A DNA stretch of 64,000 nt from Paracoccaceae bacterium (GTDB lineage Bacteria > Pseudomonadota > Alphaproteobacteria > Rhodobacterales > Rhodobacteraceae). A model generated the notes under the pieces. That model made no database searches, was not told the origin of the DNA, and worked only from the letters and a program-made list of their open reading frames with translations. A program made the translations under genes and the position numbers. The DNA lies in assembly GCA_024742575.1 (NCBI GenBank), contig JANSYF010000004.1, forward strand, positions 1 through 64,000. Reading direction: 5' to 3'. Below, piece after piece: positions 1 through 64,000 of the stretch (position 1 is its first letter; the number at the start of each line of letters is the position of its first letter).

Positions 1-13
1 AGGGGACACCACC

Positions 14-622
14 ATGGCTTTCGAACTTCCTGATCTGCCCTACGCCCACGACGCGCTGGCCAGCAAAGGCATGTCCAAAGAGACACTCGAGTACCACCAC
101 GACCTGCACCACAAGGCCTATGTCGACAACGGCAACAAGCTGATTGCTGGCACCGAATGGGACGGCAAGTCGATGGAAGAAATCATCAAAGGCACCTACA
201 ACGCCACTGCGGTCGCGCAGAACGGGATCTTCAACAACATCAGCCAGTTGTGGAACCACAACCAGTTCTGGGAAATGATGGGTCCGGGCGACAACAAGAT
301 GCCGGGTGAACTTGAAACCCGCATCACCGACGCGTTCGGCACAGTCGATAAATTCAAGGAAGATTTCTCGGCAGCTGGCGCAGGCCAATTCGGTTCAGGC
401 TGGGCATGGCTGGTGGTTGACACCGACGGCACGCTGAAGATCACCAAGACCGAAAACGGCGTGAACCCGGTCTGCTTTGACCAGACAGCACTTCTGGGCT
501 GCGACGTGTGGGAGCATTCCTACTACATCGATTTCCGCAACAAGCGCCCGGCGTACCTTGCCAACTTCCTCGACAATCTGGTCAACTGGGAAAACGTGGC
601 AGAGCGTTTGTCGAACGCCTGA
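14..622 (+). CDS. sodB: Superoxide dismutase (Fe-type)
   Basis: Converts superoxide to oxygen and hydrogen peroxide in the cytoplasm. The 202-residue length fits the Fe/Mn SOD family. Metal ligands are visible: His28 in LEYHHDLHH, the His of LWNHNQFW, and the Asp and His of DVWEHSYY. The Gln four residues before the WNH histidine (ISQLWNH) is where iron-type enzymes carry their active-site Gln, so I favour Fe over Mn; cambialistic use cannot be excluded. An AGGGGA ribosome site sits 5-10 bases before the start. A strong terminator follows, so the gene ends its transcript. Confidence 0.96.
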   Translation: MAFELPDLPYAHDALASKGMSKETLEYHHDLHHKAYVDNGNKLIAGTEWDGKSMEEIIKGTYNATAVAQNGIFNNISQLWNHNQFWEMMGPGDNKMPGELETRITDAFGTVDKFKEDFSAAGAGQFGSGWAWLVVDTDGTLKITKTENGVNPVCFDQTALLGCDVWEHSYYIDFRNKRPAYLANFLDNLVNWENVAERLSNA

Positions 623-642
623 TCGCTTTGACATTGATCTTG

Positions 643-672
643 AAAAGCCCTGTCACATCGGCAGGGCTTTTT
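643..672 (+). terminator. Rho-independent terminator of sodB
   Basis: Inverted repeat AAAAGCCCTG / CAGGGCTTTT with a 9-base loop, running directly into a T tract, 21 bases after the sodB stop. Confidence 0.9.
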
Positions 673-693
673 GCATTCCGGATATCCTGACCC

Positions 694-1341
694 ATGTTGC
701 GCATCTTCACCTCGGACCATTCGCTCTATTGTGCCAAGCTGCGTATCCTTTTGCGGCACAAACAGATCCCGTTCGAAGAATCGCCGCCGCCCGGTGGCGG
801 GGGATCAGACGAATTCCTATCCATCGTTCCTTCGGGAAACATTCCGGCACTGGTGGATGGCGATCTGGTTCTCACCGACAGCGAGGCAATTGCCGAATAC
901 CTTGAAGAGAAACACCCTGATCGGCCCATGCTGCCCGACACGTTGATCGGGCGAGCCTTATCGCGGGAACGATCGAGGTTTTCCGACACGAGACTGGAAC
1001 CGTCCCTGCGTCTAACGTTTCCGCATGTTGCGCCTGCCACCCGTAATCTAAAAGCGATCAACGAGGCGCACGCCTTGATCACCAAACGCCTGATCGCATT
1101 GGGCGAAATGCTCACACGGTCTGACCTGCCACGCGACCGACTGTGGATGGGCGATTGCGGCACCATTGTCACGTTGGAATGGATCGCCTTATTTGAAGGC
1201 ACGGTCATTCCCGCGCTGGATTGGCCCGATGCGGTCACATCTTATCGCGCGCAGATGCTGACCCATGCCGCTGTCGCCGATGAAATGACCGAATACCGCC
1301 CTGAGATGCTTCACTACATGTACGAAAAAGGCGCGCTCTGA
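694..1341 (+). CDS. Glutathione S-transferase family protein
   Basis: 215 residues with a thioredoxin-like N-terminal half. SLYCAKLRI puts a Cys at residue 13, the active-site position of omega/beta-like GSTs. The cis-proline segment GNIPALVDG and the LTDSEAIAEYL glutathione-binding motif follow, then an all-helical C-terminal domain. It probably conjugates or reduces small electrophiles with glutathione; the substrate is unknown. A proline/glycine-rich insert (residues about 26-33) after the first strand is slightly unusual. It lies between the sodB terminator and the rarD-like gene on the same strand. Confidence 0.88.
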   Translation: MLRIFTSDHSLYCAKLRILLRHKQIPFEESPPPGGGGSDEFLSIVPSGNIPALVDGDLVLTDSEAIAEYLEEKHPDRPMLPDTLIGRALSRERSRFSDTRLEPSLRLTFPHVAPATRNLKAINEAHALITKRLIALGEMLTRSDLPRDRLWMGDCGTIVTLEWIALFEGTVIPALDWPDAVTSYRAQMLTHAAVADEMTEYRPEMLHYMYEKGAL

Positions 1342-1415
1342 CAGCGGCTTGAGGGGGCCAACACACTCTTGCGCATCGCGTTGCCGACCGATACCGCTGG
1401 CGGTGGAGGCCCAAC

Positions 1416-2366
1416 ATGACAGACACCCAGAAAGGCGTTCTTGCGCTGATCGCCGCCTGCTGTATCTGGGGGCTGTCTGGCTTGTTCTACAAAGCCCTTA
1501 TCGACGTTCCCTCGTACGAAGTTTTGGCACATCGAACGGTTTGGTCGCTGGTATTCTTCGGAATCATCCTAGGCCTGCAAGGCCGTCTTGGTATCCTCTT
1601 GTCTGCTGTGCGGAACCCAGGTTCGCTCAAGGTTATAATGACTGCGGCTCTTCTTATCTCTGTGAACTGGTTTCTTTTCATCTGGTCGATCCATGCAGGC
1701 CGCGCGACCGAAGCGTCGATGGGCTATTATATTTTTCCGCTTGTCGCTGTATTGATCGGGCGTGTTGTGCTGGGCGAACAACTGAGCCGCACACAATGGG
1801 TCGCAATCTCGCTCGCGGCATCAGGTGTGCTGTCGCTGACGATTGGACTGCATATTCTGCCATGGATTTCTATCGTTCTGGCTAGCACTTTCGGCTTGTA
1901 TGGCTTGCTCAAAAAACGGCTCGATCTTGGTCCGGTGATTTCCGTTTCAGCGGAAGTGTTGGTCTTGTGTCCCATTGCTTTGGGCTGGCTGGTTTTCCAG
2001 CACATGGGGCAGGGTGGCGCGTTTGGGCAAAACCTTTCGCAGTCGCTTTTGCTGATGGCAGCGGGGCCGATCACTGCCTTGCCACTGATCCTGTTTTCCT
2101 TTGGCGCGCGACGCCTTACGATGTCCACTGTTGGGATCGTGCAATACATCAATCCGACGCTGCAATTTCTTGTGGCGGTGTTGATTTTCGGCGAACCATT
2201 CGGTGTTGTTCACCTGATTGCCTTTGCCTTGATCTGGTCGGCTCTCGCGATCTATTCCAGCAGCGCTTTCACTCAGGACAGGGCACGGCGTAAAGCGGTG
2301 ATGGTGTCGGAAGCCGAGGTGGTGGTATCCACAAAATCCAACAACGATGAATCCGCGAAACCCTGA
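1416..2366 (+). CDS. rarD: RarD-type EamA-family permease
   Basis: 316-residue inner-membrane protein of the drug/metabolite transporter superfamily with about ten hydrophobic segments. The start MTDTQKGVLALIAACCIWGLSGLFY, broken here only for description, matches the RarD subgroup, as does RTVWSL near residue 41. RarD proteins were named for a chloramphenicol phenotype; the natural substrate is not known. The C-terminus beyond about residue 285 is hydrophilic and longer than in the E. coli protein. Its last 94 bases overlap the oppositely oriented LOG gene. The start has a GGAGG-containing region just upstream. Confidence 0.88.
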   Translation: MTDTQKGVLALIAACCIWGLSGLFYKALIDVPSYEVLAHRTVWSLVFFGIILGLQGRLGILLSAVRNPGSLKVIMTAALLISVNWFLFIWSIHAGRATEASMGYYIFPLVAVLIGRVVLGEQLSRTQWVAISLAASGVLSLTIGLHILPWISIVLASTFGLYGLLKKRLDLGPVISVSAEVLVLCPIALGWLVFQHMGQGGAFGQNLSQSLLLMAAGPITALPLILFSFGARRLTMSTVGIVQYINPTLQFLVAVLIFGEPFGVVHLIAFALIWSALAIYSSSAFTQDRARRKAVMVSEAEVVVSTKSNNDESAKP

Positions 2367-2824
2367 TCAACCACATGGTTCAACAACGCAGTCAGCGGTG
2401 CCCAATAGTTCTCAACGCTTAGAAGTACGATTGGCTTTCCATGCAGACCAAGCTGCCGCCACGTGAGCACCTCGAAGAATTCATCAAGTGAACCCGCGCC
2501 ACCGGGCAAGACGACAATCGCATCCGCGTTCATCAGCATCACTTTTTTGCGTTCATGCATGGTTTCGGTGACGATAAAACGGGTCAGATCGGTTTTTCCC
2601 ACCTCGAGATCCATGAGGTGCGTCGGGATCACCCCAAACGTATCGCCGCCTGCGCCCTGTGCTGCGCGCGCGACAGTGCCCATCAAACCGACATCGCCCG
2701 CGCCATAGACCAGTCGCCACTTTTCGTTGGCAATTGCACGACCAAGGTCGTCCGCCACCTTGGCATAGGCGGGATTCTGGCCGGGACGTGAGCCGCAATA
2801 GACACAGATAGACTTTGAGATCAT
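2273..2824 (-). CDS. LOG-family protein (cytokinin riboside 5'-monophosphate phosphoribohydrolase-like)
   Basis: 183-residue Rossmann-like protein. It has the N-terminal SICVYCGSRPG, the central VYGAGDVGLMG and the catalytic signature PGGAGSLDEFFEVL (family consensus PGGxGTxxE). Members hydrolyse the N-glycosidic bond of nucleoside 5'-monophosphates, classically cytokinin nucleotides; in most bacteria the physiological substrate is uncertain. An AGGA element lies about 10 bases before the ATG. The 3' end overlaps the rarD-like gene by 94 bases in the convergent direction. Confidence 0.92.
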   Translation of the reverse strand: MISKSICVYCGSRPGQNPAYAKVADDLGRAIANEKWRLVYGAGDVGLMGTVARAAQGAGGDTFGVIPTHLMDLEVGKTDLTRFIVTETMHERKKVMLMNADAIVVLPGGAGSLDEFFEVLTWRQLGLHGKPIVLLSVENYWAPLTALLNHVVDQGFADSSLLDFVDTTTSASDTITALRRALS

Positions 2825-2937
2825 GGGCGCACGTCCTTGACACTAGGCGAAAAGTTGCCTCGTGATACCTGCGTTGATAGACACGCTCAACTGCGGGATT
2901 GGTATATTGCCATTCTGTCACGGACACTTGGGGTAAG

Positions 2938-4539
2938 ATGAGCAAATTCGCTTTGGCAAACGGCACGTCCGGACTTGTTCTTGGGGGCGTGGCTGCCGCG
3001 GGTGCGGTGGCATTGGCGCTATACGCCAGTGGGTCTTTGTTTCCGTCGAACACATCCGATACTTCAGACGCGCAAGTCGCGCCACAAACCGCTACTGCAC
3101 CGACACCTGAGCAGGGTGTCGTCGCGCCACAACATGAGGTATCCGAACAGGCTGCGCCCGACGCCGAAGCAGTGGCGGCTGCCGTCGAACCTGAACCCAC
3201 CGTTGCACCTAACCCCGATACGCCAACCGAGCCTGCCGAGACTGCAACGGCAGGCGATGCGGCCGTTGTGGAAGGTGTGGAAGACGTCACAAGCGCGGAA
3301 ACAGAAGCGCAGGACACACCCGCGCTCGCGCCCGAGGCTCCAGCTTTCGACATCGTCCGTGTCGCGCCGGATGGGCAAACCTTGGTCGCGGGGCGTGCTC
3401 CGGGCGCGCAGGATGTAACCATTTTTGTAAACGGGGTCGAAGCTGGCAGCGCCGAGGTAGATGGATCGGGTAAATTTGTTGCTTTCCTAGATCTTCCGAC
3501 CAGTGATGTGCCGCGCGTTGTCAGTTTGTTGTCTGTTGGGGAATTGGGACAGGCGGAAAGCGTGGATCAGGTCATTCTTGCTCCGGTGGTGCGCACCGCA
3601 GAAGCCTTTGAACTTCAGGCGGAACCGGATTTGCAATCGGATCCGCCCGCCGCACCGCAGAATGAAGCAGAGGCAGCGCCGGAGACTGAAGGCGCGCCAG
3701 TCGAGTTGGCCGCGTTGCCGGAACAGCGGGAAAATGAAGGCACGCAGCCGGGTGAGGCTGAGACCGCATCAACAGACACCAATCCAATGCAGCAAGACAT
3801 CACACCTTCGGCAGAAATGGCCGAGACAACTGAAACCGCTACCGCTGAAACAACGGCGTCCACCACCCCGGAAAACGCGATTACGGACACGACAGTGCCT
3901 GCACCAGAATCCGAGCGAACAGCGACCGACACCACCGCGCCAGCCGAACCCCCATCAACAGCACCCGCGTCCTTGGACGAAACCGCCCCGGTTGCAAGCG
4001 CACCAGCGGTGATCCTGTCAACCGAAGCGGGTGTAAATGTGCTGCAGACAGGTGGCGCCGCGCCCCAAGCGCTTGACCAAATAGCACTCGACTCCATCAC
4101 CTACGAAGACGCGGGAGCGGTTGCGCTTACCGGTCGTGGATCAGCGGATGAATTCGTGCGGGTCTATCTCGACAACCAGCCAGTGCAGACAACCGAAATC
4201 GGCGCAGACGGCCAATGGCGCGCCGAGCTTCCCGACGTGGACACTGGCACCTACACGTTGCGAGTCGATGCGGTGGACGCGTCAGGGGATGTGACGTCGC
4301 GGGTCGAAAGCCCGTTCCGCCGCGAAGATCCGGTCGCATTGGCGCAAGCAGCCGACCGGGCGGGTGGGCCATCGGTGATCAAGGTCGTGACAGTTCAACC
4401 AGGCAACACGCTTTGGGCGATTGCGCGGGACCGTTACGGCGAAGGCCCAGCTTATGTCAAAGTCTTTGAAGCCAACCGCGACCGCATCCGGGACCCAGAC
4501 CTGATCTACCCAGGCCAAGTGTTTTCGATCCCCGAATGA
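2938..4539 (+). CDS. Acidic low-complexity protein with C-terminal LysM domain
   Basis: 533 residues. A short N-terminal hydrophobic anchor (GLVLGGVAAAGAVALALYASG) is followed by about 100 residues rich in Ala, Pro, Glu and Thr. Two small beta-rich segments of bacterial Ig-like character then appear (around residues 135-200 and 375-455), separated by a second Pro/Thr/Glu linker. A LysM domain (VQPGNTLWAIARDRYG ... LIYPGQVFSIPE) is the last 50 residues. It is probably a membrane-anchored periplasmic peptidoglycan-binding protein. The ATG at 2938 is preferred over an ATG at 2899 because GGGGTAAG lies just before it and the anchor then starts at the N-terminus. Confidence 0.85.
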   Translation: MSKFALANGTSGLVLGGVAAAGAVALALYASGSLFPSNTSDTSDAQVAPQTATAPTPEQGVVAPQHEVSEQAAPDAEAVAAAVEPEPTVAPNPDTPTEPAETATAGDAAVVEGVEDVTSAETEAQDTPALAPEAPAFDIVRVAPDGQTLVAGRAPGAQDVTIFVNGVEAGSAEVDGSGKFVAFLDLPTSDVPRVVSLLSVGELGQAESVDQVILAPVVRTAEAFELQAEPDLQSDPPAAPQNEAEAAPETEGAPVELAALPEQRENEGTQPGEAETASTDTNPMQQDITPSAEMAETTETATAETTASTTPENAITDTTVPAPESERTATDTTAPAEPPSTAPASLDETAPVASAPAVILSTEAGVNVLQTGGAAPQALDQIALDSITYEDAGAVALTGRGSADEFVRVYLDNQPVQTTEIGADGQWRAELPDVDTGTYTLRVDAVDASGDVTSRVESPFRREDPVALAQAADRAGGPSVIKVVTVQPGNTLWAIARDRYGEGPAYVKVFEANRDRIRDPDLIYPGQVFSIPE

Positions 4540-4706
4540 GTCGCTTGTCACGTAGTTGTTATTTTATTGCGCTAGCCCTGCGGTGACACTGCATATTGCG
4601 GGGCTTGCCCCCACGCTTGCGCGATATATAGTGGTCAATATAGATCGGGGCGGGGCGCCCGTCCTGAAGCTGGAACAGGCAGGCAGGGCAGGAGACGAGT
4701 CCCCCG

Positions 4707-5291
4707 ATGGATGGCAACTTTAGAACAGCTTTTGTACGCGAACCGGGTGCGTTGCGACACCATCCGGCGCTGGTATTGAACGCGGACTATAGGCCATTGT
4801 CCTATTATCCACTGTCGCTTTGGCCATGGCAGGATGCCGTAAAGGCGGCGTTTCTCGACAGGGTCGATATCGTCGCTGAATATGACGAGGTGGTCCGAAG
4901 TCCGTCGATGACTCTCCGAATACCGAGTGTCGTAGTGCTTAAAGACTACGTCAAACCGCAAAAGCGCGTGGCCTTCACGCGCTTTAATCTTTTTTTGAGG
5001 GATGAATTTCGCTGCCAGTATTGCGCTGCCAAGGGTGAACTCACCTTTGATCACGTTGTGCCGCGCGCCTCGGGTGGGATCACGTCTTGGGAAAACGTGG
5101 TGGCTGCTTGTGCGCCCTGCAATCTGCGCAAAGGGTCGAAAAGTCTGCGTCAGGCCGGGTTGGCGCTGCGTAAACCACCGCGCCAGCCAGGGGCGCAGGA
5201 GTTGCTGAACATGGGGCGCAAATTTCCCCCTAACCATCTGCACGACAGCTGGATGGATTTCCTTTACTGGGACGCTGAACTACAGGCGTAA
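4707..5291 (+). CDS. HNH endonuclease family protein
   Basis: 194 residues. The HNH core is in the second half: CQYC, then DHVVPRASGG, WENVV and CAPCN, giving the two zinc-binding CxxC pairs around the DH and N catalytic residues. The N-terminal half (LVLNADYRPLSYYPLS ...) is typical of a chromosomal HNH subgroup widely conserved in Alphaproteobacteria. Its cellular role is undefined and it is not tied here to any restriction or mobile element. An AGGAG lies 11-15 bases before the ATG. Convergent with eda. Confidence 0.88.
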   Translation: MDGNFRTAFVREPGALRHHPALVLNADYRPLSYYPLSLWPWQDAVKAAFLDRVDIVAEYDEVVRSPSMTLRIPSVVVLKDYVKPQKRVAFTRFNLFLRDEFRCQYCAAKGELTFDHVVPRASGGITSWENVVAACAPCNLRKGSKSLRQAGLALRKPPRQPGAQELLNMGRKFPPNHLHDSWMDFLYWDAELQA

Positions 5292-5350
5292 CGTCATCTG
5301 ACCCACAGGCGGCAATGCGTGTAAACGTTTTGATCAGCGCTGCCCGGCGA

Positions 5351-5995
5351 TTATCGGGGCAGTTGCGCAGCCTCGCGTGCCAGTTCTTCGATGGCTTTCC
5401 AGTCGCCTTTTGTCACAAGGTCTTTCGGTGCCACCCAACTTCCCCCGGCACACAACACGTTCGACAGACCAAGGTAGTCCGGCGCGTTCTTGAGAGACAC
5501 ACCGCCAGTGGGGCAGAACCGCACCTGCGGGATCGGTGCGCCAATAGCTTTGAGCGCAGGTGCGCCGCCATTTGCCTCGGCCGGAAAGAATTTCTGAACC
5601 GTATAACCGCGCTCCAGCAGCGCCATCGCCTCGGATGCTGTGGCAGCCCCCGGCAGAAGCGGCAAATCTGCGGCCTCGCAAGCATCCAGCAGACGGTCCG
5701 TAGCGCCCGGTGAAACGCCGAACTTTGCGCCGGCATTCACTGCGTTCTGCACGTCCTCGGGGGTCAGCAGGGTGCCAGCCCCGACAACGCCACCTTCGAC
5801 CCGTGCCATCTCGCGGATCACATCCAAAGCCGCATTGGTGCGCAGCGTTACCTCGAGTACCGGCAATCCACCGGCCACCAAAGCCTCGGCCAAGGGGCGC
5901 GCGACGCTTGCGTCATCGACCACCAACACGGGAATGATCGGTGCCAAGCGGCAGAGAATTTCGTTCTTAGCGCTGGCTTGAGTGGGCGTAATCAT
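5351..5995 (-). CDS. eda: 2-dehydro-3-deoxy-6-phosphogluconate aldolase
   Basis: Splits KDPG into pyruvate and glyceraldehyde 3-phosphate, the last Entner-Doudoroff step. It is 214 residues, as expected for this class I aldolase. The catalytic Glu is in PVLEVTLRT, the Schiff-base Lys in TVQKFFPAE, and the phosphate-binding GGV motif in CPTGGVSL. It starts 42 bases after the edd stop, so the two form an edd-eda operon. The operon is preceded by a TTAGCGCTAA palindrome shared with zwf. Confidence 0.95.
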   Translation of the reverse strand: MITPTQASAKNEILCRLAPIIPVLVVDDASVARPLAEALVAGGLPVLEVTLRTNAALDVIREMARVEGGVVGAGTLLTPEDVQNAVNAGAKFGVSPGATDRLLDACEAADLPLLPGAATASEAMALLERGYTVQKFFPAEANGGAPALKAIGAPIPQVRFCPTGGVSLKNAPDYLGLSNVLCAGGSWVAPKDLVTKGDWKAIEELAREAAQLPR

Positions 5996-6037
5996 GTTAT
6001 TTCTCAGTTTGTTGCGGTGTATTTTTAATGTGATGCG

Positions 6038-7849
6038 TTATACGACGACACCAGCGCCATGCTCTGCAAGCCCAACATTGGCTCGGAAGGCGGCGAAAAG
6101 CTCCCGACCGACGCCATGTCCGTTGCCGCTTAGGTCTGCGGTGACGGGGTCGCGTTGGTCGAAATCTTCGGCCAGACAGTCGATCTGACCACTTACAGCG
6201 TCAACCCGCACCAGATCACCATCTCGAACCCGTGCCAATGGCCCGCCAAGTGCTGCTTCGGGGGACACGTGGATGGCCGACGGCACTTTGCCAGAAGCGC
6301 CTGACATCCGACCATCTGTCACCAACGCAACCTTGAGTCCGCGATCTTGCAGCACGGCAAGGGTGGGGGTCAGGCTATGCAGTTCTGGCATCCCGTTCGA
6401 ACTTGGCCCTTGGAAGCGGACGACCACAACTGTGTCTTCGGTGAATTCGCCGTTCTTGAAGGCAACCTTCACATCGTACTGATCGTGGAAGACACGGGCC
6501 TTCGCTTCGATCACGTGACGTTCGACCGCAACAGCAGAGGTTTTCATCATGCCTTTGCCCAGATTGCCCGCCAATTGCTTAAGCCCGCCAGTTGCTTGGA
6601 ACGGATCAGAGGCAGGCCGCAGGATCCTGTCGTTTTGGGTCTCGCCTGCGCCGGGGCCATACACCACGCGGCCATCTGCGATTTTCGGCTCTTGCGCGTA
6701 AAGATGCAGGCCATCGCCCGCGACTGTTTTGACCTCTTCGTGCAGAAGTCCATGCTTGAGCAGCTCGCCGATCATAAAGCCCAGACCACCCGCCGCGTGG
6801 AAATGATTCACGTCCGCCAGTCCGTTTGGATAGACCTTGGCCATCAGCGGCGTGACGGACGACAGGTCCTCAAAATCTTCAAGCCGCAGTTCGACGCCAG
6901 CGGCACGTGCCATGGCAGGAAGGTGCAGGACAAGGTTGGTCGACCCACCTGTAGCCATCAAACCGACGATGCCATTCACAAACGCCTTTTCGTCCAGCAC
7001 GTCGCAGACAGGGCGGTAATCATTGCCCAGTTGGGTGATTTCAAGCGCGCGTTCCGTGCCCGCCACGGTCAGTGCGTCGCGCAACGGGGTGCCCGGATTG
7101 ACAAAGCTGCTGCCAGGCAGGTGTAAGCCCATGAATTCCATCAGCATCTGGTTGGAATTGGCAGTGCCGTAGAAAGTGCAGGTGCCCGGGCTGTGATAGG
7201 ATGCCATCTCGGCCTTCATCAACTCGTCACGCCCCACTTCGCCTTCAGCGAATTTCTGACGGACCTTGGCTTTCTCGTCGTTCGGCAGACCAGACGGCAT
7301 AGGGCCAGCGGGAATGAATATGCCTGGCAGGTACCCAAAGGTTCCCGCAGCGATGACAAGACCCGGCACGATCTTGTCGCAGACACCTAGATAAACCGCG
7401 GAATCAAACGTGTTGTGACTGAGCGCCACACCAGCGGCCAGCGCGATAACATCGCGCGAAAAGAGCGACAGCTCCATGCCCACCTGACCTTGAGTGACGC
7501 CATCGCACATGGCAGGCACGCCGCCTGCGACCTGTGCCGTCCCACCTGCGGCTCGGGCTGCGTTGCGGATGATATCGGGATATTTTTCGAATGGCTGATG
7601 CGCCGATAGCATGTCGTTGTACGCGGTCACGATGCCGATGTTCGGACTGCGTTCAGTCGCAAGCTTTTCTTGATCCTGACCCATTGCAGCATAAGCATGC
7701 GCTTGGTTGCCGCAGCTTAGATGCGCGCGGCGCGGGCCTTCGGCAGCGGCCTGTCGCATCCGGTCCATGTAGCGTCCACGCGTTGCTTCGGAACGTTCCT
7801 GGACACGCTCGGTCACCCGTTTGATCGTGTCATTCAAAGAGTGTGCCAT
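6038..7849 (-). CDS. edd: Phosphogluconate dehydratase
   Basis: Dehydrates 6-phosphogluconate to KDPG. This is the IlvD/Edd family of iron-sulfur dehydratases. 603 residues from the chosen start, the same length as the E. coli enzyme. Cluster-ligand regions are [11 protein letters not shown] and GVCDKIVPG, with the [15 protein letters not shown] signature near the C-terminus. The start at 7849 is chosen because GGAGG lies 5-9 bases upstream; an in-frame ATG at 7864 has no such site. First gene of edd-eda. Confidence 0.96.
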
Positions 7850-7897
7850 GTTGCCTCCGCGCAAGATCAGCCGTTGGTTCGTGGGTCATGTAGTGAA

Positions 7898-7909
7898 GTT
7901 AGCGCTAAC
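7898..7909. promoter_or_regulatory. Putative LacI-family operator upstream of edd-eda
   Basis: Perfect 12-base palindrome GTTAGCGCTAAC with a central CG, about 50 bases before the edd start. The identical 12 bases lie upstream of zwf (54480-54491) and a one-mismatch version upstream of eno (47325-47335). Central-CG palindromes of this kind are typical of LacI-family repressors. The regulator itself is not in the window. Confidence 0.65.
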
Positions 7910-8057
7910 AGTAAAGGTCTATTTCCTCGGATTCAAGTGCTCATCTCGTGCGTGATCTGCCCTAAATTGTACCGTTTTCGCCGCGTTCCGGTCCATTTGT
8001 CGCGTCATACCCCATGTCGAAGAAAACCTGCACCGGCCCCGCAAAGGAAGCATAGCT

Positions 8058-8696
8058 ATGCATAGAATGTTCAAATCGCTGATGGCCGCGATTCTGTTGG
8101 CCTCTCTGACTGCGTGTGGCAGCGTTCCCTCGGCCACGCGCTCGGCCATGCCGGATGACACGATGCTGGGGGGGGCATTGCCTCCAGATGTTCGAGTCGA
8201 AAGCTTTTCGGTGACGGTCCCGCGCTCGCTCAAGGCGAATGAACGCAACCTATATTACCCAATCGGGGATATCGTCTGGCGGGGCGAGCCGCGCGGTGAC
8301 CGTCATGCTCAGGTCAAGGCGATTTTCGAAGCGAGCCTACGTGATGCAGCCCCGCGTATCGACGGTGCGCGCCCAGTGCGACTTGATGTGCAGGTGACCC
8401 GTTTCCATTCGCTGTCAGAAAAGGCCCGCTACACAGTGGGGGGCGTCCATGACATCGACTTTCGTTATCGTTTGGTCGATGTGGCCACCGGGCAACCGAT
8501 TGGTCCGTCGAAACTTGTGAACGCTGACCTTGACGGATTAGGCGGCGAGGCTGCATTGGCGGCTGAGGGGCGGGGGCAGACCCAGAAGGCACGTATTGTC
8601 TCGCATCTGTCGCGAGTCTTTTACGAAGAACTTGTGGTTCCCGGCGGGCATGTCACAGCAAACCTTGGGTTCTTGCAGGCGATCAACGATCTCTGA
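8058..8696 (+). CDS. Putative lipoprotein (DUF6778-like)
   Basis: 212 residues. It has a lipoprotein signal peptide with lipobox LTAC, so Cys17 would be the lipidated residue. The mature part (VRVESFSVTVPRSLKANE ... RLDVQVTRFHSLSEKARYTVGG) resembles a conserved Rhodobacteraceae family of unknown function; the family name is from memory and uncertain. A GGAAG lies upstream of the ATG. It faces away from edd-eda, so the 208-base gap between them holds both promoters. Confidence 0.75.
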   Translation: MHRMFKSLMAAILLASLTACGSVPSATRSAMPDDTMLGGALPPDVRVESFSVTVPRSLKANERNLYYPIGDIVWRGEPRGDRHAQVKAIFEASLRDAAPRIDGARPVRLDVQVTRFHSLSEKARYTVGGVHDIDFRYRLVDVATGQPIGPSKLVNADLDGLGGEAALAAEGRGQTQKARIVSHLSRVFYEELVVPGGHVTANLGFLQAINDL

Positions 8697-8747
8697 GCCG
8701 AAAAAGACGGCTTCCCCCTTTGGAGCGAGGGGCGTAAAGGGGGCGGT

Positions 8748-9944
8748 ATGACATCGTCCCCTTTGCCTGTAATCCGCCTGTTGCCCAAAACCAAACCGCA
8801 AGCCATTCGGCGCGGCTATCCTTGGGTCTATGCCAACGAGGTCGTTACCGACCGCCGCACCCGCGCCATGACGCCCGGCACCATTGCCGTGCTCGAAGAT
8901 GCCGAGCGCAGTCCGCTGGCATTGGTCGCGGTGAATCCGAATTCCAAGATCATCGGACGTGTGCTGGATAGTCCCGAGGTCGCCGCCCCGGATCAGGACT
9001 GGTTCGCCAAGCGACTGAGCAAAGCACTGTCGCTGCGCGCGCGCTTGTTTCCGACACCCTTCTACAGACTTATACATGCAGAGGCGGATGGTTTGCCCGG
9101 CGTGATCATTGACCGCTTTGGTGATATCGCCGTGGTGCAGCCCAACGCCGCTTGGGCGGATGTGCTTTTGCCTGAACTGGCCGCCGCCTTGGCTGACGTC
9201 ACGGGTGTGACCACGATTCTCAAGAATGCCGGCGGTCGGGGGCGGTCGCTCGAAGGTCTGGATGATGTGGATGCGGTGCTGCTGGGAACCGCACCAACCG
9301 CGCCTGTGCCCGTTGAGATGAATGGGGCCACTTATATGGCCGACCTCATGAGTGGCCAAAAAACCGGACTGTTCTTCGATCAACGCCCGAACCATGCTTT
9401 TGCGGCAAGTCTTGCACAGGGCGCACGGGTGCTTGACGTGTTTTCCCATGTCGGCGGTTTTGGCCTTGCCAGTCTGGCCGGAGGCGCAGTGTCTGCACAT
9501 TGCGTCGACGGTTCCGAACCTGCGCTGGAGCTGGCAACTCAAGGCGGGGCCCAAATGGGAGCAGGCGATCGCCTGACAACAACCAAGGGCGACGCTTTTG
9601 CGGTTCTGACCTCTTTGGGTGAAGAACAGGAAGAATACGATCTCGTGGTCTGCGATCCGCCGGCTTTTGCGCCGTCGAACAACGCCCGCGAGGCTGGCTT
9701 GCGGGCCTATGAGCGTGTAGCCCGGTTGGCCGCGCCCTTGGTGTCCGAGGATGGCTACCTCGTGTTATGTTCCTGTTCGCATGCAGTCGACATGTCCGCC
9801 TTTACTGGCGCTTGCCTGCGCGGCATCGGACGGGCCGGACGCCGGGCCCAGCTGATCCACACAGGTCAGGCGGGGCCGGACCATCCGCTCATGCCGCAAC
9901 TTGCGGAGTCTGGATACCTCAAAGCCTTGTTCTTCCGACTGTGA
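8748..9944 (+). CDS. RlmI-like class I SAM-dependent rRNA methyltransferase
   Basis: 398 residues. An N-terminal PUA-type RNA-binding region (residues about 8-80, with RRGYPWVYANEV) precedes a central RlmI-like domain and a SAM-binding Rossmann domain (VLDVFSHVGGFGLA). The m5C methyltransferase signatures are CDPPAFAPS and LCSCSHAVD. E. coli RlmI methylates C1962 of 23S rRNA; the same target is inferred here. AAAGGGGG precedes the start. Its stop overlaps the GTG start of the PIN gene, so the two are likely translated together. Confidence 0.88.
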   Translation: MTSSPLPVIRLLPKTKPQAIRRGYPWVYANEVVTDRRTRAMTPGTIAVLEDAERSPLALVAVNPNSKIIGRVLDSPEVAAPDQDWFAKRLSKALSLRARLFPTPFYRLIHAEADGLPGVIIDRFGDIAVVQPNAAWADVLLPELAAALADVTGVTTILKNAGGRGRSLEGLDDVDAVLLGTAPTAPVPVEMNGATYMADLMSGQKTGLFFDQRPNHAFAASLAQGARVLDVFSHVGGFGLASLAGGAVSAHCVDGSEPALELATQGGAQMGAGDRLTTTKGDAFAVLTSLGEEQEEYDLVVCDPPAFAPSNNAREAGLRAYERVARLAAPLVSEDGYLVLCSCSHAVDMSAFTGACLRGIGRAGRRAQLIHTGQAGPDHPLMPQLAESGYLKALFFRL

Positions 9945-10486
9945 AGGTTTGCCTCGACACCTGTGTGCTGTATCCGACGGTGATGCGCGAGGTGTTGCTT
10001 GGGGTGGCCGCACAGGGGCTGTTCGAGCCGCTTTGGTCCGAGCGCATCCTGGGCGAATGGTCACGCGCCGCTGCCAAACTTGGGCCCGCAGGTCAGGTCC
10101 AGGCGGATACCGAGATTGCAATGGTGTCAGCTCGCTGGCCCAAGGCGAAAGTGGTCCCACCTGCTGGCTTGCTTGACAGGTTGTGGCTACCGGATGCCAA
10201 CGATGTGCATGTTCTGGCTGCTGCCATCGCAGGACATGCTGATGTGATCATAACCATGAACACCAAAGATTTTCCGCGTAATATCTTGGCAGAAGAAGGT
10301 CTATCGCGATCTGATCCCGACGACTTTTTGGTTGGGTTGTATGCTGCAGAGCCCGCGGCTGTTACGCGGGCCGTTTCCGATGTGCATGCAGAAGCCAACC
10401 GCTTGACTGGCGACGTCTGGGACGTGCGCAAACTCATGAAGAAAGCACGACTGCCGCGATTGGGAAAAAAACTGACCTCCAGCTGA
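9941..10486 (+). CDS. PIN-domain protein
   Basis: 181 residues from a GTG start that overlaps the preceding methyltransferase stop (GTGA). The N-terminal VKVCLDTCVLYPTVMRE holds the first acidic residue of a PIN nuclease. The others are likely the Glu of SERILGEW, the Asp of LPDANDVHVLAAA and the Asp of DVIITMNTKDFP. It resembles a conserved alphaproteobacterial PIN group. No antitoxin gene is adjacent, and coupling to an rRNA methyltransferase suggests RNA metabolism rather than a classical toxin-antitoxin pair (inference). Confidence 0.85.
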   Translation: MKVCLDTCVLYPTVMREVLLGVAAQGLFEPLWSERILGEWSRAAAKLGPAGQVQADTEIAMVSARWPKAKVVPPAGLLDRLWLPDANDVHVLAAAIAGHADVIITMNTKDFPRNILAEEGLSRSDPDDFLVGLYAAEPAAVTRAVSDVHAEANRLTGDVWDVRKLMKKARLPRLGKKLTSS

Positions 10487-10488
10487 TC

Positions 10489-10510
10489 CGATTATTCGTG
10501 CGAATAATCG
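10489..10510. repeat. Intergenic inverted repeat between convergent genes
   Basis: CGATTATTCG-TG-CGAATAATCG forms a near-perfect hairpin between the stops of the PIN gene and the M23-family gene. There is no T tract on either side, so terminator function is uncertain. Confidence 0.55.
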
Positions 10511-10564
10511 AAGGCCAGTTAAGGCAGGATTGCTGTCAGACCTGCAAAACCGGGTCCAGCACCG

Positions 10565-11758
10565 TTAACGCAAATATCCCATCGGATCGACACTATCGAA
10601 GCCATCGCGCACCTCGAAATGCACGCGAGACGGTTCGAAATCTGCCACCTTTGCGATTGATTGACCCCGGCTGACCGCATCACCCTTTGCGACCGTGATA
10701 TTGTCGACATGAGTGTAAACCGTGAGGAGGTTGTCCGGATGTCGGATAACCAGAATGTTGATCCCATCTGTGTTGCGTGTGATCGCTGCGACCTGACCGC
10801 TTGAGGCGGCTTTGACGGTTGTGCCCACTGACGCGCCAATGTCGATCCCGTCATTTCGGCCCTTGGCATATTCACGGATAATGCTGCCCTGCACAGGAAA
10901 TGACATGGCGGCGTTGGAGGCGCTTGCTGTGGTAGGTTTACCTACATTGGCGACAGGCGCTGCAGCAGCGGCTGTGCTCGCGGCGGCGGCCGGTGGTGCG
11001 GTTGGTGCATCCGGCAAGGGTTGCGACGCTGACGGCGGCTCCGGTGTTGGCGATCCGGTTCCCGGTGGTGGTGGCGTGTTCTCTCTGACGGGTGCGGCTG
11101 CGGTGACAACTGGGATCAAAAGAAACTGCCCTTCGCGTAGCGTGAAAGAGCTGTCCAATCCGTTCCATTCGGCCAGCGATCGCACTGAAACGTTATAGAG
11201 CCGCGAAATGGTAAAGGCGGTTTCGCCGCGCTTGACCTGATGCCGGATCGGTTCGCTGCCAGTTTGTGGCGCTGGACGCTCCGCTGCGGGTGTTGGGGCG
11301 GACCGGTCAATTGCGTCGCTGGCCAAGGTGGTGATGTCGATCTCTGAAGCGGGTCGGATGGGGCCAGTGGTCACTGCTCCTGTCGCGGGAGATGGTTCGG
11401 TCACGCGACGGGGCAGGGCGATGATTTCACCCGCACGCAGCGGATCACCGGTTTGAACGCCATTATAACGCGCAAGCTCATCTGCAGGCAGGCCAACACG
11501 GGATGCAAGTTGGGCCAGCGTGTCGCCCCTCCGGGCCACGGCCACCTGATAATTCGGATAAGAAATCACACCCCGGTCATCCGGTTCTGGTCTTGGGGCA
11601 GTTGCCGCACGGGCAGCATCGGCGGTGTTGAACCCGCCATTGATCAAGCCGCGCATGTCAAGATCAAGTGGTTCGGAACAGGCCGCCAAGAGCGCCAAAA
11701 GCGAGAGACTGGTGCCAACTCGAAAACCGGAGAAACGGGAAACTTTGCTTACAGCCAT
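10565..11758 (-). CDS. nlpD: NlpD-like LysM/M23 lipoprotein
   Basis: 397-residue outer-membrane or periplasmic lipoprotein (lipobox LLAAC) with two LysM domains, around residues 70-115 (YQVAVARRGDTLAQLASRVG) and 170-215 (HQVKRGETAFTISRLYN). A Pro/Ala linker leads to a C-terminal LytM/M23 domain. The first zinc-ligand motif HxGxD is replaced by NDGID, while YTHVDN and VHFEVRDG remain. It is therefore probably catalytically inactive and an activator of cell-wall amidases, like NlpD/EnvC. It lies downstream of pcm and surE in the classical surE-pcm-nlpD order. Confidence 0.87.
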   Translation of the reverse strand: MAVSKVSRFSGFRVGTSLSLLALLAACSEPLDLDMRGLINGGFNTADAARAATAPRPEPDDRGVISYPNYQVAVARRGDTLAQLASRVGLPADELARYNGVQTGDPLRAGEIIALPRRVTEPSPATGAVTTGPIRPASEIDITTLASDAIDRSAPTPAAERPAPQTGSEPIRHQVKRGETAFTISRLYNVSVRSLAEWNGLDSSFTLREGQFLLIPVVTAAAPVRENTPPPPGTGSPTPEPPSASQPLPDAPTAPPAAAASTAAAAAPVANVGKPTTASASNAAMSFPVQGSIIREYAKGRNDGIDIGASVGTTVKAASSGQVAAITRNTDGINILVIRHPDNLLTVYTHVDNITVAKGDAVSRGQSIAKVADFEPSRVHFEVRDGFDSVDPMGYLR

Positions 11759-11817
11759 GTCGATATCCTCAAATGCGCCGGTTGTGCCCCGGTCGTCATA
11801 ATTCCAGTATGCCTTGA

Positions 11818-12459
11818 TTAGCCGTCGCGGGCTACCCCTTCGACCAATGGAACAAAGCGGACGGGCCTCAATTCATCGTAATCCAGCCCCTCGGGTGTCC
11901 GCCGCACACGGATCAGATGCTGAACGGCATCCGATTGACCAACCGGAAGCACCATGATGCCGCCTAGCTTGAGCTGCGCCAAAAGGGGCCCCGGAGGGTC
12001 TTCTGCCGCCGCGGTAACCAGAATGCGGTCGAACGGCGCTTGGTCCGGCAAGCCAAAACTGCCATCGGCAGTAAAGGCCGTGACATTGGTCAAACCCAAT
12101 TGGTCAAACACCTCGCGCGCCTCGCGAACCAAGCGTGGGTGACGTTCCACGGTATAAACTCTGCGTGCCAACTGGCTCAGGATCGCTGCCTGATATCCTG
12201 ATCCAGTCCCCACTTCGAGCACCGTATCGCGCGGCGTGATTTCAAGCGCTTGCGTCATCAATCCGACCACCGACGGCTGGCTGATGGTTTGGCCACATGC
12301 GATGGGGAGGGGCATATCCTCGTAGGCCCGTTCGGCAAAATAGCCACGAATAAAAGGCGCGCGGTCGATCTGCTCCATTGCCGTCAACACCGCCGCGTTG
12401 GTCACGCCGCGCGACCGGAGCGCATAAAGGAACTGCATCTTGAGTTCCGCATCATCCAT
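11818..12459 (-). CDS. pcm: Protein-L-isoaspartate O-methyltransferase
   Basis: Methylates isoaspartyl residues to start repair of damaged proteins. 213 residues with the family features RAPFI, the [13 protein letters not shown] substrate loop, the SAM motif [15 protein letters not shown] and [11 protein letters not shown]. Its ATG shares one base with the surE stop (TGATG), so it is translationally coupled to surE. The gap to the downstream nlpD-like gene is 59 bases. Confidence 0.95.
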
Positions 12460-13244
12460 CAGAGAAATGCGTCCTGCATTGCGCCCAACTGATCCGACGC
12501 AGTCAGATCGGCGCGCATCGGTGTGACGCTGATATAGCCAGCAAGGTTTTCCGACGCGTCGCTGCCGGCTGCCGTGGGTGCGCGTTGGTCGCCCCCCTTG
12601 ATCCAGAGAAACCGGCGACCCGACGGCGAATTGTGCGGCTCCACCGAAAAGCGGGTGCCTTGACGAATGCCCTGCGGGGTGATCCGGGTGCCTTTCACAG
12701 CGGCAGCAAGCACTGGGGGAAAGTTTACATTGTAGAAGAGGCGGTAGCCGGTTTGATCTTTCGGATCATGGGCAAGAATCCGCCGGACAACCTCGGCGCC
12801 ATGCTCCCGCGCCGCGTCGAACGGGTCATCGGCCTGTACGTTGTCCGGGCCATAATACTGCGACAGAGCAATCGCCGGGATGCCCTGAAGCGCTGCTTCC
12901 ATCGCACCACCCAGTGTCCCGGAATAAAGTGCGTTCTCGGCCGAATTGTTGCCTCGGTTGACGCCAGACAGCACCAGATCAGGCGGCGCATCAGACATTA
13001 CGTCATGAAGTCCTGCCAAAACGCAATCGGCAGGGCTGCCTTCGGCTGCGAAACGGCGCTCGCCCATTTCGCTGACCATCATCGGGTGGGTGTAACTGAT
13101 GCAGTGGCCAACACCTGATTGCTCAAAGGCGGGGGCCACGGTCCAAACTTCGCCCGAAGGGCCAGCCAAATCATGGGCGATTTCGCTCAGCACTTTCAAT
13201 CCCGGTGCGTTGATCCCGTCGTCATTGGTAATGAGTATGCGCAT
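12459..13244 (-). CDS. surE: 5'/3'-nucleotidase SurE
   Basis: Metal-dependent nucleoside monophosphate phosphatase of the stationary-phase survival family. 261 residues from the ATG at 13244; the N-terminus [15 protein letters not shown] carries the metal-binding DD pair. SGVNRGNNS and the [20 protein letters not shown] segment are also diagnostic. The reading frame stays open for a further 117 bases upstream, but the family always begins at this motif. First gene of surE-pcm-nlpD. Confidence 0.95.
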
Positions 13245-13321
13245 CTGCCCTGCCTTACTTTTGTCCTGAATAGGCCAAGCCCCGCCCTGCGGCAAGCATC
13301 CGCCGGTTTGGGCCAGGCGCG

Positions 13322-13364
13322 GATTTTGCGTTGACGCAAAATCACGGATGCGGGGACGCATCCG
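13322..13364. repeat. Tandem intergenic hairpins
   Basis: Two perfect stem-loops one base apart: GATTTTGCG-TTGA-CGCAAAATC (13322-13343) and CGGATGCG-GGGA-CGCATCCG (13345-13364). They lie downstream of the SDR gene and upstream of surE. There is no T tract. Similar tetraloop hairpins occur at 34329-34369 and 58276-58297. Confidence 0.7.
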
Positions 13365-13373
13365 GCTCCTGGA

Positions 13374-14030
13374 TCAATCGGCAAGAATTTCGGGCAGAAG
13401 GCGCGCGGCTTCTTCTTTCGGCAATGCCAATCCACTGCGGTCTTCGCCGGGGAAGAACCGTGCCCTTACATGCGTGGCCATCGGCCGAGGTTTGAGAATT
13501 TTCACCTTCGGACCGATTGACGCGGTCTCTGCCTGCCAGGACTTTGCCAGTGAAATCTGCGCCGCTTTGGTGGTGCCGTAGTGACCAAAGAATTTTTCGC
13601 CACCGTGCGGATCGTCGAAGAATACTGCGCTGCCGTCGCGTTTCAGCAGCGGCGAGATGTAAGGCACCAGATGGGACATCGCGTCGAGATTGATCGACAC
13701 GGATTTCTTCCAGTCCTTCTGATCAAGATGATCCACCGGCGACAATGGCCCGGCATGGATCGCGGTATGCGCCCAAAGCGAAATCTGACCCCACCTGTCA
13801 TGCACCGAGCGGCACAATTGCGCCATGGCGTCGGCCTTGGTGATGTCCATCGGCGCGAGCGTCGCACTGCCACCTTTTGCTTGGATCCGGTCATCCAGAT
13901 CTTCGAGCCCACCCACGGTACGCGCCACGGCGATGATGTGATGGGTGTCGGCCAGCGCCTCTGCCAATGCAAAGCCAAGACCGCGTGAGGCGCCGGTGAC
14001 CAGCGCGATGGGGCGAGATGTGTCCGTCAT
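13374..14030 (-). CDS. SDR-family NAD(P)-dependent oxidoreductase
   Basis: 218-residue short-chain dehydrogenase/reductase with the nucleotide-binding TGASRGLGFALAEAL near the N-terminus and the catalytic YxxxK in HYGTTKAAQISLA. The usual catalytic Ser, normally about 12-13 residues before the Tyr, is not evident: the segment reads AVFFDDPHGGEKFFGHY. The substrate cannot be predicted. It is followed by paired hairpins and then surE on the same strand. Confidence 0.85.
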   Translation of the reverse strand: MTDTSRPIALVTGASRGLGFALAEALADTHHIIAVARTVGGLEDLDDRIQAKGGSATLAPMDITKADAMAQLCRSVHDRWGQISLWAHTAIHAGPLSPVDHLDQKDWKKSVSINLDAMSHLVPYISPLLKRDGSAVFFDDPHGGEKFFGHYGTTKAAQISLAKSWQAETASIGPKVKILKPRPMATHVRARFFPGEDRSGLALPKEEAARLLPEILAD

Positions 14031-14140
14031 GTCCTGTCACATGCCTTTTTGCCGCCCCGCCCGCAAGAGGGCAGTGCTTGACTTGATGCTGCATTTGCAG
14101 AATAAAAGGGCAACAAACAAAGATATGAGGGACACTCGCC

Positions 14141-14698
14141 ATGACATTGACGCAAGCCGCCTTGGGCAAGACAACTCTTTTCCGCCAGACGCTGCTCGCG
14201 CTGGGCGGTGCGGCCTTTATCGCAGTGGCTGCACAGGTGAGCATCGGCTGGCCGGTGCCGATCACTTTGCAGACGCTTGCGATCCTGATCGTGGGATTGA
14301 CCTTTGGGTCGCGTCTCGCGCTGGCGACAATGATCGCTTACCTGGGTTATGGCGCAATGGGCCTGCCCGTGTTTGCCAATGGCGGGTCGGTCGCGTCGCT
14401 GGTTGGTCCGACAGCGGGCTTCCTCTACGGTTTTGTTGCAATGGCGTGGCTGGCAGGTTTGGCGGCTGAAAAGGGCATCGCGCGCGGCGTGGTGTCCACT
14501 GCGCTTGTGGGCATCGCATTGTCCGCTTTGATCTACATCCCCGGCCTCGCATGGCCCGCGGCGATGCTGGGCAAAACAATGCCCGAGCTTTGGGCGGGCT
14601 GGATGGCTCCGTTCCTGTTGGGTGACGCGATCAAGGCTGTAATCGCAGCGTTGCTTGTGACTGGTGCGTGGAAAGCGCTTTCGGGCCGCAAAGCCTAA
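14141..14698 (+). CDS. bioY: Biotin transporter BioY
   Basis: 185-residue membrane protein, the substrate-binding S component of an ECF-type biotin importer. The GWPVPITLQTLAILIVGLTFG segment (residues about 30-51), AYLGYGAMGLPVFANG and the GPTAGFLYGF motif identify it. About six membrane segments. No bioM/bioN partners are adjacent, which is common for proteobacterial BioY. I saw no BioR-type site in the 110-base upstream gap. Confidence 0.94.
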   Translation: MTLTQAALGKTTLFRQTLLALGGAAFIAVAAQVSIGWPVPITLQTLAILIVGLTFGSRLALATMIAYLGYGAMGLPVFANGGSVASLVGPTAGFLYGFVAMAWLAGLAAEKGIARGVVSTALVGIALSALIYIPGLAWPAAMLGKTMPELWAGWMAPFLLGDAIKAVIAALLVTGAWKALSGRKA

Positions 14699-14722
14699 GA
14701 TTTTACCAACTGGTAAAAAGTG

Positions 14723-14755
14723 ACCTCCGTCGAGTATTCGGCGGGGGTTTTTTTT
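14723..14755 (+). terminator. Rho-independent terminator after bioY
   Basis: A ten-pair stem (CCTCCGTCGA with TTCGGCGGGGG, including G-U pairs) and a short loop run into eight T residues. A second small palindrome, TTTTACCAACTGGTAAAA, lies just upstream (14701-14718). Confidence 0.85.
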
Positions 14756-14769
14756 GTGATGAGGGGTTT

Positions 14770-14830
14770 GGGGGCTCTGCCCCCGTCGCGCAAGCGCGAC
14801 TCCCCCGAAGTATTTTCGAACCAGAGAAGA
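14770..14830. repeat. Roseobacter-type GC-rich intergenic element, copy 1
   Basis: Contains GGGGG-CTCTG-CCCCC (14770-14784), a second hairpin GTCGCG-CAAG-CGCGAC (14785-14800) and a tail CCCCCGAAGTATTTTCGAAC. In reverse complement it matches the layout of the elements at 33008-33055 and 45890-45911: a TTCTTC-rich lead, then AAATA, then GGGGG hairpin. Confidence 0.6.
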
Positions 14831-15097
14831 TCAGTAGTTCGGTGCAGGTATTTCAAGCCAGTGGGCAGTGCCGTTGCGCGCTATGGCCACGCGGCCATCT
14901 TCTATGGCGATCACGGTTTGCCCGTTCACCAAGTCACCGCGCGACACTGTTGTGGTCTGGCCGTCGCGCAATTTCAGCAGGGCGTGTCGGTCGGATTGCG
15001 ATCCGAACGTGCCAAGCAGGGTCAGTGCGCCGCCGAGGTCAGGTATGGTTTGTGTCGCCTGTTGGGCGACCTGAGGAGGGGTGGTTTCTTGGGACAT
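14831..15097 (-). CDS. Small hypothetical protein, GspC/PilP-like fold
   Basis: 88 residues. The core LTLLGTFGSQSDRHALLKLRDGQTTTVSRGDLVNGQTVIAIEDGRVAIARNG, described only in parts (GTFG, RGDLVNGQTVIAI, GRVAI), resembles the small beta domain of type II secretion GspC and pilus PilP proteins. No secretion genes are nearby. It lies 97 bases downstream of purF on the same strand and is probably the last gene of the radA-cvpA-purF run. Function unknown. Confidence 0.6.
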   Translation of the reverse strand: MSQETTPPQVAQQATQTIPDLGGALTLLGTFGSQSDRHALLKLRDGQTTTVSRGDLVNGQTVIAIEDGRVAIARNGTAHWLEIPAPNY

Positions 15098-15194
15098 AAG
15101 TCACAGGTCTGTTGTTTCGCTCACCCGTCACATGGGCGGGATTGCAGGCGAAGAACAGGGGACGCTTTGTGACTGCGCGGAAGGCTGCCGAGGG

Positions 15195-16652
15195 TTACTC
15201 GGCCGCCTTCATCTGGAAGCCTTTTTCGACCATGTCGGATGGTTTGACCGGGTATTCACCCGAGAAACATGCGTCGCAATATTGGGGCGACTTGGGGTCA
15301 CGCCCCGACGTTTCGCCCACAGCGCGGTACAAACCGTCGAGCGAGATGAACTTGAGGCTATCGACGCCAAGGTGATCGCGCATTTCGTCTTCGGACATGG
15401 TGGCCGCGAGCAGCTTTTCGCGCTGCGGGGTGTCCACGCCGTAAAAGCAAGGCCATGCTGTGGGGGGAGAAGCGATGCGGAAGTGCACTTCGGCAGCGCC
15501 AGCATCAAGGATCATTTCCTTGATCTTGCGGCTGGTGGTGCCGCGCACGACGCTGTCATCGACCAGCACGACGCGTTTACCCTTGATCAGGGCGCGGTTG
15601 ACGTTGAGCTTGAGGCGCACACCCATGTTGCGGATCTGCTCGGTCGGTTCGATGAAGGTGCGGCCCATATATTGGTTGCGGATGATGCCCATGCCGTAGG
15701 GAATGCCGCTTTCGTGTGCGTAGCCGATAGCGGCAGGGGTGCCGCTGTCGGGCACCGGGCAGACAAGATCGGCCTCGACCGGCGTTTCACGGGCCAGTTC
15801 CACGCCGATCTGGCGGCGGGTCTCGTAGACAGAGCGGTCACCGATGATGCTATCGGGGCGCGAGAAATAGACATGTTCGAAGATGCAAAAGCGCGATTTC
15901 TGCGGCCGGAAGGGACGGATCGATTCCACACCTTTGTCGGCGGTGATCACCACCATTTCGCCCGGTTCGATTTCGCGCACATATTCGGCACCGATGATGT
16001 CGAGAGCGCAAGTTTCTGAGCTGAGCGCCCAACCGTCGCCGATCTTGCCGAGCACCAGTGGGCGCACACCCAGTGGGTCACGCACACCAATAAGCTTGGT
16101 TCGGGTCATAGCGACTACGGAAAACGCACCTTCGACGCGGCGAAGCGCGTCTTCCATGCGTTCGGGAATATTGCGCTGAAGCGAGCGGGCCATCAGGTGA
16201 ATGATGCATTCGCTGTCGCTGGAGCTTTGGAAGATAGAACCGCGTTCGATCAGTTCTTTGCGCAGCGCTTCGGCATTTGTGATATTGCCGTTATGGGCAA
16301 TTGCCGCGCCACCCATAGAGAATTCGCCAAAGAAGGGCTGAACATCGCGAATCTGCGTCTGCCCTTTGGACCCGGCAGTGGAATAGCGCACATGGCCGAT
16401 GGCCAATTCTCCGGGCAGCGTCTCCATAAGCTTTTGGCTGGTGAAGTTATCCCGCACATAGCCAAAGCGGCGGGCGCTGTTGAAGCCGTGATCGGGGTGA
16501 TGGCTGACAATTCCGCCTGCTTCTTGCCCGCGATGTTGCAGGGCGTGCAGGCCAAGGGCGACAAAATTCGCGGCATCGGTGACTCCGACCACGCCGAAGA
16601 TACCGCATTCTTCTTTCAGCTTGTCGTCGTCAAACGGATGGGCGGGTGGCAT
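15195..16652 (-). CDS. purF: Amidophosphoribosyltransferase
   Basis: First committed step of purine synthesis: PRPP plus glutamine to 5-phosphoribosylamine. 485 residues from the ATG at 16652. Cys16 in KEECGIFGVVG becomes the N-terminal nucleophile after removal of a short propeptide. The PRPP loop is VVLVDDSVVRGTT. The open frame extends 81 bases further upstream without family similarity, so the later ATG is preferred. Downstream of cvpA, as in many proteobacteria (cvpA-purF). Confidence 0.96.
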   Translation of the reverse strand: MPPAHPFDDDKLKEECGIFGVVGVTDAANFVALGLHALQHRGQEAGGIVSHHPDHGFNSARRFGYVRDNFTSQKLMETLPGELAIGHVRYSTAGSKGQTQIRDVQPFFGEFSMGGAAIAHNGNITNAEALRKELIERGSIFQSSSDSECIIHLMARSLQRNIPERMEDALRRVEGAFSVVAMTRTKLIGVRDPLGVRPLVLGKIGDGWALSSETCALDIIGAEYVREIEPGEMVVITADKGVESIRPFRPQKSRFCIFEHVYFSRPDSIIGDRSVYETRRQIGVELARETPVEADLVCPVPDSGTPAAIGYAHESGIPYGMGIIRNQYMGRTFIEPTEQIRNMGVRLKLNVNRALIKGKRVVLVDDSVVRGTTSRKIKEMILDAGAAEVHFRIASPPTAWPCFYGVDTPQREKLLAATMSEDEMRDHLGVDSLKFISLDGLYRAVGETSGRDPKSPQYCDACFSGEYPVKPSDMVEKGFQMKAAE

Positions 16653-16772
16653 CTGGGTGTCGGACAAATCGGTACTCCGAATCCGTGGCAGCAGAGGATG
16701 TCCTCTCTTAAGCGCCATGGACGCCAGTGTCACGAAACTATCATGATCCCGCGACAGGTTGACGGATGTTTC

Positions 16773-17345
16773 TCAGGTATCGCTGTCCGTAGGGGCATCA
16801 CAAACGCCGACCAGCTCTTCGTATTGTGCGGTGATCCAGCCCAAGGCCTGTTCGGGGTTCTGTTCTTCGATCTGGCCAGTAAAGCGGCTGAATACCACTG
16901 CAGAGCGGCTATCGTCGATCATTGCGATATCCTGCGAGGTGACCACGACCTGATAGACAAAGAACGCCACCGCGACGAGCAGGATACCGCGCGCGACACC
17001 GAACAGGAACCCAAGCGCCTGATCGACGCCACCCAAAGCCGAGCGTTGCACGATGGTAGAAAAGAGCGGTGTGAAGAACGACATGATCACGAGCGCGACG
17101 GTGAAGACGGCGGCAAACCCGCCGATCACGCTAAGTTCGCAACTGCCGGTCATAAATTCACCGATGACCGGAATCTCCGTCATAAGCGGGCGCACTTGCG
17201 GGCCGAACATGAAGCCCAGCACGGCCGCGGCGATCCAACCAAGAATGGCCATGGCTTCGCGGACGATGCCGCGCGAATATGCCAGAAGCGCAGACAGAAC
17301 GATGACGACAGCAACTACGCCGTCAATAATGGTGAACCCTTCCAT
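16773..17345 (-). CDS. cvpA: CvpA-family membrane protein
   Basis: 190 residues with four hydrophobic segments. The start FTIIDGVVAVVIVLSALLAYSRGIVREAMAI, described by IIDG and SRGIVRE, is the family hallmark. CvpA is an inner-membrane protein linked to colicin V production and envelope stress and is usually encoded beside purF, as here. The hydrophilic C-terminus is acidic. It begins 32 bases after the radA stop, which indicates cotranscription. Confidence 0.9.
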   Translation of the reverse strand: MEGFTIIDGVVAVVIVLSALLAYSRGIVREAMAILGWIAAAVLGFMFGPQVRPLMTEIPVIGEFMTGSCELSVIGGFAAVFTVALVIMSFFTPLFSTIVQRSALGGVDQALGFLFGVARGILLVAVAFFVYQVVVTSQDIAMIDDSRSAVVFSRFTGQIEEQNPEQALGWITAQYEELVGVCDAPTDSDT

Positions 17346-17377
17346 CGGTCGCTTGCCCTTCTTTTCTACGGATGGCG

Positions 17378-18745
17378 CTACCCTGCGCCGAACACATCAC
17401 CAACAAAACTTGCCAAGGCATCGATCTCGGTCGCCGTGATCCCATCGCGGTGCACCGGTTTGCTACCCTTTGGCACTATCGCGGCGGTAAAACCAAGTTT
17501 TTGTGCTTCTTTCAACCGATTTTCAGTTTGTCCTACGGGGCGCAGCGCTCCGGATAGGCTGATTTCCCCGAAAACCACTGTCTCAGCGGGCAGGGCGATA
17601 TCCTCGCGGGCGGACAGCAATGCAGCGGCCACGGCGAGGTCGGCTGCGGGTTCGCTGACCTTCATGCCGCCTGCTACGTTGAGATAAACATCCAACCCGG
17701 CAAAGGGGATACCACAGCGGGCCTCAAGCACCGCAAGGATCATGGCAAGGCGACTTCCATCCCAACCGACCACGGTTCGACGCGGTTGGCTGTGTGGCGT
17801 TGGAGCCACAAGCGCCTGAAATTCCACCAGAACCGGACGCGTGCCTTCAATTCCGGCAAAGACGGCTGATCCGGGGCTCGGGTCACCCCGTTCGCTAAGA
17901 AACAGCGCTGAAGGATTCGCGATTTCAGCCAACCCGCTTCCGGTCATTTCGAAAACACCGATTTCATCGGCGGGACCAAAGCGATTCTTCACAGCCCGAA
18001 GGATGCGGAACTGGTGCCCGCGTTCGCCTTCGAAATAAAGCACGGTGTCGACCATATGCTCGACAACCCGCGGCCCAGCGATCTGGCCGTCTTTGGTGAC
18101 GTGGCCGACAAGGATTACAGATGTGCCGCGCCGTTTGGCAAAGCTGGTCAACTCATGCGCCGAGGCCCGCACTTGGGACACACTGCCGGGGGCCGAAGTC
18201 ACGTTGTCGGCCCACATCGTCTGGATTGAGTCGATGATCGCAAGATCCGGTTTTTCGTTTTCAAGCGTCGTCAGAATGTCGCGCAAATTGGTTTCCGTGG
18301 CCAGCTTGACCGGGGCGTCCCGCAGGCCCAGTCGGGCGGCGCGCATGCGAACCTGTGCGCTGGCCTCTTCGCCCGAAATGTAGATCACCTTGAGACCTGC
18401 ATTCGCAAAAGCGGCGGCAGCCTGCAATAAAAGCGTCGATTTTCCGATGCCCGGGTCGCCACCGACCAGAAGCGCCGAGGCGGGGACAAGGCCACCACCA
18501 AGGACGCGATCAAGTTCGTCCAGTTTGGAGGTGGTGCGGGGAGGGGGAGCCTCATGGCCCGACAGATCGCTAAGTGGCAGGGATCGACCTTTGGAAGCGC
18601 CCAACGTTTTGGTCGCGGGACCAGCGGCCAGCGGCACCTCTTCGACTATAGAGTTCCATTCGCCGCATGCATCGCATCGGCCCGACCATTTGGTGGTCGG
18701 GCTTCCACAGGATTGGCAGACAAAGGTTGCGCTTGATTTCGCCAT
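17378..18745 (-). CDS. radA: DNA repair protein RadA
   Basis: 455-residue RecA-like ATPase that promotes branch migration in recombination. The N-terminal zinc finger has CxxC pairs in FVCQSCG and CDACGEW. Walker A is GGDPGIGKST, the RadA-specific motif is KNRFG (here VKNRFGPADEIGVFEM), and the Lon-like C-terminal domain has SEPAADLAVAAALLSA. The start at 18745 gives the standard MAKSSATFVCQSCG N-terminus. An ATG 36 bases upstream is also in frame. Confidence 0.96.
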   Translation of the reverse strand: MAKSSATFVCQSCGSPTTKWSGRCDACGEWNSIVEEVPLAAGPATKTLGASKGRSLPLSDLSGHEAPPPRTTSKLDELDRVLGGGLVPASALLVGGDPGIGKSTLLLQAAAAFANAGLKVIYISGEEASAQVRMRAARLGLRDAPVKLATETNLRDILTTLENEKPDLAIIDSIQTMWADNVTSAPGSVSQVRASAHELTSFAKRRGTSVILVGHVTKDGQIAGPRVVEHMVDTVLYFEGERGHQFRILRAVKNRFGPADEIGVFEMTGSGLAEIANPSALFLSERGDPSPGSAVFAGIEGTRPVLVEFQALVAPTPHSQPRRTVVGWDGSRLAMILAVLEARCGIPFAGLDVYLNVAGGMKVSEPAADLAVAAALLSAREDIALPAETVVFGEISLSGALRPVGQTENRLKEAQKLGFTAAIVPKGSKPVHRDGITATEIDALASFVGDVFGAG

Positions 18746-18802
18746 GACGTCGCTTGTGGCCCAAGCCGCGCGGGCCTGCAAGCCGTGGCTGTATCGTGCG
18801 AT

Positions 18803-19648
18803 TTATTCGGCAGCGCGCCGCGCGAGCAGAGCGACGATGCGGTTGTCATCGTTGTCGGGGAAATCTGGCGGTTCGTCCCATTGATCTGATGCATCCTGCT
18901 GGCGCGAAACTTTCCGCGGCGGCAGGGTTGGGGCAGTTTCTTCGCTGAACAGCTCAGGCAGCAGTTCGGACAGCTCGGTTTGCAAACGGTTCAACTGTGC
19001 CTGTGCCACGCTTTCCTCAAGTTCGACTTTGTCGATCCAGACACGCATTTCGGCGGCGGTGGATTTGGCTGCGTCGAGGCGGGAATTGAACTCTTCGATC
19101 TCTTGCTGGCGTTGGATTAGGAAATCGCGGGCGCGGTCGATGCTGCTGTCTGAATATGTGTCAGCCAGATCGCGGGAGATATGGCTCATTTGGCTGGCGA
19201 TCTCGAGGACAGATGGTTCCAGTTCTGCCAAATCAGGGTGATCTCGCAGGTAAGCCATCCGTTCGCGGACCGAATCAAATTCGGATTTTAGTTTGAACAC
19301 GCCTTCGCGGTCGGCGGAATGGGATGCGCGGTAGGCGCGTGCGACGTCTTCCATGCCGATATGAAACCGGCGATGTGATGTTTCGAGGGCCATGATGCGG
19401 GCGTTTGCGGGTAAGAAAACGCAGAGCCCAAGCAGAAGCGCTGTAACGCCGATTTGCACAACATGTCCGGCTTGTGGGTGATCGACGCCCCCAAATGTAG
19501 CAGTCATCTCAAGCCAAGGCGCGTAGCCAAACGCGCAAGCCAGCGTGTATCCAAGCAAGCCTAGTCCAAGCAATGCTACGGACAAAAACATCAAACGCTG
19601 CATGATCCAGCCCGCTGAAACAACGAGCGACCGCATCGCACCAATCAT
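18803..19648 (-). CDS. Membrane protein with coiled coil, unknown function
   Basis: About 281 residues. Two hydrophobic segments lie near the N-terminus (LMFLSVALLGLGLLGYTLA and IGVTALLLGLCVFL). A long charged, helix-forming region (residues about 100-230) rich in Glu, Arg, Gln and Leu suggests a cytoplasmic coiled coil. The C-terminus is acidic. I recognise no family. It lies immediately upstream of radA on the same strand and may be cotranscribed. The start at 19648 is preferred for its GGGGG upstream; 19669 is also in frame. Confidence 0.7.
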   Translation of the reverse strand: MIGAMRSLVVSAGWIMQRLMFLSVALLGLGLLGYTLACAFGYAPWLEMTATFGGVDHPQAGHVVQIGVTALLLGLCVFLPANARIMALETSHRRFHIGMEDVARAYRASHSADREGVFKLKSEFDSVRERMAYLRDHPDLAELEPSVLEIASQMSHISRDLADTYSDSSIDRARDFLIQRQQEIEEFNSRLDAAKSTAAEMRVWIDKVELEESVAQAQLNRLQTELSELLPELFSEETAPTLPPRKVSRQQDASDQWDEPPDFPDNDDNRIVALLARRAAE

Positions 19649-19801
19649 CGGATACCCCCAAGTAACCATTTAAGCATCGGCAACATCGGCGACTTTATGC
19701 CGAACACATCTTTTGACATACTGTTTTCTAACGATTTTTCTGACTGTTATCACAGGTGTGAACAATTGGATCATGTGTGTGGGTTTGTTTCTGATCCGTA
19801 T

Positions 19802-20245
19802 TCAATCAGGTGTGCGTCGGGTTTCCGCGATACTGATTGCAAGTGAGGTAAGGATGCAGGCTGTAAAAAGGTATAGGCCCCAAGCGGTTTCAATCCGCCC
19901 TATTCCGATGCCTTTGACGATGGTGACGTAAAGCGCGATCAAAAAGATGTCTGCCATCGCCAGCTTGCCCATTAGTGCCAAGGCAGGCATCGTGCGGCGG
20001 CTAAGCAGGTTAAATTGAACAAGCGCGAGCCCCACGGTTTTCATGTAAGGCGCGACCAGCGCAAAGGCTGTTACCAGCAATGCCAACGGGATGTCGGTGT
20101 CCCACAACGCCTGTAACCCGGTCAGGACGCTGATTTCGCTTAGGCCAAAAAGCGGCAAGAGGCCGGCACGCATCAACGGCGCGGCCCAAGCGACCGGGTA
20201 AAGCACCAGCAGCGTTAGGTTGATCCACTTTAGCACGGCGATCAC
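19802..20245 (-). CDS. Paraquat-inducible protein A (PqiA-like) domain protein
   Basis: 147 residues with about four membrane segments. The segment PALALMGKLAMADIFLIALYV matches the PqiA signature (a Lys followed by a helix with M-D-[VI]-F-[LV]-[IV]-AL). PqiA proteins work with MCE-domain proteins in envelope lipid transport, but no MCE gene is adjacent and only one PqiA domain is present. The GTG start directly abuts the TAG stop of the upstream small membrane protein, so the two are coupled. Confidence 0.75.
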   Translation of the reverse strand: MIAVLKWINLTLLVLYPVAWAAPLMRAGLLPLFGLSEISVLTGLQALWDTDIPLALLVTAFALVAPYMKTVGLALVQFNLLSRRTMPALALMGKLAMADIFLIALYVTIVKGIGIGRIETAWGLYLFTACILTSLAISIAETRRTPD

Positions 20246-20632
20246 CTAAAAGCGCGTTGCGACCCAGAGGCCAATAAATGCCAGCACGCCGACGATGTGC
20301 GCCACGTCGATCCAACGCCAGCGCCGACGTGGAAGGACAAGCCCAACAGCAAAGATCGTGGAAGCTACCATGGGTAAAATCACGCCACCTCCGGCCGCTT
20401 GAAGGCGCGCGATATCAGCGTAGAGCGAAAGGTTCTGGAGGTTTAGCGCAGGGGCGAAAGTCGCAAAGATCGCGGCGGCGCAGATCAGAAGAACAATAAG
20501 GGCGGGCAGCCGTGCCAAACCACGCCCGACAATCAGGCGCAGCAGCGCCAGTACGCCCAACACTTCGAAGAACACGAAGCGCTGCACAAAGAAAAAGGCC
20601 AGAAGTATCGGGGAGGGTTCGAATAGGCTCAT
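20246..20632 (-). CDS. Small membrane protein, unknown function
   Basis: 128 residues with four predicted membrane segments (ILLAFFFVQRFVFFEVLGVLALL, LPALIVLLICAAAIFATF, GGGVILPMVASTIFAVGLVL and VAHIVGVLAFIGLWVA, partly quoted). No family recognised. The stop is directly followed by the GTG start of the PqiA-like gene, and the start lies 13 bases after the alr stop, so alr, this gene and the PqiA-like gene probably form one operon. Confidence 0.65.
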   Translation of the reverse strand: MSLFEPSPILLAFFFVQRFVFFEVLGVLALLRLIVGRGLARLPALIVLLICAAAIFATFAPALNLQNLSLYADIARLQAAGGGVILPMVASTIFAVGLVLPRRRWRWIDVAHIVGVLAFIGLWVATRF

Positions 20633-20645
20633 ACCCAGCGCGCCA

Positions 20646-21683
20646 TTACCTGTTGACGTACTTACGCGCGTATCGTGATCCCAACGACGTCAGGATCTCG
20701 TACCCGATGGTGCCCGCCGCGTCGGCCAAAGTGTCGATAGATTGGTGACGTCCCAGTAGTTCAACAGTTTCGGGCGTTTCTTTGGCGGGGCCAACATCGA
20801 CGGCGATCAGGTCCATGGAAATACGTCCGACGATCTTGCATCGGGTTTCGCCAGCCCAGACATTGGCTTTTGGCCCCATCGCGCGGATAATTCCGTCGGC
20901 ATAGCCTGCAGAGATTGTGGCGATCTTGCTTGGTACACGTGCGACCCAGCTGTTGCCATACCCCACGGATTCGCCCGGATTCACGTCGCGCACTTGGATG
21001 ACCGGAATTTCGAGTGACACGACAGGTTGCGCGTCCACGAACGGCAATCCGCCGTAAAGGCCGATGCCGGGTCGGGTCATATCAAAATGATAGTCAGGTC
21101 CTAGGATCGTTCCGCCAGTGGCTGCCAAAGAACGGGGCGCTTCGATGCCATCGGTCATCTGACGGAAGGTCTGAAGCTGAAATTCGTTCATGCCGTGGCC
21201 GGGTTCATCAGCGCAGGCAAGGTGGCTCATAACCAAGACTGGGTTCTGGCTGAGTGCGATGTCACGCAAAGCGGACCATTCCGCTGGCTCCATCCCAAGA
21301 CGGTTCATACCACTATCAAGCTGGATACCGAACGGGTGGCCCGGCATCGCTTCGACTTGGCGCAACATCTGGTCAATCGAGTTGATCATGGGCACAAGGT
21401 TGGCTTTGCGTAGATGCGCGGCATCTCCTGCCATGTGTCCACCAAAAACGCAGATCGTTGGCCCCGCGCCAAGCGCGTTGCGCACTTCAACGCCTTCTTC
21501 CGCTTGCGCAACAAAGAATGTACGCGCGCCTTCGTCGGCAAGCGCTTTTGCAACGCGACCCGCCCCAAGACCATAGGCGTTGGCCTTGACGACGGCAGCT
21601 GTCTCGCCTGCGTTCATCGCAGCCAGTGCCCGCCAGTTGGCGCAAATCGCACCCAGATCAATCGTTAAAACAGACTGTGCCAT
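20646..21683 (-). CDS. alr: Alanine racemase
   Basis: PLP enzyme that makes D-alanine for peptidoglycan. 345 residues from the ATG at 21683. The PLP Lys33 lies in [11 protein letters not shown]. The catalytic Tyr is in SVGYGNSW of the C-terminal domain, and [13 protein letters not shown] is conserved. The open frame continues 81 bases upstream, but family similarity begins at this ATG. It lies 104 bases downstream of dnaB. Confidence 0.95.
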
Positions 21684-21786
21684 GCGCGCTGTTTGTGCGT
21701 GTCCAAGCGATGGGTCAAGCGCGAAAAAACAGAATACGCGCTTTGACGTTGGATTGCGGCGCATTTGATGTTGCTATCAAGCGCTT

Positions 21787-23277
21787 TTAAAGGTCTGCGT
21801 TGTCGTTCTGCCAAGGTTTGACGAGGTTGCCAAAACGGGTGAAACGACCTTCAAAGCTGAGTTCGACCGTGCCGATGGGCCCGTGGCGTTGTTTGCCGAT
21901 GATGACTTCGGCGCGCCCGTGCAGACGTTCCATCTCGTCCTGCCACGCAGCCATCTTTTCCAAGTCATGCTCGCCCGGTTTCTCGCGCTCTTTGTAATAT
22001 TCTTCGCGGAACACGAACATCACCACGTCTGCGTCCTGTTCGATTGAGCCTGATTCCCGAAGGTCGGACAACTGTGGGCGCTTGTCTTCGCGGCTTTCCA
22101 CCTGACGCGACAGCTGTGATAGCGCGATCACCGGAATGTCCAGCTCCTTGGCGATGGCTTTAAGGCCTTGTGAAATCTCGGAAATTTCATTCACGCGGTT
22201 GTCGCCCTTGCCGGTGCCTTTGACAAGCTGAAGGTAGTCGATAATCAGCACATCCAGACCATGCGTCCGCTTCAGACGCCGGGCACGGGCGGCCAACTGG
22301 CTGATCGGCAAAGCGGGTGTGTCGTCGATGAAAAGCGGGCAGGCTTCAAGCGATTTTGCAGCGTCGACAAAGCGGCGGAATTCAGTTTCCGTCATGTCGC
22401 CACGGCGGATCTGTTCCGACGGCACTTCGGCCGCTTCTGACAGAATCCGCGCGGCCAACTGCTCGGCGCTCATTTCAAGTGAATAGAAGCCTACAACGCC
22501 GCCTTCGACCGTACCGTCAGTGCCATCGGGCCGCGTGCCCTTGCGATAGGTTTTGGCAATGTTGAAGGCGATGTTGGTCGCCAACGAGGTTTTGCCCATC
22601 GACGGACGCCCTGCGAGGATCAGAAGGTCAGAGCGATGCAAACCACCCAGTTTGCGGTCCATGTCGACCAATCCGGTTGACACGCCAGCCAACCCGCCTT
22701 CGCGTTGATAGGCTGCATTTGCCACGTTCACAGCATCGGTGACTGCCTTAAGAAAGCTTTGAAAGCCGGTGTCGCTGCGCCCTTGCTCGGCCATTTTGTA
22801 GAGCGCTTGTTCGGCCTCGACGATCTGCTCGCGCGGCCCAGAAGCGACGTCAACCTTGGCGGCTTTGGCGCTGATGTCGCGACCCAGCGAAATCAGGTCG
22901 CGGCGCACCGCCAGATCATAAATCATCTGAGCATAGTCGCGCACGGCAAAAGAACTGATCGCCGCCCCGGCCAGACGCGCCAAGTAGGCGGGCCCGCCTA
23001 ACTCTTTCAGGCCTTCATCATCTTCCATGAACGCCTTGAGCGTCACAGGTGATGCAAGGTTGTTCTTGGCGATGCGGGCCGAAGCTATCTCAAAGATACG
23101 GGCGTGAACTGGATCGAAGAAATGCTGCGCTCCGATGATGGATGCAACGCGGTCAAATACGTCATTGTTGGTCAGGATCGCGCCCAGCAATTGCTGCTCG
23201 GCTTCTACCGAATGCGGCATGGTTTCGGGGTTTTGGATCTCTGCGCCGGTCGGATTAAATGTCGTGATCTCGTTCAT
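21787..23277 (-). CDS. dnaB: Replicative DNA helicase
   Basis: 496-residue hexameric helicase that unwinds DNA at the replication fork. The N-terminal domain begins at PHSVEAEQQLLGAIL. The RecA-like domain has Walker A GRPSMGKTSLA, the DnaB motif IIDYLQLVKG, and SQLSRQVE with SDLRESGSIEQDADVVMFVFRE. The start at 23277 is the family-like MNEITTFNPTG; the frame is open another 243 bases upstream without similarity. No intein interrupts it. Confidence 0.97.
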   Translation of the reverse strand: MNEITTFNPTGAEIQNPETMPHSVEAEQQLLGAILTNNDVFDRVASIIGAQHFFDPVHARIFEIASARIAKNNLASPVTLKAFMEDDEGLKELGGPAYLARLAGAAISSFAVRDYAQMIYDLAVRRDLISLGRDISAKAAKVDVASGPREQIVEAEQALYKMAEQGRSDTGFQSFLKAVTDAVNVANAAYQREGGLAGVSTGLVDMDRKLGGLHRSDLLILAGRPSMGKTSLATNIAFNIAKTYRKGTRPDGTDGTVEGGVVGFYSLEMSAEQLAARILSEAAEVPSEQIRRGDMTETEFRRFVDAAKSLEACPLFIDDTPALPISQLAARARRLKRTHGLDVLIIDYLQLVKGTGKGDNRVNEISEISQGLKAIAKELDIPVIALSQLSRQVESREDKRPQLSDLRESGSIEQDADVVMFVFREEYYKEREKPGEHDLEKMAAWQDEMERLHGRAEVIIGKQRHGPIGTVELSFEGRFTRFGNLVKPWQNDNADL

Positions 23278-23541
23278 GCAGCACCCCCGACTGATCCCGA
23301 GACCGAGGTAGCGATATGTCCAGCGAAGGGCAAAATGTATATCCTGTGGATAAGCTGTGTGCGGGATGGGCGTGCTGCATATTGCGCGAATTGATGCCCG
23401 TTCGTCAACATTTGGTATCGCCTGTGAGTCGCTGTGACCAAGGAAACACGCTGCAAGTGGTCGGTGATGAAAGATACAAGTCGTTTGCAAGCGGGTTAAG
23501 TGCGTGCGACCTTTGATCAATCAAGCGAAGGGCGCAGGGAC

Positions 23542-24261
23542 ATGAGAACGATTCTGACTGCTTTGGTTGTATTGGGTGTAGGAAGTTCTCCGGCTCAGGC
23601 GCAGGAAACCTGCACCCGCGATGCGATGGTGGTGTTTGACGGTTCAGGTTCGATGGCCGAAATGGGGTTCAACCTCATGGACGAGCCACGCATCTTTGAT
23701 GCCCGCCTTGCAGTTCGAACCGTTATGCCGCAAGTCGCGCCAGCGCGTCGGCTGGGTTTGGTCACCTACGGGTTCGGGCGACGCGAAAGTTGTTCCAGCG
23801 TCGTCGTGCGATTTCCGCCTCAAGCGGATGCAGCCGACCGTATTATTTCCGAAATTGATCGGCTACATCCTGCGGGGGAAACACCGCTGACCGAGGCAAT
23901 CGCTGCAGCGGCGCAGGTGCTTGATTACGAAAACAAGCCGGGTGAGATCGTCTTGGTAACAGATGGCAAAGAAACCTGCGGTGGATCACCCTGTCAGTTG
24001 GCAGCGGATCTGGCGGCAGGGGCGGACATGACCGTCCATGTCATCGGATTTCGTGTGCGCGGCGAACATTTCGCATGGCCGGATCAGCCACAAGATGCTT
24101 TTGTCGACCCGGCCGCGCGGTGTTTGGCGGACAGGACGGGGGGAATGTATGTGCATGCTGAAACTCTGGACGATCTCATCGGTGCGATGCGCCAGACCTT
24201 AGGCTGTCAGATTCTAAGCGAGGCTACTTCCGGGCGTCCTGCCACGCGCGAGGTGCTTTGA
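23542..24261 (+). CDS. Secreted von Willebrand factor A domain protein
   Basis: 239 residues. It has a signal peptide with likely cleavage after AQA (residues about 18-20). A single vWA domain follows with the MIDAS motif DGSGSM, the Thr in ETPLTEAI and the Asp in [11 protein letters not shown]. Several Cys (CSSV, CGGSPC, RCLADRT, LGCQ) suggest periplasmic disulfides. The ligand is unknown. It is divergent from dnaB. The last 38 bases overlap the convergent pyrE gene. The ATG at 23542 gives a proper signal peptide; an upstream ATG at 23500 does not. Confidence 0.82.
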
Positions 24262-24898
24262 GGAACGCCTCTACTTCGGTTAGCGTCGCGTCGTCGAACG
24301 CGCCCTGAGCGCGGGCTTCGGCCAGCACATCCCACCAAGTGCAAAGATGGTGCAACTGCACGCCATGGTCGCCGAGTGTCTTCGTCGTTTCCGGGAAGAT
24401 GTCATAGTAAAAAATCACTGCCGTATGGCCACAGTTGGCCCCAGTTTCCCGGATCGCGTCGACAAAGCTTAGCTTTGATCCACCATCGGTGGTCAGGTCT
24501 TCGACCAGCAATACGCGCTGACCTTCGGTCATTGCTCCTTCGATGCGGGCGTTGCGGCCATAACCTTTGGGCTTTTTGCGAACATAAGTCATGGGCAGGG
24601 CCATGCGTTCCGCCACTAGCGCAGCAAAGGGAATTCCGGCGGTTTCACCACCTGCGATGTTGTCGAACGCCTCAAACCCGGCATCGCGCATCACCGTGAC
24701 GGTCAGGAAGTCCATCAGCGTCGATCGGATGCGCGGGAATGAAATCAGCTTGCGGCAGTCGATGTAGGTGGCTGAGGGCAGACCGGATGCCAGAATGAAC
24801 GGATCGTCGGGGCGAAAGTTCACCGCGCCTATTTCCAGCAGCATCCGCGCGGTCAGACGGGCAATTTCATCTTTCGGGGGATGGCTGGCAGGGATCAT
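24224..24898 (-). CDS. pyrE: Orotate phosphoribosyltransferase
   Basis: Makes OMP from orotate and PRPP in pyrimidine synthesis. 224 residues. The PRPP-binding loop [14 protein letters not shown] and [18 protein letters not shown], described by RKKPKGYG, are diagnostic. In many Rhodobacteraceae pyrE and pyrC are neighbours. Here the whole puc operon lies between them on the same strand. It overlaps the 3' end of the vWA gene by 38 bases. Confidence 0.94.
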
Positions 24899-24971
24899 CG
24901 CGGCACTCCTAATCTTTGCGCCGCTTTAGCTGGTTTCGAATGGCAGGAAAAGGGCTGCCGCAATGGTAAAT

Positions 24972-24995
24972 GGCCGGAGTCTTGTGACCCCGGCC
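24972..24995 (-). terminator. Hairpin after the puc operon
   Basis: GGCCGGAGTC-TTGT-GACCCCGGCC forms a nine-pair stem with one mismatch, eight bases downstream of the repeat-protein stop and upstream of pyrE. Only a short T-rich stretch follows on the minus strand, so it may slow rather than fully end transcription. Confidence 0.55.
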
Positions 24996-25002
24996 AAAGC
25001 TA

Positions 25003-26097
25003 TCAGGCTTTTGCCTTAGTGTGCGGGAAAATCCAATTGGCCATGTATTTATGGCCCGGCACGATGTGGGCGAACGGGAACTTGGCCATATATTTGTGAC
25101 CCGGTACGATGTGGGCGAACGGGAATTTGGCCATGTATTTGTGACCCGGTACGATGTGGGCGAACGGGAATTTGGCCATGTATTTGTGACCCGGCACGAT
25201 GTGGGCGAACGGGAATTTGGCCATGTATTTGTGACCCGGCACAAGGTGAGCGAACGGAAACTTGGCCATGAATTTGTGGCCCGGCACAAGCGAGTTCGTG
25301 TGCTTCTTGCCGTTGATCAGAAGTGGGAAGGGCCAGTTCGCCATGCGCATATGCCCAGGCACCAGATGGCCGAATGGGAATTTCGCCATGAACTTGTGGC
25401 CTGGCACAATATGGCCGAATGGGAATTTGGCCATATGTTTGTGGCCCGGCACGATATGCGCGAACGGGAATTTGGCCATATATTTGTGCCCTGGCACGAT
25501 ATGTCCGAACGGAAATTTCGCCATGAATTTCTGGCCAGGGACCAAAAGGCCGAACGGAAAACGACCAAAGCGAATGCTACCCGGCAACAATAGATCAATC
25601 GGCCATTTTGCCATCCGTCCATGCCGTTTGATCACCATTTGATCGCTTGGTTTGCGACGGCTGATCAGTGGGATGGGCCAATTGGCCATGTAGTGGTTGT
25701 TATCCGAAGGGTCTTTGCGGCGGCTCAGCATATAAGGGTGGTCGCTTAGAACACTTAGTCCGCGCCCGTGCTGATCCTTTACAAATACCTCTTGATCGAG
25801 GCCGCCCATATCGACCGCACCATAGTCGGCAGCGACAGTACGGGTGATTTTGGCCACGCCTAGCGGTTTGTATTTGCCGCGCACCATGAGAACGGCGCCG
25901 CCGGATGCCAATTTCGTTGCATATGCATCGGCGGTGTCAGGCAACACATTCGCGGTTTGCAAGCGGTCTGCAACCCCGTCAGAGCCTTTGTAGATATGGA
26001 TGATGTCGGGGGACACCTTGTGGGTGTAAATCAATTCGCGTTTCGCGGACTGTGCCTGATCTGCGCTATCGAAGTACCGTGTGATTATCGTTGTCAT
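25003..26097 (-). CDS. 15-residue-repeat protein, last gene of the puc operon (unknown function)
   Basis: 364 residues in three parts. Residues 1 to about 110 form a small alpha/beta domain (ITRYFDSADQAQSAKRELI ... GGAVLMVRGKYKPLGVAKI) that faintly recalls YflT/general-stress-protein-17M domains. Residues 111-161 are a linker with HYMANWPIPLI. Residues 162-351 are a tandem array of eleven 15-residue units plus one 25-residue variant, consensus MAKFPFAHIVPGHKY. The end is MANWIFPH. Most units carry two His. There is no signal peptide and no clear membrane helix. The ATG overlaps the pucC stop (ATGA), so it is coupled to LH2 assembly. It is not recognisable as PucD or PucE of Rhodobacter. A role in LH2 assembly, pigment handling or photoprotection is inferred from context only. 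Confidence 0.8.
   Translation of the reverse strand: MTTIITRYFDSADQAQSAKRELIYTHKVSPDIIHIYKGSDGVADRLQTANVLPDTADAYATKLASGGAVLMVRGKYKPLGVAKITRTVAADYGAVDMGGLDQEVFVKDQHGRGLSVLSDHPYMLSRRKDPSDNNHYMANWPIPLISRRKPSDQMVIKRHGRMAKWPIDLLLPGSIRFGRFPFGLLVPGQKFMAKFPFGHIVPGHKYMAKFPFAHIVPGHKHMAKFPFGHIVPGHKFMAKFPFGHLVPGHMRMANWPFPLLINGKKHTNSLVPGHKFMAKFPFAHLVPGHKYMAKFPFAHIVPGHKYMAKFPFAHIVPGHKYMAKFPFAHIVPGHKYMAKFPFAHIVPGHKYMANWIFPHTKAKA
25045..25614 (-). repeat. 45-bp in-frame tandem repeat array
   Basis: Twelve direct repeats, eleven of 45 bp and one of 75 bp, coding for the 15-residue units of the puc-operon repeat protein. The units between 25045 and about 25270 differ by only a few bases from each other. Those nearer 25614 are more diverged at third positions, which suggests recent expansion at the 3' end of the gene. 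Confidence 0.9.
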
Positions 26098-27536
26098 GGT
26101 GCCTCCACCGGGTTGGATTGCGTTGGTGCTGCAGCACGTGTGGCTTTAGAAAAACCACCCCGGCCCGCGAGCGGGAAAACAAGGAAAACGGCAATCACGA
26201 GGAACGCCATCTCCATTGAGAATACTACATTGTAGGGTGTTTCGACCGAAAGACCATTTTCGTCAGCGGGCAAAGCCACAATGAGATCGCGGACCCAACC
26301 CGCCAAGGCCATGCCGATACCGGCGGCCGTAGCTTGCACGCTGCCCCACGCGCCAAGCGCAAGGCCGACTTTTTCTTTTGGTGCGGCACGCATTGTCGCC
26401 GTAAGCGTGGAGTGGCCAAACAGTCCGGCACCTATGCCGATCAGCAGCGTTCCAGCCAGAAACGCAGCGGTGCCGCCGCCATAGGCTGAAAATATGATCG
26501 CGGCAAAACCGGGGATGCCGATCATCGCGCCTGTCATCGATGTGACCGAAGGCACGCCACCATTGCTGAGTGTGCGCGATGCGATCCCGAAGCCAAGCAG
26601 CGTACCACCTGCCAGAAGGGCAGTGAGTTTTGTCGTGCTGGCGACCGACAGGCCAAGCGCTTCGCCGCCATAAGGTTCAAGCAGGACATCCGCCATGCCA
26701 AAGCCGAATGTCCCAACGGCGATCACGATCAAAAGCCGCAACATGCCCGCGTTCTGTATGAGCTGCGCCCACGCATCGCGGAAGGAAATGTCGGGGGCTG
26801 CGGCCATGGCTTGGGCGCGAACACGATCGCGCGCCTCTTGCTTCCACATAGCAAGAAAGTTCAGGGCAACGGTCACAACAGCTGTGCCTTGGATCACTTG
26901 GATCAGGCGTCCGGGGGAATAATTTTCGAGCAAAGTTCCATAGATGATCGCGCTAAGGACCATGCCGAACAGCAACATCACGTACATCAGACCGACCACT
27001 TTGGGCTGATCCACTTCGTCGACAAGGTCCGTCGCCAAGGCGAGGCCAACGGTCTGCACCATGTGCACGCCCGCGCCGACCAGGAGGAAGGACAGTCCGG
27101 CGGAACTGTACCCGATCCAAAGCGGGGCATCGAAGGCCTCGCCATAGCCGGAGAGGACCAGCAGGGCGAAGGGCATGATGGCAAAGCCACCGAACTGGTA
27201 CAGCGTGCCTTTCCAGATATAGGGCAGGCGCCGCAGACCCAGCGCGGATTTGTGCACATCCGACTTGAAGCCGATCAATGCACGGAAGGGGGCAAAGATG
27301 ATGGGCAAGGCCAGCATCGTGCCGACAAGGCTTGCCGGAACGGACAATTCGACAATCATCACACGATTCAGGGTTCCGACCAGCAGAACCAGCGCCATAC
27401 CGACGGTCACTTGAAACAGCGACAGACGCAACAGACGCGACAGTGGCACAGAGTCCGACGCGACATCTGCGAAAGGCAGGTAGCGCGGGCCAATGGTCGC
27501 CAGTTTGTGCAGAACGATGCGACGGTAGTCGTACAT
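26094..27536 (-). CDS. pucC: LH2 assembly protein PucC
   Basis: 480-residue MFS-type membrane protein of the PucC/LhaA/BCH2 family with about twelve membrane segments. It helps assemble peripheral antenna complexes, possibly by handling bacteriochlorophyll or antenna apoproteins. Family features include the cytoplasmic-loop motif around residues 73-95 (RALIGFKSDVHKSALGLRRLPY, described by GFKSDVH and LGLRR), GVHMVQTVGLALATDL and LFGHSTLTATM. It is encoded 110 bases downstream of pucA after a strong hairpin. Its stop overlaps the start of the repeat protein. Confidence 0.93.
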   Translation of the reverse strand: MYDYRRIVLHKLATIGPRYLPFADVASDSVPLSRLLRLSLFQVTVGMALVLLVGTLNRVMIVELSVPASLVGTMLALPIIFAPFRALIGFKSDVHKSALGLRRLPYIWKGTLYQFGGFAIMPFALLVLSGYGEAFDAPLWIGYSSAGLSFLLVGAGVHMVQTVGLALATDLVDEVDQPKVVGLMYVMLLFGMVLSAIIYGTLLENYSPGRLIQVIQGTAVVTVALNFLAMWKQEARDRVRAQAMAAAPDISFRDAWAQLIQNAGMLRLLIVIAVGTFGFGMADVLLEPYGGEALGLSVASTTKLTALLAGGTLLGFGIASRTLSNGGVPSVTSMTGAMIGIPGFAAIIFSAYGGGTAAFLAGTLLIGIGAGLFGHSTLTATMRAAPKEKVGLALGAWGSVQATAAGIGMALAGWVRDLIVALPADENGLSVETPYNVVFSMEMAFLVIAVFLVFPLAGRGGFSKATRAAAPTQSNPVEAP

Positions 27537-27601
27537 TCCGGAGCACCTTTTTCAAAGCTACAGCATCGAAGAACCACGACGTGCGGCTGAAATCCGGGAA
27601 A

Positions 27602-27632
27602 TGTGGGCCCGACACCAAAGGTCGGGTCCACA
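27602..27632 (-). promoter_or_regulatory. pucA-pucC intercistronic hairpin
   Basis: Long GC-rich inverted repeat (TGTGG-CCCGAC pairing with GTCGGG-CCACA around a 7-base loop) just after the pucA stop. In Rhodobacter puc operons a hairpin at this position protects the short pucBA mRNA and limits read-through into pucC. The same role is inferred here. Confidence 0.7.
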
Positions 27633-27646
27633 TTGCTGAGATGCGG

Positions 27647-27967
27647 TTACAATTCGGGTTGTAACTGTGATGGCTGGATCAACGCTTGGGTCGATGTGCC
27701 ATCAGGTAGGATGATGGTCACAGCCAAGCTGCCATCGGTCTGCGGAACCACATAACTTGCTTTCGCGGTGTTCGCCTCGGGGGCGAGCATCGTTGCAGCT
27801 GCCATGTCACCGGAACCCAATTCCTGACCAGACAGGAAATCAGCAACCCACGAAGTGTTGCTAAGAACAGCGACGTGCACTGCAAAGGATCCAACGGCGA
27901 CCGCGCCAAGGAATACGGGAACGCCCACCGCTGGGGGGACGACGAGCCACATTTTTGCGTTATTCAT
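27647..27967 (-). CDS. pucA: Light-harvesting LH2 alpha subunit
   Basis: 106 residues. The first 50 are a classical LH2 alpha chain: NNAKMWLVVPPAVGVPVFL, one membrane helix, His31 (GSFAVHVAV) as the bacteriochlorophyll ligand, then WVADFLSG. Positions 44-45 are Phe-Leu, where B800-850 complexes have Tyr-Tyr or Tyr-Trp; Phe-Leu is the B800-820 (LH3) pattern. Residues about 50-106 are an extra hydrophilic tail absent from typical 50-60 residue alpha chains. GGGAG lies 7-11 bases before the ATG. It begins 12 bases after the pucB stop. Confidence 0.93.
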   Translation of the reverse strand: MNNAKMWLVVPPAVGVPVFLGAVAVGSFAVHVAVLSNTSWVADFLSGQELGSGDMAAATMLAPEANTAKASYVVPQTDGSLAVTIILPDGTSTQALIQPSQLQPEL

Positions 27968-27979
27968 GCTGTGTCTCCC

Positions 27980-28138
27980 TTATCCAAGCCACGGTGTGGA
28001 TACGGCGACCAGAAAGTGCGCCAACAGTGCGAGTGCACCGAAAACACGCGTTCCATCGATCAGGTAGCTGTGGACTTCCTCAGCTTCCTTCAAGGTCAAG
28101 CCGGTCGGCCAAACCTTGCCTTCGTCGTCTGCGGACAT
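27980..28138 (-). CDS. pucB: Light-harvesting LH2 beta subunit
   Basis: 52-residue antenna polypeptide found by translating the minus strand. The N-terminus is [19 protein letters not shown], with the conserved [15 protein letters not shown] motif (His23) and a membrane helix with [10 protein letters not shown], His41 being the axial ligand to B850-type bacteriochlorophyll. The two His are 18 residues apart, as expected. The C-terminus is STPWLG. AAGGAG lies 6-11 bases upstream. First gene of pucBAC plus the repeat protein. Confidence 0.94.
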
Positions 28139-28270
28139 TTTGAACTCCTTCTTCGGGTTGGTTCAAGTTGGTTAGGAGCGCTTTGGAGTTGGGCATGGTG
28201 CCCGCAACGATCGGCCTGCACCCCTTAGACAGCCGATCTGAAACCTCTTTGAATATATTTGGGATGAGTG

Positions 28271-28288
28271 TGTAATAAAAAACTGACA
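28271..28288. promoter_or_regulatory. PpsR/CrtJ box 1 (puc promoter)
   Basis: TGT-N12-ACA (TGTAATAAAAAACTGACA), the binding consensus of the redox- and light-responsive photosynthesis repressor PpsR/CrtJ, 133 bases upstream of pucB. Confidence 0.78.
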
Positions 28289-28296
28289 GTGGCAAT

Positions 28297-28314
28297 TGTA
28301 ATCTTAAGTTTACA
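28297..28314. promoter_or_regulatory. PpsR/CrtJ box 2 (puc promoter)
   Basis: TGT-N12-ACA (TGTAATCTTAAGTTTACA), separated from box 1 by exactly 8 bases. Tandem boxes 8 bp apart are the classical cooperative arrangement for PpsR/CrtJ. Confidence 0.8.
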
Positions 28315-28763
28315 CATCAGACGTGTAATCCAAAAACCGCACAAACGGATGATAATGGTCTATTTTTCAGGGGCTTGTCCGGTGGATGACGTGATCTAAT
28401 CGGTACTTTCCAAGGCGCAAAGAACGGGCGATTGTTCGAAATTCGGGCAAATACGCTGATTCCCTACGTCAATCACAACGAATCCAACTGCGTCGCCAAG
28501 ACGTAAAGTACGTTTGAGCAGACGCTTCAGCTGCGGGTGATCATCATGCCTTACAGAGTTCGATTGACTGCGGGTTCCGCGACCATAGGTGGCCGAAAAC
28601 ATCGATCAGGTCGCGTTTACACGCCGACCGACTTAGGCGGCGAAAATCGGTTCGCCTGCCTTCTGGGCAATATTTGAATGACACAACCTAGGTTCAGACG
28701 ACCTACAGTTTTGCACAATTGGCGAGACACATCTGCTTTTGGGGGCCAGCAATCGTGACAGTT
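28315..28763. other. Gene-poor gap between puc promoter and pyrC
   Basis: About 450 bases without a convincing gene. A 68-codon minus-strand frame (28396-28602) has no recognisable similarity and no good ribosome site. AT-rich sequence next to the PpsR boxes may hold further promoter elements. I see no RNA gene. Confidence 0.5.
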
Positions 28764-29804
28764 TTAGCCGACAACCCGCCAGTGCAGCGGCATCATTGGA
28801 TCAAAAACCGTAACGACACCATCGCCGGTGTCGATGTGATCAGGGTAGGTGACTGGTTCGCCCTTGGTCAGAGTGATTGTGCCTTCATTCGCCGGCAAGC
28901 CATAGAACTTGGGGCCATTGAAGCTGGTGAATGCTTCCAGTCGATCAAGAGCGCCGTCCTGTTCAAACACTTCCGCCAAGATGGACAGCGTGTTTGTTGC
29001 AGTGAAACATCCTGCACAGCCGCAAGGTAACAATTTGTTGGCATCCGTATGAGGTGCGCTGTCGGTACCAAGAAAAAATGTGGGATCGCCGCTGGTGGCT
29101 GCCCGGCGCAGGGCAAGACGGTGCTCTTCGCGCTTGGCGACCGGCAAACAGTAGTAGTGCGGTTTGATCCCCCCAGCGAGGATGTGGTTGCGATTGATCA
29201 CCAGATGGTGCGTCGTAATTGTGGCTCCCAGTTCGGGACCACCTTCTGACGCGTATTCCACACCCTGCATCGTCGTGATGTGCTCCATCACCACACGCAG
29301 GCCTGGTGTCGCGCGACGGATCGGATCAAGCACACGTTCGATGAACACTGCTTCGCGGTCGAAGATATCGATATCGCTGTCAACGACTTCGCCATGCACA
29401 CAAAGTGGACAACCGATCTCGGCCATCTTCTCCAGCACGGGCCGCACCTTGTCGAAGTTGGCGACACCTGAGGCTGAGTTTGTGGTGGCGCCTGCCGGAT
29501 ATAGCTTCACGGCGGTGATCAACCCGTCGGCATGGGCGCGGGCCAAATCCTCTGGGTCCGTGTCCTCGGTCAGATATAAAGTCATCAGCGGCGTAAACGC
29601 TGATCCCTCTGGCAGGGCTGACAATATACGATCTCGATACGATGCTGCCTCTGCGCCCGTAACAACGGGAGGCACAAGGTTGGGCATGATAATCGCGCGT
29701 GCAAAATGCCGAGCGGTTTCAGGGGCCACGGCACGCAACATTGCGCCATCGCGCAGGTGCAGGTGCCAGTCGTCGGGTGTGCGGATTGTGATCGTATCGG
29801 TCAT
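28764..29804 (-). CDS. pyrC: Dihydroorotase (class II)
   Basis: Closes carbamoyl aspartate to dihydroorotate. 346 residues, the length of the E. coli-type zinc enzyme. Metal-ligand motifs are [10 protein letters not shown] near the N-terminus, the carbamylated Lys in [13 protein letters not shown], and the His in CVHGEV and MEHITT; the catalytic Asp is in GTDSAPH. Same orientation as pyrE but separated from it by the puc operon. Confidence 0.95.
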
Positions 29805-29843
29805 GCACGGCGCGTAGCATGGCCGCAGGATCGATGCCAGTGC

Positions 29844-30788
29844 TCAGTCTTCTTCGGTGTCGCCAGTTCGTGTTTGACGCATTGCCTTCAGTTTGCGGCG
29901 ATATCGCGGTGCGTTGAATGTGTCGACAATGAAGGAGCAGACCGCTTCGGCAAGCACCGGGCGTTCCTGCGCCTCAAGCACTGCAAACAGTTTTTTACTG
30001 TAAAGTGGATGATCGCGACGTTTTCGATAAAGCTGCGCAAAACGATTAACGTCAAGCACGCCTTGTGCGCCCTGTTTGACAAGAGGATCAAGTGCTTCAA
30101 TCCGAGCAAGATGCGCCTGCATTCCTCCGCCCAGATGCCGTGCCCGGAAACGGGTCACACCAGCGCGTTCGAACAGCGCGGCGTGCATTGCGCCAAGACG
30201 GTCGCTGGGGTCATAGACAATGTAAGCCGCATCAGCCGCTTCAAGCATATCTGGCGCATATCCGTAGCGATCACTAAAATCAGTGCGCCGCATATGGGTG
30301 AATCGGTCGTCCCATTCCGTAATGCGGGGATCCAAAGTTGCCTGCGGTTCCAGCGCGATCACAGTAGCCCCCGGTGCGGCAACGGAAAATGCACAGGCGG
30401 CATAACCACAGGGACCAGCTCCAAAAAGGATCACCTGATCGAAATCATCAAAGAACCCGTCATCTGTCATTTGGTCAAAAAAGGCATAGACAGCATCGTC
30501 GCGGAACCATGTATCGCGATTGCTGATCACCGTCAGACAGGACCAATTGCTGTCACGAGCCAAGTCAAAACCGACAGGCCGCGCGTCTTCGGACAAGGCT
30601 TGGATCGCAGTTAAGGATTCAAAACTGACCAACAGCGTGTCGCCTTTCTCGACAAAGGCAGCATTGTGGTGTTTGCCCAAAGGTTCGAAGAACCCGCACG
30701 ATTCACCGATCTCCTGCATTTCCTCGAGCCACTGTGTCGGGCTGAGATCGCTCAGGGAAAGCGTATAGGCGTCGGTTTCGTCCCGCAT
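29844..30788 (-). CDS. Conserved hypothetical protein, Rossmann/hydrolase-like core
   Basis: About 314 residues. A central segment DQVILFGAGPCGYAACAFSVAAPGATVIALEP (key parts ILFGAGPCGYAA and VIALEPQATLD) has a Gly-rich turn between strand and helix, as in a nucleotide-binding or alpha/beta-hydrolase fold. Homologues in roseobacters are, as I recall, labelled as phosphoadenosine phosphosulfate reductases, but the PAPS-reductase cysteine motif is absent here. The C-terminus is basic. It follows the glycosyltransferase on the same strand, so a surface polysaccharide role is possible. Start uncertain between 30788 and 30797. Confidence 0.65.
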   Translation of the reverse strand: MRDETDAYTLSLSDLSPTQWLEEMQEIGESCGFFEPLGKHHNAAFVEKGDTLLVSFESLTAIQALSEDARPVGFDLARDSNWSCLTVISNRDTWFRDDAVYAFFDQMTDDGFFDDFDQVILFGAGPCGYAACAFSVAAPGATVIALEPQATLDPRITEWDDRFTHMRRTDFSDRYGYAPDMLEAADAAYIVYDPSDRLGAMHAALFERAGVTRFRARHLGGGMQAHLARIEALDPLVKQGAQGVLDVNRFAQLYRKRRDHPLYSKKLFAVLEAQERPVLAEAVCSFIVDTFNAPRYRRKLKAMRQTRTGDTEED

Positions 30789-30889
30789 GCTCCACATGTC
30801 CTCATTGTCGTGTGCCTGTTGACAGGTCTTTCTTTGACGTAGGGATTAATCAAGGATTTGGGCAGAATTGAGCCAAAATGCAGGGGAGT

Positions 30890-31945
30890 CTATGAAGTTT
30901 CCTCATTAGTTTGCGCAGCGTTTTGCGCAAACCGAACCAGCTTTTGCGCCACTGGTGTTAACACGGGTAGGGACTGCGGCGTCATTAAAAGCCGTCCGTA
31001 AAGGTCGCGGAAACTGTCCTGTTCCAAAAGAGTTTCGAACCGGGCTTTACGCCAGCCCACAGCAACTTTGTGCAATGCCGAAAGCTCGGGGTCATCAGCC
31101 AAGGTGCCGCGCACGGGCTGCGCGCGTTCCCAAAGCGGCAATGCTGTGCGATCTTCTTCGGTGTTCAGATTGCGCTCCACCCAGTAATCCAATCCAAGCA
31201 GGTCAGCGCTGTGAACGGCGCGCCCCCGATCCGACTTGAGCACATAGCTTTCCACCGACCCAAGCGGATAATGGTTTAGCTGCACCAACCCGTGCTGCGG
31301 CAGGCGGTAGTCAGAAAAGATGCGTCCCGACGCCATCTCATCGGGTAGGACGCGTCCTTCGCCATCGAACCACCGTGCCTCTGGCAGGCGCATCTCGACC
31401 GGGTTGCGCGGACGATGCACCCCAAGGTTTCGGTAGGTTCGGTCGTTGCGATATAGCGTCTTAAACATCGACGCGCGCCACGGCCAATGCAAGGGACGCG
31501 GCCCTGCATGGGTGAATTGTAACGGCACCGGCGCGTCCTCGAAGGCCAGAACACCCGCATTGCCGAAATTGCGCCAAGTGAGTGTGATCGCCGTCGCATC
31601 TGGCAGGGCATTGATCAAAGCCGGCAAGGTGCGATCGCCTACATGGACATTCACGAACTCGTCGATGTCGAGCGTCAACAACCAATCCGCCTGTTTCACC
31701 GCATCGCACTTGTTTGCCAGCTTTAGTCCACTGAACTGGATGCCCCCATTGCCATAAGGCGGCGCGTTGCGAATGTGTGTCAGCCAGCCCAACACCTCCA
31801 GCCGGTCCAGCATCGCATCGGTGCCGTCATCACAATCGTTCGACACAACGACGAAATCCGTGACCCCGACACTGCGATGCCACGCCAGCCAGTCCAGCAG
31901 AAACGCTGCCTCGTTGCGGACACACAGAACGGCGGTGATGGACAC
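30890..31945 (-). CDS. Glycosyltransferase family 2-like protein
   Basis: 351 residues from a GTG start. The N-terminus ITAVLCVRNEAAFLLDWLAWHRSVG is the Glyco_tranf_2_4 signature. The nucleotide-sugar/metal DxD motif is LTLDIDEFVNV, and WRNFGNAG with LNHYPLGS are typical of this group. Substrates are unknown; such enzymes usually decorate surface glycans. No other polysaccharide cluster surrounds it apart from the following unknown gene. The ribosome site before the GTG is weak. Confidence 0.83.
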   Translation of the reverse strand: MSITAVLCVRNEAAFLLDWLAWHRSVGVTDFVVVSNDCDDGTDAMLDRLEVLGWLTHIRNAPPYGNGGIQFSGLKLANKCDAVKQADWLLTLDIDEFVNVHVGDRTLPALINALPDATAITLTWRNFGNAGVLAFEDAPVPLQFTHAGPRPLHWPWRASMFKTLYRNDRTYRNLGVHRPRNPVEMRLPEARWFDGEGRVLPDEMASGRIFSDYRLPQHGLVQLNHYPLGSVESYVLKSDRGRAVHSADLLGLDYWVERNLNTEEDRTALPLWERAQPVRGTLADDPELSALHKVAVGWRKARFETLLEQDSFRDLYGRLLMTPQSLPVLTPVAQKLVRFAQNAAQTNEETS

Positions 31946-32096
31946 GGGGAAAGGGGCCTGCGGTAAGGAAAATCAACGCGCTAACTGTGTCAGCTCACGC
32001 CGGAGGCGTCAATTCCACCGCGTCACGTGCGACCTTGGCGCTATTGACCTTGGGGGCGCGCACGGGGCAGCAAGGCCTGTGACAAAGGAGCACCCC

Positions 32097-33005
32097 ATGC
32101 AGACACCAGAAAGTATCGACGCCGTTCAATCCATGCTGGCCGACACCGGCTATGTCTGCGGACGGGCGCTGGCCACCGTGGTGTTCCTGTCGCTGAAGCT
32201 GGGCCGACCGCTATTTCTTGAAGGCGAAGCAGGCGTCGGCAAGACCGAGATCGCCAAGGCGCTTGCAGCTTCGCTGGGACGCAAGCTGATCCGCCTGCAA
32301 TGCTACGAAGGGCTTGATGCCTCTAGTGCGGTATACGAATGGAACTTTCCCGCACAAATGATCGCCATCCGTACCGCCGAAGCGTCAGGTAATGCCGACC
32401 GCGAGATGCTGCAACGCGAACTCTTTGGTCCAGATTTCCTCGTTGAACGCCCCTTGCTTGAGGCGATGCGACCGGATGAAAACGGTGCACCGGTATTTCT
32501 TATTGATGAATTGGACCGCACGGATGAACCGTTCGAGGCGTTCCTGCTCGAGGCGCTGTCCGATTTTCAGGTGACGATCCCCGAATTGGGCACAATCGCC
32601 GCTCAGGAACCACCCATCGTAATCCTGACGTCGAACCGTACCCGCGAGGTGCATGACGCCCTGAAACGCCGTTGCCTCTATCATTGGGTTGACTATCCAG
32701 ACTTTGAACGTGAACTCGACATTTTGCACGCCCGGGCACCAGAAGCTTCCGCAACGCTAAGCCGCGAAATCGTCGCCTTCGTGCAGCGCCTGCGCACCGA
32801 GGACATCTTCAAGAAACCCGGGGTCGCTGAAACCATCGACTGGGCCAAATGCCTGCTCGCGCTCGACGTGATCGACCTCTCGCCAGAAGTGATTTCGGAC
32901 ACATTGGGCGCGATCCTGAAATATCAGGACGACATTCAAAAACTGCAAGGCTCAGAGGCCAAACGCCTACTTGATGAAGCCAAGGCGTCTCTCGAACCGG
33001 CATGA
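32097..33005 (+). CDS. MoxR-family AAA+ ATPase
   Basis: 302 residues. Walker A is EGEAGVGKTEIAK and Walker B is VFLIDELDRTDEP; sensor 1 lies in VILTSNRTREVHD. MoxR ATPases act as chaperones that mature metal-containing enzymes or complexes with a vWA-domain partner, and exactly such a gene follows. AAAGGAG lies 8 bases before this ATG; the long open upstream extension is non-coding in appearance. Divergent from the glycosyltransferase. Confidence 0.92.
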   Translation: MQTPESIDAVQSMLADTGYVCGRALATVVFLSLKLGRPLFLEGEAGVGKTEIAKALAASLGRKLIRLQCYEGLDASSAVYEWNFPAQMIAIRTAEASGNADREMLQRELFGPDFLVERPLLEAMRPDENGAPVFLIDELDRTDEPFEAFLLEALSDFQVTIPELGTIAAQEPPIVILTSNRTREVHDALKRRCLYHWVDYPDFERELDILHARAPEASATLSREIVAFVQRLRTEDIFKKPGVAETIDWAKCLLALDVIDLSPEVISDTLGAILKYQDDIQKLQGSEAKRLLDEAKASLEPA

Positions 33006-33007
33006 TG

Positions 33008-33055
33008 CTTCTTCTTTTTCTAAATATGCCGGGGGTCCGGGGGCAGCGCCCCCGG
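33008..33055. repeat. Roseobacter-type GC-rich intergenic element, copy 2
   Basis: A CTTCTTC-rich lead ending in AAATATGC (33008-33029, identical over 22 bases to 45890-45911) is followed by a hairpin CCGGGGG-CAGCG-CCCCCGG (33037-33055). It sits between the MoxR and VWA genes. Confidence 0.7.
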
Positions 33056-33066
33056 TCGGCCATGTA

Positions 33067-34317
33067 ATGGCCGAATACATCCCTCTAGAACTGCCCGACA
33101 ACCCGCGTCTGGCGCAAAACATCATCCATTTCGCCCGTGCCCTGCGCCGCGCGGGTCTGCCCATCGGCCCCGGTCGGGTGATTGACGCCATCCGCGCGGT
33201 GGAGGCGGCGGGCTTTACCGAACGGATGGACTTTTTCTGGACGCTGCACGCCTGTTTCGTGAACCGCCCCGAACATCGCGTGATCTTTGCGCAGGTGTTC
33301 CGCCTCTATTGGCGCGACCCGCGTTATCTGGAACACATGATGTCGTTCATGCTGCCCGCCATCCGCGGCGTGCAGGAAGAGAAATCAGCCGCGTCCGGTG
33401 AAAAACGCGCGGCACAGGCGCTGCTCGACGATCTGCTTCCCGATGTGCCGGAAAACGAACGCTCTGAAGAAGGCACCGAGATCGAGATCAAATCGACGCT
33501 CACCATGAGTGCCGAGGAAAAACTGCGCACACTCGATTTCGAACAGATGAGCACCGCCGAAGTGGCCGAGGCCAAGCGCATGCTGGCCCGTCTGACCCTG
33601 CCGGTAAAGCCGATCCCATCGCGGCGGGGCAAGGCGTCGGTGCTGGGCAAGCAGGCTGACTACCGTCGCACTCTGATGAAATCCATGCGGCAGGGCGGCG
33701 AGATCCGCTCCATCGCCCGTAAGACGCCGCGCCCGCGCTGGCCCAATTTGGTGGTGCTCTGTGATATATCCGGGTCTATGAGCCAGTATTCCCGCATGGT
33801 GCTGCATTTCCTGCACGCTGTCGCGAACGAAAAAGGCGCCGGCTGGGCCAAGGTTCATGCCTTCACCTTTGGCACCCGACTGACCAACATCACCCGCCAT
33901 CTAGCGACCCGCGATGTTGATACCGCACTCAAGGCCGCTGGCGCTGAAGCGCAGGATTGGGAAGGCGGCACGCGGATCGGCCAATGCCTGCACGCCTTTA
34001 ACCGCGACTGGTCGCGCCGGGTGATGGGGCAGGGTGCCGTCGTGCTGCTGATCACCGATGGGCTCGACCGCGACGATGCGGGTGCGTTGGAGAAAGAGAT
34101 GGAGCGCTTACACCTGTCCTCGCGCCGTCTGATCTGGCTCAATCCGCTGCTGCGTTGGGACGGGTTCGCGCCCAAGGCGACAGGCATCCGCGCAATGTTG
34201 CCCCATGTAGATAGCTTTCGTGCGGGGCATTCGATCCAATCGTTGGAAGAACTGGCGGCGGCGATTTCACGCCCGGACGATCCGGGCGAAAAGGCCCGGT
34301 TGATGGGCATGCTTTAG
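33067..34317 (+). CDS. VWA domain protein, CoxE-like
   Basis: 416 residues. The N-terminal helical part (LPDNPRLAQNIIHFARALRRAGLPIGPGRV) is typical of CoxE-type proteins. The C-terminal vWA domain has the MIDAS motif VVLCDISGSMSQYSR and LLITDGLDRDD. It is the likely partner of the MoxR ATPase 61 bases upstream; such pairs mature molybdenum/copper CO dehydrogenase or other complexes. No coxL-like substrate gene is in the window, so the client is unknown. Confidence 0.9.
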   Translation: MAEYIPLELPDNPRLAQNIIHFARALRRAGLPIGPGRVIDAIRAVEAAGFTERMDFFWTLHACFVNRPEHRVIFAQVFRLYWRDPRYLEHMMSFMLPAIRGVQEEKSAASGEKRAAQALLDDLLPDVPENERSEEGTEIEIKSTLTMSAEEKLRTLDFEQMSTAEVAEAKRMLARLTLPVKPIPSRRGKASVLGKQADYRRTLMKSMRQGGEIRSIARKTPRPRWPNLVVLCDISGSMSQYSRMVLHFLHAVANEKGAGWAKVHAFTFGTRLTNITRHLATRDVDTALKAAGAEAQDWEGGTRIGQCLHAFNRDWSRRVMGQGAVVLLITDGLDRDDAGALEKEMERLHLSSRRLIWLNPLLRWDGFAPKATGIRAMLPHVDSFRAGHSIQSLEELAAAISRPDDPGEKARLMGML

Positions 34318-34328
34318 GGGTAGGGTGT

Positions 34329-34369
34329 CTTTCCGTCGACGGAAAGCCCACACACGTCGACGCGTGTGT
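34329..34369. repeat. Tandem intergenic hairpins
   Basis: A perfect 18-base palindrome CTTTCCGTCGACGGAAAG (34329-34346) is followed by ACACACG-TCGACG-CGTGTGT (34350-34369). It lies between the convergent VWA and VOC genes, with a layout like 13322-13364. Confidence 0.65.
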
Positions 34370-34372
34370 CGC

Positions 34373-34789
34373 CTAGCCTACCTGCTGGTGCACTTCGATC
34401 ACGTTGCCTTCCGGGTCTTGGAAAAACACCTGATGCCACTCCTTGGCAAAGGCCGTTCCGTAATCCGAATAGGGGATGCCCTGCTCATCCAAAATGGCCA
34501 GAAACGCGGCCAGATCGTCAGTGCGAAACGCGATATGGCCACGGTCCACAGGATTGATGACCTGACCATTCTTGAACGCCACCGTCAAGTCGCGCTCGGC
34601 CAGGTGCATCTGCACCTGACCATCCGTGGCAAAGCGGATCTTGCCATCAAACCCGCGATCCCCGGTTGCTTCGGTGCGCGGGAAATTTTCTTGCGGGATG
34701 TCGGCCAAACCAAGCACGCAGGTGTAGAAATCGTGCATCTTGTCTACGTCTTTTGAGACGTAGTTGATGTGATGAAACTCAAGTTTCAC
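34373..34789 (-). CDS. VOC-family (glyoxalase/dioxygenase-like) protein
   Basis: 138 residues from a GTG at 34789, with GGGAG about 10 bases upstream. FHHINYVSKDVDKMHDFYTCVLGL, described by HHINYV and FYTCVLGL, opens the first beta-alpha-beta-beta-beta module. HIAFRTDDLAAFLAIL and FFQDPEGNVIEVHQQ close the second. Metal ligands are probably the N-terminal His, the His of RGHIAF and the Glu of IEVHQ. Substrate unknown. An alternative ATG at 34837 would overlap purL. Directly downstream of purL. Confidence 0.83.
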   Translation of the reverse strand: MKLEFHHINYVSKDVDKMHDFYTCVLGLADIPQENFPRTEATGDRGFDGKIRFATDGQVQMHLAERDLTVAFKNGQVINPVDRGHIAFRTDDLAAFLAILDEQGIPYSDYGTAFAKEWHQVFFQDPEGNVIEVHQQVG

Positions 34790-34817
34790 GATCTTTTCTC
34801 CCAAACGCCACGGCGCG

Positions 34818-36977
<2,160 letters not shown>

Positions 36978-37103
36978 CCGGATGTCCCCGTGGGTTGCGC
37001 AGATGGCGGCGGTTTAGGCGAAACCGAAGGTGGTGAAAAGACCCGGCGCGGAATTGTGGCGGGTTAAGCGCAGGCTGCGTTCAGGGTACGGGGGGCACCC
37101 CGG

Positions 37104-37673
37104 TTAACCTGGGCGGGCGATGTTGCGCTCTTGTGGGCTCAGCACGCGGGGCACGGCGACTGGTGTGCCGGTGGTGTCAAAGAACGGAGAGGTGCGCTGT
37201 CCGCCGGGCAACCGGGCGCGCAGGATACGGCCTATGATCGACAGATGCGCCGCAAGAACACCCGTTTCCTTGATGTGGCTGGCCGTACCCACGGTGTTCA
37301 CCAATGCCTTGATCGGACCATAGCCTTTGGTGCCGGGCGGCAGAATTGCACCGACAAAAGGCAGGGTCGGCGTCGGCAGCGTGTTTGCGATTGGCGTCCC
37401 GCAGCACCCGGCATGCCAGCGCATCAATCCTTTGGGGGCAAGCCTTAGAACGGAAAGGTGCTCGCGTCCTTTAAGGAATTCGAAATGGGCAGGCAAGGTT
37501 TGAAAGATTTCGCTGCCCCCATCGGAATCAAGGCGTGTGATCTGGTGTTTGAGAAATCGGGCGGCGGTCTGGCAATCCTCACAATAGCAGACCAGATGCG
37601 TGCCTGGGGCCTTTTGCGCGATGCGCCAGCGCATTTTTCCGCATACGCAAGCGTGCGTTCTTTCATCGGTCAT
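37104..37673 (-). CDS. GFA-like zinc-binding protein (DUF6151-like)
   Basis: 189 residues from the ATG at 37673. Cys clusters ACVCGKMRW and CYCEDCQTAARF recall the zinc-binding fold of glutathione-dependent formaldehyde-activating enzyme-like proteins. A further Cys pair follows in HAGCCGTPI. The family label is from memory and uncertain. No pathway context: neighbours are purL and a LysR gene on the same strand. Confidence 0.68.
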   Translation of the reverse strand: MTDERTHACVCGKMRWRIAQKAPGTHLVCYCEDCQTAARFLKHQITRLDSDGGSEIFQTLPAHFEFLKGREHLSVLRLAPKGLMRWHAGCCGTPIANTLPTPTLPFVGAILPPGTKGYGPIKALVNTVGTASHIKETGVLAAHLSIIGRILRARLPGGQRTSPFFDTTGTPVAVPRVLSPQERNIARPG

Positions 37674-37701
37674 GAGAACGACCTCTCGGAAAAGTTGCAA
37701 A

Positions 37702-37727
37702 AAAAAGGCCGAGCATAAGCTCGGCCG
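37702..37727 (-). terminator. Rho-independent terminator downstream of the LysR gene
   Basis: On the minus strand GGCCGAGC-TTAT-GCTCGGCC is followed by eight T residues. It lies about 140 bases after the LysR stop and upstream of the GFA-like gene. Confidence 0.85.
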
Positions 37728-37866
37728 AAGTCCAACAGGGAGGTATGAAGATGATGCGCAATTCAGCGCTCCGTCTCATATGTGCTAAATATGTCAGCAG
37801 TCCGCGACATGGCAAGAGGGTTAGCCCAGAACATATGTCATTCCCGCTATGCGTGAGGCGCATGGG

Positions 37867-38787
37867 TCACACTTTAATTGACGTCCCAGCCTCTATCGCT
37901 TTGCGGGTTTGCCGGTGTGCAAAGATCTCTTCCTGCACGAAATCCCGAAAGGCTGCGATCCGTTTGGATTGCCGTAGTTCCTCGGGATAGGCGAGGAAAA
38001 CAGGCACCTCCGCCGATTCCACATCGGGCAGAACGCGTTTGATGGTGGGGAAGTCTTCGATGATGTAATCGGGCAAAACGCCAATGCCCAAGCCAGACAG
38101 GACCGACTGAAGCACTCCGAAGTAGTTGTTCACCGTCAGGGTCGACTTGATGTCATAGGCCAACAGCTGTTGGACCATGATCATCCCTGCACTCACCTGT
38201 GCGGCGCGGGGATTCTGACAAATGAGACGATGCTTGGCCATGTCCTCGATCGTTTCGGGTGTCCCGTTTTGGGCAAGGTATTCCGGCGACGCATAGAGAC
38301 GCATCCGGATCGACATAAGTTTCTTGCGGATCAGATCGGCTTGACTGGGTTCTTTCATGCGCACCGCGACATCGGCCTCACGCATCGGCAGGTCAAGCAC
38401 GCGCTCTTCCAGCATCAGATCGATGTTCAGGTCGGGGTACTTTTCGTAGAGCTTGGGCAGGCGCGGCGCGAGCCAAAGTGACCCGAAGCCGATTGTGGTG
38501 GTCACCCGCAATTCGCCGAACACCTCTTCTTCGCTATCGCGGATGCGTGCGGTGGCAGCTTCGATCCGTTTGTTCATGGAGCGGGTCGCATCAAACAGCA
38601 ACTCACCCTGCTCGGTAAGAATCAGTCCCCGTGCATGACGGTGGAAAAGCACCGTGTTCAGTGATTCCTCAAGCGCCCGAACCTGTCGGGATACTGCGGA
38701 TTGTGACAGGTGCAGCGTGTCCCCCGCATGGGTCAGACTGCCCGCATCGGCCACCGCGTGAAATATTCTGAGTTTGTCCCAGTCCAT
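37867..38787 (-). CDS. LysR-family transcriptional regulator
   Basis: 306 residues from MDWDKLRIF at 38787. The N-terminal winged helix-turn-helix has GSLTHAGDTLHLSQSAVSRQVRALEESL (key LSQSAVSRQV). The C-terminal periplasmic-binding-like effector domain begins at GELRVTTTIGFGS. It is transcribed divergently from the indolepyruvate oxidoreductase gene across a 165-base AT-rich gap, the usual layout for a regulator of its neighbour. Effector unknown. Confidence 0.92.
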   Translation of the reverse strand: MDWDKLRIFHAVADAGSLTHAGDTLHLSQSAVSRQVRALEESLNTVLFHRHARGLILTEQGELLFDATRSMNKRIEAATARIRDSEEEVFGELRVTTTIGFGSLWLAPRLPKLYEKYPDLNIDLMLEERVLDLPMREADVAVRMKEPSQADLIRKKLMSIRMRLYASPEYLAQNGTPETIEDMAKHRLICQNPRAAQVSAGMIMVQQLLAYDIKSTLTVNNYFGVLQSVLSGLGIGVLPDYIIEDFPTIKRVLPDVESAEVPVFLAYPEELRQSKRIAAFRDFVQEEIFAHRQTRKAIEAGTSIKV

Positions 38788-38952
38788 GAGATACACTTTC
38801 AATCGTTAAAAACGGTTTACATGACACAATACGATATATGAATGACAACTTTCCCCGACACTGAATTTTCGAAAGAATTTTCTAGCAAGGTCAGCATTTA
38901 TGACCTAAATTTGTGCTAATATATGGGCACAGTTTACGCAGGGAGGCGTCAA

Positions 38953-41900
38953 GTGACCAAAGCTGAGATCACTCTGAACGACCGCTTCGATTTGTCGAAA
39001 TCGCCAGTGCTTTTGAATGGCACTCAGGCGCTGGTGCGTTTGATGTTGATGCAAAAGGCGCGCGATGTGGCGGCTGGGTTGAACACAGCGGGCTATGTCA
39101 CAGGATATCGCGGCTCGCCTTTGGGCGCCGTCGATATGCAGATGCACCGTGCGGAAAAGTTCCTCAAATCCGCCGATGTTACATTCAAGGAAGGTCTGAA
39201 CGAAGACCTTGCAGTGACGGCGCTCTGGGGCAGTCAACAGGCCGAGTTGCGGGGCGAGGGGCGCTATGACGGCGTGTTTGGCCTTTGGTACGGCAAAGGA
39301 CCGGGGGTGGACCGATCCGGCGACGCGATGAAGCACGCCAACATGGCAGGCACGTCGCCCCATGGCGGTGTGCTGATGGCGATGGGGGATGACCACACGG
39401 GCGAATCCTCGACCGTGTTGCACCAATCCGAATGGGCGATGATCGACGCATACATGCCGGTGGTGTCGCCTGCGGGTGTTCAGGAAATCCTTGATTACGG
39501 CCTCTATGGCTTTGCCTTGTCCCGGTTTTCCGGGCTTTGGGTTGGCCTGAAGACGATGAAGGACACGGTTGAGGCCACCTCTGTTGTGGATGGTCGCCCG
39601 GACAGGGTGTCCTTTGTGTTGCCCCAACTCGATATGCCCGAAGGCGGGCTGAACATCCGTCTGGTCGACACGCCGCACGCGCAAGAGGCGCGGATGATCG
39701 ACCACAAACGCTTTGCCGCCGAGGCATTTTCCCATGCCAACAAGATGGACAAACGTGTTTGGGGCAAGCCGGGGGCAAAGATCGGCTTCGTCGCTGCGGG
39801 CAAGAACTGGCTGGATCTGGTGCATGCGCTGTCGCTGCTGGGCATTGATGCGCCCGAGGCCGAGCGCTTGGGCATCACCACATACAAGGTCGGCCAGACA
39901 TGGCCGCTGGACATGCGCGGGTTCCACGATTGGGCCGACGGGCTGGACCTGATCGTGGTGGTGGAGGAAAAGCGCAAGCTGATCGAAGTGCAGATCAAAG
40001 AAGCGCTGTTCGACGACAATCGTGTCCGCGTCTATGGCTGGTACAAGGGCGGTGCGGGTGGTCTGCACCGCGAAGAACTATTCCCGACGCGCGGGGCACT
40101 TGATCCGATCTTGATTGCGGAAAAGCTTGGCCAGATCCTGATTGACGAAGGCCGCGACACCGACCGCATCAAGGCCGGGATGCAAGCCATTGATGAAGCA
40201 AAGAAAGCCGACAACGCGCAAGAGATCGCAGCCCGTCTGCCGTATTTCTGTTCGGGATGTCCGCACAACTCGTCCACCAAGGTGCCCGAGGGTAGCCGCG
40301 CCTATGCCGGGATCGGCTGTCACTATATGGTTCAGTGGATGGATCGCGAAACCTTGGGCTTTACCCACATGGGCGCTGAGGGCGCGAACTGGATCGGGGA
40401 GTCGCTGTTCTCTAAAACTCCCCATGTATTTCAGAACCTTGGCGACGGCACTTACAACCATTCCGGGGTGCAAGCGATCCGCGCGGCCATCGCGGCGGGC
40501 ACCACGATCACCTACAAGATCCTCTTCAACGATGCCGTCGCCATGACCGGTGGGCAAAAGAACGATGGTGGTCTGACGCCGCAGCAGATCGCTTCGGAAC
40601 TGTCCGCGATGGGGGTGAAACATCTGGCCGTCGTCTATGACGAGAAAGAGGATGTTGACCTCAAGACTTTCCCGCAAGGTATCGAATTTGCAGAACGCGC
40701 GGATTTGCAAACCGTTCAGGCGAAGTTTGCAAAGACGATAGGCGTCAGCGCTATCGTCTATATCCAGACATGTGCTGCCGAAAAGCGTCGCCGTCGCAAG
40801 CGGGGCCAGTTTCCCGACCCGGACAAGCGCGTGTTCATCAACACCGATGTTTGCGAAGGCTGCGGCGATTGCGGCGTGCAGTCGAACTGCGTGTCCATCG
40901 TGCCCAAGGAAACCGAATTGGGCCGGAAACGTGCGATTGATCAGTCGTCCTGCAACAAGGATTTCTCTTGTCTCAAAGGGTTTTGCCCGTCTTTCGTGAC
41001 GCTTGAAGGTGCGCAGGTGAAAAAGGCCGCGACAACATCGCTTGACCTGCCGGACCTGCCTGCGCCTGACCTGCCTGCCATCAACGGAACATGGAATGTG
41101 GTTGTCACCGGCGTGGGCGGAACCGGCGTTGTCACCATCGGTGCGGTTCTGGCGCAGGCGGCGCAGATCGACGGCAAGGGTGCGGGCATGATGGAAATGG
41201 CCGGCCTCGCCCAAAAGGGCGGCGCGGTACACATCCACCTGCGACTTGCCAACACCCCCGCCGACATCAGCGCCATTCGCGTGGCGACGGGTGAGGCGGA
41301 CGCCCTGATTGGCGGTGATCTGGTTGTCAGTGCGGGGGCTAAGACGCTGGGTCTGATGCGCACGGGCCGTACGGGTGGTGTGGTCAACAGCCACGAGATC
41401 ATAACAGGTGACTTTACCCGGAACACCGAATTTGCCCTGCCGACCGACCGTCTGACAGTATCGCTGCAATCGCGGCTTCGGGAAAAGCTAGACCTCTTGG
41501 ATGCGTCCGAATTGGCCAAGGCAACCTTGGGCGACTCGATCTTCTCTAACATGATGATCCTCGGTGCCGCCTGGCAGCGCGGTCTGGTGCCGCTGACCTA
41601 TGACGCGATCATTCAGGCCATCGAGTTGAATGGTGCTGCGTCCGAGAAAAACACCCGCGCCTTCGAGATTGGGCGCTGGGCAGTGTTGCACCCGGACAAG
41701 GCGGCAGGTGTTGCTGAACCCAAGTTGATCGCTTTGCCCAAAACGCTGGACGAAAAGATCGCCTTCAGATTTGACCATTTGGTAAAATACCAAAGCACGC
41801 GCTATGCAAAACGCTACCGTAAGCTGGTGGACAGTATCTCTGACCCACGCCTGAAAGAGGCTGTGGCAAAGGGCTATCACAAGCTGTTGGCTTACAAGGA

Positions 41901-42369
41901 CGAGTACGAGGTGTCCCGCCTGCATCTGGAAACCCGCGTCAAAGCGGAAGAACAGTTCGGTGGTGATTTCAAGATGTCCTTTCACCTTGCGCCGCCAATG
42001 TTGACCAAAACGGGTCCGGACGGACGCCCAGTGAAAAAGCAGTATGGCGAGGGGATGCTGAAAGGTTTTGGCCTGTTGGCGAAACTCAAAATGCTGCGCG
42101 GCACGCCGTTTGATCCGTTCGGGCGCACCGAAGAGCGCCGCATGGAGCGTGCGCTCATCAAGCAATACGAGGCGGACATGCGCGAGTGGCTGCCCAAAGC
42201 CAATCCAGAGATCATGGACGCGCTGGTGGCGTTGGCGGAACTGCCCTTGCAGATCCGGGGCTTTGGCCCGGTCAAACATGCAAACGCAGCCAAGGCCGAG
42301 AAACGCCGCGAAGAATTACATGCGGAGTTGCAATCCGGTGGGGTGGGTTTGAAACAGGCTGCCGAGTGA
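38953..42369 (+). CDS. Indolepyruvate ferredoxin oxidoreductase, fused subunits
   Basis: 1138 residues. It oxidatively decarboxylates aryl- or branched-chain 2-oxo acids to acyl-CoA with TPP and iron-sulfur clusters. An N-terminal pyrimidine-binding domain (GYVTGYRGSPLG), a TPP domain (SGCPHNSSTKVPEGS and ILFNDAVAMTGGQ), a Cys-rich linker (CEGCGDCGVQSNC ... SCNKDFSCLKGFCPSF) and a C-terminal gamma domain (GVGGTGVVTIGAVLAQAA, EMAGLAQKGGAV) are fused in one chain, as in other proteobacteria. A GTG start at 38953 is chosen because GGGAGG precedes it by 6 bases. Probably controlled by the divergent LysR protein. Confidence 0.93.
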   Translation: MTKAEITLNDRFDLSKSPVLLNGTQALVRLMLMQKARDVAAGLNTAGYVTGYRGSPLGAVDMQMHRAEKFLKSADVTFKEGLNEDLAVTALWGSQQAELRGEGRYDGVFGLWYGKGPGVDRSGDAMKHANMAGTSPHGGVLMAMGDDHTGESSTVLHQSEWAMIDAYMPVVSPAGVQEILDYGLYGFALSRFSGLWVGLKTMKDTVEATSVVDGRPDRVSFVLPQLDMPEGGLNIRLVDTPHAQEARMIDHKRFAAEAFSHANKMDKRVWGKPGAKIGFVAAGKNWLDLVHALSLLGIDAPEAERLGITTYKVGQTWPLDMRGFHDWADGLDLIVVVEEKRKLIEVQIKEALFDDNRVRVYGWYKGGAGGLHREELFPTRGALDPILIAEKLGQILIDEGRDTDRIKAGMQAIDEAKKADNAQEIAARLPYFCSGCPHNSSTKVPEGSRAYAGIGCHYMVQWMDRETLGFTHMGAEGANWIGESLFSKTPHVFQNLGDGTYNHSGVQAIRAAIAAGTTITYKILFNDAVAMTGGQKNDGGLTPQQIASELSAMGVKHLAVVYDEKEDVDLKTFPQGIEFAERADLQTVQAKFAKTIGVSAIVYIQTCAAEKRRRRKRGQFPDPDKRVFINTDVCEGCGDCGVQSNCVSIVPKETELGRKRAIDQSSCNKDFSCLKGFCPSFVTLEGAQVKKAATTSLDLPDLPAPDLPAINGTWNVVVTGVGGTGVVTIGAVLAQAAQIDGKGAGMMEMAGLAQKGGAVHIHLRLANTPADISAIRVATGEADALIGGDLVVSAGAKTLGLMRTGRTGGVVNSHEIITGDFTRNTEFALPTDRLTVSLQSRLREKLDLLDASELAKATLGDSIFSNMMILGAAWQRGLVPLTYDAIIQAIELNGAASEKNTRAFEIGRWAVLHPDKAAGVAEPKLIALPKTLDEKIAFRFDHLVKYQSTRYAKRYRKLVDSISDPRLKEAVAKGYHKLLAYKDEYEVSRLHLETRVKAEEQFGGDFKMSFHLAPPMLTKTGPDGRPVKKQYGEGMLKGFGLLAKLKMLRGTPFDPFGRTEERRMERALIKQYEADMREWLPKANPEIMDALVALAELPLQIRGFGPVKHANAAKAEKRREELHAELQSGGVGLKQAAE

Positions 42370-42462
42370 TGCGTCATATAGCCGTTAAGGAACTGTTACA
42401 TCTTTGCGGGTAAATCAGAGCGCGCTAGCAGGGCGCGATCCAACGTATCCGGAGTTTGATTG

Positions 42463-43341
42463 GTGACGTCTTCCGCCGCCCGCGACATTTCTTATTCATA
42501 TTCTGCCCGCTCTAAACCGGGCCGTGCCATGATCCGCCTGATGGAAAACGCGACAGGCCGCCTGACGTTGATCAAACGCGCGGCAGGCTATCAGGACGAA
42601 GTCGCTCAAGGGCGCGATTTCTGGGAGGTCATGGTCAGTCGTTATGGCCTCAGCCTCGATGTGGTTGGCGGGTCGCTCGATAACATCCCGCGCACTGGTC
42701 CGCTGATCGTGATCGCCAACCATCCTTACGGCATTCTCGACGGTTTGATCCTTGGTCATATCCTATCTGTGACGCGCGGCGATTTCCGCATCCTTGCGCA
42801 CAAGGTGTTTCGCAAGGCAGCGGATCTGGATCGCATCATTCTGCCGGTCAATTTCGACGAAACCAAAGAGGCCGTCGCACAGAACATCGAAACCCGCAAA
42901 GTGGCGCTCGACTACCTGCGCGAGGGTGGGTGTGTCGGCGTGTTCCCCGGGGGCACTGTCTCTACCGCCGTCACCCCTTTTGCCAAACCCATGGATCCTG
43001 GCTGGCGGGGCTTTACCGCTCGTATGATCGCCAAATCCAACGCCACCGTCGTGCCGATCTATTTCGACGGGCATACCAGCCGCCTGTTCCAGATGGCCAG
43101 CCATCTGCATTACACACTGCGCATGGGGTTGTTGATCAAGGAATTCCGCAAACGGGTCGACACGCCCGTCCGTATCGTCATCGGAGAGCCGATCCCCGCG
43201 CACGAAATCGACAGCCGTAAAAAAGACGCGCGAGAGCTGATGGATTTTCTGCGCAAAGCCACGTATGAGCTGTCTCCAACGCCGTTTCCGTCTTACGATT
43301 ACGGCTTTGAGTTTGAAGAGCGGCATCGGGTGCGCGGCTGA
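42463..43341 (+). CDS. Lysophospholipid acyltransferase family protein
   Basis: 292 residues. The acyltransferase motif HX4D appears as [11 protein letters not shown]; the acceptor motif is in VFPGGTVST, and PIYFDGH with IGEPIP match the PlsC/ornithine-lipid OlsA-like group. It probably transfers an acyl chain to lysophospholipid or lyso-ornithine lipid at the inner membrane. The GTG at 42463 has GGAG 9-12 bases upstream; a TTG three bases earlier is equally in frame. Upstream of murI by 34 bases, likely cotranscribed. Confidence 0.85.
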
Positions 43342-43375
43342 ACGCCAATCCCCGTGCCGCGTGCGCGAGGGCGAC

Positions 43376-44188
43376 ATGGCGGTAGGCGTATTTGACAGCG
43401 GTTTGGGTGGGCTGACAGTGCTGGACGCAGTGTCCAAACGGCTGCCCGATGTGCCCTTCGTCTATCTGGGCGACAACAAACACGCGCCCTATGGCGTGCG
43501 CGATGCCGACGATGTTTACACCTTGACCTGTGCTGCGACCGAACGGTTGTGGGACGCTGGCTGCGATCTTGTGATACTGGCCTGCAACACCGCGTCTGCG
43601 GCAGCGCTTCGGCGGATGCAAGAAAGCTGGATTCCCCGCGACAAACGCGTGTTGGGGGTGTTTGTCCCCCTGATCGAAGCGCTGACCGAACGGCAGTGGG
43701 GCGACAATTCCCCGCCGCGCGAAGTCGCGGTGCAGCACGTTGCGCTGTTTGCAACGCCCGCAACTGTACGCAGCCGCGCGTTCCAGCGCGAATTGGCCTT
43801 CCGCGCCATTGGAGTGGATGTCGAAGCTCAGGCCTGCGGCGGGCTGGTGGACGCCATCGAAGAGGGCGACATGATCCTTGCCGAAGCACTAGTGCGGTCT
43901 CATGTTGATGCGCTCAAGCGCAAGATGCCTGATCCTCAGGCGGCCATTCTGGGATGTACGCATTATCCGCTGATGCAGGAAATCTTTCAGGATGCGCTGG
44001 GGCCAGAGGTCGCTGTCTACAGTCAGGCCAATCTGGTGGCGGAATCGCTCGCCGATTACCTTGTCCGGCACCCCAGCATGACCGGGTCGGGGGCGGACTC
44101 AAAGTTCCTGACCACGGGTGACCCAAAGCGCGTATCGGATCACGCGACGCAGTTTTTGCGACGACGAATCCAGTTCGAGGCCGCCTAG
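43376..44188 (+). CDS. murI: Glutamate racemase
   Basis: Makes D-glutamate for peptidoglycan without cofactor. 270 residues. The two catalytic Cys are in LACNTASA and LGCTHYPL, with the N-terminal [14 protein letters not shown]. The start at 43376 follows GAGGGCGAC. Downstream of the acyltransferase and upstream of argC. Confidence 0.94.
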
Positions 44189-44237
44189 GCCTGACCGCCC
44201 ACGTTTTATCTTACCATTCGTCACGGGGAGTGACCCA

Positions 44238-45266
44238 ATGACCTGTAAAATCGCCATCATCGGCGCAAGCGGCTATACCGGAGCCGAACTTCTGCGCCTC
44301 ATCTCCACCCACCCCGATATGGAGATCGCTGCACTGGCCGCGAATTCCAAGGCGGGCCAGACCATCGCGCAGGTGTTTCCGTTCTTGCGCCATCTCGACC
44401 TGCCGCAGCTTGTGACATGGGAGGAGATCGACTTTTCCAATATCGATCTGTGTTTCTGTGCGTTGCCGCATAAGACCAGCCAAGAGGTGATCTCGAAGCT
44501 GCCGACGCAGCTGAAGATTGTTGATCTTTCTGCCGATTTCCGGCTGCGTGATCCGGCGGCCTATCAGAAATGGTACGGCAACCCGCACGCGGCTGTTGAT
44601 ATGCAGCAAGACGCGGTCTATGGCCTGACCGAGTTCTACCGCGACGCCATTAAAACGGCGCGTCTGGTGGCGGGCACAGGGTGCAACGCGGCCACGGGGC
44701 AATACATCCTTCGGCCTTTGATTTCGGACAAGGTGATTGGCCTCAAGGACATCATTCTCGACCTGAAATGCGCCGTCTCTGGCGCGGGCCGGTCGCTTAA
44801 GGAAAACCTGCTGCATGCGGAACTGTCCGAGGGCACCAACGCCTATGCGGTCGGCGGCACACACCGGCATCTGGGTGAATTCGATCAGGAATTCAGTGCT
44901 TTGGCAGGCGAAGAGGTGCGCGTACAGTTCACGCCGCATCTGATCCCTGCGAACCGGGGCATCCTTGCAACCTGCTATGTCAGCGGGGATGCGCAGGCGG
45001 TACATGCGTCGTTGATCAAGGCTTATGCGGACGAGCCCTTTATCGAAGTGCTGCCTTTTGGTGAAACCCCGTCGACCCACGATGTGCGCGGATCGAACTT
45101 TTGTCATATCGGTGTGACCGGTGACCGGATCGACGGACGTGCGATCATTGTTGCGGCCCTGGATAACCTGACCAAAGGCTCGTCGGGGCAGGCGTTGCAG
45201 AACGCCAACCTGATGTTGGGGCTTGAGGAAACAACAGGTCTGATGCTTGCTCCGTGCTTTCCCTAA
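44238..45266 (+). CDS. argC: N-acetyl-gamma-glutamyl-phosphate reductase
   Basis: NADPH-dependent reductase of arginine synthesis. 342 residues. NADP loop [13 protein letters not shown], the catalytic Cys in [13 protein letters not shown], and [10 protein letters not shown] in the C-terminal domain. GGGGAG precedes the ATG at 44238. The start is 50 bases after murI. The order argC-ccmE is known from Rhodobacter. Confidence 0.95.
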
Positions 45267-45420
45267 ATCACTGGTTTCGGGTTAGGGATTCTCCGTATGA
45301 AGAAACTTGGACCTGATCTATAAAGAAAAAACAAACGCAAGCTGCGGCAAAGTGATCTGCTGTGGTTTGCGAATGGCCTTTCCATGTTTATATTATACCA
45401 GTCTTGGTCGGGAGGACGTC

Positions 45421-45876
45421 ATGGCCCTTAAATCGCTGAAAAAGCAACGACGCATCCAGGTGATCGCACTGGCGACAGTCGCTTTGATCCTGTCGACCGC
45501 GCTGATTGGCTATGGCATGCGCGATGGGATCAACTTTTTCCGCTCGCCGAGCCAAGTGATCGCAGAGCCGCCTACGCCAAACGAAACGTTTCGCATTGGC
45601 GGCCTGGTTGAAGAAGGCTCCATCGTCCGAGGGCAAGGCACCACCGTCTCCTTTAGTGTGACAGATGGCGGCGCAACGGTGCCAGTGACCTATTCCGGTG
45701 TGCTGCCGGATCTTTTCTCCGAGAACGAGGGCATGGTCGGCACCGGGCGTTACATCAATGGCGTGTTCGAAGCCTCCGAAATTCTTGCCAAACATGACGA
45801 AGAATACATGCCCGCCGAAGTGGTGGACGCGCTGAAAGAGCAGGGCATCTACAAGGATCCGAACGCCGGCAGCTAA
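45421..45876 (+). CDS. ccmE: Cytochrome c maturation heme chaperone CcmE
   Basis: 151 residues. It has an N-terminal membrane anchor (IQVIALATVALILSTALIGYGM) and an OB-fold periplasmic domain. The covalent heme-binding His lies in ILAKHDEEYMP. It passes heme to CcmF/CcmH, whose genes lie about 15 kb away at the right end of the window. GGGAGGACGTC precedes the ATG. Confidence 0.95.
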   Translation: MALKSLKKQRRIQVIALATVALILSTALIGYGMRDGINFFRSPSQVIAEPPTPNETFRIGGLVEEGSIVRGQGTTVSFSVTDGGATVPVTYSGVLPDLFSENEGMVGTGRYINGVFEASEILAKHDEEYMPAEVVDALKEQGIYKDPNAGS

Positions 45877-45889
45877 GCCCGCGTTTGAT

Positions 45890-45911
45890 CTTCTTCTTTT
45901 TCTAAATATGC
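45890..45911. repeat. Roseobacter-type intergenic element, copy 3 (lead only)
   Basis: The CTTCTTC-rich lead ending in AAATATGC is identical over 22 bases to 33008-33029. Here it is joined to the eno terminator hairpin instead of the GGGGG hairpin. Confidence 0.65.
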
Positions 45912-45940
45912 ACAAAAAAGCCGGGCGCACAGCGCCCGGC
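45911..45940 (-). terminator. Rho-independent terminator of eno
   Basis: On the minus strand GCCGGGCG-CTGTG-CGCCCGGC is followed by six T residues, 35 bases after the eno stop and facing the convergent ccmE. Confidence 0.88.
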
Positions 45941-45974
45941 CTGTCGGATTTTCCAAAGGAAAATTCGAAATAGA

Positions 45975-47335
<1,361 letters not shown>

Positions 47336-47337
47336 GG

Positions 47338-48231
47338 CTATCCCCGTTTCTTAAGCTGTTCCTGCTCCAGTGCCAGTTTGCGCTCACGGTAAAGCGCATA
47401 AAGCCCCGCGCCTAAAATAATGGCGGCTCCGATCAGGGTCATACGATCAGGCCGTTCGCCGAAGATCAGGATGCCAAGGCTCATGGTAAAGATCAGGCGT
47501 GTGTAGCGGAAGGGGGACACGATGGCGGCAGGGGCCATGCGCATGGCTTGTGTGACTGCATAGTAGCCAAGCGCAGTGACGATAATCCCCGCGCCCATGT
47601 GCCAAGCCGTGGTGGCTGTAACATCGCTTGGGATATCGGATACGAGGATCAGGCCAAGGCCGATTGGGATGGTGGCGGTAAAGCCCCATGTCGCTAGGGA
47701 TATCGACGGGATATGCGACGGCGATAGCCGTGTGATCAAATCGCGCAAGCCCAATCCACAAACGCCCATCACGGCAAAAAGGGCGGCTGGTTCAAACCCA
47801 TCGGTGCCCGGTTTGATCACCAAAAGCATGCCGATAATCCCGGCAAGAATGGCCAGCCAACGGCGCAGCCCAACCGGTTCTTTGAGGAAGATCGCAGCTC
47901 CCAGCGTGACAACCAGCGGCGCCATTTGCATGATCGCCGCGAACAGTGACAGCGGTATCACACCGATGGACAGAACAAGTCCAAGCCCGCCCATGATCTC
48001 AAGCCCGCTGCGGGCCAGCACCCAAGGGTGCAGCGCATCGCGGCTGAGCAGGTTTGCCCCCTGCCATTTGGCAATCACCATGAAACACAACGTGCCGCCG
48101 ACGCTAAGAAGGAACATCACATAGCCGGGGGAAAAAACCTGCGAAGACAGTTTGATGAACACATCGCTCAGCGCGAGGAGCGCCATAGCAAAGATCATAA
48201 GTAGAATGGCGCGCATTGTTTGCATGGGCAT
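47338..48231 (-). CDS. EamA-family (DMT) transporter
   Basis: 297 residues with about ten membrane segments in two EamA repeats; GEPV-like helix ends appear in FLKEPVGLRRW and FGERPDRMTLIGAAIILGAGLYALYRE. The substrate is unknown; relatives export metabolites or take up nucleotides and amines. The ATG at 48231 has GAGG 8-11 bases upstream. Upstream of eno on the same strand, but with the putative operator between them. Confidence 0.85.
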   Translation of the reverse strand: MPMQTMRAILLMIFAMALLALSDVFIKLSSQVFSPGYVMFLLSVGGTLCFMVIAKWQGANLLSRDALHPWVLARSGLEIMGGLGLVLSIGVIPLSLFAAIMQMAPLVVTLGAAIFLKEPVGLRRWLAILAGIIGMLLVIKPGTDGFEPAALFAVMGVCGLGLRDLITRLSPSHIPSISLATWGFTATIPIGLGLILVSDIPSDVTATTAWHMGAGIIVTALGYYAVTQAMRMAPAAIVSPFRYTRLIFTMSLGILIFGERPDRMTLIGAAIILGAGLYALYRERKLALEQEQLKKRG

Positions 48232-48279
48232 CAGCTACGCCTCTTTTTCGCAAGAGACCAGAGCCGCCGAACCGTTGGA

Positions 48280-48690
48280 TCACTTCTTGATCGGCACGCC
48301 ATAAAGTTCGAGTTTGTGACCCTTGAGCCGGTACCCAAGTTTCGCCGCGATCTTTTCCTGTAAGGCTTCGATGTCTGGATCGACGAATTCGATCACCTTG
48401 CCAGTGTGCAGATCGATCAAGTGATCATGGTGGTCACGCTCGGCGTCTTCGTATCGCGCGCGGCCATCACCAAAATCAACCTTTTCGAGGATTCCCGCCT
48501 CTTCGAATAATTTTACTGTCCGGTAAACTGTCGCGATCGAGATATTCGGATCACGGCCCGAAGCACGGGCGTAGAGTTCCTCCACATCCGGATGATCGGT
48601 CGAATCCTCAAGCACCTGTGCAATTGTGCGCCGTTGTTCGGTGAGCCGCAGGCCCTGCGCTTCGCAGCGGGAAAGGATGGTTTCGGACAT
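48280..48690 (-). CDS. fur: Fur-family metalloregulator (Fur/Mur type)
   Basis: 136 residues from MSETILSRC at 48690. The winged-helix DNA-binding part has RLTEQRRTIAQVL and ISIATVYRTVKLFEEAGI. The regulatory site has HHDHLIDLHTGKVIEF. It lacks the C-terminal CxxC pairs of zinc-loaded Fur. In Alphaproteobacteria this subtype usually senses manganese (Mur) or iron, so the metal is uncertain. The open frame extends another 138 bases upstream without similarity. Confidence 0.9.
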   Translation of the reverse strand: MSETILSRCEAQGLRLTEQRRTIAQVLEDSTDHPDVEELYARASGRDPNISIATVYRTVKLFEEAGILEKVDFGDGRARYEDAERDHHDHLIDLHTGKVIEFVDPDIEALQEKIAAKLGYRLKGHKLELYGVPIKK

Positions 48691-48766
48691 CGCCGGACCT
48701 CTTGTCTTGGTGCGCTTTGGTGTATCGAACTGCGCGGGGCAATGCCAGAATGCGGAACTGACTTTT

Positions 48767-49612
48767 TCACGCTCTGCGGCGGAGGTGCCAGAGATAGGTT
48801 GCGAGCGTTGCAACAACAATAGTTCCACCTGTGAGCATGGTTGCCGTTGGGGCTTCGTCGATCACAACCCAGACCCACAGCGGCCCCAGTACGGTTTCAA
48901 GCAACAGCACCAGACTGACATTGACCGACGCGGTGTGTCTTGAGGCTTCGGACATCAAGTAGAACGAAGCGGGCAGCACGACGAAGCTCGCGACGGCGAT
49001 CGCCCATGTGGTGCCGGACGTCATCTCCTGCGGAGAAGTGAGGGCAAAAGCGGTCAAGCCGGCCAGCAGCGATCCGGTGCCGACGGCCGGAAGAAGGGGC
49101 ATGTCCGGATTGTGACGCAGCAGCGTAAAACTAAGAGCAAGACTTAGGGCGACACCAAGTCCACAAGCCACACCGACTAAGGCGGTGGCGCTGAAGGCGA
49201 TTTCGCTTTTGCCTGACATGGCGATCAGGATGCCAAGGCTGACCACGGCGATGGTGATCCATGTCGCAGTGCCGGTGGGTTGGCCGTAAAGCACGCGTGA
49301 CAGGATTGCGGCCCAGATCGGTACCGTGGCAACCGAGATCAGGACCAGTGCCACCGGGGCGAATGAAATGGCGGGGGCGAACAGCGAGGCATTCGCCCAT
49401 TGCGCCAATATCAAAGCCACGCCGACCCTAGACACCAAGCGCGGCAAAAGCTGCAACTGGCCAAAGAGCGTGGCCGCAAACAGGAAAAGCGTTCCCATTG
49501 CCAGTCCCCGCCACGCCACCAAGGAGGCAGCCTCAAGCCCTGACAAGCGAATGAGAAGCGCGTCCGGTGTCAGGATTAGGACACCGAGACAGGCCAGCAA
49601 AATGCCTTTCAT
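48767..49612 (-). CDS. EamA-family (DMT) transporter
   Basis: 281 residues with about ten membrane segments and two EamA repeats (ILTPDALLIRLSG, LLLETVLGPLWVWVVIDEAPT). Substrate unknown. It lies just upstream of the Fur-family gene on the same strand. It starts 16 bases after the DUF533 stop, so it may share a transcript with that gene. Confidence 0.85.
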   Translation of the reverse strand: MKGILLACLGVLILTPDALLIRLSGLEAASLVAWRGLAMGTLFLFAATLFGQLQLLPRLVSRVGVALILAQWANASLFAPAISFAPVALVLISVATVPIWAAILSRVLYGQPTGTATWITIAVVSLGILIAMSGKSEIAFSATALVGVACGLGVALSLALSFTLLRHNPDMPLLPAVGTGSLLAGLTAFALTSPQEMTSGTTWAIAVASFVVLPASFYLMSEASRHTASVNVSLVLLLETVLGPLWVWVVIDEAPTATMLTGGTIVVATLATYLWHLRRRA

Positions 49613-49627
49613 AGATGTGTGTCAGGT

Positions 49628-50416
49628 TCAGCTATAGAGCGGCTGAACCCCCATCTGCATGTGCAGAGCGTTCACTGATGGTTGGTCCAAATCCATCGCG
49701 CGGGCAAGCGCGTCAAGGTATTGCGCCTCGGGTTGAGTGTCGAGGCGGATCGCCATCAATGACGCAGAGTAGACCTGTGTGCGCAAAGGTGCAGGGGTGT
49801 CAGCTGCCAGTGCATCCACATCTACGGGTGCAGCAAGCTGTTCTTGCACAAAGGCAATGTCTTCTGCATCGGCGTCATCGCCTACAGTGTCTAGGACCTT
49901 GGCGCGTTCTGCCTCGTCAATGCCGCCATCGCATTTCGCTGCTTGGATCATTGCACGCAGCATCAGTGCAGCGGTTTCCTCGGCTTGAGGTGCGGCCGCG
50001 CCTGAATTGGCGAACTGATCAAGCATACCGCCCATGTTCTTGCCGCCCATCGCGGCCATGCCACCTGCCGCCGCCAAGAGGCCAGCTAGGCCTGCACCGC
50101 CGCCGCCGCCACCAAGTTGTGACAGAAGCCCGCCTTTATCGCCAGCGTTTTGGCCAGCAGCCCCACCGCCCATCATCGAGGAGAGGTCAAGCCCGCCCGA
50201 TTGCAGTTTGTCCATCATCCCGGCAAGCGGGTTTGATCCACCTTCGCTGCCCATCATCTGGCCAAGTTGTGCTTGAATCTGTGCCATGGGGTTGTCACCG
50301 GGTACCTGCGCCCCACCCATCAATCCGCCAAGGCCCTGGCCACCCGACAGATGGTCTACGCCACGTGCTGTAGCATATCCGATGGCCACTTTGGCCAAAG
50401 TTCCCATGAGACTCAT
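49628..50416 (-). CDS. DUF533 (YebE/TerB-like) protein
   Basis: 262 residues. The N-terminus has a glycine zipper (AKVAIGYATARGVDH) and a long Gly/Met-rich, low-complexity stretch (residues about 25-135). The C-terminal TerB-like helical domain (LMLRAMIQAAKCDGGIDEAERAKVLDTV) has the acidic DG-I-E motif of the family. Function unknown; E. coli YebE is envelope-stress related. The ATG at 50416 has GGGAG 9-13 bases upstream. Confidence 0.82.
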   Translation of the reverse strand: MSLMGTLAKVAIGYATARGVDHLSGGQGLGGLMGGAQVPGDNPMAQIQAQLGQMMGSEGGSNPLAGMMDKLQSGGLDLSSMMGGGAAGQNAGDKGGLLSQLGGGGGGAGLAGLLAAAGGMAAMGGKNMGGMLDQFANSGAAAPQAEETAALMLRAMIQAAKCDGGIDEAERAKVLDTVGDDADAEDIAFVQEQLAAPVDVDALAADTPAPLRTQVYSASLMAIRLDTQPEAQYLDALARAMDLDQPSVNALHMQMGVQPLYS

Positions 50417-50573
50417 ACTTCTTACTCCCGGCAATCAGTTGTTATTTGCTGCCCGCAGGATGCCCGATTCGCGGGCGGGATGTTGAAAAACCTTTGCGCT
50501 GCGCGGATTTGACTGTGAACAACGGCTGCGTTTTCTGCTTGACCCTTTGGGCTGCGGGGTGTCCCTGACGCGG

Positions 50574-51488
50574 ATGGATCGTAAAAATGCAATTGATCTG
50601 GCTGGTGCAACGGGGCTCGTGGTGTTTGCCACGGTGCTGGCGTTCAACCAAGTGGTTATCAAAGTCACCAATGACGGGTTTGGCCCGGTCTTTGCCGCGG
50701 GATTGCGATCTGGTTTGGCGTTGCTAGTTCTGGGTGTCTGGCTGTTGGTGCGGGGGCGTAAACTGGAAGGACTGCGGCGCACGTTCTGGCCGGGCCTTTT
50801 GTTGGGGTGGCTGTTTACCATCGAGTTCATCTTCCTTTTCATTGCGCTGGATCTGACCACCGTGTCGCGTGCGTCGATCGTGTTTTATTCGATGCCGGTC
50901 TGGTTGGCCCTCATCGCGCATTTCACTCTACCCGGAGAAACCCTGTCATGGCGTCGTGCTCTGGGCTTGGCTTTGGCTATGGCGGGTGTGATCTGGGCCT
51001 TGTTCGATCCACAATCACGTCAGGCGGGAAGCCTTTTGGGCGATGGGTTGGCCCTGATGGCGGCCTTCGCGTGGGCCGGAATTGCCCTGACGGTGCGGTT
51101 GACAAAGGTGTCCGAGTTGGCCCCCGAAAGCCAGTTGTTCTGGCAATTGTCCGTGTCGGTCGTTGGTCTTTTGGCGGTAGCACCGTTGTTCGGCGACCTG
51201 TTGCGCGATCCGACCGTGCTGCATATCGCTGGGTTGGGCTTTCAGGCACTGTTTGTTGCCAGCCTTGGATTCCTGTTCTGGCTGCGCCTAATGACGATCT
51301 ATCCCGCGTCCGACATTGCGGCGTTCAGCTTCCTCTCGCCGGTTCTGTCGGTCGCCATGGGGTGGCTGTTGCTGGACGAGCCGGTTGGGCCGGGGTTCAT
51401 CGGCGCAATGTGCCTTGTTGCGGTGGGGATCGTGCTGATTAACCGGCGGCGCAAGCCTGCCGGTCAGGTGCCGCAGAACGTTGCCTGA
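50574..51488 (+). CDS. EamA-family (DMT) transporter
   Basis: 304 residues from the ATG at 50574, with ten membrane segments. Features include LAFNQVVIKVTNDGFGP, SIVFYSMPVWLALIAH and LLLDEPVGPGFIGAM. Substrate unknown. Earlier TTG or GTG starts (50547, 50559) are in frame. The last 25 bases overlap the convergent SelO gene. Confidence 0.83.
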   Translation: MDRKNAIDLAGATGLVVFATVLAFNQVVIKVTNDGFGPVFAAGLRSGLALLVLGVWLLVRGRKLEGLRRTFWPGLLLGWLFTIEFIFLFIALDLTTVSRASIVFYSMPVWLALIAHFTLPGETLSWRRALGLALAMAGVIWALFDPQSRQAGSLLGDGLALMAAFAWAGIALTVRLTKVSELAPESQLFWQLSVSVVGLLAVAPLFGDLLRDPTVLHIAGLGFQALFVASLGFLFWLRLMTIYPASDIAAFSFLSPVLSVAMGWLLLDEPVGPGFIGAMCLVAVGIVLINRRRKPAGQVPQNVA

Positions 51489-52882
51489 ACCACCTCTTCA
51501 GGGGCAGGCGGACGGCGCAGATCGTCAAAACTGGAATTGGCCTCGTAGGGTTTTGCATAAGCTGTCATCAATCGTGCAAAGGGCGCATCGTCACCTTGCA
51601 CGGCGGCGGTGATCATCGCTTCGATTTGGTGATTGCGCGGGATTAGAGCCGGATTGGCGGCGATCATTTGGCCTTGCGGGTCGTCTTCGCGCGCGATGCG
51701 CGTCTGCCAAGCGTCCGACCATGCGTCGAAGCCTGTGGGGTCGACGAATTGGTCACGGGCCGTGCCGTCCGTCAAGCCCCTGAACGTGTTGGTGAAATCC
51801 GCTTCTGCTGTCTGCATGAGCGTCAAAAGCTCTCCGATTAGCGAAGCGTCCTCAGGCGTCGGGTTGGCAATGCCGATCTTGGCACCAAAGCGTCGGAGCC
51901 ATTCACTACGGATTATCTCTGGCATGGTGTGAATTTGCGCGGTGAACGGTTCGACCGACGCTTCGGGATCCGGCATGAGAGACAGCAGCGCGGTTGCTAG
52001 CTGCGCCATGTTCCAAACGATAATGTCTGCCTGCGCGGCATAGCTGTAGCGCCCATGGCGGTCGATCGAAGAATAAACGGTTTCCGGGTGATAGCTGTCC
52101 ATAAAGGCACAGGGGCCGTAGTCGATGGTTTCGCCGGAAATGCTGCAATTGTCGGTGTTCATCACGCCGTGGATGAACCCAAGGCTAAGCCAATGTGCCA
52201 CCAGAGCCGCTTGTTGGCGCATCACAGCGGCCAAGAAGGTGGCGGGGTCAGTCGCGTCTGGGTAGTGTCGCGCGACGGCGTAGTCGAAAAGGGTCTGCAA
52301 CGCCTTTGTGTCGCCGCGCGCTGCGAAAACCTGAAAGGTGCCGACACGAAGGTGGCTTTGCGCCACCCGGGTGAGAACAGCGCCGGGCAGGGGACGTTCG
52401 CGCACCACAACTTCACCCGTGCGGACGGCAGCCAAGGCGCGGGTGGTCGGTACACCCAGCGCATGCATTGCTTCGCTGACGACGTATTCGCGTAGCACCG
52501 GGCCCAGCCATGCACGTCCGTCACCCATGCGGGAAAACGGCGTGCGCCCCGAGCCTTTGAGTTGGATGTCGCGTCGGATGCCGTCGTTACCTATCGTCTC
52601 GCCCAACAAGACCGCGCGGCCATCGCCAAGCTGCGGATTGTATTGGCCGAACTGGTGGCCCGCATAGAGCTGCGCCAAAGGCGATGCACCCTCTGGGATC
52701 AAGTTGCCTGCAAAGAGCGCGGCAAGGTTCGCATCGTCTAGCCCGTCGATGCCCAGATCACGAGCAAGCGCTTCGTTGATCGCAATGAGGGACGGCGCTT
52801 TAACCGGTTCCGGTTTCACCCGCGCATAAAACGTGTCGGGCAGGGCGGCGTAGCTGTTGTCGAAGGGTATGTGCAGGGTCAT
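51464..52882 (-). CDS. selO: Protein adenylyltransferase SelO
   Basis: Pseudokinase-fold enzyme that AMPylates proteins in redox stress. About 472 residues. It has YAGHQFGQYNPQLGDGRAVLLGE, described by GHQFG and LGDGRA; the ATP-site Lys in IQLKGSGRTPFSR; and GVMNTDNCSISGETIDYGPCAFMD (key NTDN and IDYGP), the metal-binding loop. The C-terminus is TFCGT with a single Cys and no selenocysteine. The start is uncertain (52882 or 52891). It overlaps the EamA gene end by 25 bases. Confidence 0.92.
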   Translation of the reverse strand: MTLHIPFDNSYAALPDTFYARVKPEPVKAPSLIAINEALARDLGIDGLDDANLAALFAGNLIPEGASPLAQLYAGHQFGQYNPQLGDGRAVLLGETIGNDGIRRDIQLKGSGRTPFSRMGDGRAWLGPVLREYVVSEAMHALGVPTTRALAAVRTGEVVVRERPLPGAVLTRVAQSHLRVGTFQVFAARGDTKALQTLFDYAVARHYPDATDPATFLAAVMRQQAALVAHWLSLGFIHGVMNTDNCSISGETIDYGPCAFMDSYHPETVYSSIDRHGRYSYAAQADIIVWNMAQLATALLSLMPDPEASVEPFTAQIHTMPEIIRSEWLRRFGAKIGIANPTPEDASLIGELLTLMQTAEADFTNTFRGLTDGTARDQFVDPTGFDAWSDAWQTRIAREDDPQGQMIAANPALIPRNHQIEAMITAAVQGDDAPFARLMTAYAKPYEANSSFDDLRRPPAPEEVVQATFCGT

Positions 52883-52928
52883 GGTGGGCATATAGGCGCT
52901 TGGACCTCGTCTCACCAGCCCCGGCGCA

Positions 52929-53375
52929 TCACAGCTCGCGGGACATGTAGGCGTAGCCTTCGCGGGTCGCGAACTTGCACCGCTGATAGAACCGTTTCAA
53001 GGTCTCGTTGCCTTGATCCGCTTCAAGGTGCAGCGCCTTGATACCACCGTCTTTGAGCGCCTTGGCCAGACCATTCAGTGCGTCCGACCCCATGCCGCGT
53101 TTGCGCACAGCGCTGCGAACAAAGATTTCGTCCACGATTGCATCCATGCCGCCGTATTCGACCGACCAACCGAACGAGACAACAACGTAACCAACCGGTG
53201 CGCGGCGCGGTCCGATAAGCCAGATTGCGCCGTGTGGACTACCTTCCAGAAGTGGTAGGATGGCGTCGTGCTGATGCTCGGGCGTGGTGTTGAAGCCCTG
53301 ATGTTCGTGAAAAGATGAGACCAGCGGCAGCAGTTTCGGCAGATCCTCAGGCGAGGCCAAGTGCAAGGATTTCAT
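52929..53375 (-). CDS. GNAT-family N-acetyltransferase
   Basis: 148 residues. The acetyl-CoA-binding motif is RSAVRKRGMGSDALNGLA (Q/RxxGxG/A form: RKRGMG), then LHLEADQGNETLKRFYQRCKF typical of the C-terminal strand and helix. Substrate unknown. Its ATG overlaps the nucleoside hydrolase stop (ATGA), so the two are coupled. Confidence 0.88.
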   Translation of the reverse strand: MKSLHLASPEDLPKLLPLVSSFHEHQGFNTTPEHQHDAILPLLEGSPHGAIWLIGPRRAPVGYVVVSFGWSVEYGGMDAIVDEIFVRSAVRKRGMGSDALNGLAKALKDGGIKALHLEADQGNETLKRFYQRCKFATREGYAYMSREL

Positions 53376-54313
53376 AGTCGTCCCAGACGTTCTGTGAGCA
53401 AAGCAAAAAACCCGTTGGCGTCGATATCACCCATGAAGGTCGCGTTGGGCGCGCGATCCGTGACACCCCACCAGTCGGCAACGGTCATGCCCAGCGTCAG
53501 GTCGGACCCGGTTTCGATTTCGACATTAATCTGCCGTCCAGTGAACAGATCAGGTCGGATCAGATACGCGCTCACGCAGGGGTCATGCAACGGCGCGCCG
53601 GCGCTTCCGTATTTTTCCTTGTCAAACCGTTCAAAGAAATCCGTCATCTCGGCCACCGCAACACCGACGGGCGTACCCAAGGCGCGAAAGGCGGCATTCC
53701 GTTCTGCTGTGACAAGCGCTTTGTGCGTAACATCAAGCGGCATCACGGTGATTGGCGCACCGCAGGCAAAGACCACTTTGGCTGCTTCGGGATCGACATA
53801 GATGTTGAATTCGGCCGTGGGTGTGATGTTGCCCACTTCGAAATAGGCCCCGCCCATCAGGACGATTTCCTGAATGCGGTCCGCAATATCGGGTGCGCGT
53901 TGCAGCGCTACTGCGATGTTCGTGAGTGGACCCAAAGGGCAGAGCGTGACTGTGCCTTGTTCTTCAGCGCGCAGGGTTTCGATAATGTAATCCACCGCGT
54001 GCTGATCTTGCAGCGGCATGGTTGGGTCGGGCAGGGTAGGGCCATCAAGACCGGTCTTGCCGTGCACATGCTCGGCCGTGACCAGCTTGCGCGAAAGGGG
54101 TGCATCACAGCCTGCAAAGACAAGGGTGTCGGGCTTACCCGCCAGTTCGCACACGATGCGGGCGTTCTTCTGCGTCAGATGCAGGGGAACGTTTCCGGCC
54201 ACGGCGGTGATCCCCAAAACATCCAGTTCGTCCGGAGAGGCGAGGGCGAGCAGGATCGCAACTGCGTCGTCCTGACCGGGGTCTGTGTCGATGATGATTT
54301 TGCGGGGGGACAT
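53372..54313 (-). CDS. Nucleoside hydrolase (IunH family)
   Basis: Hydrolyses ribonucleosides to base and ribose. 313 residues from the ATG at 54313. The calcium-binding Asp cluster is IIIDTDPGQDDAVA at the N-terminus. LCPLGPLTNIAVAL, IVLMGGAYFEVGN and TAEFNIYVDPEAA are further ligand motifs. First gene of a two-gene unit with the GNAT. Divergent from zwf across 215 bases that include the putative LacI-type operator. Confidence 0.93.
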   Translation of the reverse strand: MSPRKIIIDTDPGQDDAVAILLALASPDELDVLGITAVAGNVPLHLTQKNARIVCELAGKPDTLVFAGCDAPLSRKLVTAEHVHGKTGLDGPTLPDPTMPLQDQHAVDYIIETLRAEEQGTVTLCPLGPLTNIAVALQRAPDIADRIQEIVLMGGAYFEVGNITPTAEFNIYVDPEAAKVVFACGAPITVMPLDVTHKALVTAERNAAFRALGTPVGVAVAEMTDFFERFDKEKYGSAGAPLHDPCVSAYLIRPDLFTGRQINVEIETGSDLTLGMTVADWWGVTDRAPNATFMGDIDANGFFALLTERLGRL

Positions 54314-54479
54314 CCGGGACTCCTTGCTTGGGGCGGTGGTGACATGCAGGGGGGCTGGGATCAAGCGTGTTGATAGGCGCAAGCGGTGCTTTGCCCGTTC
54401 TTTCTGCAACGCGATTGCAGCGTGTCTTCTGGGTGTTAGATTGGTGTGGTTCGTTGCGAAATAAGTTTACATCTGGCTC

Positions 54480-54491
54480 GTTAGCGCTAAC
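54480..54491. promoter_or_regulatory. Putative LacI-family operator upstream of zwf
   Basis: Perfect palindrome GTTAGCGCTAAC, 38 bases before the zwf start and identical to the site upstream of edd-eda. Confidence 0.65.
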
Positions 54492-54528
54492 AAGGCGCTG
54501 AGCGAAGCAGAATCGGAAGGATCACGCC

Positions 54529-55983
54529 ATGGTATCCCGCGTTATTCCCGTTGACCCGTTTGACCTTGTGATCTTTGGCGGCACCGGAGATTTGGCACGA
54601 CGCAAGATCTTGCCCGGCCTTTTCCGGCGTTTCTGCGCGGGGCAAATGCCAGAGGGTTCGCAGATTGTTGGCGCAGCTCGATCAGAAATGGACGATGCCG
54701 AGTATCGCCAGATGGTGTCTGACGCGGTGGAGGAATTTGGCGGTGGTCGGTCCTGCGAAGCGGGTACGCTCAATGCGTTCCTTGATACCGTGTCCTATGT
54801 CACCACAGACGCCAAAGGTGATGGCGGTTGGGTCGAGCTGAATGGCAAGATGCGCGACAATAAGGTGCGCGCGTTCTATTTCTCGGTTGGGCCTTCGCTG
54901 TTCGGAGACCTGGCAGAGCGGTTGCACCGGTTTGGGCTGGCCACACCTGAAAGCCGGATCGTGGTGGAAAAGCCGTTTGGGCATGACCTGGAAACTGCGC
55001 GGGCGCTAAACGCCACACTGGCGCAGCATTTCCACGAAACCCAGATTTATCGCATTGACCATTACCTTGGTAAGGAAACGGTACAGAACCTGATGGCTGT
55101 CCGTTTCGGAAACATGCTGTTCGAGCCACTGTGGAACGCGCAATACGTCGATCATATCCAGATCACCGTGGCCGAGACCGTAGGCGTCGGCGGGCGTGGA
55201 GGATATTACGACAAGTCCGGTGCGATGCGGGACATGGTGCAGAACCACCTGATGCAGCTTCTTTGCCTGATCGCGATGGAGCCACCGGCCAAATTTGACC
55301 CCGATGCCGTGCGCGACGAAAAGCTTAAAGTGATCCGCGCTCTTGAGCCGGTGGATTGGCATCACATCGTGCGCGGGCAGTATGGTGCGGATGCGAACGG
55401 ACCAAGCTACCGTGACGACGTTGAAGACCCCAAATCGCGCACCGAAAGCTTTATCGCGATGAAGTGCCATATTTCGAATTGGCGATGGGCTGGCACGCCG
55501 TTTTATCTGCGCACAGGCAAGCGGCTCAAGGCCCGCGCGTCGGAGATTGCCGTCGTGTTCAAGGACGCGCCGCATTCGATCTTTGGCGCAGATGCCGGGC
55601 GGCACCGCAACGTGCTGGCGATCCGCTTGCAGCCGAACGAAGGTATGACGCTGGATGTGACGATCAAGGAACCGGGGCCGGGGGGGATGCGCCTTTTGGA
55701 CGTGCCTCTGGATATGAGTTTTGCCGAGGCGCTGGGCCCGGATGCCGAAGAAGCACCTGACGCCTATGAGCGTTTGATCATGGATGTGATCCGGGGCAAC
55801 CAGACGCTGTTCATGCGCGGTGACGAGGTTGAAGCGGCCTGGGCCTGGACCGACCCCTTGATCGAAGGCTGGCAAGCGCGCAACGATGTGCCCAAGACGT
55901 ACGATCCGGGTAGCTCCGGTCCGGAAGATGCATTGATGTTGATGCACCGGGACGGGCGCAAATGGCGTGAGGTGAAGGCATGA
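54529..55983 (+). CDS. zwf: Glucose-6-phosphate 1-dehydrogenase
   Basis: Oxidises glucose 6-phosphate to 6-phosphogluconolactone, the entry to the Entner-Doudoroff and pentose-phosphate routes. 484 residues. Cofactor loop FGGTGDLARRKILPGL near the N-terminus (key GGTGDLA) and the active-site motif YRIDHYLGKETVQN. GGAAGG precedes the ATG. First gene of zwf-pgl-pgi; its stop overlaps the pgl start by 4 bases. Confidence 0.97.
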   Translation: MVSRVIPVDPFDLVIFGGTGDLARRKILPGLFRRFCAGQMPEGSQIVGAARSEMDDAEYRQMVSDAVEEFGGGRSCEAGTLNAFLDTVSYVTTDAKGDGGWVELNGKMRDNKVRAFYFSVGPSLFGDLAERLHRFGLATPESRIVVEKPFGHDLETARALNATLAQHFHETQIYRIDHYLGKETVQNLMAVRFGNMLFEPLWNAQYVDHIQITVAETVGVGGRGGYYDKSGAMRDMVQNHLMQLLCLIAMEPPAKFDPDAVRDEKLKVIRALEPVDWHHIVRGQYGADANGPSYRDDVEDPKSRTESFIAMKCHISNWRWAGTPFYLRTGKRLKARASEIAVVFKDAPHSIFGADAGRHRNVLAIRLQPNEGMTLDVTIKEPGPGGMRLLDVPLDMSFAEALGPDAEEAPDAYERLIMDVIRGNQTLFMRGDEVEAAWAWTDPLIEGWQARNDVPKTYDPGSSGPEDALMLMHRDGRKWREVKA

Positions 55984-56657
55984 GTTACGACTTTCAGACC
56001 TATCCTGACCGCGAAATGCTTGCGATGGATCTGGCCAACAAGTTGGCGGGTGACCTGCGCACGATCCTGACACATGAAAAGCGGGTTGTTTTGGCGGTGC
56101 CGGGTGGGACATCGCCCGGACCAGTGTTCGATGACCTGTGTGCCGCCGATCTTGACTGGAGCCGCGTTGACGTGATGCTCACCGATGAACGTTGGGTTCC
56201 CGAGGACAGCGATCGGTCGAATACGCGATTGTTGCGCGAACGGCTATTTGTCAATCGCGCGGCGGCGGCGCGATTGCTGCCGCTTTATGTTCCTGCGCAT
56301 GAACCGGAAGAGGTTTTGGCGGAATTGGAATCCCAAATTCTGGATGAACTGCCCTTGGCGGTTGTCCTACTTGGCATGGGCACGGACATGCACACCGCGT
56401 CGATTTTTCCGGGGGCCGATCAATTGGACAAAGCGCTTGACCCCCACGCGCCGATCCTTGTGCCGATGCGGGCACCCGGAGCACCTGAGCCGCGCATCAC
56501 GCTTAGCGCACGGGTACTGAACGAAGCGCTGCGCAAGCATGTGCTGATCTTTGGGCAGGATAAGCGCGACGCGCTTGAGGCCGCGCGCGGTAAGCTGCCG
56601 GAAGATGCGCCAATTAATGCCGTTCTTGACGGCGCAACGGTTCATTGGGCGGAGTGA
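55980..56657 (+). CDS. pgl: 6-phosphogluconolactonase
   Basis: Hydrolyses 6-phosphogluconolactone to 6-phosphogluconate. 225 residues of the DevB type. [14 protein letters not shown] and [16 protein letters not shown] near the middle, then [19 protein letters not shown]. Coupled to zwf (ATGA overlap) and followed by pgi after 5 bases. Confidence 0.95.
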
Positions 56658-56662
56658 CAGCG

Positions 56663-58246
56663 ATGTGGAGTGATCTGAAAACCGCGGCTGAGTTGGGGCA
56701 AGACCGCTCGATCCTTGGTTTGTTCGACACTAATTCAGACCGCGCCAACGCATTCAGCGTAACTGCGCTTGATCTGCTGTTTGACTATTCCAAGACTCAG
56801 ATCGACGGTGACACCCGCGATGTGCTGATCCGGCTGGCCCAAGCGGCGGATGTCGAAGCGCGCCGTGATGCGATGTTCGCAGGTGCCAAGATCAATGAAA
56901 CCGAAGGCCGCGCAGTCCTTCACACGGCGCTGCGCAATCTAGACGGTGATCCTGTGATGGTTGACGGGCAGGATGTGATGCCCGACGTGCTGGATACGCT
57001 GGCCCGGATGGAAAGCGTTGCGACCGAGGTTCGTGCGTCGAACATCACCGATGTGGTCAATATTGGCATTGGCGGTTCCGACCTTGGACCAGCGATGGCG
57101 TATCTCGCGCTTGCCCCGTATTGCGATGGGCCGCGCTGCCATTTCGTATCGAATGTCGACGCCGCCGACATCGCCGACACGTTGCGCGGCTGCGACCCTA
57201 AAACGACGCTGTTCATTGTCGCGTCCAAGACCTTTACCACGATTGAGACTATGACCAATGCTCGAACGGCCCGTGCGTGGTTGCAGGATCACGGTGTCAG
57301 CACTGATGGCCGCTTCATTGCATTGTCGTCCAATGCCGAAGCTGCCGGCGAATGGGGCATCCCCTCTGAGCGTGTTTTGGGGTTCGAGGACTGGGTCGGT
57401 GGGCGGTATTCCATGTGGGGGCCGATTGGCCTTTCGCTGATGATTGCCATTGGTGCGGACGGCTTTCGCGCGTTTCTGCGCGGTGGTCAGGCGATGGACC
57501 TTCATTTCCGCTCTGCCGCGTTGCACGAAAACCTGCCTGTGTTGCTGGCGTTGGTCGGTGTCTGGCACAATCAGGGTCTTGGTCACGCCACCCGCGCGGT
57601 TCTGCCCTATGATAACCGCCTGTCCCGACTGCCAGCCTATCTGCAACAGCTCGAGATGGAATCGAACGGCAAGTCGGTTGCGATGGATGGCGCAAGTCTG
57701 TCGGTCAATTCCGGCCCCGTGGTCTGGGGGGAACCCGGCACCAATGGTCAGCATGCGTTCTACCAGCTGATCCATCAGGGCACGCGGGTAATTCCTTGCG
57801 AATTCATGGTTGCAGCCGAAGGGCACGAACCCGACCTGCGCCATCATCACGAATTGCTCATCGCCAATTGTCTCGCGCAATCTGAAGCGCTGATGCGGGG
57901 TCGGACGCTGGACGAGGCGCGTGCAATAATGGCCAAGAAAGGCCTAACTGGCGACGAGCTTGAGCGACAGGCGCGGCACCGGGTGTTCCCAGGCAACCGC
58001 CCATCGACCACGCTGATGATGCCGAAACTGACGCCAGAGGTTTTGGGTCAGATCATCGCGCTTTATGAACACCGGGTTTTTGTCGAAGGGGTGATCCTTG
58101 GTATCAACTCGTTTGATCAATGGGGGGTCGAGCTGGGCAAAGAACTGGCGACATCGCTTGGTCCGCTGGTAAGCGGCGACGCCCCGTCGGATGGCAAGGA
58201 CGGCAGCACGCAAGCTCTTTTGGGATACGTGAAACGCTATTCGTAG
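56663..58246 (+). CDS. pgi: Glucose-6-phosphate isomerase
   Basis: Interconverts glucose and fructose 6-phosphates. 527 residues. [25 protein letters not shown], and the signature [17 protein letters not shown]. The C-terminal [15 protein letters not shown] carries the active-site Lys. The ATG at 56663 follows GGAG in the pgl tail. Last gene of zwf-pgl-pgi; an inverted repeat follows 29 bases later. Confidence 0.96.
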
Positions 58247-58275
58247 GGCGGACAAGACGTTTCGAAACTGCGTGA

Positions 58276-58297
58276 CAAGCGCGTTTGAACGCGCTTG
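58276..58297. repeat. Intergenic hairpin between pgi and thioesterase
   Basis: CAAGCGCGT-TTGA-ACGCGCTTG is a perfect nine-pair stem between convergent genes. There is no T tract. Its TTGA loop matches the hairpin at 13322-13343. Confidence 0.65.
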
Positions 58298-58298
58298 C

Positions 58299-58790
58299 TC
58301 AAGGCGCGTCGACGTGCCTTTCCACCCCATCGACTGCATGAAAATGCTCGATGATATGAGGCGGGATCGGCATACGACCGCTGCCATCGGGCTGGAGTAG
58401 CACGATCACGCAAGTGAAGGCCGCCCGTTTGGTGCCGCCAGACCAGATTTCTTGTTGCATGGTGAAGCTGGTGTTTCGGAAGCCGACCGTGCGCGACAGA
58501 AGCACATAGTCTTCATCCGCACGCATCTCTTGAAGCCAGTCCATTTCACCGCGCCGGATCACGATGCGCGGTTCGACTGCTTCGTCCTTATACCTTGAGA
58601 TGCCAACATGCTTGAAATAGGCCACCCGCGCAGTTTCGAACCAGATCAGATAGGCCACGTTGTTCACATGGTTCAGCGGATCAAGTTCGGAAAAGCGCAC
58701 CCGGTCCGCGATGGCAAGCGGCCAAGGATCGGGCACACCGAAAGCGCGTTGTTGGTCAGGGCTCAGCGGGGTGAGGTAAGGAAGAGTCAT
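58299..58790 (-). CDS. Acyl-CoA thioesterase (hot-dog fold)
   Basis: 163 residues of the 4-hydroxybenzoyl-CoA thioesterase-like family. The active-site segment FSELDPLNHVNNVAYLIWFETAR (key D-x-L-N-H-V-N-N) lies at residues about 34-56. It probably hydrolyses an acyl-CoA; substrate unknown. It lies 12 bases downstream of the cupin gene, so the two may be cotranscribed. Confidence 0.88.
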   Translation of the reverse strand: MTLPYLTPLSPDQQRAFGVPDPWPLAIADRVRFSELDPLNHVNNVAYLIWFETARVAYFKHVGISRYKDEAVEPRIVIRRGEMDWLQEMRADEDYVLLSRTVGFRNTSFTMQQEIWSGGTKRAAFTCVIVLLQPDGSGRMPIPPHIIEHFHAVDGVERHVDAP

Positions 58791-58802
58791 GCCGACCCTG
58801 TG

Positions 58803-59252
58803 TCAATCGGCGCGTGGAATGTCAAACCCCGGCGGGGCGAGGGTGAAGCCGTCGAACTGAAAGGCTGGGCTTACTGTGCAGCCCACCAAAGTCCAATCAC
58901 TGGTGCTGCGGGCGGCCTGCCAATGGTGCGGGGGGACGATGATCTGCGGTGACTGCCCGTGGAAAAGGTCGGGACCAAGCACGTGATCCACTGCGGGACC
59001 AGTGTCTGTCGCGGACAGTGACAGGATCAGCGGCGCACCGGCATAGTGATGCCAAATCTCGGTGGCATCGACCTTGTGCCAATGGCTGCGTTCGCCTGCA
59101 CCTAGCAGGAAAAAGATGCAGGTACCTGACGGCCTCCCGGTCTCATCGGCGATCCAGGTTTGGCGATAATGCCCGCCTTCGGGATGCGGTGACAATTCCA
59201 AGTGATCAATGATGTCTTGCGCGGATTTCCGTTTCAGATCAGCCTGTTTCAC
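58803..59252 (-). CDS. Cupin-fold protein (DUF985 family)
   Basis: 149 residues from a GTG at 59252 with a perfect GGAGG 6-10 bases upstream. The family start is IIDHLELSPHPEGGHYRQTW, described by LxxHPEGGxYR. HWHKVDATEIWHHYAGAPL contributes the cupin His and Glu. Such proteins resemble sugar-binding cupins; function unknown. Divergent from the GTA-type endolysin. Confidence 0.85.
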   Translation of the reverse strand: MKQADLKRKSAQDIIDHLELSPHPEGGHYRQTWIADETGRPSGTCIFFLLGAGERSHWHKVDATEIWHHYAGAPLILSLSATDTGPAVDHVLGPDLFHGQSPQIIVPPHHWQAARSTSDWTLVGCTVSPAFQFDGFTLAPPGFDIPRAD

Positions 59253-59290
59253 GCGTTTCCTCCTGCACCGTACGCGGCCTTGCGAGTTGG

Positions 59291-59305
59291 TTAACCATAG
59301 CTTTG
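59291..59305 (+). promoter_or_regulatory. Possible CtrA half-site upstream of the endolysin
   Basis: TTAACCATAGCTTTG: a TTAA half-site followed by 7 bases and TTTG, a weak match to the CtrA consensus TTAA-N7-TTAA. It is 36 bases before the endolysin start. In Rhodobacter GTA lysis genes depend on CtrA, so the position is suggestive, but the second half is poor. Confidence 0.35.
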
Positions 59306-59340
59306 CAGTCTTTACATCGCGGAGCAATCGGGGACAGCGC

Positions 59341-59964
59341 ATGGAACGGCAGAACCAGAAGGTGCGGGCCATCGCACATGAGATCGTGTCTCGCGAGGGT
59401 GGTTATGTTGACGATCCCGACGATCCGGGTGGCGCAACCAATCATGGTGTCACAATCCACACAATGCGCCGCCTTGGGATCGACCTTACCGGCGATGGGA
59501 AAGTCACGCAGGCCGATGTGCGCCGTTTGAACCAAGACCAAGCGATCGAGATTTTCATCAACCACTATTTTGAACATCCGCGTATTGCGGACCTGCCAGA
59601 ATCGCTTCACGCCACTGTGTTCGATATGTATGTGAATTCCGGGGCCAATGCGGTGAAGATCCTGCAACGTCTGCTCCTTAAGATGGGCTACACTGTGACA
59701 GCTGATGGTGCCATCGGCCCTAAAACCATCGCAGCCACAGCCCGCGCCCATGCCAGTGCGCCCGACCACATCGTCGATGCCTACGGGATCGAACGGCGCA
59801 ATTACTATTTCGATCTGGCCGACCGTCGTCCGGCAAGCCGCAAATACGCCCGCAGCCGGGCAGGGGGAAAAGGCGGTTGGATCATTCGCGCCGAGGTATT
59901 TATGGCAGCCCGGTATCATCTGACATCGACCGCATTTCAGCAGAGGATCTCGGCATGGGATTGA
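59341..59964 (+). CDS. GH108 endolysin, gene-transfer-agent type
   Basis: 207-residue N-acetylmuramidase of glycoside hydrolase family 108. The catalytic Glu is in VSREGGYVDDPDDPGGATNHGVT (key EGGYV and DPGGATNHG). A C-terminal peptidoglycan-binding-like part includes GYTVTADGAIGPKTIAA. Together with the overlapping 3-TM holin it matches the endolysin/holin pair that releases gene transfer agents in Rhodobacter capsulatus. No phage structural genes are nearby, as expected for the separate GTA lysis locus. Confidence 0.9.
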   Translation: MERQNQKVRAIAHEIVSREGGYVDDPDDPGGATNHGVTIHTMRRLGIDLTGDGKVTQADVRRLNQDQAIEIFINHYFEHPRIADLPESLHATVFDMYVNSGANAVKILQRLLLKMGYTVTADGAIGPKTIAATARAHASAPDHIVDAYGIERRNYYFDLADRRPASRKYARSRAGGKGGWIIRAEVFMAARYHLTSTAFQQRISAWD

Positions 59965-60479
59965 TTGAACAGGTGTTTTCGCTGGTCTTTGGGTCTGGGC
60001 GCAACGTGGTGCGCGATACGGTTGAGGTTTTCCGCCCAAACGCCGAAGCGCAGGCGCGGCGCGACCACGATCGGCAGGGCGCATCTCTCACACAGTGCGC
60101 GGCCGAGTTCTATGCGCCGCAGCGTGGCTGGTTTGACCGGCTCATGGATGCGCTCAACCGTGTGCCGCGTCCGGCAATGGCTTTGGGTACTCTGGGGCTT
60201 TTCGTTTCGGCGATGGTGGACCCGGATTGGTTTTCCGCGCGCATGGTGGGGCTGGCCTTGGTGCCAGAACCGCTCTGGTGGTTGCTCGGGGCAATTGTCA
60301 GCTTCTATTTTGGTGCGCGACATCAGGCCAAGGGACAGGAATTCCAACGCGCGCTTGTCGAAAACATGGCACGGCCCAGACCAGATCAGCCGTCCCCGCT
60401 AGAAACCGTCGTTCAGGTAAAAGAACCACAACCTGACGGCAATGCAGCACTTGAGGAATGGTTGCGACAACGCCGCTAA
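59955..60479 (+). CDS. Holin of the 3-TM gene-transfer-release family
   Basis: 174 residues. An N-terminal amphipathic part (GLIEQVFSLVFGSGRNVVRDTVEVFRPNAE, key NVVRDTVEVFRPNA) is followed by hydrophobic segments (AMALGTLGLFVSAMVD, MVGLALVPEPLWWLLGAIVSFYFGARHQ) and a charged tail. This matches the GTA holin family. It would permeabilise the inner membrane so the endolysin can act. The ATG lies inside the endolysin gene (10-base overlap). Confidence 0.88.
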   Translation: MGLIEQVFSLVFGSGRNVVRDTVEVFRPNAEAQARRDHDRQGASLTQCAAEFYAPQRGWFDRLMDALNRVPRPAMALGTLGLFVSAMVDPDWFSARMVGLALVPEPLWWLLGAIVSFYFGARHQAKGQEFQRALVENMARPRPDQPSPLETVVQVKEPQPDGNAALEEWLRQRR

Positions 60480-60578
60480 AACCTGCGGGCGCGTCAATGG
60501 AAAACCCGCGACAATGTGAACCGTCCAAACCGACGAAACGCATTGGTCGCGGCGTTCACTGCGCCTATACTCCACGAC

Positions 60579-62546
60579 ATGGTTACAGAACTCGGTCATT
60601 TCGCCCTCATCCTCGCGTTCCTTGTCGCGATCGTGCAATCCGTCGTCCCGCTTGTAGGGGCGCATAAACGCTGGCCCGGCTGGATGGCTGTGGCCGAACC
60701 GGCTGCAACGGTGCAATTCCTGCTGACGGCGTTTGCCTTTGCGGCACTGACCTATGCGTTCGTGACCTCGGATTTCTCGCTGCGGCTTGTCTGGCTCAAC
60801 AGCCATTCGGCTAAGCCAATGCTCTATAAAATCAGCGGCGTCTGGGGGAACCACGAAGGGTCGATGCTTCTTTGGGTGTTGATCCTGACACTGTTCGGCG
60901 CAATGGCCGCGTGGTTTGGCAAGGGCTTGCCCCCAACACTGCGCGCCCGTGTGCTGGCGGTGCAATCGGCTGTTGCCGTTGCCTTTTTCGCTTTCATCAT
61001 CTTCACCTCCAACCCGTTCCTGCGCCTTGTTGTGCCGCCCTTTGACGGGCAGGATCTTAATCCGCTTCTCCAGGATCCGGGTTTGGCCTTTCACCCACCG
61101 TTTCTATACCTCGGCTATGTGGGGCTGAGCATCTGCTTCAGCTTTGCTGTGGCTGCCCTGATCGAAGGCCGCGTCGACGCGGCATGGGGCCGTTGGGTCC
61201 GCCCGTGGACGCTGGCTGCGTGGGTCTTTCTGACGATCGGCATCGCGCTGGGGTCGTGGTGGGCCTACTATGAGCTCGGTTGGGGCGGTTTCTGGTTCTG
61301 GGACCCGGTTGAGAACGCATCCTTCATGCCGTGGCTTCTGGCCGCAGCGCTTCTGCACTCGGCCATCGTGGTGGAAAAGCGCGAGGCGCTGAAGAGCTGG
61401 ACAATCTTGCTGGCGATCCTTGCCTTTGGGTTCTCGCTGATCGGTACCTTCATCGTGCGCTCGGGCTTGCTCACTTCGGTGCATGCCTTCGCTAATGACC
61501 CCGAACGCGGCGTGTTCATCCTGATGATCATGGTGTTCTTCACGGGCGGGGCGCTCACGCTCTATGCGTTCCGCGCCACTGCGATGGAAGCCAAAGGTGT
61601 CTTCGGCGTGGCCAGTCGAGAAAGCGCCTTGGTCGCGAACAATGTGATCCTTGCGGTCAGCTGCTTTGTCGTGTTTGTCGGCACCATGTGGCCCGTCGTG
61701 GCCGAGATGTTCTTTGACACCAAACTCAGCGTGGGCCCGCCGTTCTTTAACATGGCGTTCACCCCCTTCATGGTGGTGCTAGGCCTGCTTTTGCCGCTTG
61801 GCTCAATGCTTAGCTGGAAACGTGCCAAGGTCGATCGTGCAATCAAACAGCTTGTGCCGGGGTTTATTTTAAGCGTGCTACTTATGGGACTGTTCTGGAC
61901 CATGCAGACGGGCACCAGCTTGCTTGGCCCTGTAGGTGTCTTCCTTGCTGCTTGGGTGATCTCGGGTGCTGTGGTTGATCTGATCAACCGCACGGGCAAG
62001 ACCCGTGATCTGTCCCGTCTGCTGCGCCTACCGCGTTCCGACTGGGGCAAGGCGACCGCACATATCGGGTTCGGCATTACCATGGTCGGTATCGCTGGCC
62101 TGATGGCGTGGCAGGAAGAAGATATTCGCGTCGCGCAGATCGGGGAGCCGTTCCAAGTTGGTGATTTCGAGATTGAACTCACAGCGGTCAACCAGGTTCG
62201 CGGGCCCAACTACTTTTCGACTATGGGCGACGTGATCGTGCGCCAAGATGGTGAACAGATCGCTTTCCTCAACCCGGAAAAGCGTAATTACCCCGTCGCA
62301 CAGATGCCCACGACCGAAGCCGCCATCGATTACCGTTTCCTGCGGGACCTCTATGTGGTGATCGGTGACCAGCAGAACGACGGCGGCTGGGTGGTACGGA
62401 CCTATGTCAAACCGTTGGCGAACTGGATTTGGGCTGGCGCATTGTTTATGGCATTGGGTGGTGTGCTGTCGCTTACAGACCGCCGCTATCGCGTGGCGGC
62501 AGGGGCGCGGCGTCAAGCGGCACCACAAGGGGTTCCGGCAGAATGA
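60579..62546 (+). CDS. ccmF: Cytochrome c maturation protein CcmF
   Basis: 655-residue membrane protein with about 15 segments that ligates heme to apocytochrome c together with CcmH. The heme-handling WWD-type motif is GWGGFWFWDPVENASFMPWL. ISGVWGNHEGSMLLW and FNMAFTPFMVVLGLLLPLGSM are typical. The chosen ATG gives MVTELGHFALIL. Its stop overlaps the ccmH start (ATGA). Confidence 0.95.
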   Translation: MVTELGHFALILAFLVAIVQSVVPLVGAHKRWPGWMAVAEPAATVQFLLTAFAFAALTYAFVTSDFSLRLVWLNSHSAKPMLYKISGVWGNHEGSMLLWVLILTLFGAMAAWFGKGLPPTLRARVLAVQSAVAVAFFAFIIFTSNPFLRLVVPPFDGQDLNPLLQDPGLAFHPPFLYLGYVGLSICFSFAVAALIEGRVDAAWGRWVRPWTLAAWVFLTIGIALGSWWAYYELGWGGFWFWDPVENASFMPWLLAAALLHSAIVVEKREALKSWTILLAILAFGFSLIGTFIVRSGLLTSVHAFANDPERGVFILMIMVFFTGGALTLYAFRATAMEAKGVFGVASRESALVANNVILAVSCFVVFVGTMWPVVAEMFFDTKLSVGPPFFNMAFTPFMVVLGLLLPLGSMLSWKRAKVDRAIKQLVPGFILSVLLMGLFWTMQTGTSLLGPVGVFLAAWVISGAVVDLINRTGKTRDLSRLLRLPRSDWGKATAHIGFGITMVGIAGLMAWQEEDIRVAQIGEPFQVGDFEIELTAVNQVRGPNYFSTMGDVIVRQDGEQIAFLNPEKRNYPVAQMPTTEAAIDYRFLRDLYVVIGDQQNDGGWVVRTYVKPLANWIWAGALFMALGGVLSLTDRRYRVAAGARRQAAPQGVPAE

Positions 62547-63034
62547 CGCTTCTCCCAAAAGCGCTGCGGTCATTTGCGGTTGTCCTGTGCCTTGTGGTTG
62601 CCGTTCCGATGGCGACCCCTGTCTTGGCCGTGCAGCCTGACGAAGTGCTGGACGATCCAGTTCTTGAAAGCCGCGCCCGCGAGTTGTCCAAAGGCTTGCG
62701 CTGCGTGGTGTGCCAGAACGAAAGCATCGACGAATCCAACGCTGACCTTGCTCGTGAATTGCGTCTCGTGGTGCGTGAACGGCTGGTGGTCGGGGACAGT
62801 GATGAACAGGTGCTCGACTATCTTGTCGCGCGCTTTGGTGAGTTTGTCCTGCTTAAGCCGCGCACGGATGGCTGGAACATGATCCTGTGGCTGTCTGGCC
62901 CGGCCTTGTTCTTGCTCGCTCTTGGGGTTGGCGTGGCCTATGTGCGGGGCCGATCAAACGCCGCAGCACCGAACGAAGCTGGCCTGTCCGAAGACGAGGC
63001 CGCCCGGCTCAAGGAAATACTCAAGGACTCGTGA
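62543..63034 (+). CDS. ccmH: Cytochrome c maturation protein CcmH
   Basis: 163 residues. It has a signal peptide ending near VLAVQP and the periplasmic thiol-redox motif LRCVVCQNESIDES (CxxC) that keeps apocytochrome Cys reduced. One C-terminal membrane anchor (MILWLSGPALFLLALGVGVAYVRG) follows. Coupled to ccmF. The ccmI-like TPR part is absent, as in two-domain systems. Confidence 0.93.
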   Translation: MTLLPKALRSFAVVLCLVVAVPMATPVLAVQPDEVLDDPVLESRARELSKGLRCVVCQNESIDESNADLARELRLVVRERLVVGDSDEQVLDYLVARFGEFVLLKPRTDGWNMILWLSGPALFLLALGVGVAYVRGRSNAAAPNEAGLSEDEAARLKEILKDS

Positions 63035-63107
63035 CGCGGCGTTGGGCTTTGCCAAACCGGGCGCTTGTGTGTTTGATGCCGCAAGCAGAAGCAGGAGTGC
63101 CCGGCGC

Positions 63108-63884
63108 ATGAATTACGAAACCATCACCTTTGACATCACCGACGACATTGCCACGGTTACCTTGAACCGTCCCGAGGTGATGAATGCCCTCAACACCCAA
63201 ATGCGGGCCGAGATCACCGATGCGGTCCTTGAAGGCGGCAAGGCTGCGCGGGTGGTCGTGCTGACCGGCGCCGGGAAATCCTTCTGCTCTGGGCAGGATC
63301 TGGGTGACCGGGCGAACGCGGCCAATCTCGATCTGGAACGCACACTGCGCGACGAATACGTGCCGATGCTGCGCGCGATCTATGACTGCCCGGTGCCCAC
63401 CATCAGCGCGGTCAACGGCGCGGCCGCTGGGGCAGGGGCCAACCTTGCGCTGGCGGCGGATGTGGTGATCGCCACTGAGTCCGCGTTCTTCCTGCAAGCC
63501 TTTACTCGGATCGGCCTGATCCCCGATGCGGGCGGGACCTATTATCTTCCGCGCCAGATGGGCTTGGCCAAGGCGATGGGTGCTGCTTTGTTCGCGGACA
63601 AGATCACAGCGCGTCAAGCGGATGACTGGGGCATGATCTACGAAGCGGTGCCGGATGCGCGCTTTGCGGAACATTGGAAATCCCGTGCGCTGCATCTCGC
63701 CAAGGGACCGACCGCCGCCTACCAGCGAGTCAAACAATCCATTCGCGACTCTTTTGATAACGATCTGGAAGAACAGCTTGCGCTAGAGGCTAAACTGCAA
63801 GGTCAGTGCGGCCAGACCCGTGACTTTAAGGAAGGTGTCGTCGCGTTCCTAGAAAAGCGCCCGGCGCAGTACGAAGGGCGCTAA
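63108..63884 (+). CDS. PaaG-like enoyl-CoA hydratase/isomerase
   Basis: 258-residue crotonase-fold protein. The oxyanion-hole segments are KSFCSGQDLGDR and NGAAAGAGANLALAAD. GLIPDAGGTYYLPRQMG and the C-terminal RDFKEGVVAFLEKR closely follow PaaG, the ring-1,2-epoxyphenylacetyl-CoA isomerase of phenylacetate breakdown. A general enoyl-CoA hydratase is the alternative. No other paa genes are nearby. It starts 74 bases after ccmH. Downstream sequence to 64000 shows no gene. Confidence 0.88.
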   Translation: MNYETITFDITDDIATVTLNRPEVMNALNTQMRAEITDAVLEGGKAARVVVLTGAGKSFCSGQDLGDRANAANLDLERTLRDEYVPMLRAIYDCPVPTISAVNGAAAGAGANLALAADVVIATESAFFLQAFTRIGLIPDAGGTYYLPRQMGLAKAMGAALFADKITARQADDWGMIYEAVPDARFAEHWKSRALHLAKGPTAAYQRVKQSIRDSFDNDLEEQLALEAKLQGQCGQTRDFKEGVVAFLEKRPAQYEGR

Positions 63885-64000
63885 GACACTTTTGGGCAGG
63901 CCGGGCCAAATGGTTCGGCCTATGCTGCCCCAAATTCCGGCTTCAGTGTAAAATACACACTGTCTGACCACACACCATCGACGCAAAACGTGTTTTTCGC

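Follow-up and report, generated by a model that had tools for sequence, protein, structure and literature searches.

The puc operon of the analysed genome ends with a gene, here named X, whose product carries an array of short tandem repeats behind a small N-terminal head and represents an overlooked protein beside the antenna genes of many phototrophic bacteria. LH2 is a textbook antenna that is usually drawn as alpha and beta polypeptides with their pigments. The association of X with LH2 is strong, and we are inclined, though by no means firmly, to regard X as a dedicated accessory subunit of LH2, acting in the manner of LH2-gamma, the ribbon protein of Rhodopseudomonas palustris.

The repeat gene at the end of the puc operon

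Within the window, i.e. the whole stretch of 64,000 nucleotides that was analysed, the genes are arranged in the order pucB-pucA-pucC-X, and the ATG start codon of X shares 4 bp (ATGA) with the stop codon of pucC (Table 1). The 364-residue reading frame, its minus-strand coordinates and this overlap had been given by the first-pass annotation and were all correct on re-check. The best NCBIfam model for pucB bears the name LH1 beta. The operon is flanked by housekeeping genes, as it lies between two open reading frames (24224-24898 and 28764-29804) that we take, by their translations, to be pyrE and pyrC. Two adjacent sites upstream of pucB follow the TGT-N12-ACA pattern, presumably the PpsR/CrtJ motif; since 14 such sites occur in the whole window against 11 expected by chance, only their pairing and location make the sites at 28271-28314 suggestive. 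The puc operon of Dinoroseobacter shibae comprises the four loci Dshi_2897-2900, the expression of which is increased in a ppsR mutant (PMC10890935), and PucC has been described as an LH2 assembly protein (PMC4949548).

An inverted repeat (GGCCGG...CCGGCC) that lacks a T run lies just 3' of X, at approximately 24970-25000; it is absent from the list of the terminator scan and may represent the transcript end. The plus strand contains an open frame of 190 aa (25021-25593) that is antisense to the array of X and shows 15-residue repeats of its own as a by-product of the 45-base repeat. The source genome contains a single X gene, the second match being the antisense of the same array.

Table 1. 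Features of the puc operon and of the X protein in the window
Feature	Coordinates	Strand	Evidence
X, repeat-ribbon gene, 364 aa	25003..26097	-	ORF, dN/dS, homologues
X head, residues 1-98, YflT-like alpha/beta domain	25804..26097	-	AlphaFold2; Pfam YflT matches of relatives; profile searches
X linker, residues 99-136, mostly conserved LSVL..HP..L motif	25690..25803	-	alignment
First 25-residue unit, residues 137-161, MANWPIPLISRRKPSDQMVIKRHGR	25615..25689	-	unit segmentation
Six 15-residue units, residues 162-251	25345..25614	-	segmentation, Tandem Repeats Finder
Special 25-residue unit, residues 252-276, MANWPFPLLINGKKHTNSLVPGHKF	25270..25344	-	unit segmentation
Five 15-residue units, residues 277-351	25045..25269	-	segmentation, Tandem Repeats Finder
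Truncated C-terminal cap, residues 352-364 (13 residues), MANWIFPHTKAKA	25006..25044	-	unit segmentation
pucC, LH2 assembly protein	26094..27536	-	Pfam PUCC E 6.6e-144
pucA, LH2 alpha, 106 aa, long C-terminal extension	27647..27967	-	Pfam LHC E 1.9e-11; solved relatives are LH2 alpha chains
pucB, LH2 beta, 52 aa	27980..28138	-	NCBIfam NF040862 E 2e-17; adjoins pucA and pucC
Two adjacent TGT-N12-ACA sites, PpsR/CrtJ-like, upstream of pucB	28271-28288, 28297-28314		motif scan

At the DNA level, Tandem Repeats Finder detected the array as two blocks of period 45, one with 5.6 copies and a 93% match (score 411) and the other with 4.5 copies and an 81% match (score 224). The tandem array that had been annotated in residues 162-351 was retained, and segmentation into units corrected its count from twelve units to eleven 15-residue units plus one 25-residue unit. 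Most units indeed carry two histidines, as at least two are present in 9 of the 11 15-residue units of the window. Residues 128-364 have a net charge of +30 (K+R minus D+E), many aromatic residues and 24 histidines, and the most hydrophobic 19-residue stretch of X reaches a value of only 1.07 on the Kyte-Doolittle scale, so that X has no membrane helix. A counterpart of the special unit is found at the corresponding place in all 25 segmented long members of the family. Unlike many family members, the X protein of the window is devoid of a C-terminal FS..GxPT unit.

The small N-terminal alpha/beta domain was also predicted by AlphaFold2, with a pLDDT of at least 70 for 80 of 127 residues and of mostly less than 50 for residues 99-127. 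With a five-row alignment, the elements of the head follow the order b-a-b-a-a-b-a at a mean pLDDT of 68.5, the block means ranging from 62 to 88 in residues 1-100. The structure prediction of the array that the annotation had proposed was run on the whole protein and returned a confident fold for the head only, the array having a pLDDT of about 25 and no structure; this low value is not evidence of an extended ribbon.

The reading frame of X is under purifying selection. A comparison with L001, a close relative of the same length and 88% identity, revealed an overall dN/dS of 0.072/0.82, with a dN of 0.032 and a dS of 0.82 in residues 162-351 and a dN of 0.154 and a dS of 0.92 in residues 1-127. 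According to these lower dN values, the repeats are the more constrained part of X; gene conversion among the units could contribute to their low divergence.

In agreement with the view that X belongs to no recognised family, the window protein has no accepted Pfam or NCBIfam family, as nothing was detected in NCBIfam at E<=1 and the Pfam match to adenovirus hexon was rejected as lying below the cut-off (E 0.023). No description of X was found in the open-licence literature, a search scope outside of which subscription journals mostly fall. Of 43 heads, 10 matched the Pfam domain YflT (PF11181) at E<=1, the lowest E-value being 4.8e-4, and the window head was not among them. The same 43 heads produced only scattered single matches in NCBIfam (best E 0.0053), and a Foldseek search of the PDB with the head gave no match at E<=0.001. 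De novo designed TIM barrels that matched the 43-row head profile A3 (E down to 1.1e-5) were dismissed as summed weak matches to designed repeats. A tblastn search of plasmids with the whole X protein resulted in 577 records, all with less than 60% identity; among the 40 matches listed, only residues 144-355 were covered, and the annotations were mostly LPD7-domain or TraC proteins of enterobacteria. These records were taken as low-complexity noise, since the head alone found no plasmid match.

Occurrence in Rhodobacteraceae and in other families

A first search yielded homologues of X in 13 of 61 genomes, including the source genome. With the head profile A2, matches were obtained in 48 of 394 genomes of the Rhodobacteraceae, the family of the window; the window head scored an E-value of 5.2e-65 as a row of the query alignment. 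The PUCC domain (PF03209, E<=1e-40) is present in 168 of the 394 genomes, and the number of PUCC matches per genome served as a proxy for LH2. Both counts refer to the same genome sample by genome labels, and the tables were tallied by eye. All 48 head-bearing genomes are PUCC-positive, and the head occurs in 44 of the 53 genomes with at least three PUCC matches, in 4 of 115 with one or two and in none of the 226 without any, so that homologues are not common in non-phototrophs away from puc genes.

The 53 head pieces correspond to 52 genes, as two pieces belong to one broken gene (L085). The survey of gene neighbourhoods, suggested earlier as a check for co-occurrence with puc genes, placed 48 of the 52 X genes directly 3' of pucC, and 26 of these 48 start with a 4-bp (-4) overlap. 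The 48 genes include the broken L085, in which both pucC and X are fragmented, and L115, which is broken beside a short N run; these cases suggest decaying puc operons or assembly faults. In one genome a tandem second copy was observed (L080), so that pucC is followed by two X genes, one long and one short. Three long X genes (L070, L082 and L083) are without nearby puc genes in the piece examined, L082 being located 1.1 kb from the contig start. The respective genomes also hold a short, pucC-linked copy of X, and LH1 is a possible partner of the three long products. Inspection by eye of seven Rhodobacter-like puc loci (L116-L122), representing all but two (G179, G405) of the nine genomes with at least three PUCC matches and no head match, revealed no X-like open reading frame 3' of pucC.

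The LH2 alpha polypeptide has a length of 98-123 aa in 43 of the 45 X-bearing Rhodobacteraceae loci with a whole alpha, including the window, and of 52-67 aa in all six X-less loci where an alpha was found. The C-terminal extension of these alphas comprises about 50-70 residues, among which an (I/V)xLPDGTxAxAxL-like motif is often present, L112 and L114 being short exceptions. As a partner of X, the extension was rejected, because seven of eight X relatives from other families are accompanied by alphas of only 47-61 aa and because the extension is presumably periplasmic according to the topology of the polypeptide.

The profile A3 matched 29 of 385 genomes of the class at E<=0.01, including the source genome. 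Eight of the 30 non-own places (L135, L136, L138-L141, L143 and L152) lie no more than a few kb from pucB and pucA, and seven of them also have pucC nearby; L135 and L136 have their LH genes on the opposite strand from the X relative. The pieces examined around the other 22 places contain no pucA, pucB or pucC; one of these proteins (L162) showed no domain on re-scan and many others resemble ordinary YflT-type proteins. The profile A6, built from the eight other-family members except L135, matched 6 of 349 genomes of the phylum at E<=1e-4. Three matches (G417, G275 and G282) are genes already found in pucC loci, and the others (G981, G1075 and G435) are likewise puc-linked, with the order pucB-pucA-X-pucC in G435. 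The genomes newly contributed by the phylum search are thus G435 and two Rhodobacteraceae in which X adjoins pucC. In L138-L141, L143, L152 and G435, X follows pucA, not pucC.

The heads of the two groups are homologous, as the profiles A3 and A6 aligned with an hhalign probability of 98.4 (E 6e-15). Moreover, the last 22 residues of the Rhodobacteraceae proteins match those of the eight other-family proteins with z 7.6 for 19 long 25-residue members and z 11.5 for 31 short ones. This comparison was made by position, not by motif, and none of 200 column permutations reached the scores; truncated, broken, 15-residue and mixed members were left out. L005, which covers part of the protein only, was not used in the analysis. 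The C-terminal 22 residues of 12 control proteins, chosen by eye as YflT-type from 21 non-puc proteins of the class, did not match the other-family proteins (z -0.8). The links from the window to the Rhodobacteraceae family and from there to the other-family members are strong.

Repeat units and apparent array exchange

Most long members are built of 25-residue units, and exactly seven units and a tail are present in all 19 complete 25-residue arrays (truncated members L072, L073 and L079 not counted), the first unit of L077 having 26 residues. Together with the MAD..LPL and FS..GxPT segments of most tails, the seven units amount to nine motif copies, and we infer that these are matched to nine alpha/beta pairs. 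Alignment of the LH2 alpha of the window starts at residue 1 with each of its 11 solved relatives (E<=0.001), nine of which are listed with nine chains in one entry, one with three chains and one with 15 chains over three entries. The 15-residue members contain 13-14 units, the window having 14 MA-like units. Four of the five 15-residue arrays share the plan 25 + 6x15 + 25 + 5x15 + 13 to 15, the fifth (L083) has four units in the second half, and L004 is mixed, with 25-residue units preceding 15-residue units.

Among 122 units of the 25-residue type (L070 left out), one histidine is conserved in 98% and a serine at position 10 in 93%; the 15-residue units have no conserved serine. The eight other-family proteins contain 0-2 histidines after residue 100. 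The term histidine-rich, under which X had been annotated, therefore fails as a family trait, paired histidines being confined to the 15-residue variant. Metal binding or storage by histidines, one of the roles that had been considered, is accordingly unlikely as a family function, and the suggested role with LH2 gains from the pucC linkage and the co-occurrence.

By sequence comparison, the window protein combines an array of the 15-residue variant with the kind of head that 25-residue relatives typically have. The 25-residue member L010 shares 84% identity with the window in the head and 95% in PucC but only 45% in the array, whereas L003 is 36% identical in the head and 84% in the array. 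In a head tree of 59 rows, from which L085, L115, L109 and L070 (the same gene as L003) were left out, the distribution of the 15-residue label requires no fewer than four changes along branches with good support, with a bootstrap that is not fully settled. An exchange of the array that did not involve the head seems to have occurred; as most of the distant pairs are close to or at saturation in their synonymous sites, these data do not demonstrate recent transfer.

Proposed role and comparison with known systems

The LH2-gamma polypeptide of Rps. palustris runs along the cytoplasmic side of LH2 as an extended ribbon, encloses six of the nine alpha/beta pairs and contains six repeats of about 15-16 residues, each holding one bacteriochlorophyll (BChl) through a serine, so that six extra BChls are present in the complex (PMC9618040). 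Gamma stays in the purified LH2 complex, and according to its authors it was found in Rhodopseudomonas only (PMC9618040). It is encoded by RPA1495, a locus number close to those of pucBAe (RPA1491/1492) (PMC5069747), and X likewise has its gene near LH2 genes, in the order pucBAC-X.

A class-wide search with gamma matched 3 of 372 genomes. The matches in G726 (an antisense low-complexity frame) and G548 (a frame with three stops) were discarded; since both have better E-values than the array of the G653 protein (L143, E 0.0065), the latter E-value alone is worth little. Within the family and order of G732 and G653, which comprise the same 17 genomes, one match was obtained. In the reverse direction, L143 was compared with 177,635 PDB sequences and found LH2-gamma as its best match (E 0.0062, the next at 0.8). 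The alignment of the two proteins follows the 16-residue period, with z 12.6 against shuffles and z 7.0 (0/300) under a period-keeping null. Under the same null, the mean for gamma is 2.9 with the eight other-family arrays, 0.69 with 63 Rhodobacteraceae arrays and -0.30 with the 12 controls; pieces of less than 40 residues were left out of these comparisons, and the 63 rows include truncated members and L070 beside L003.

The window array did not match the gamma repeats (EYKGHSGHPLILKQEG-like), with z -0.7 against shuffles and -0.3 under the period-keeping null, and neither the window X protein nor the A6 profile detected a PDB chain at E<=1. Similarly, the search with L140 did not return gamma at E<=10, and A6 aligned with gamma at an hhalign probability of only 4.8. 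A profile of gamma units gave z 1.7 (20/300) with 25-residue and z -0.5 with 15-residue units, comparisons that are weakened by the selection of the 'short' and 'other' units with a motif regular expression. The positional C-terminal test avoids this bias, and the last 22 residues of gamma showed no match clearly over chance in it (z 1.0-1.4). As the window array has neither a gamma match nor serine ligands, X was not filed as gamma. The link from the other-family members to gamma is moderate on these alignments and comes mainly from one protein; common descent is not proven, as convergent LH2-binding repeats would look alike.

In the mechanism that we propose, X would be translated together with PucC, and its cationic array of proline and aromatic residues, unfolded alone, would be added to the cytoplasmic side of the ring of alpha/beta pairs while LH2 is assembled. 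There it would form an extended ribbon, with consecutive units touching consecutive alpha/beta pairs and the YflT-like head reaching into the cytoplasm. Each unit probably holds one extra monomeric BChl a absorbing near 800 nm, with a histidine as the presumed ligand in the 15-residue form and serine or histidine in the 25-residue form; a gamma-like ligand role of the serine at position 10 is hypothetical. Ring binding, extended conformation, the stoichiometry of one unit per pair, BChl binding and the function of the head are all deduced. A B800-type role is suggested by analogy with gamma and, provided that X occurs in these organisms, by absorption bands close to 800 nm in several Roseobacters, such as those of D. 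shibae at 804 nm, beside one at 868 nm (PMC10890935), and of Roseobacter litoralis at 806 nm (PMC12654162, review table). The 13-14 units of the 15-residue members do not fit nine alpha/beta pairs and speak against one unit per pair.

The linkage to pucC can also be read in terms of an assembly factor that acts with PucC: the array would gather nascent alpha/beta pairs on the cytoplasmic side, its units would set their number, and X would leave the finished ring. This explanation is rather unlikely, although it would account for the translational coupling and the adjacency to pucC of 48 of the 52 genes, for a cationic array without a membrane helix and for the near-fixed number of units, since the array of a distant member resembles gamma, which is retained in the purified complex, and since X occupies a subunit-like place after pucA, not pucC, in the seven other-family loci named above. 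It is quite improbable that X organises the photosynthetic membrane, its array binding anionic lipids or neighbouring LH2 rings and thereby packing or curving the membrane: the charge and aromatic content of residues 128-364 and the 15-residue arrays exceeding the length of nine 16-residue steps would suit such a function, but a lipid binder needs neither a fixed unit number nor a conserved special unit. A carrier or store of pigment, heme or metal outside the LH2 structure, with the paired histidines as ligands, is the least credible reading despite the 24 histidines of the window array, as the pairs occur in the 15-residue variant only, one histidine is conserved in the 25-residue units, the other-family proteins have next to none and, in a store, one would expect drift in the number of units.

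The presence of X in 44 of the 53 genomes with at least three PUCC matches, and of its relatives beside pucBA in several other alphaproteobacterial families, suggests that an accessory ribbon may be common and that LH2 purified from Roseobacters may hold an overlooked subunit. Additional BChl could then have a share in the 800-806 nm bands of aerobic phototrophs. It is a tentative and doubtful extension that X represents a widespread second kind of bacterial antenna subunit, i.e. a ribbon with a near-fixed unit number behind a cytoplasmic head that fully encircles LH2, the nine motif copies of the 25-residue form serving nine alpha/beta pairs, and that supplies a further ring of BChl a, bound by His or Ser and absorbing at about 800-806 nm. 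If true, this would help to account for the 800-806 nm bands of Roseobacter-type LH2. The 15-residue form, with 14 MA-like units in the window, would then extend beyond a single ring and could connect adjacent rings, and the unit type could be an exchangeable module, as heads appear to have been kept while their arrays were replaced. X may also provide a system to study how the number of repeat units is matched to a ring.

Compared with known systems, the heads of the X family show weak but repeated matches to the YflT or general stress protein 17M domain (PF11181), whereas the generic YflT proteins detected class-wide by A3 have neither a puc gene nearby nor an X-like array. PucD and PucE of Rhodobacter capsulatus are, like X, encoded 3' of pucC in a puc operon. 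Extra polypeptides outside the LH ring are known as the LH1 gamma of Blastochloris viridis and the gamma-like polypeptides of Rpi. globiformis (PMC10214105); in these cases many small polypeptides per ring touch beta, whereas X is one repeat chain. LH2-gamma (RPA1495; PDB 7zcu chain S) is, like X, a short-repeat protein, the repeats measuring 15 or 25 residues in X and 16 in gamma. Gamma is a chain of 97 aa that comprises six repeats and lacks a head, whereas X has a predicted folded head of residues 1 to about 98, and the serine ligand of gamma is without counterpart in the 15-residue units of X.
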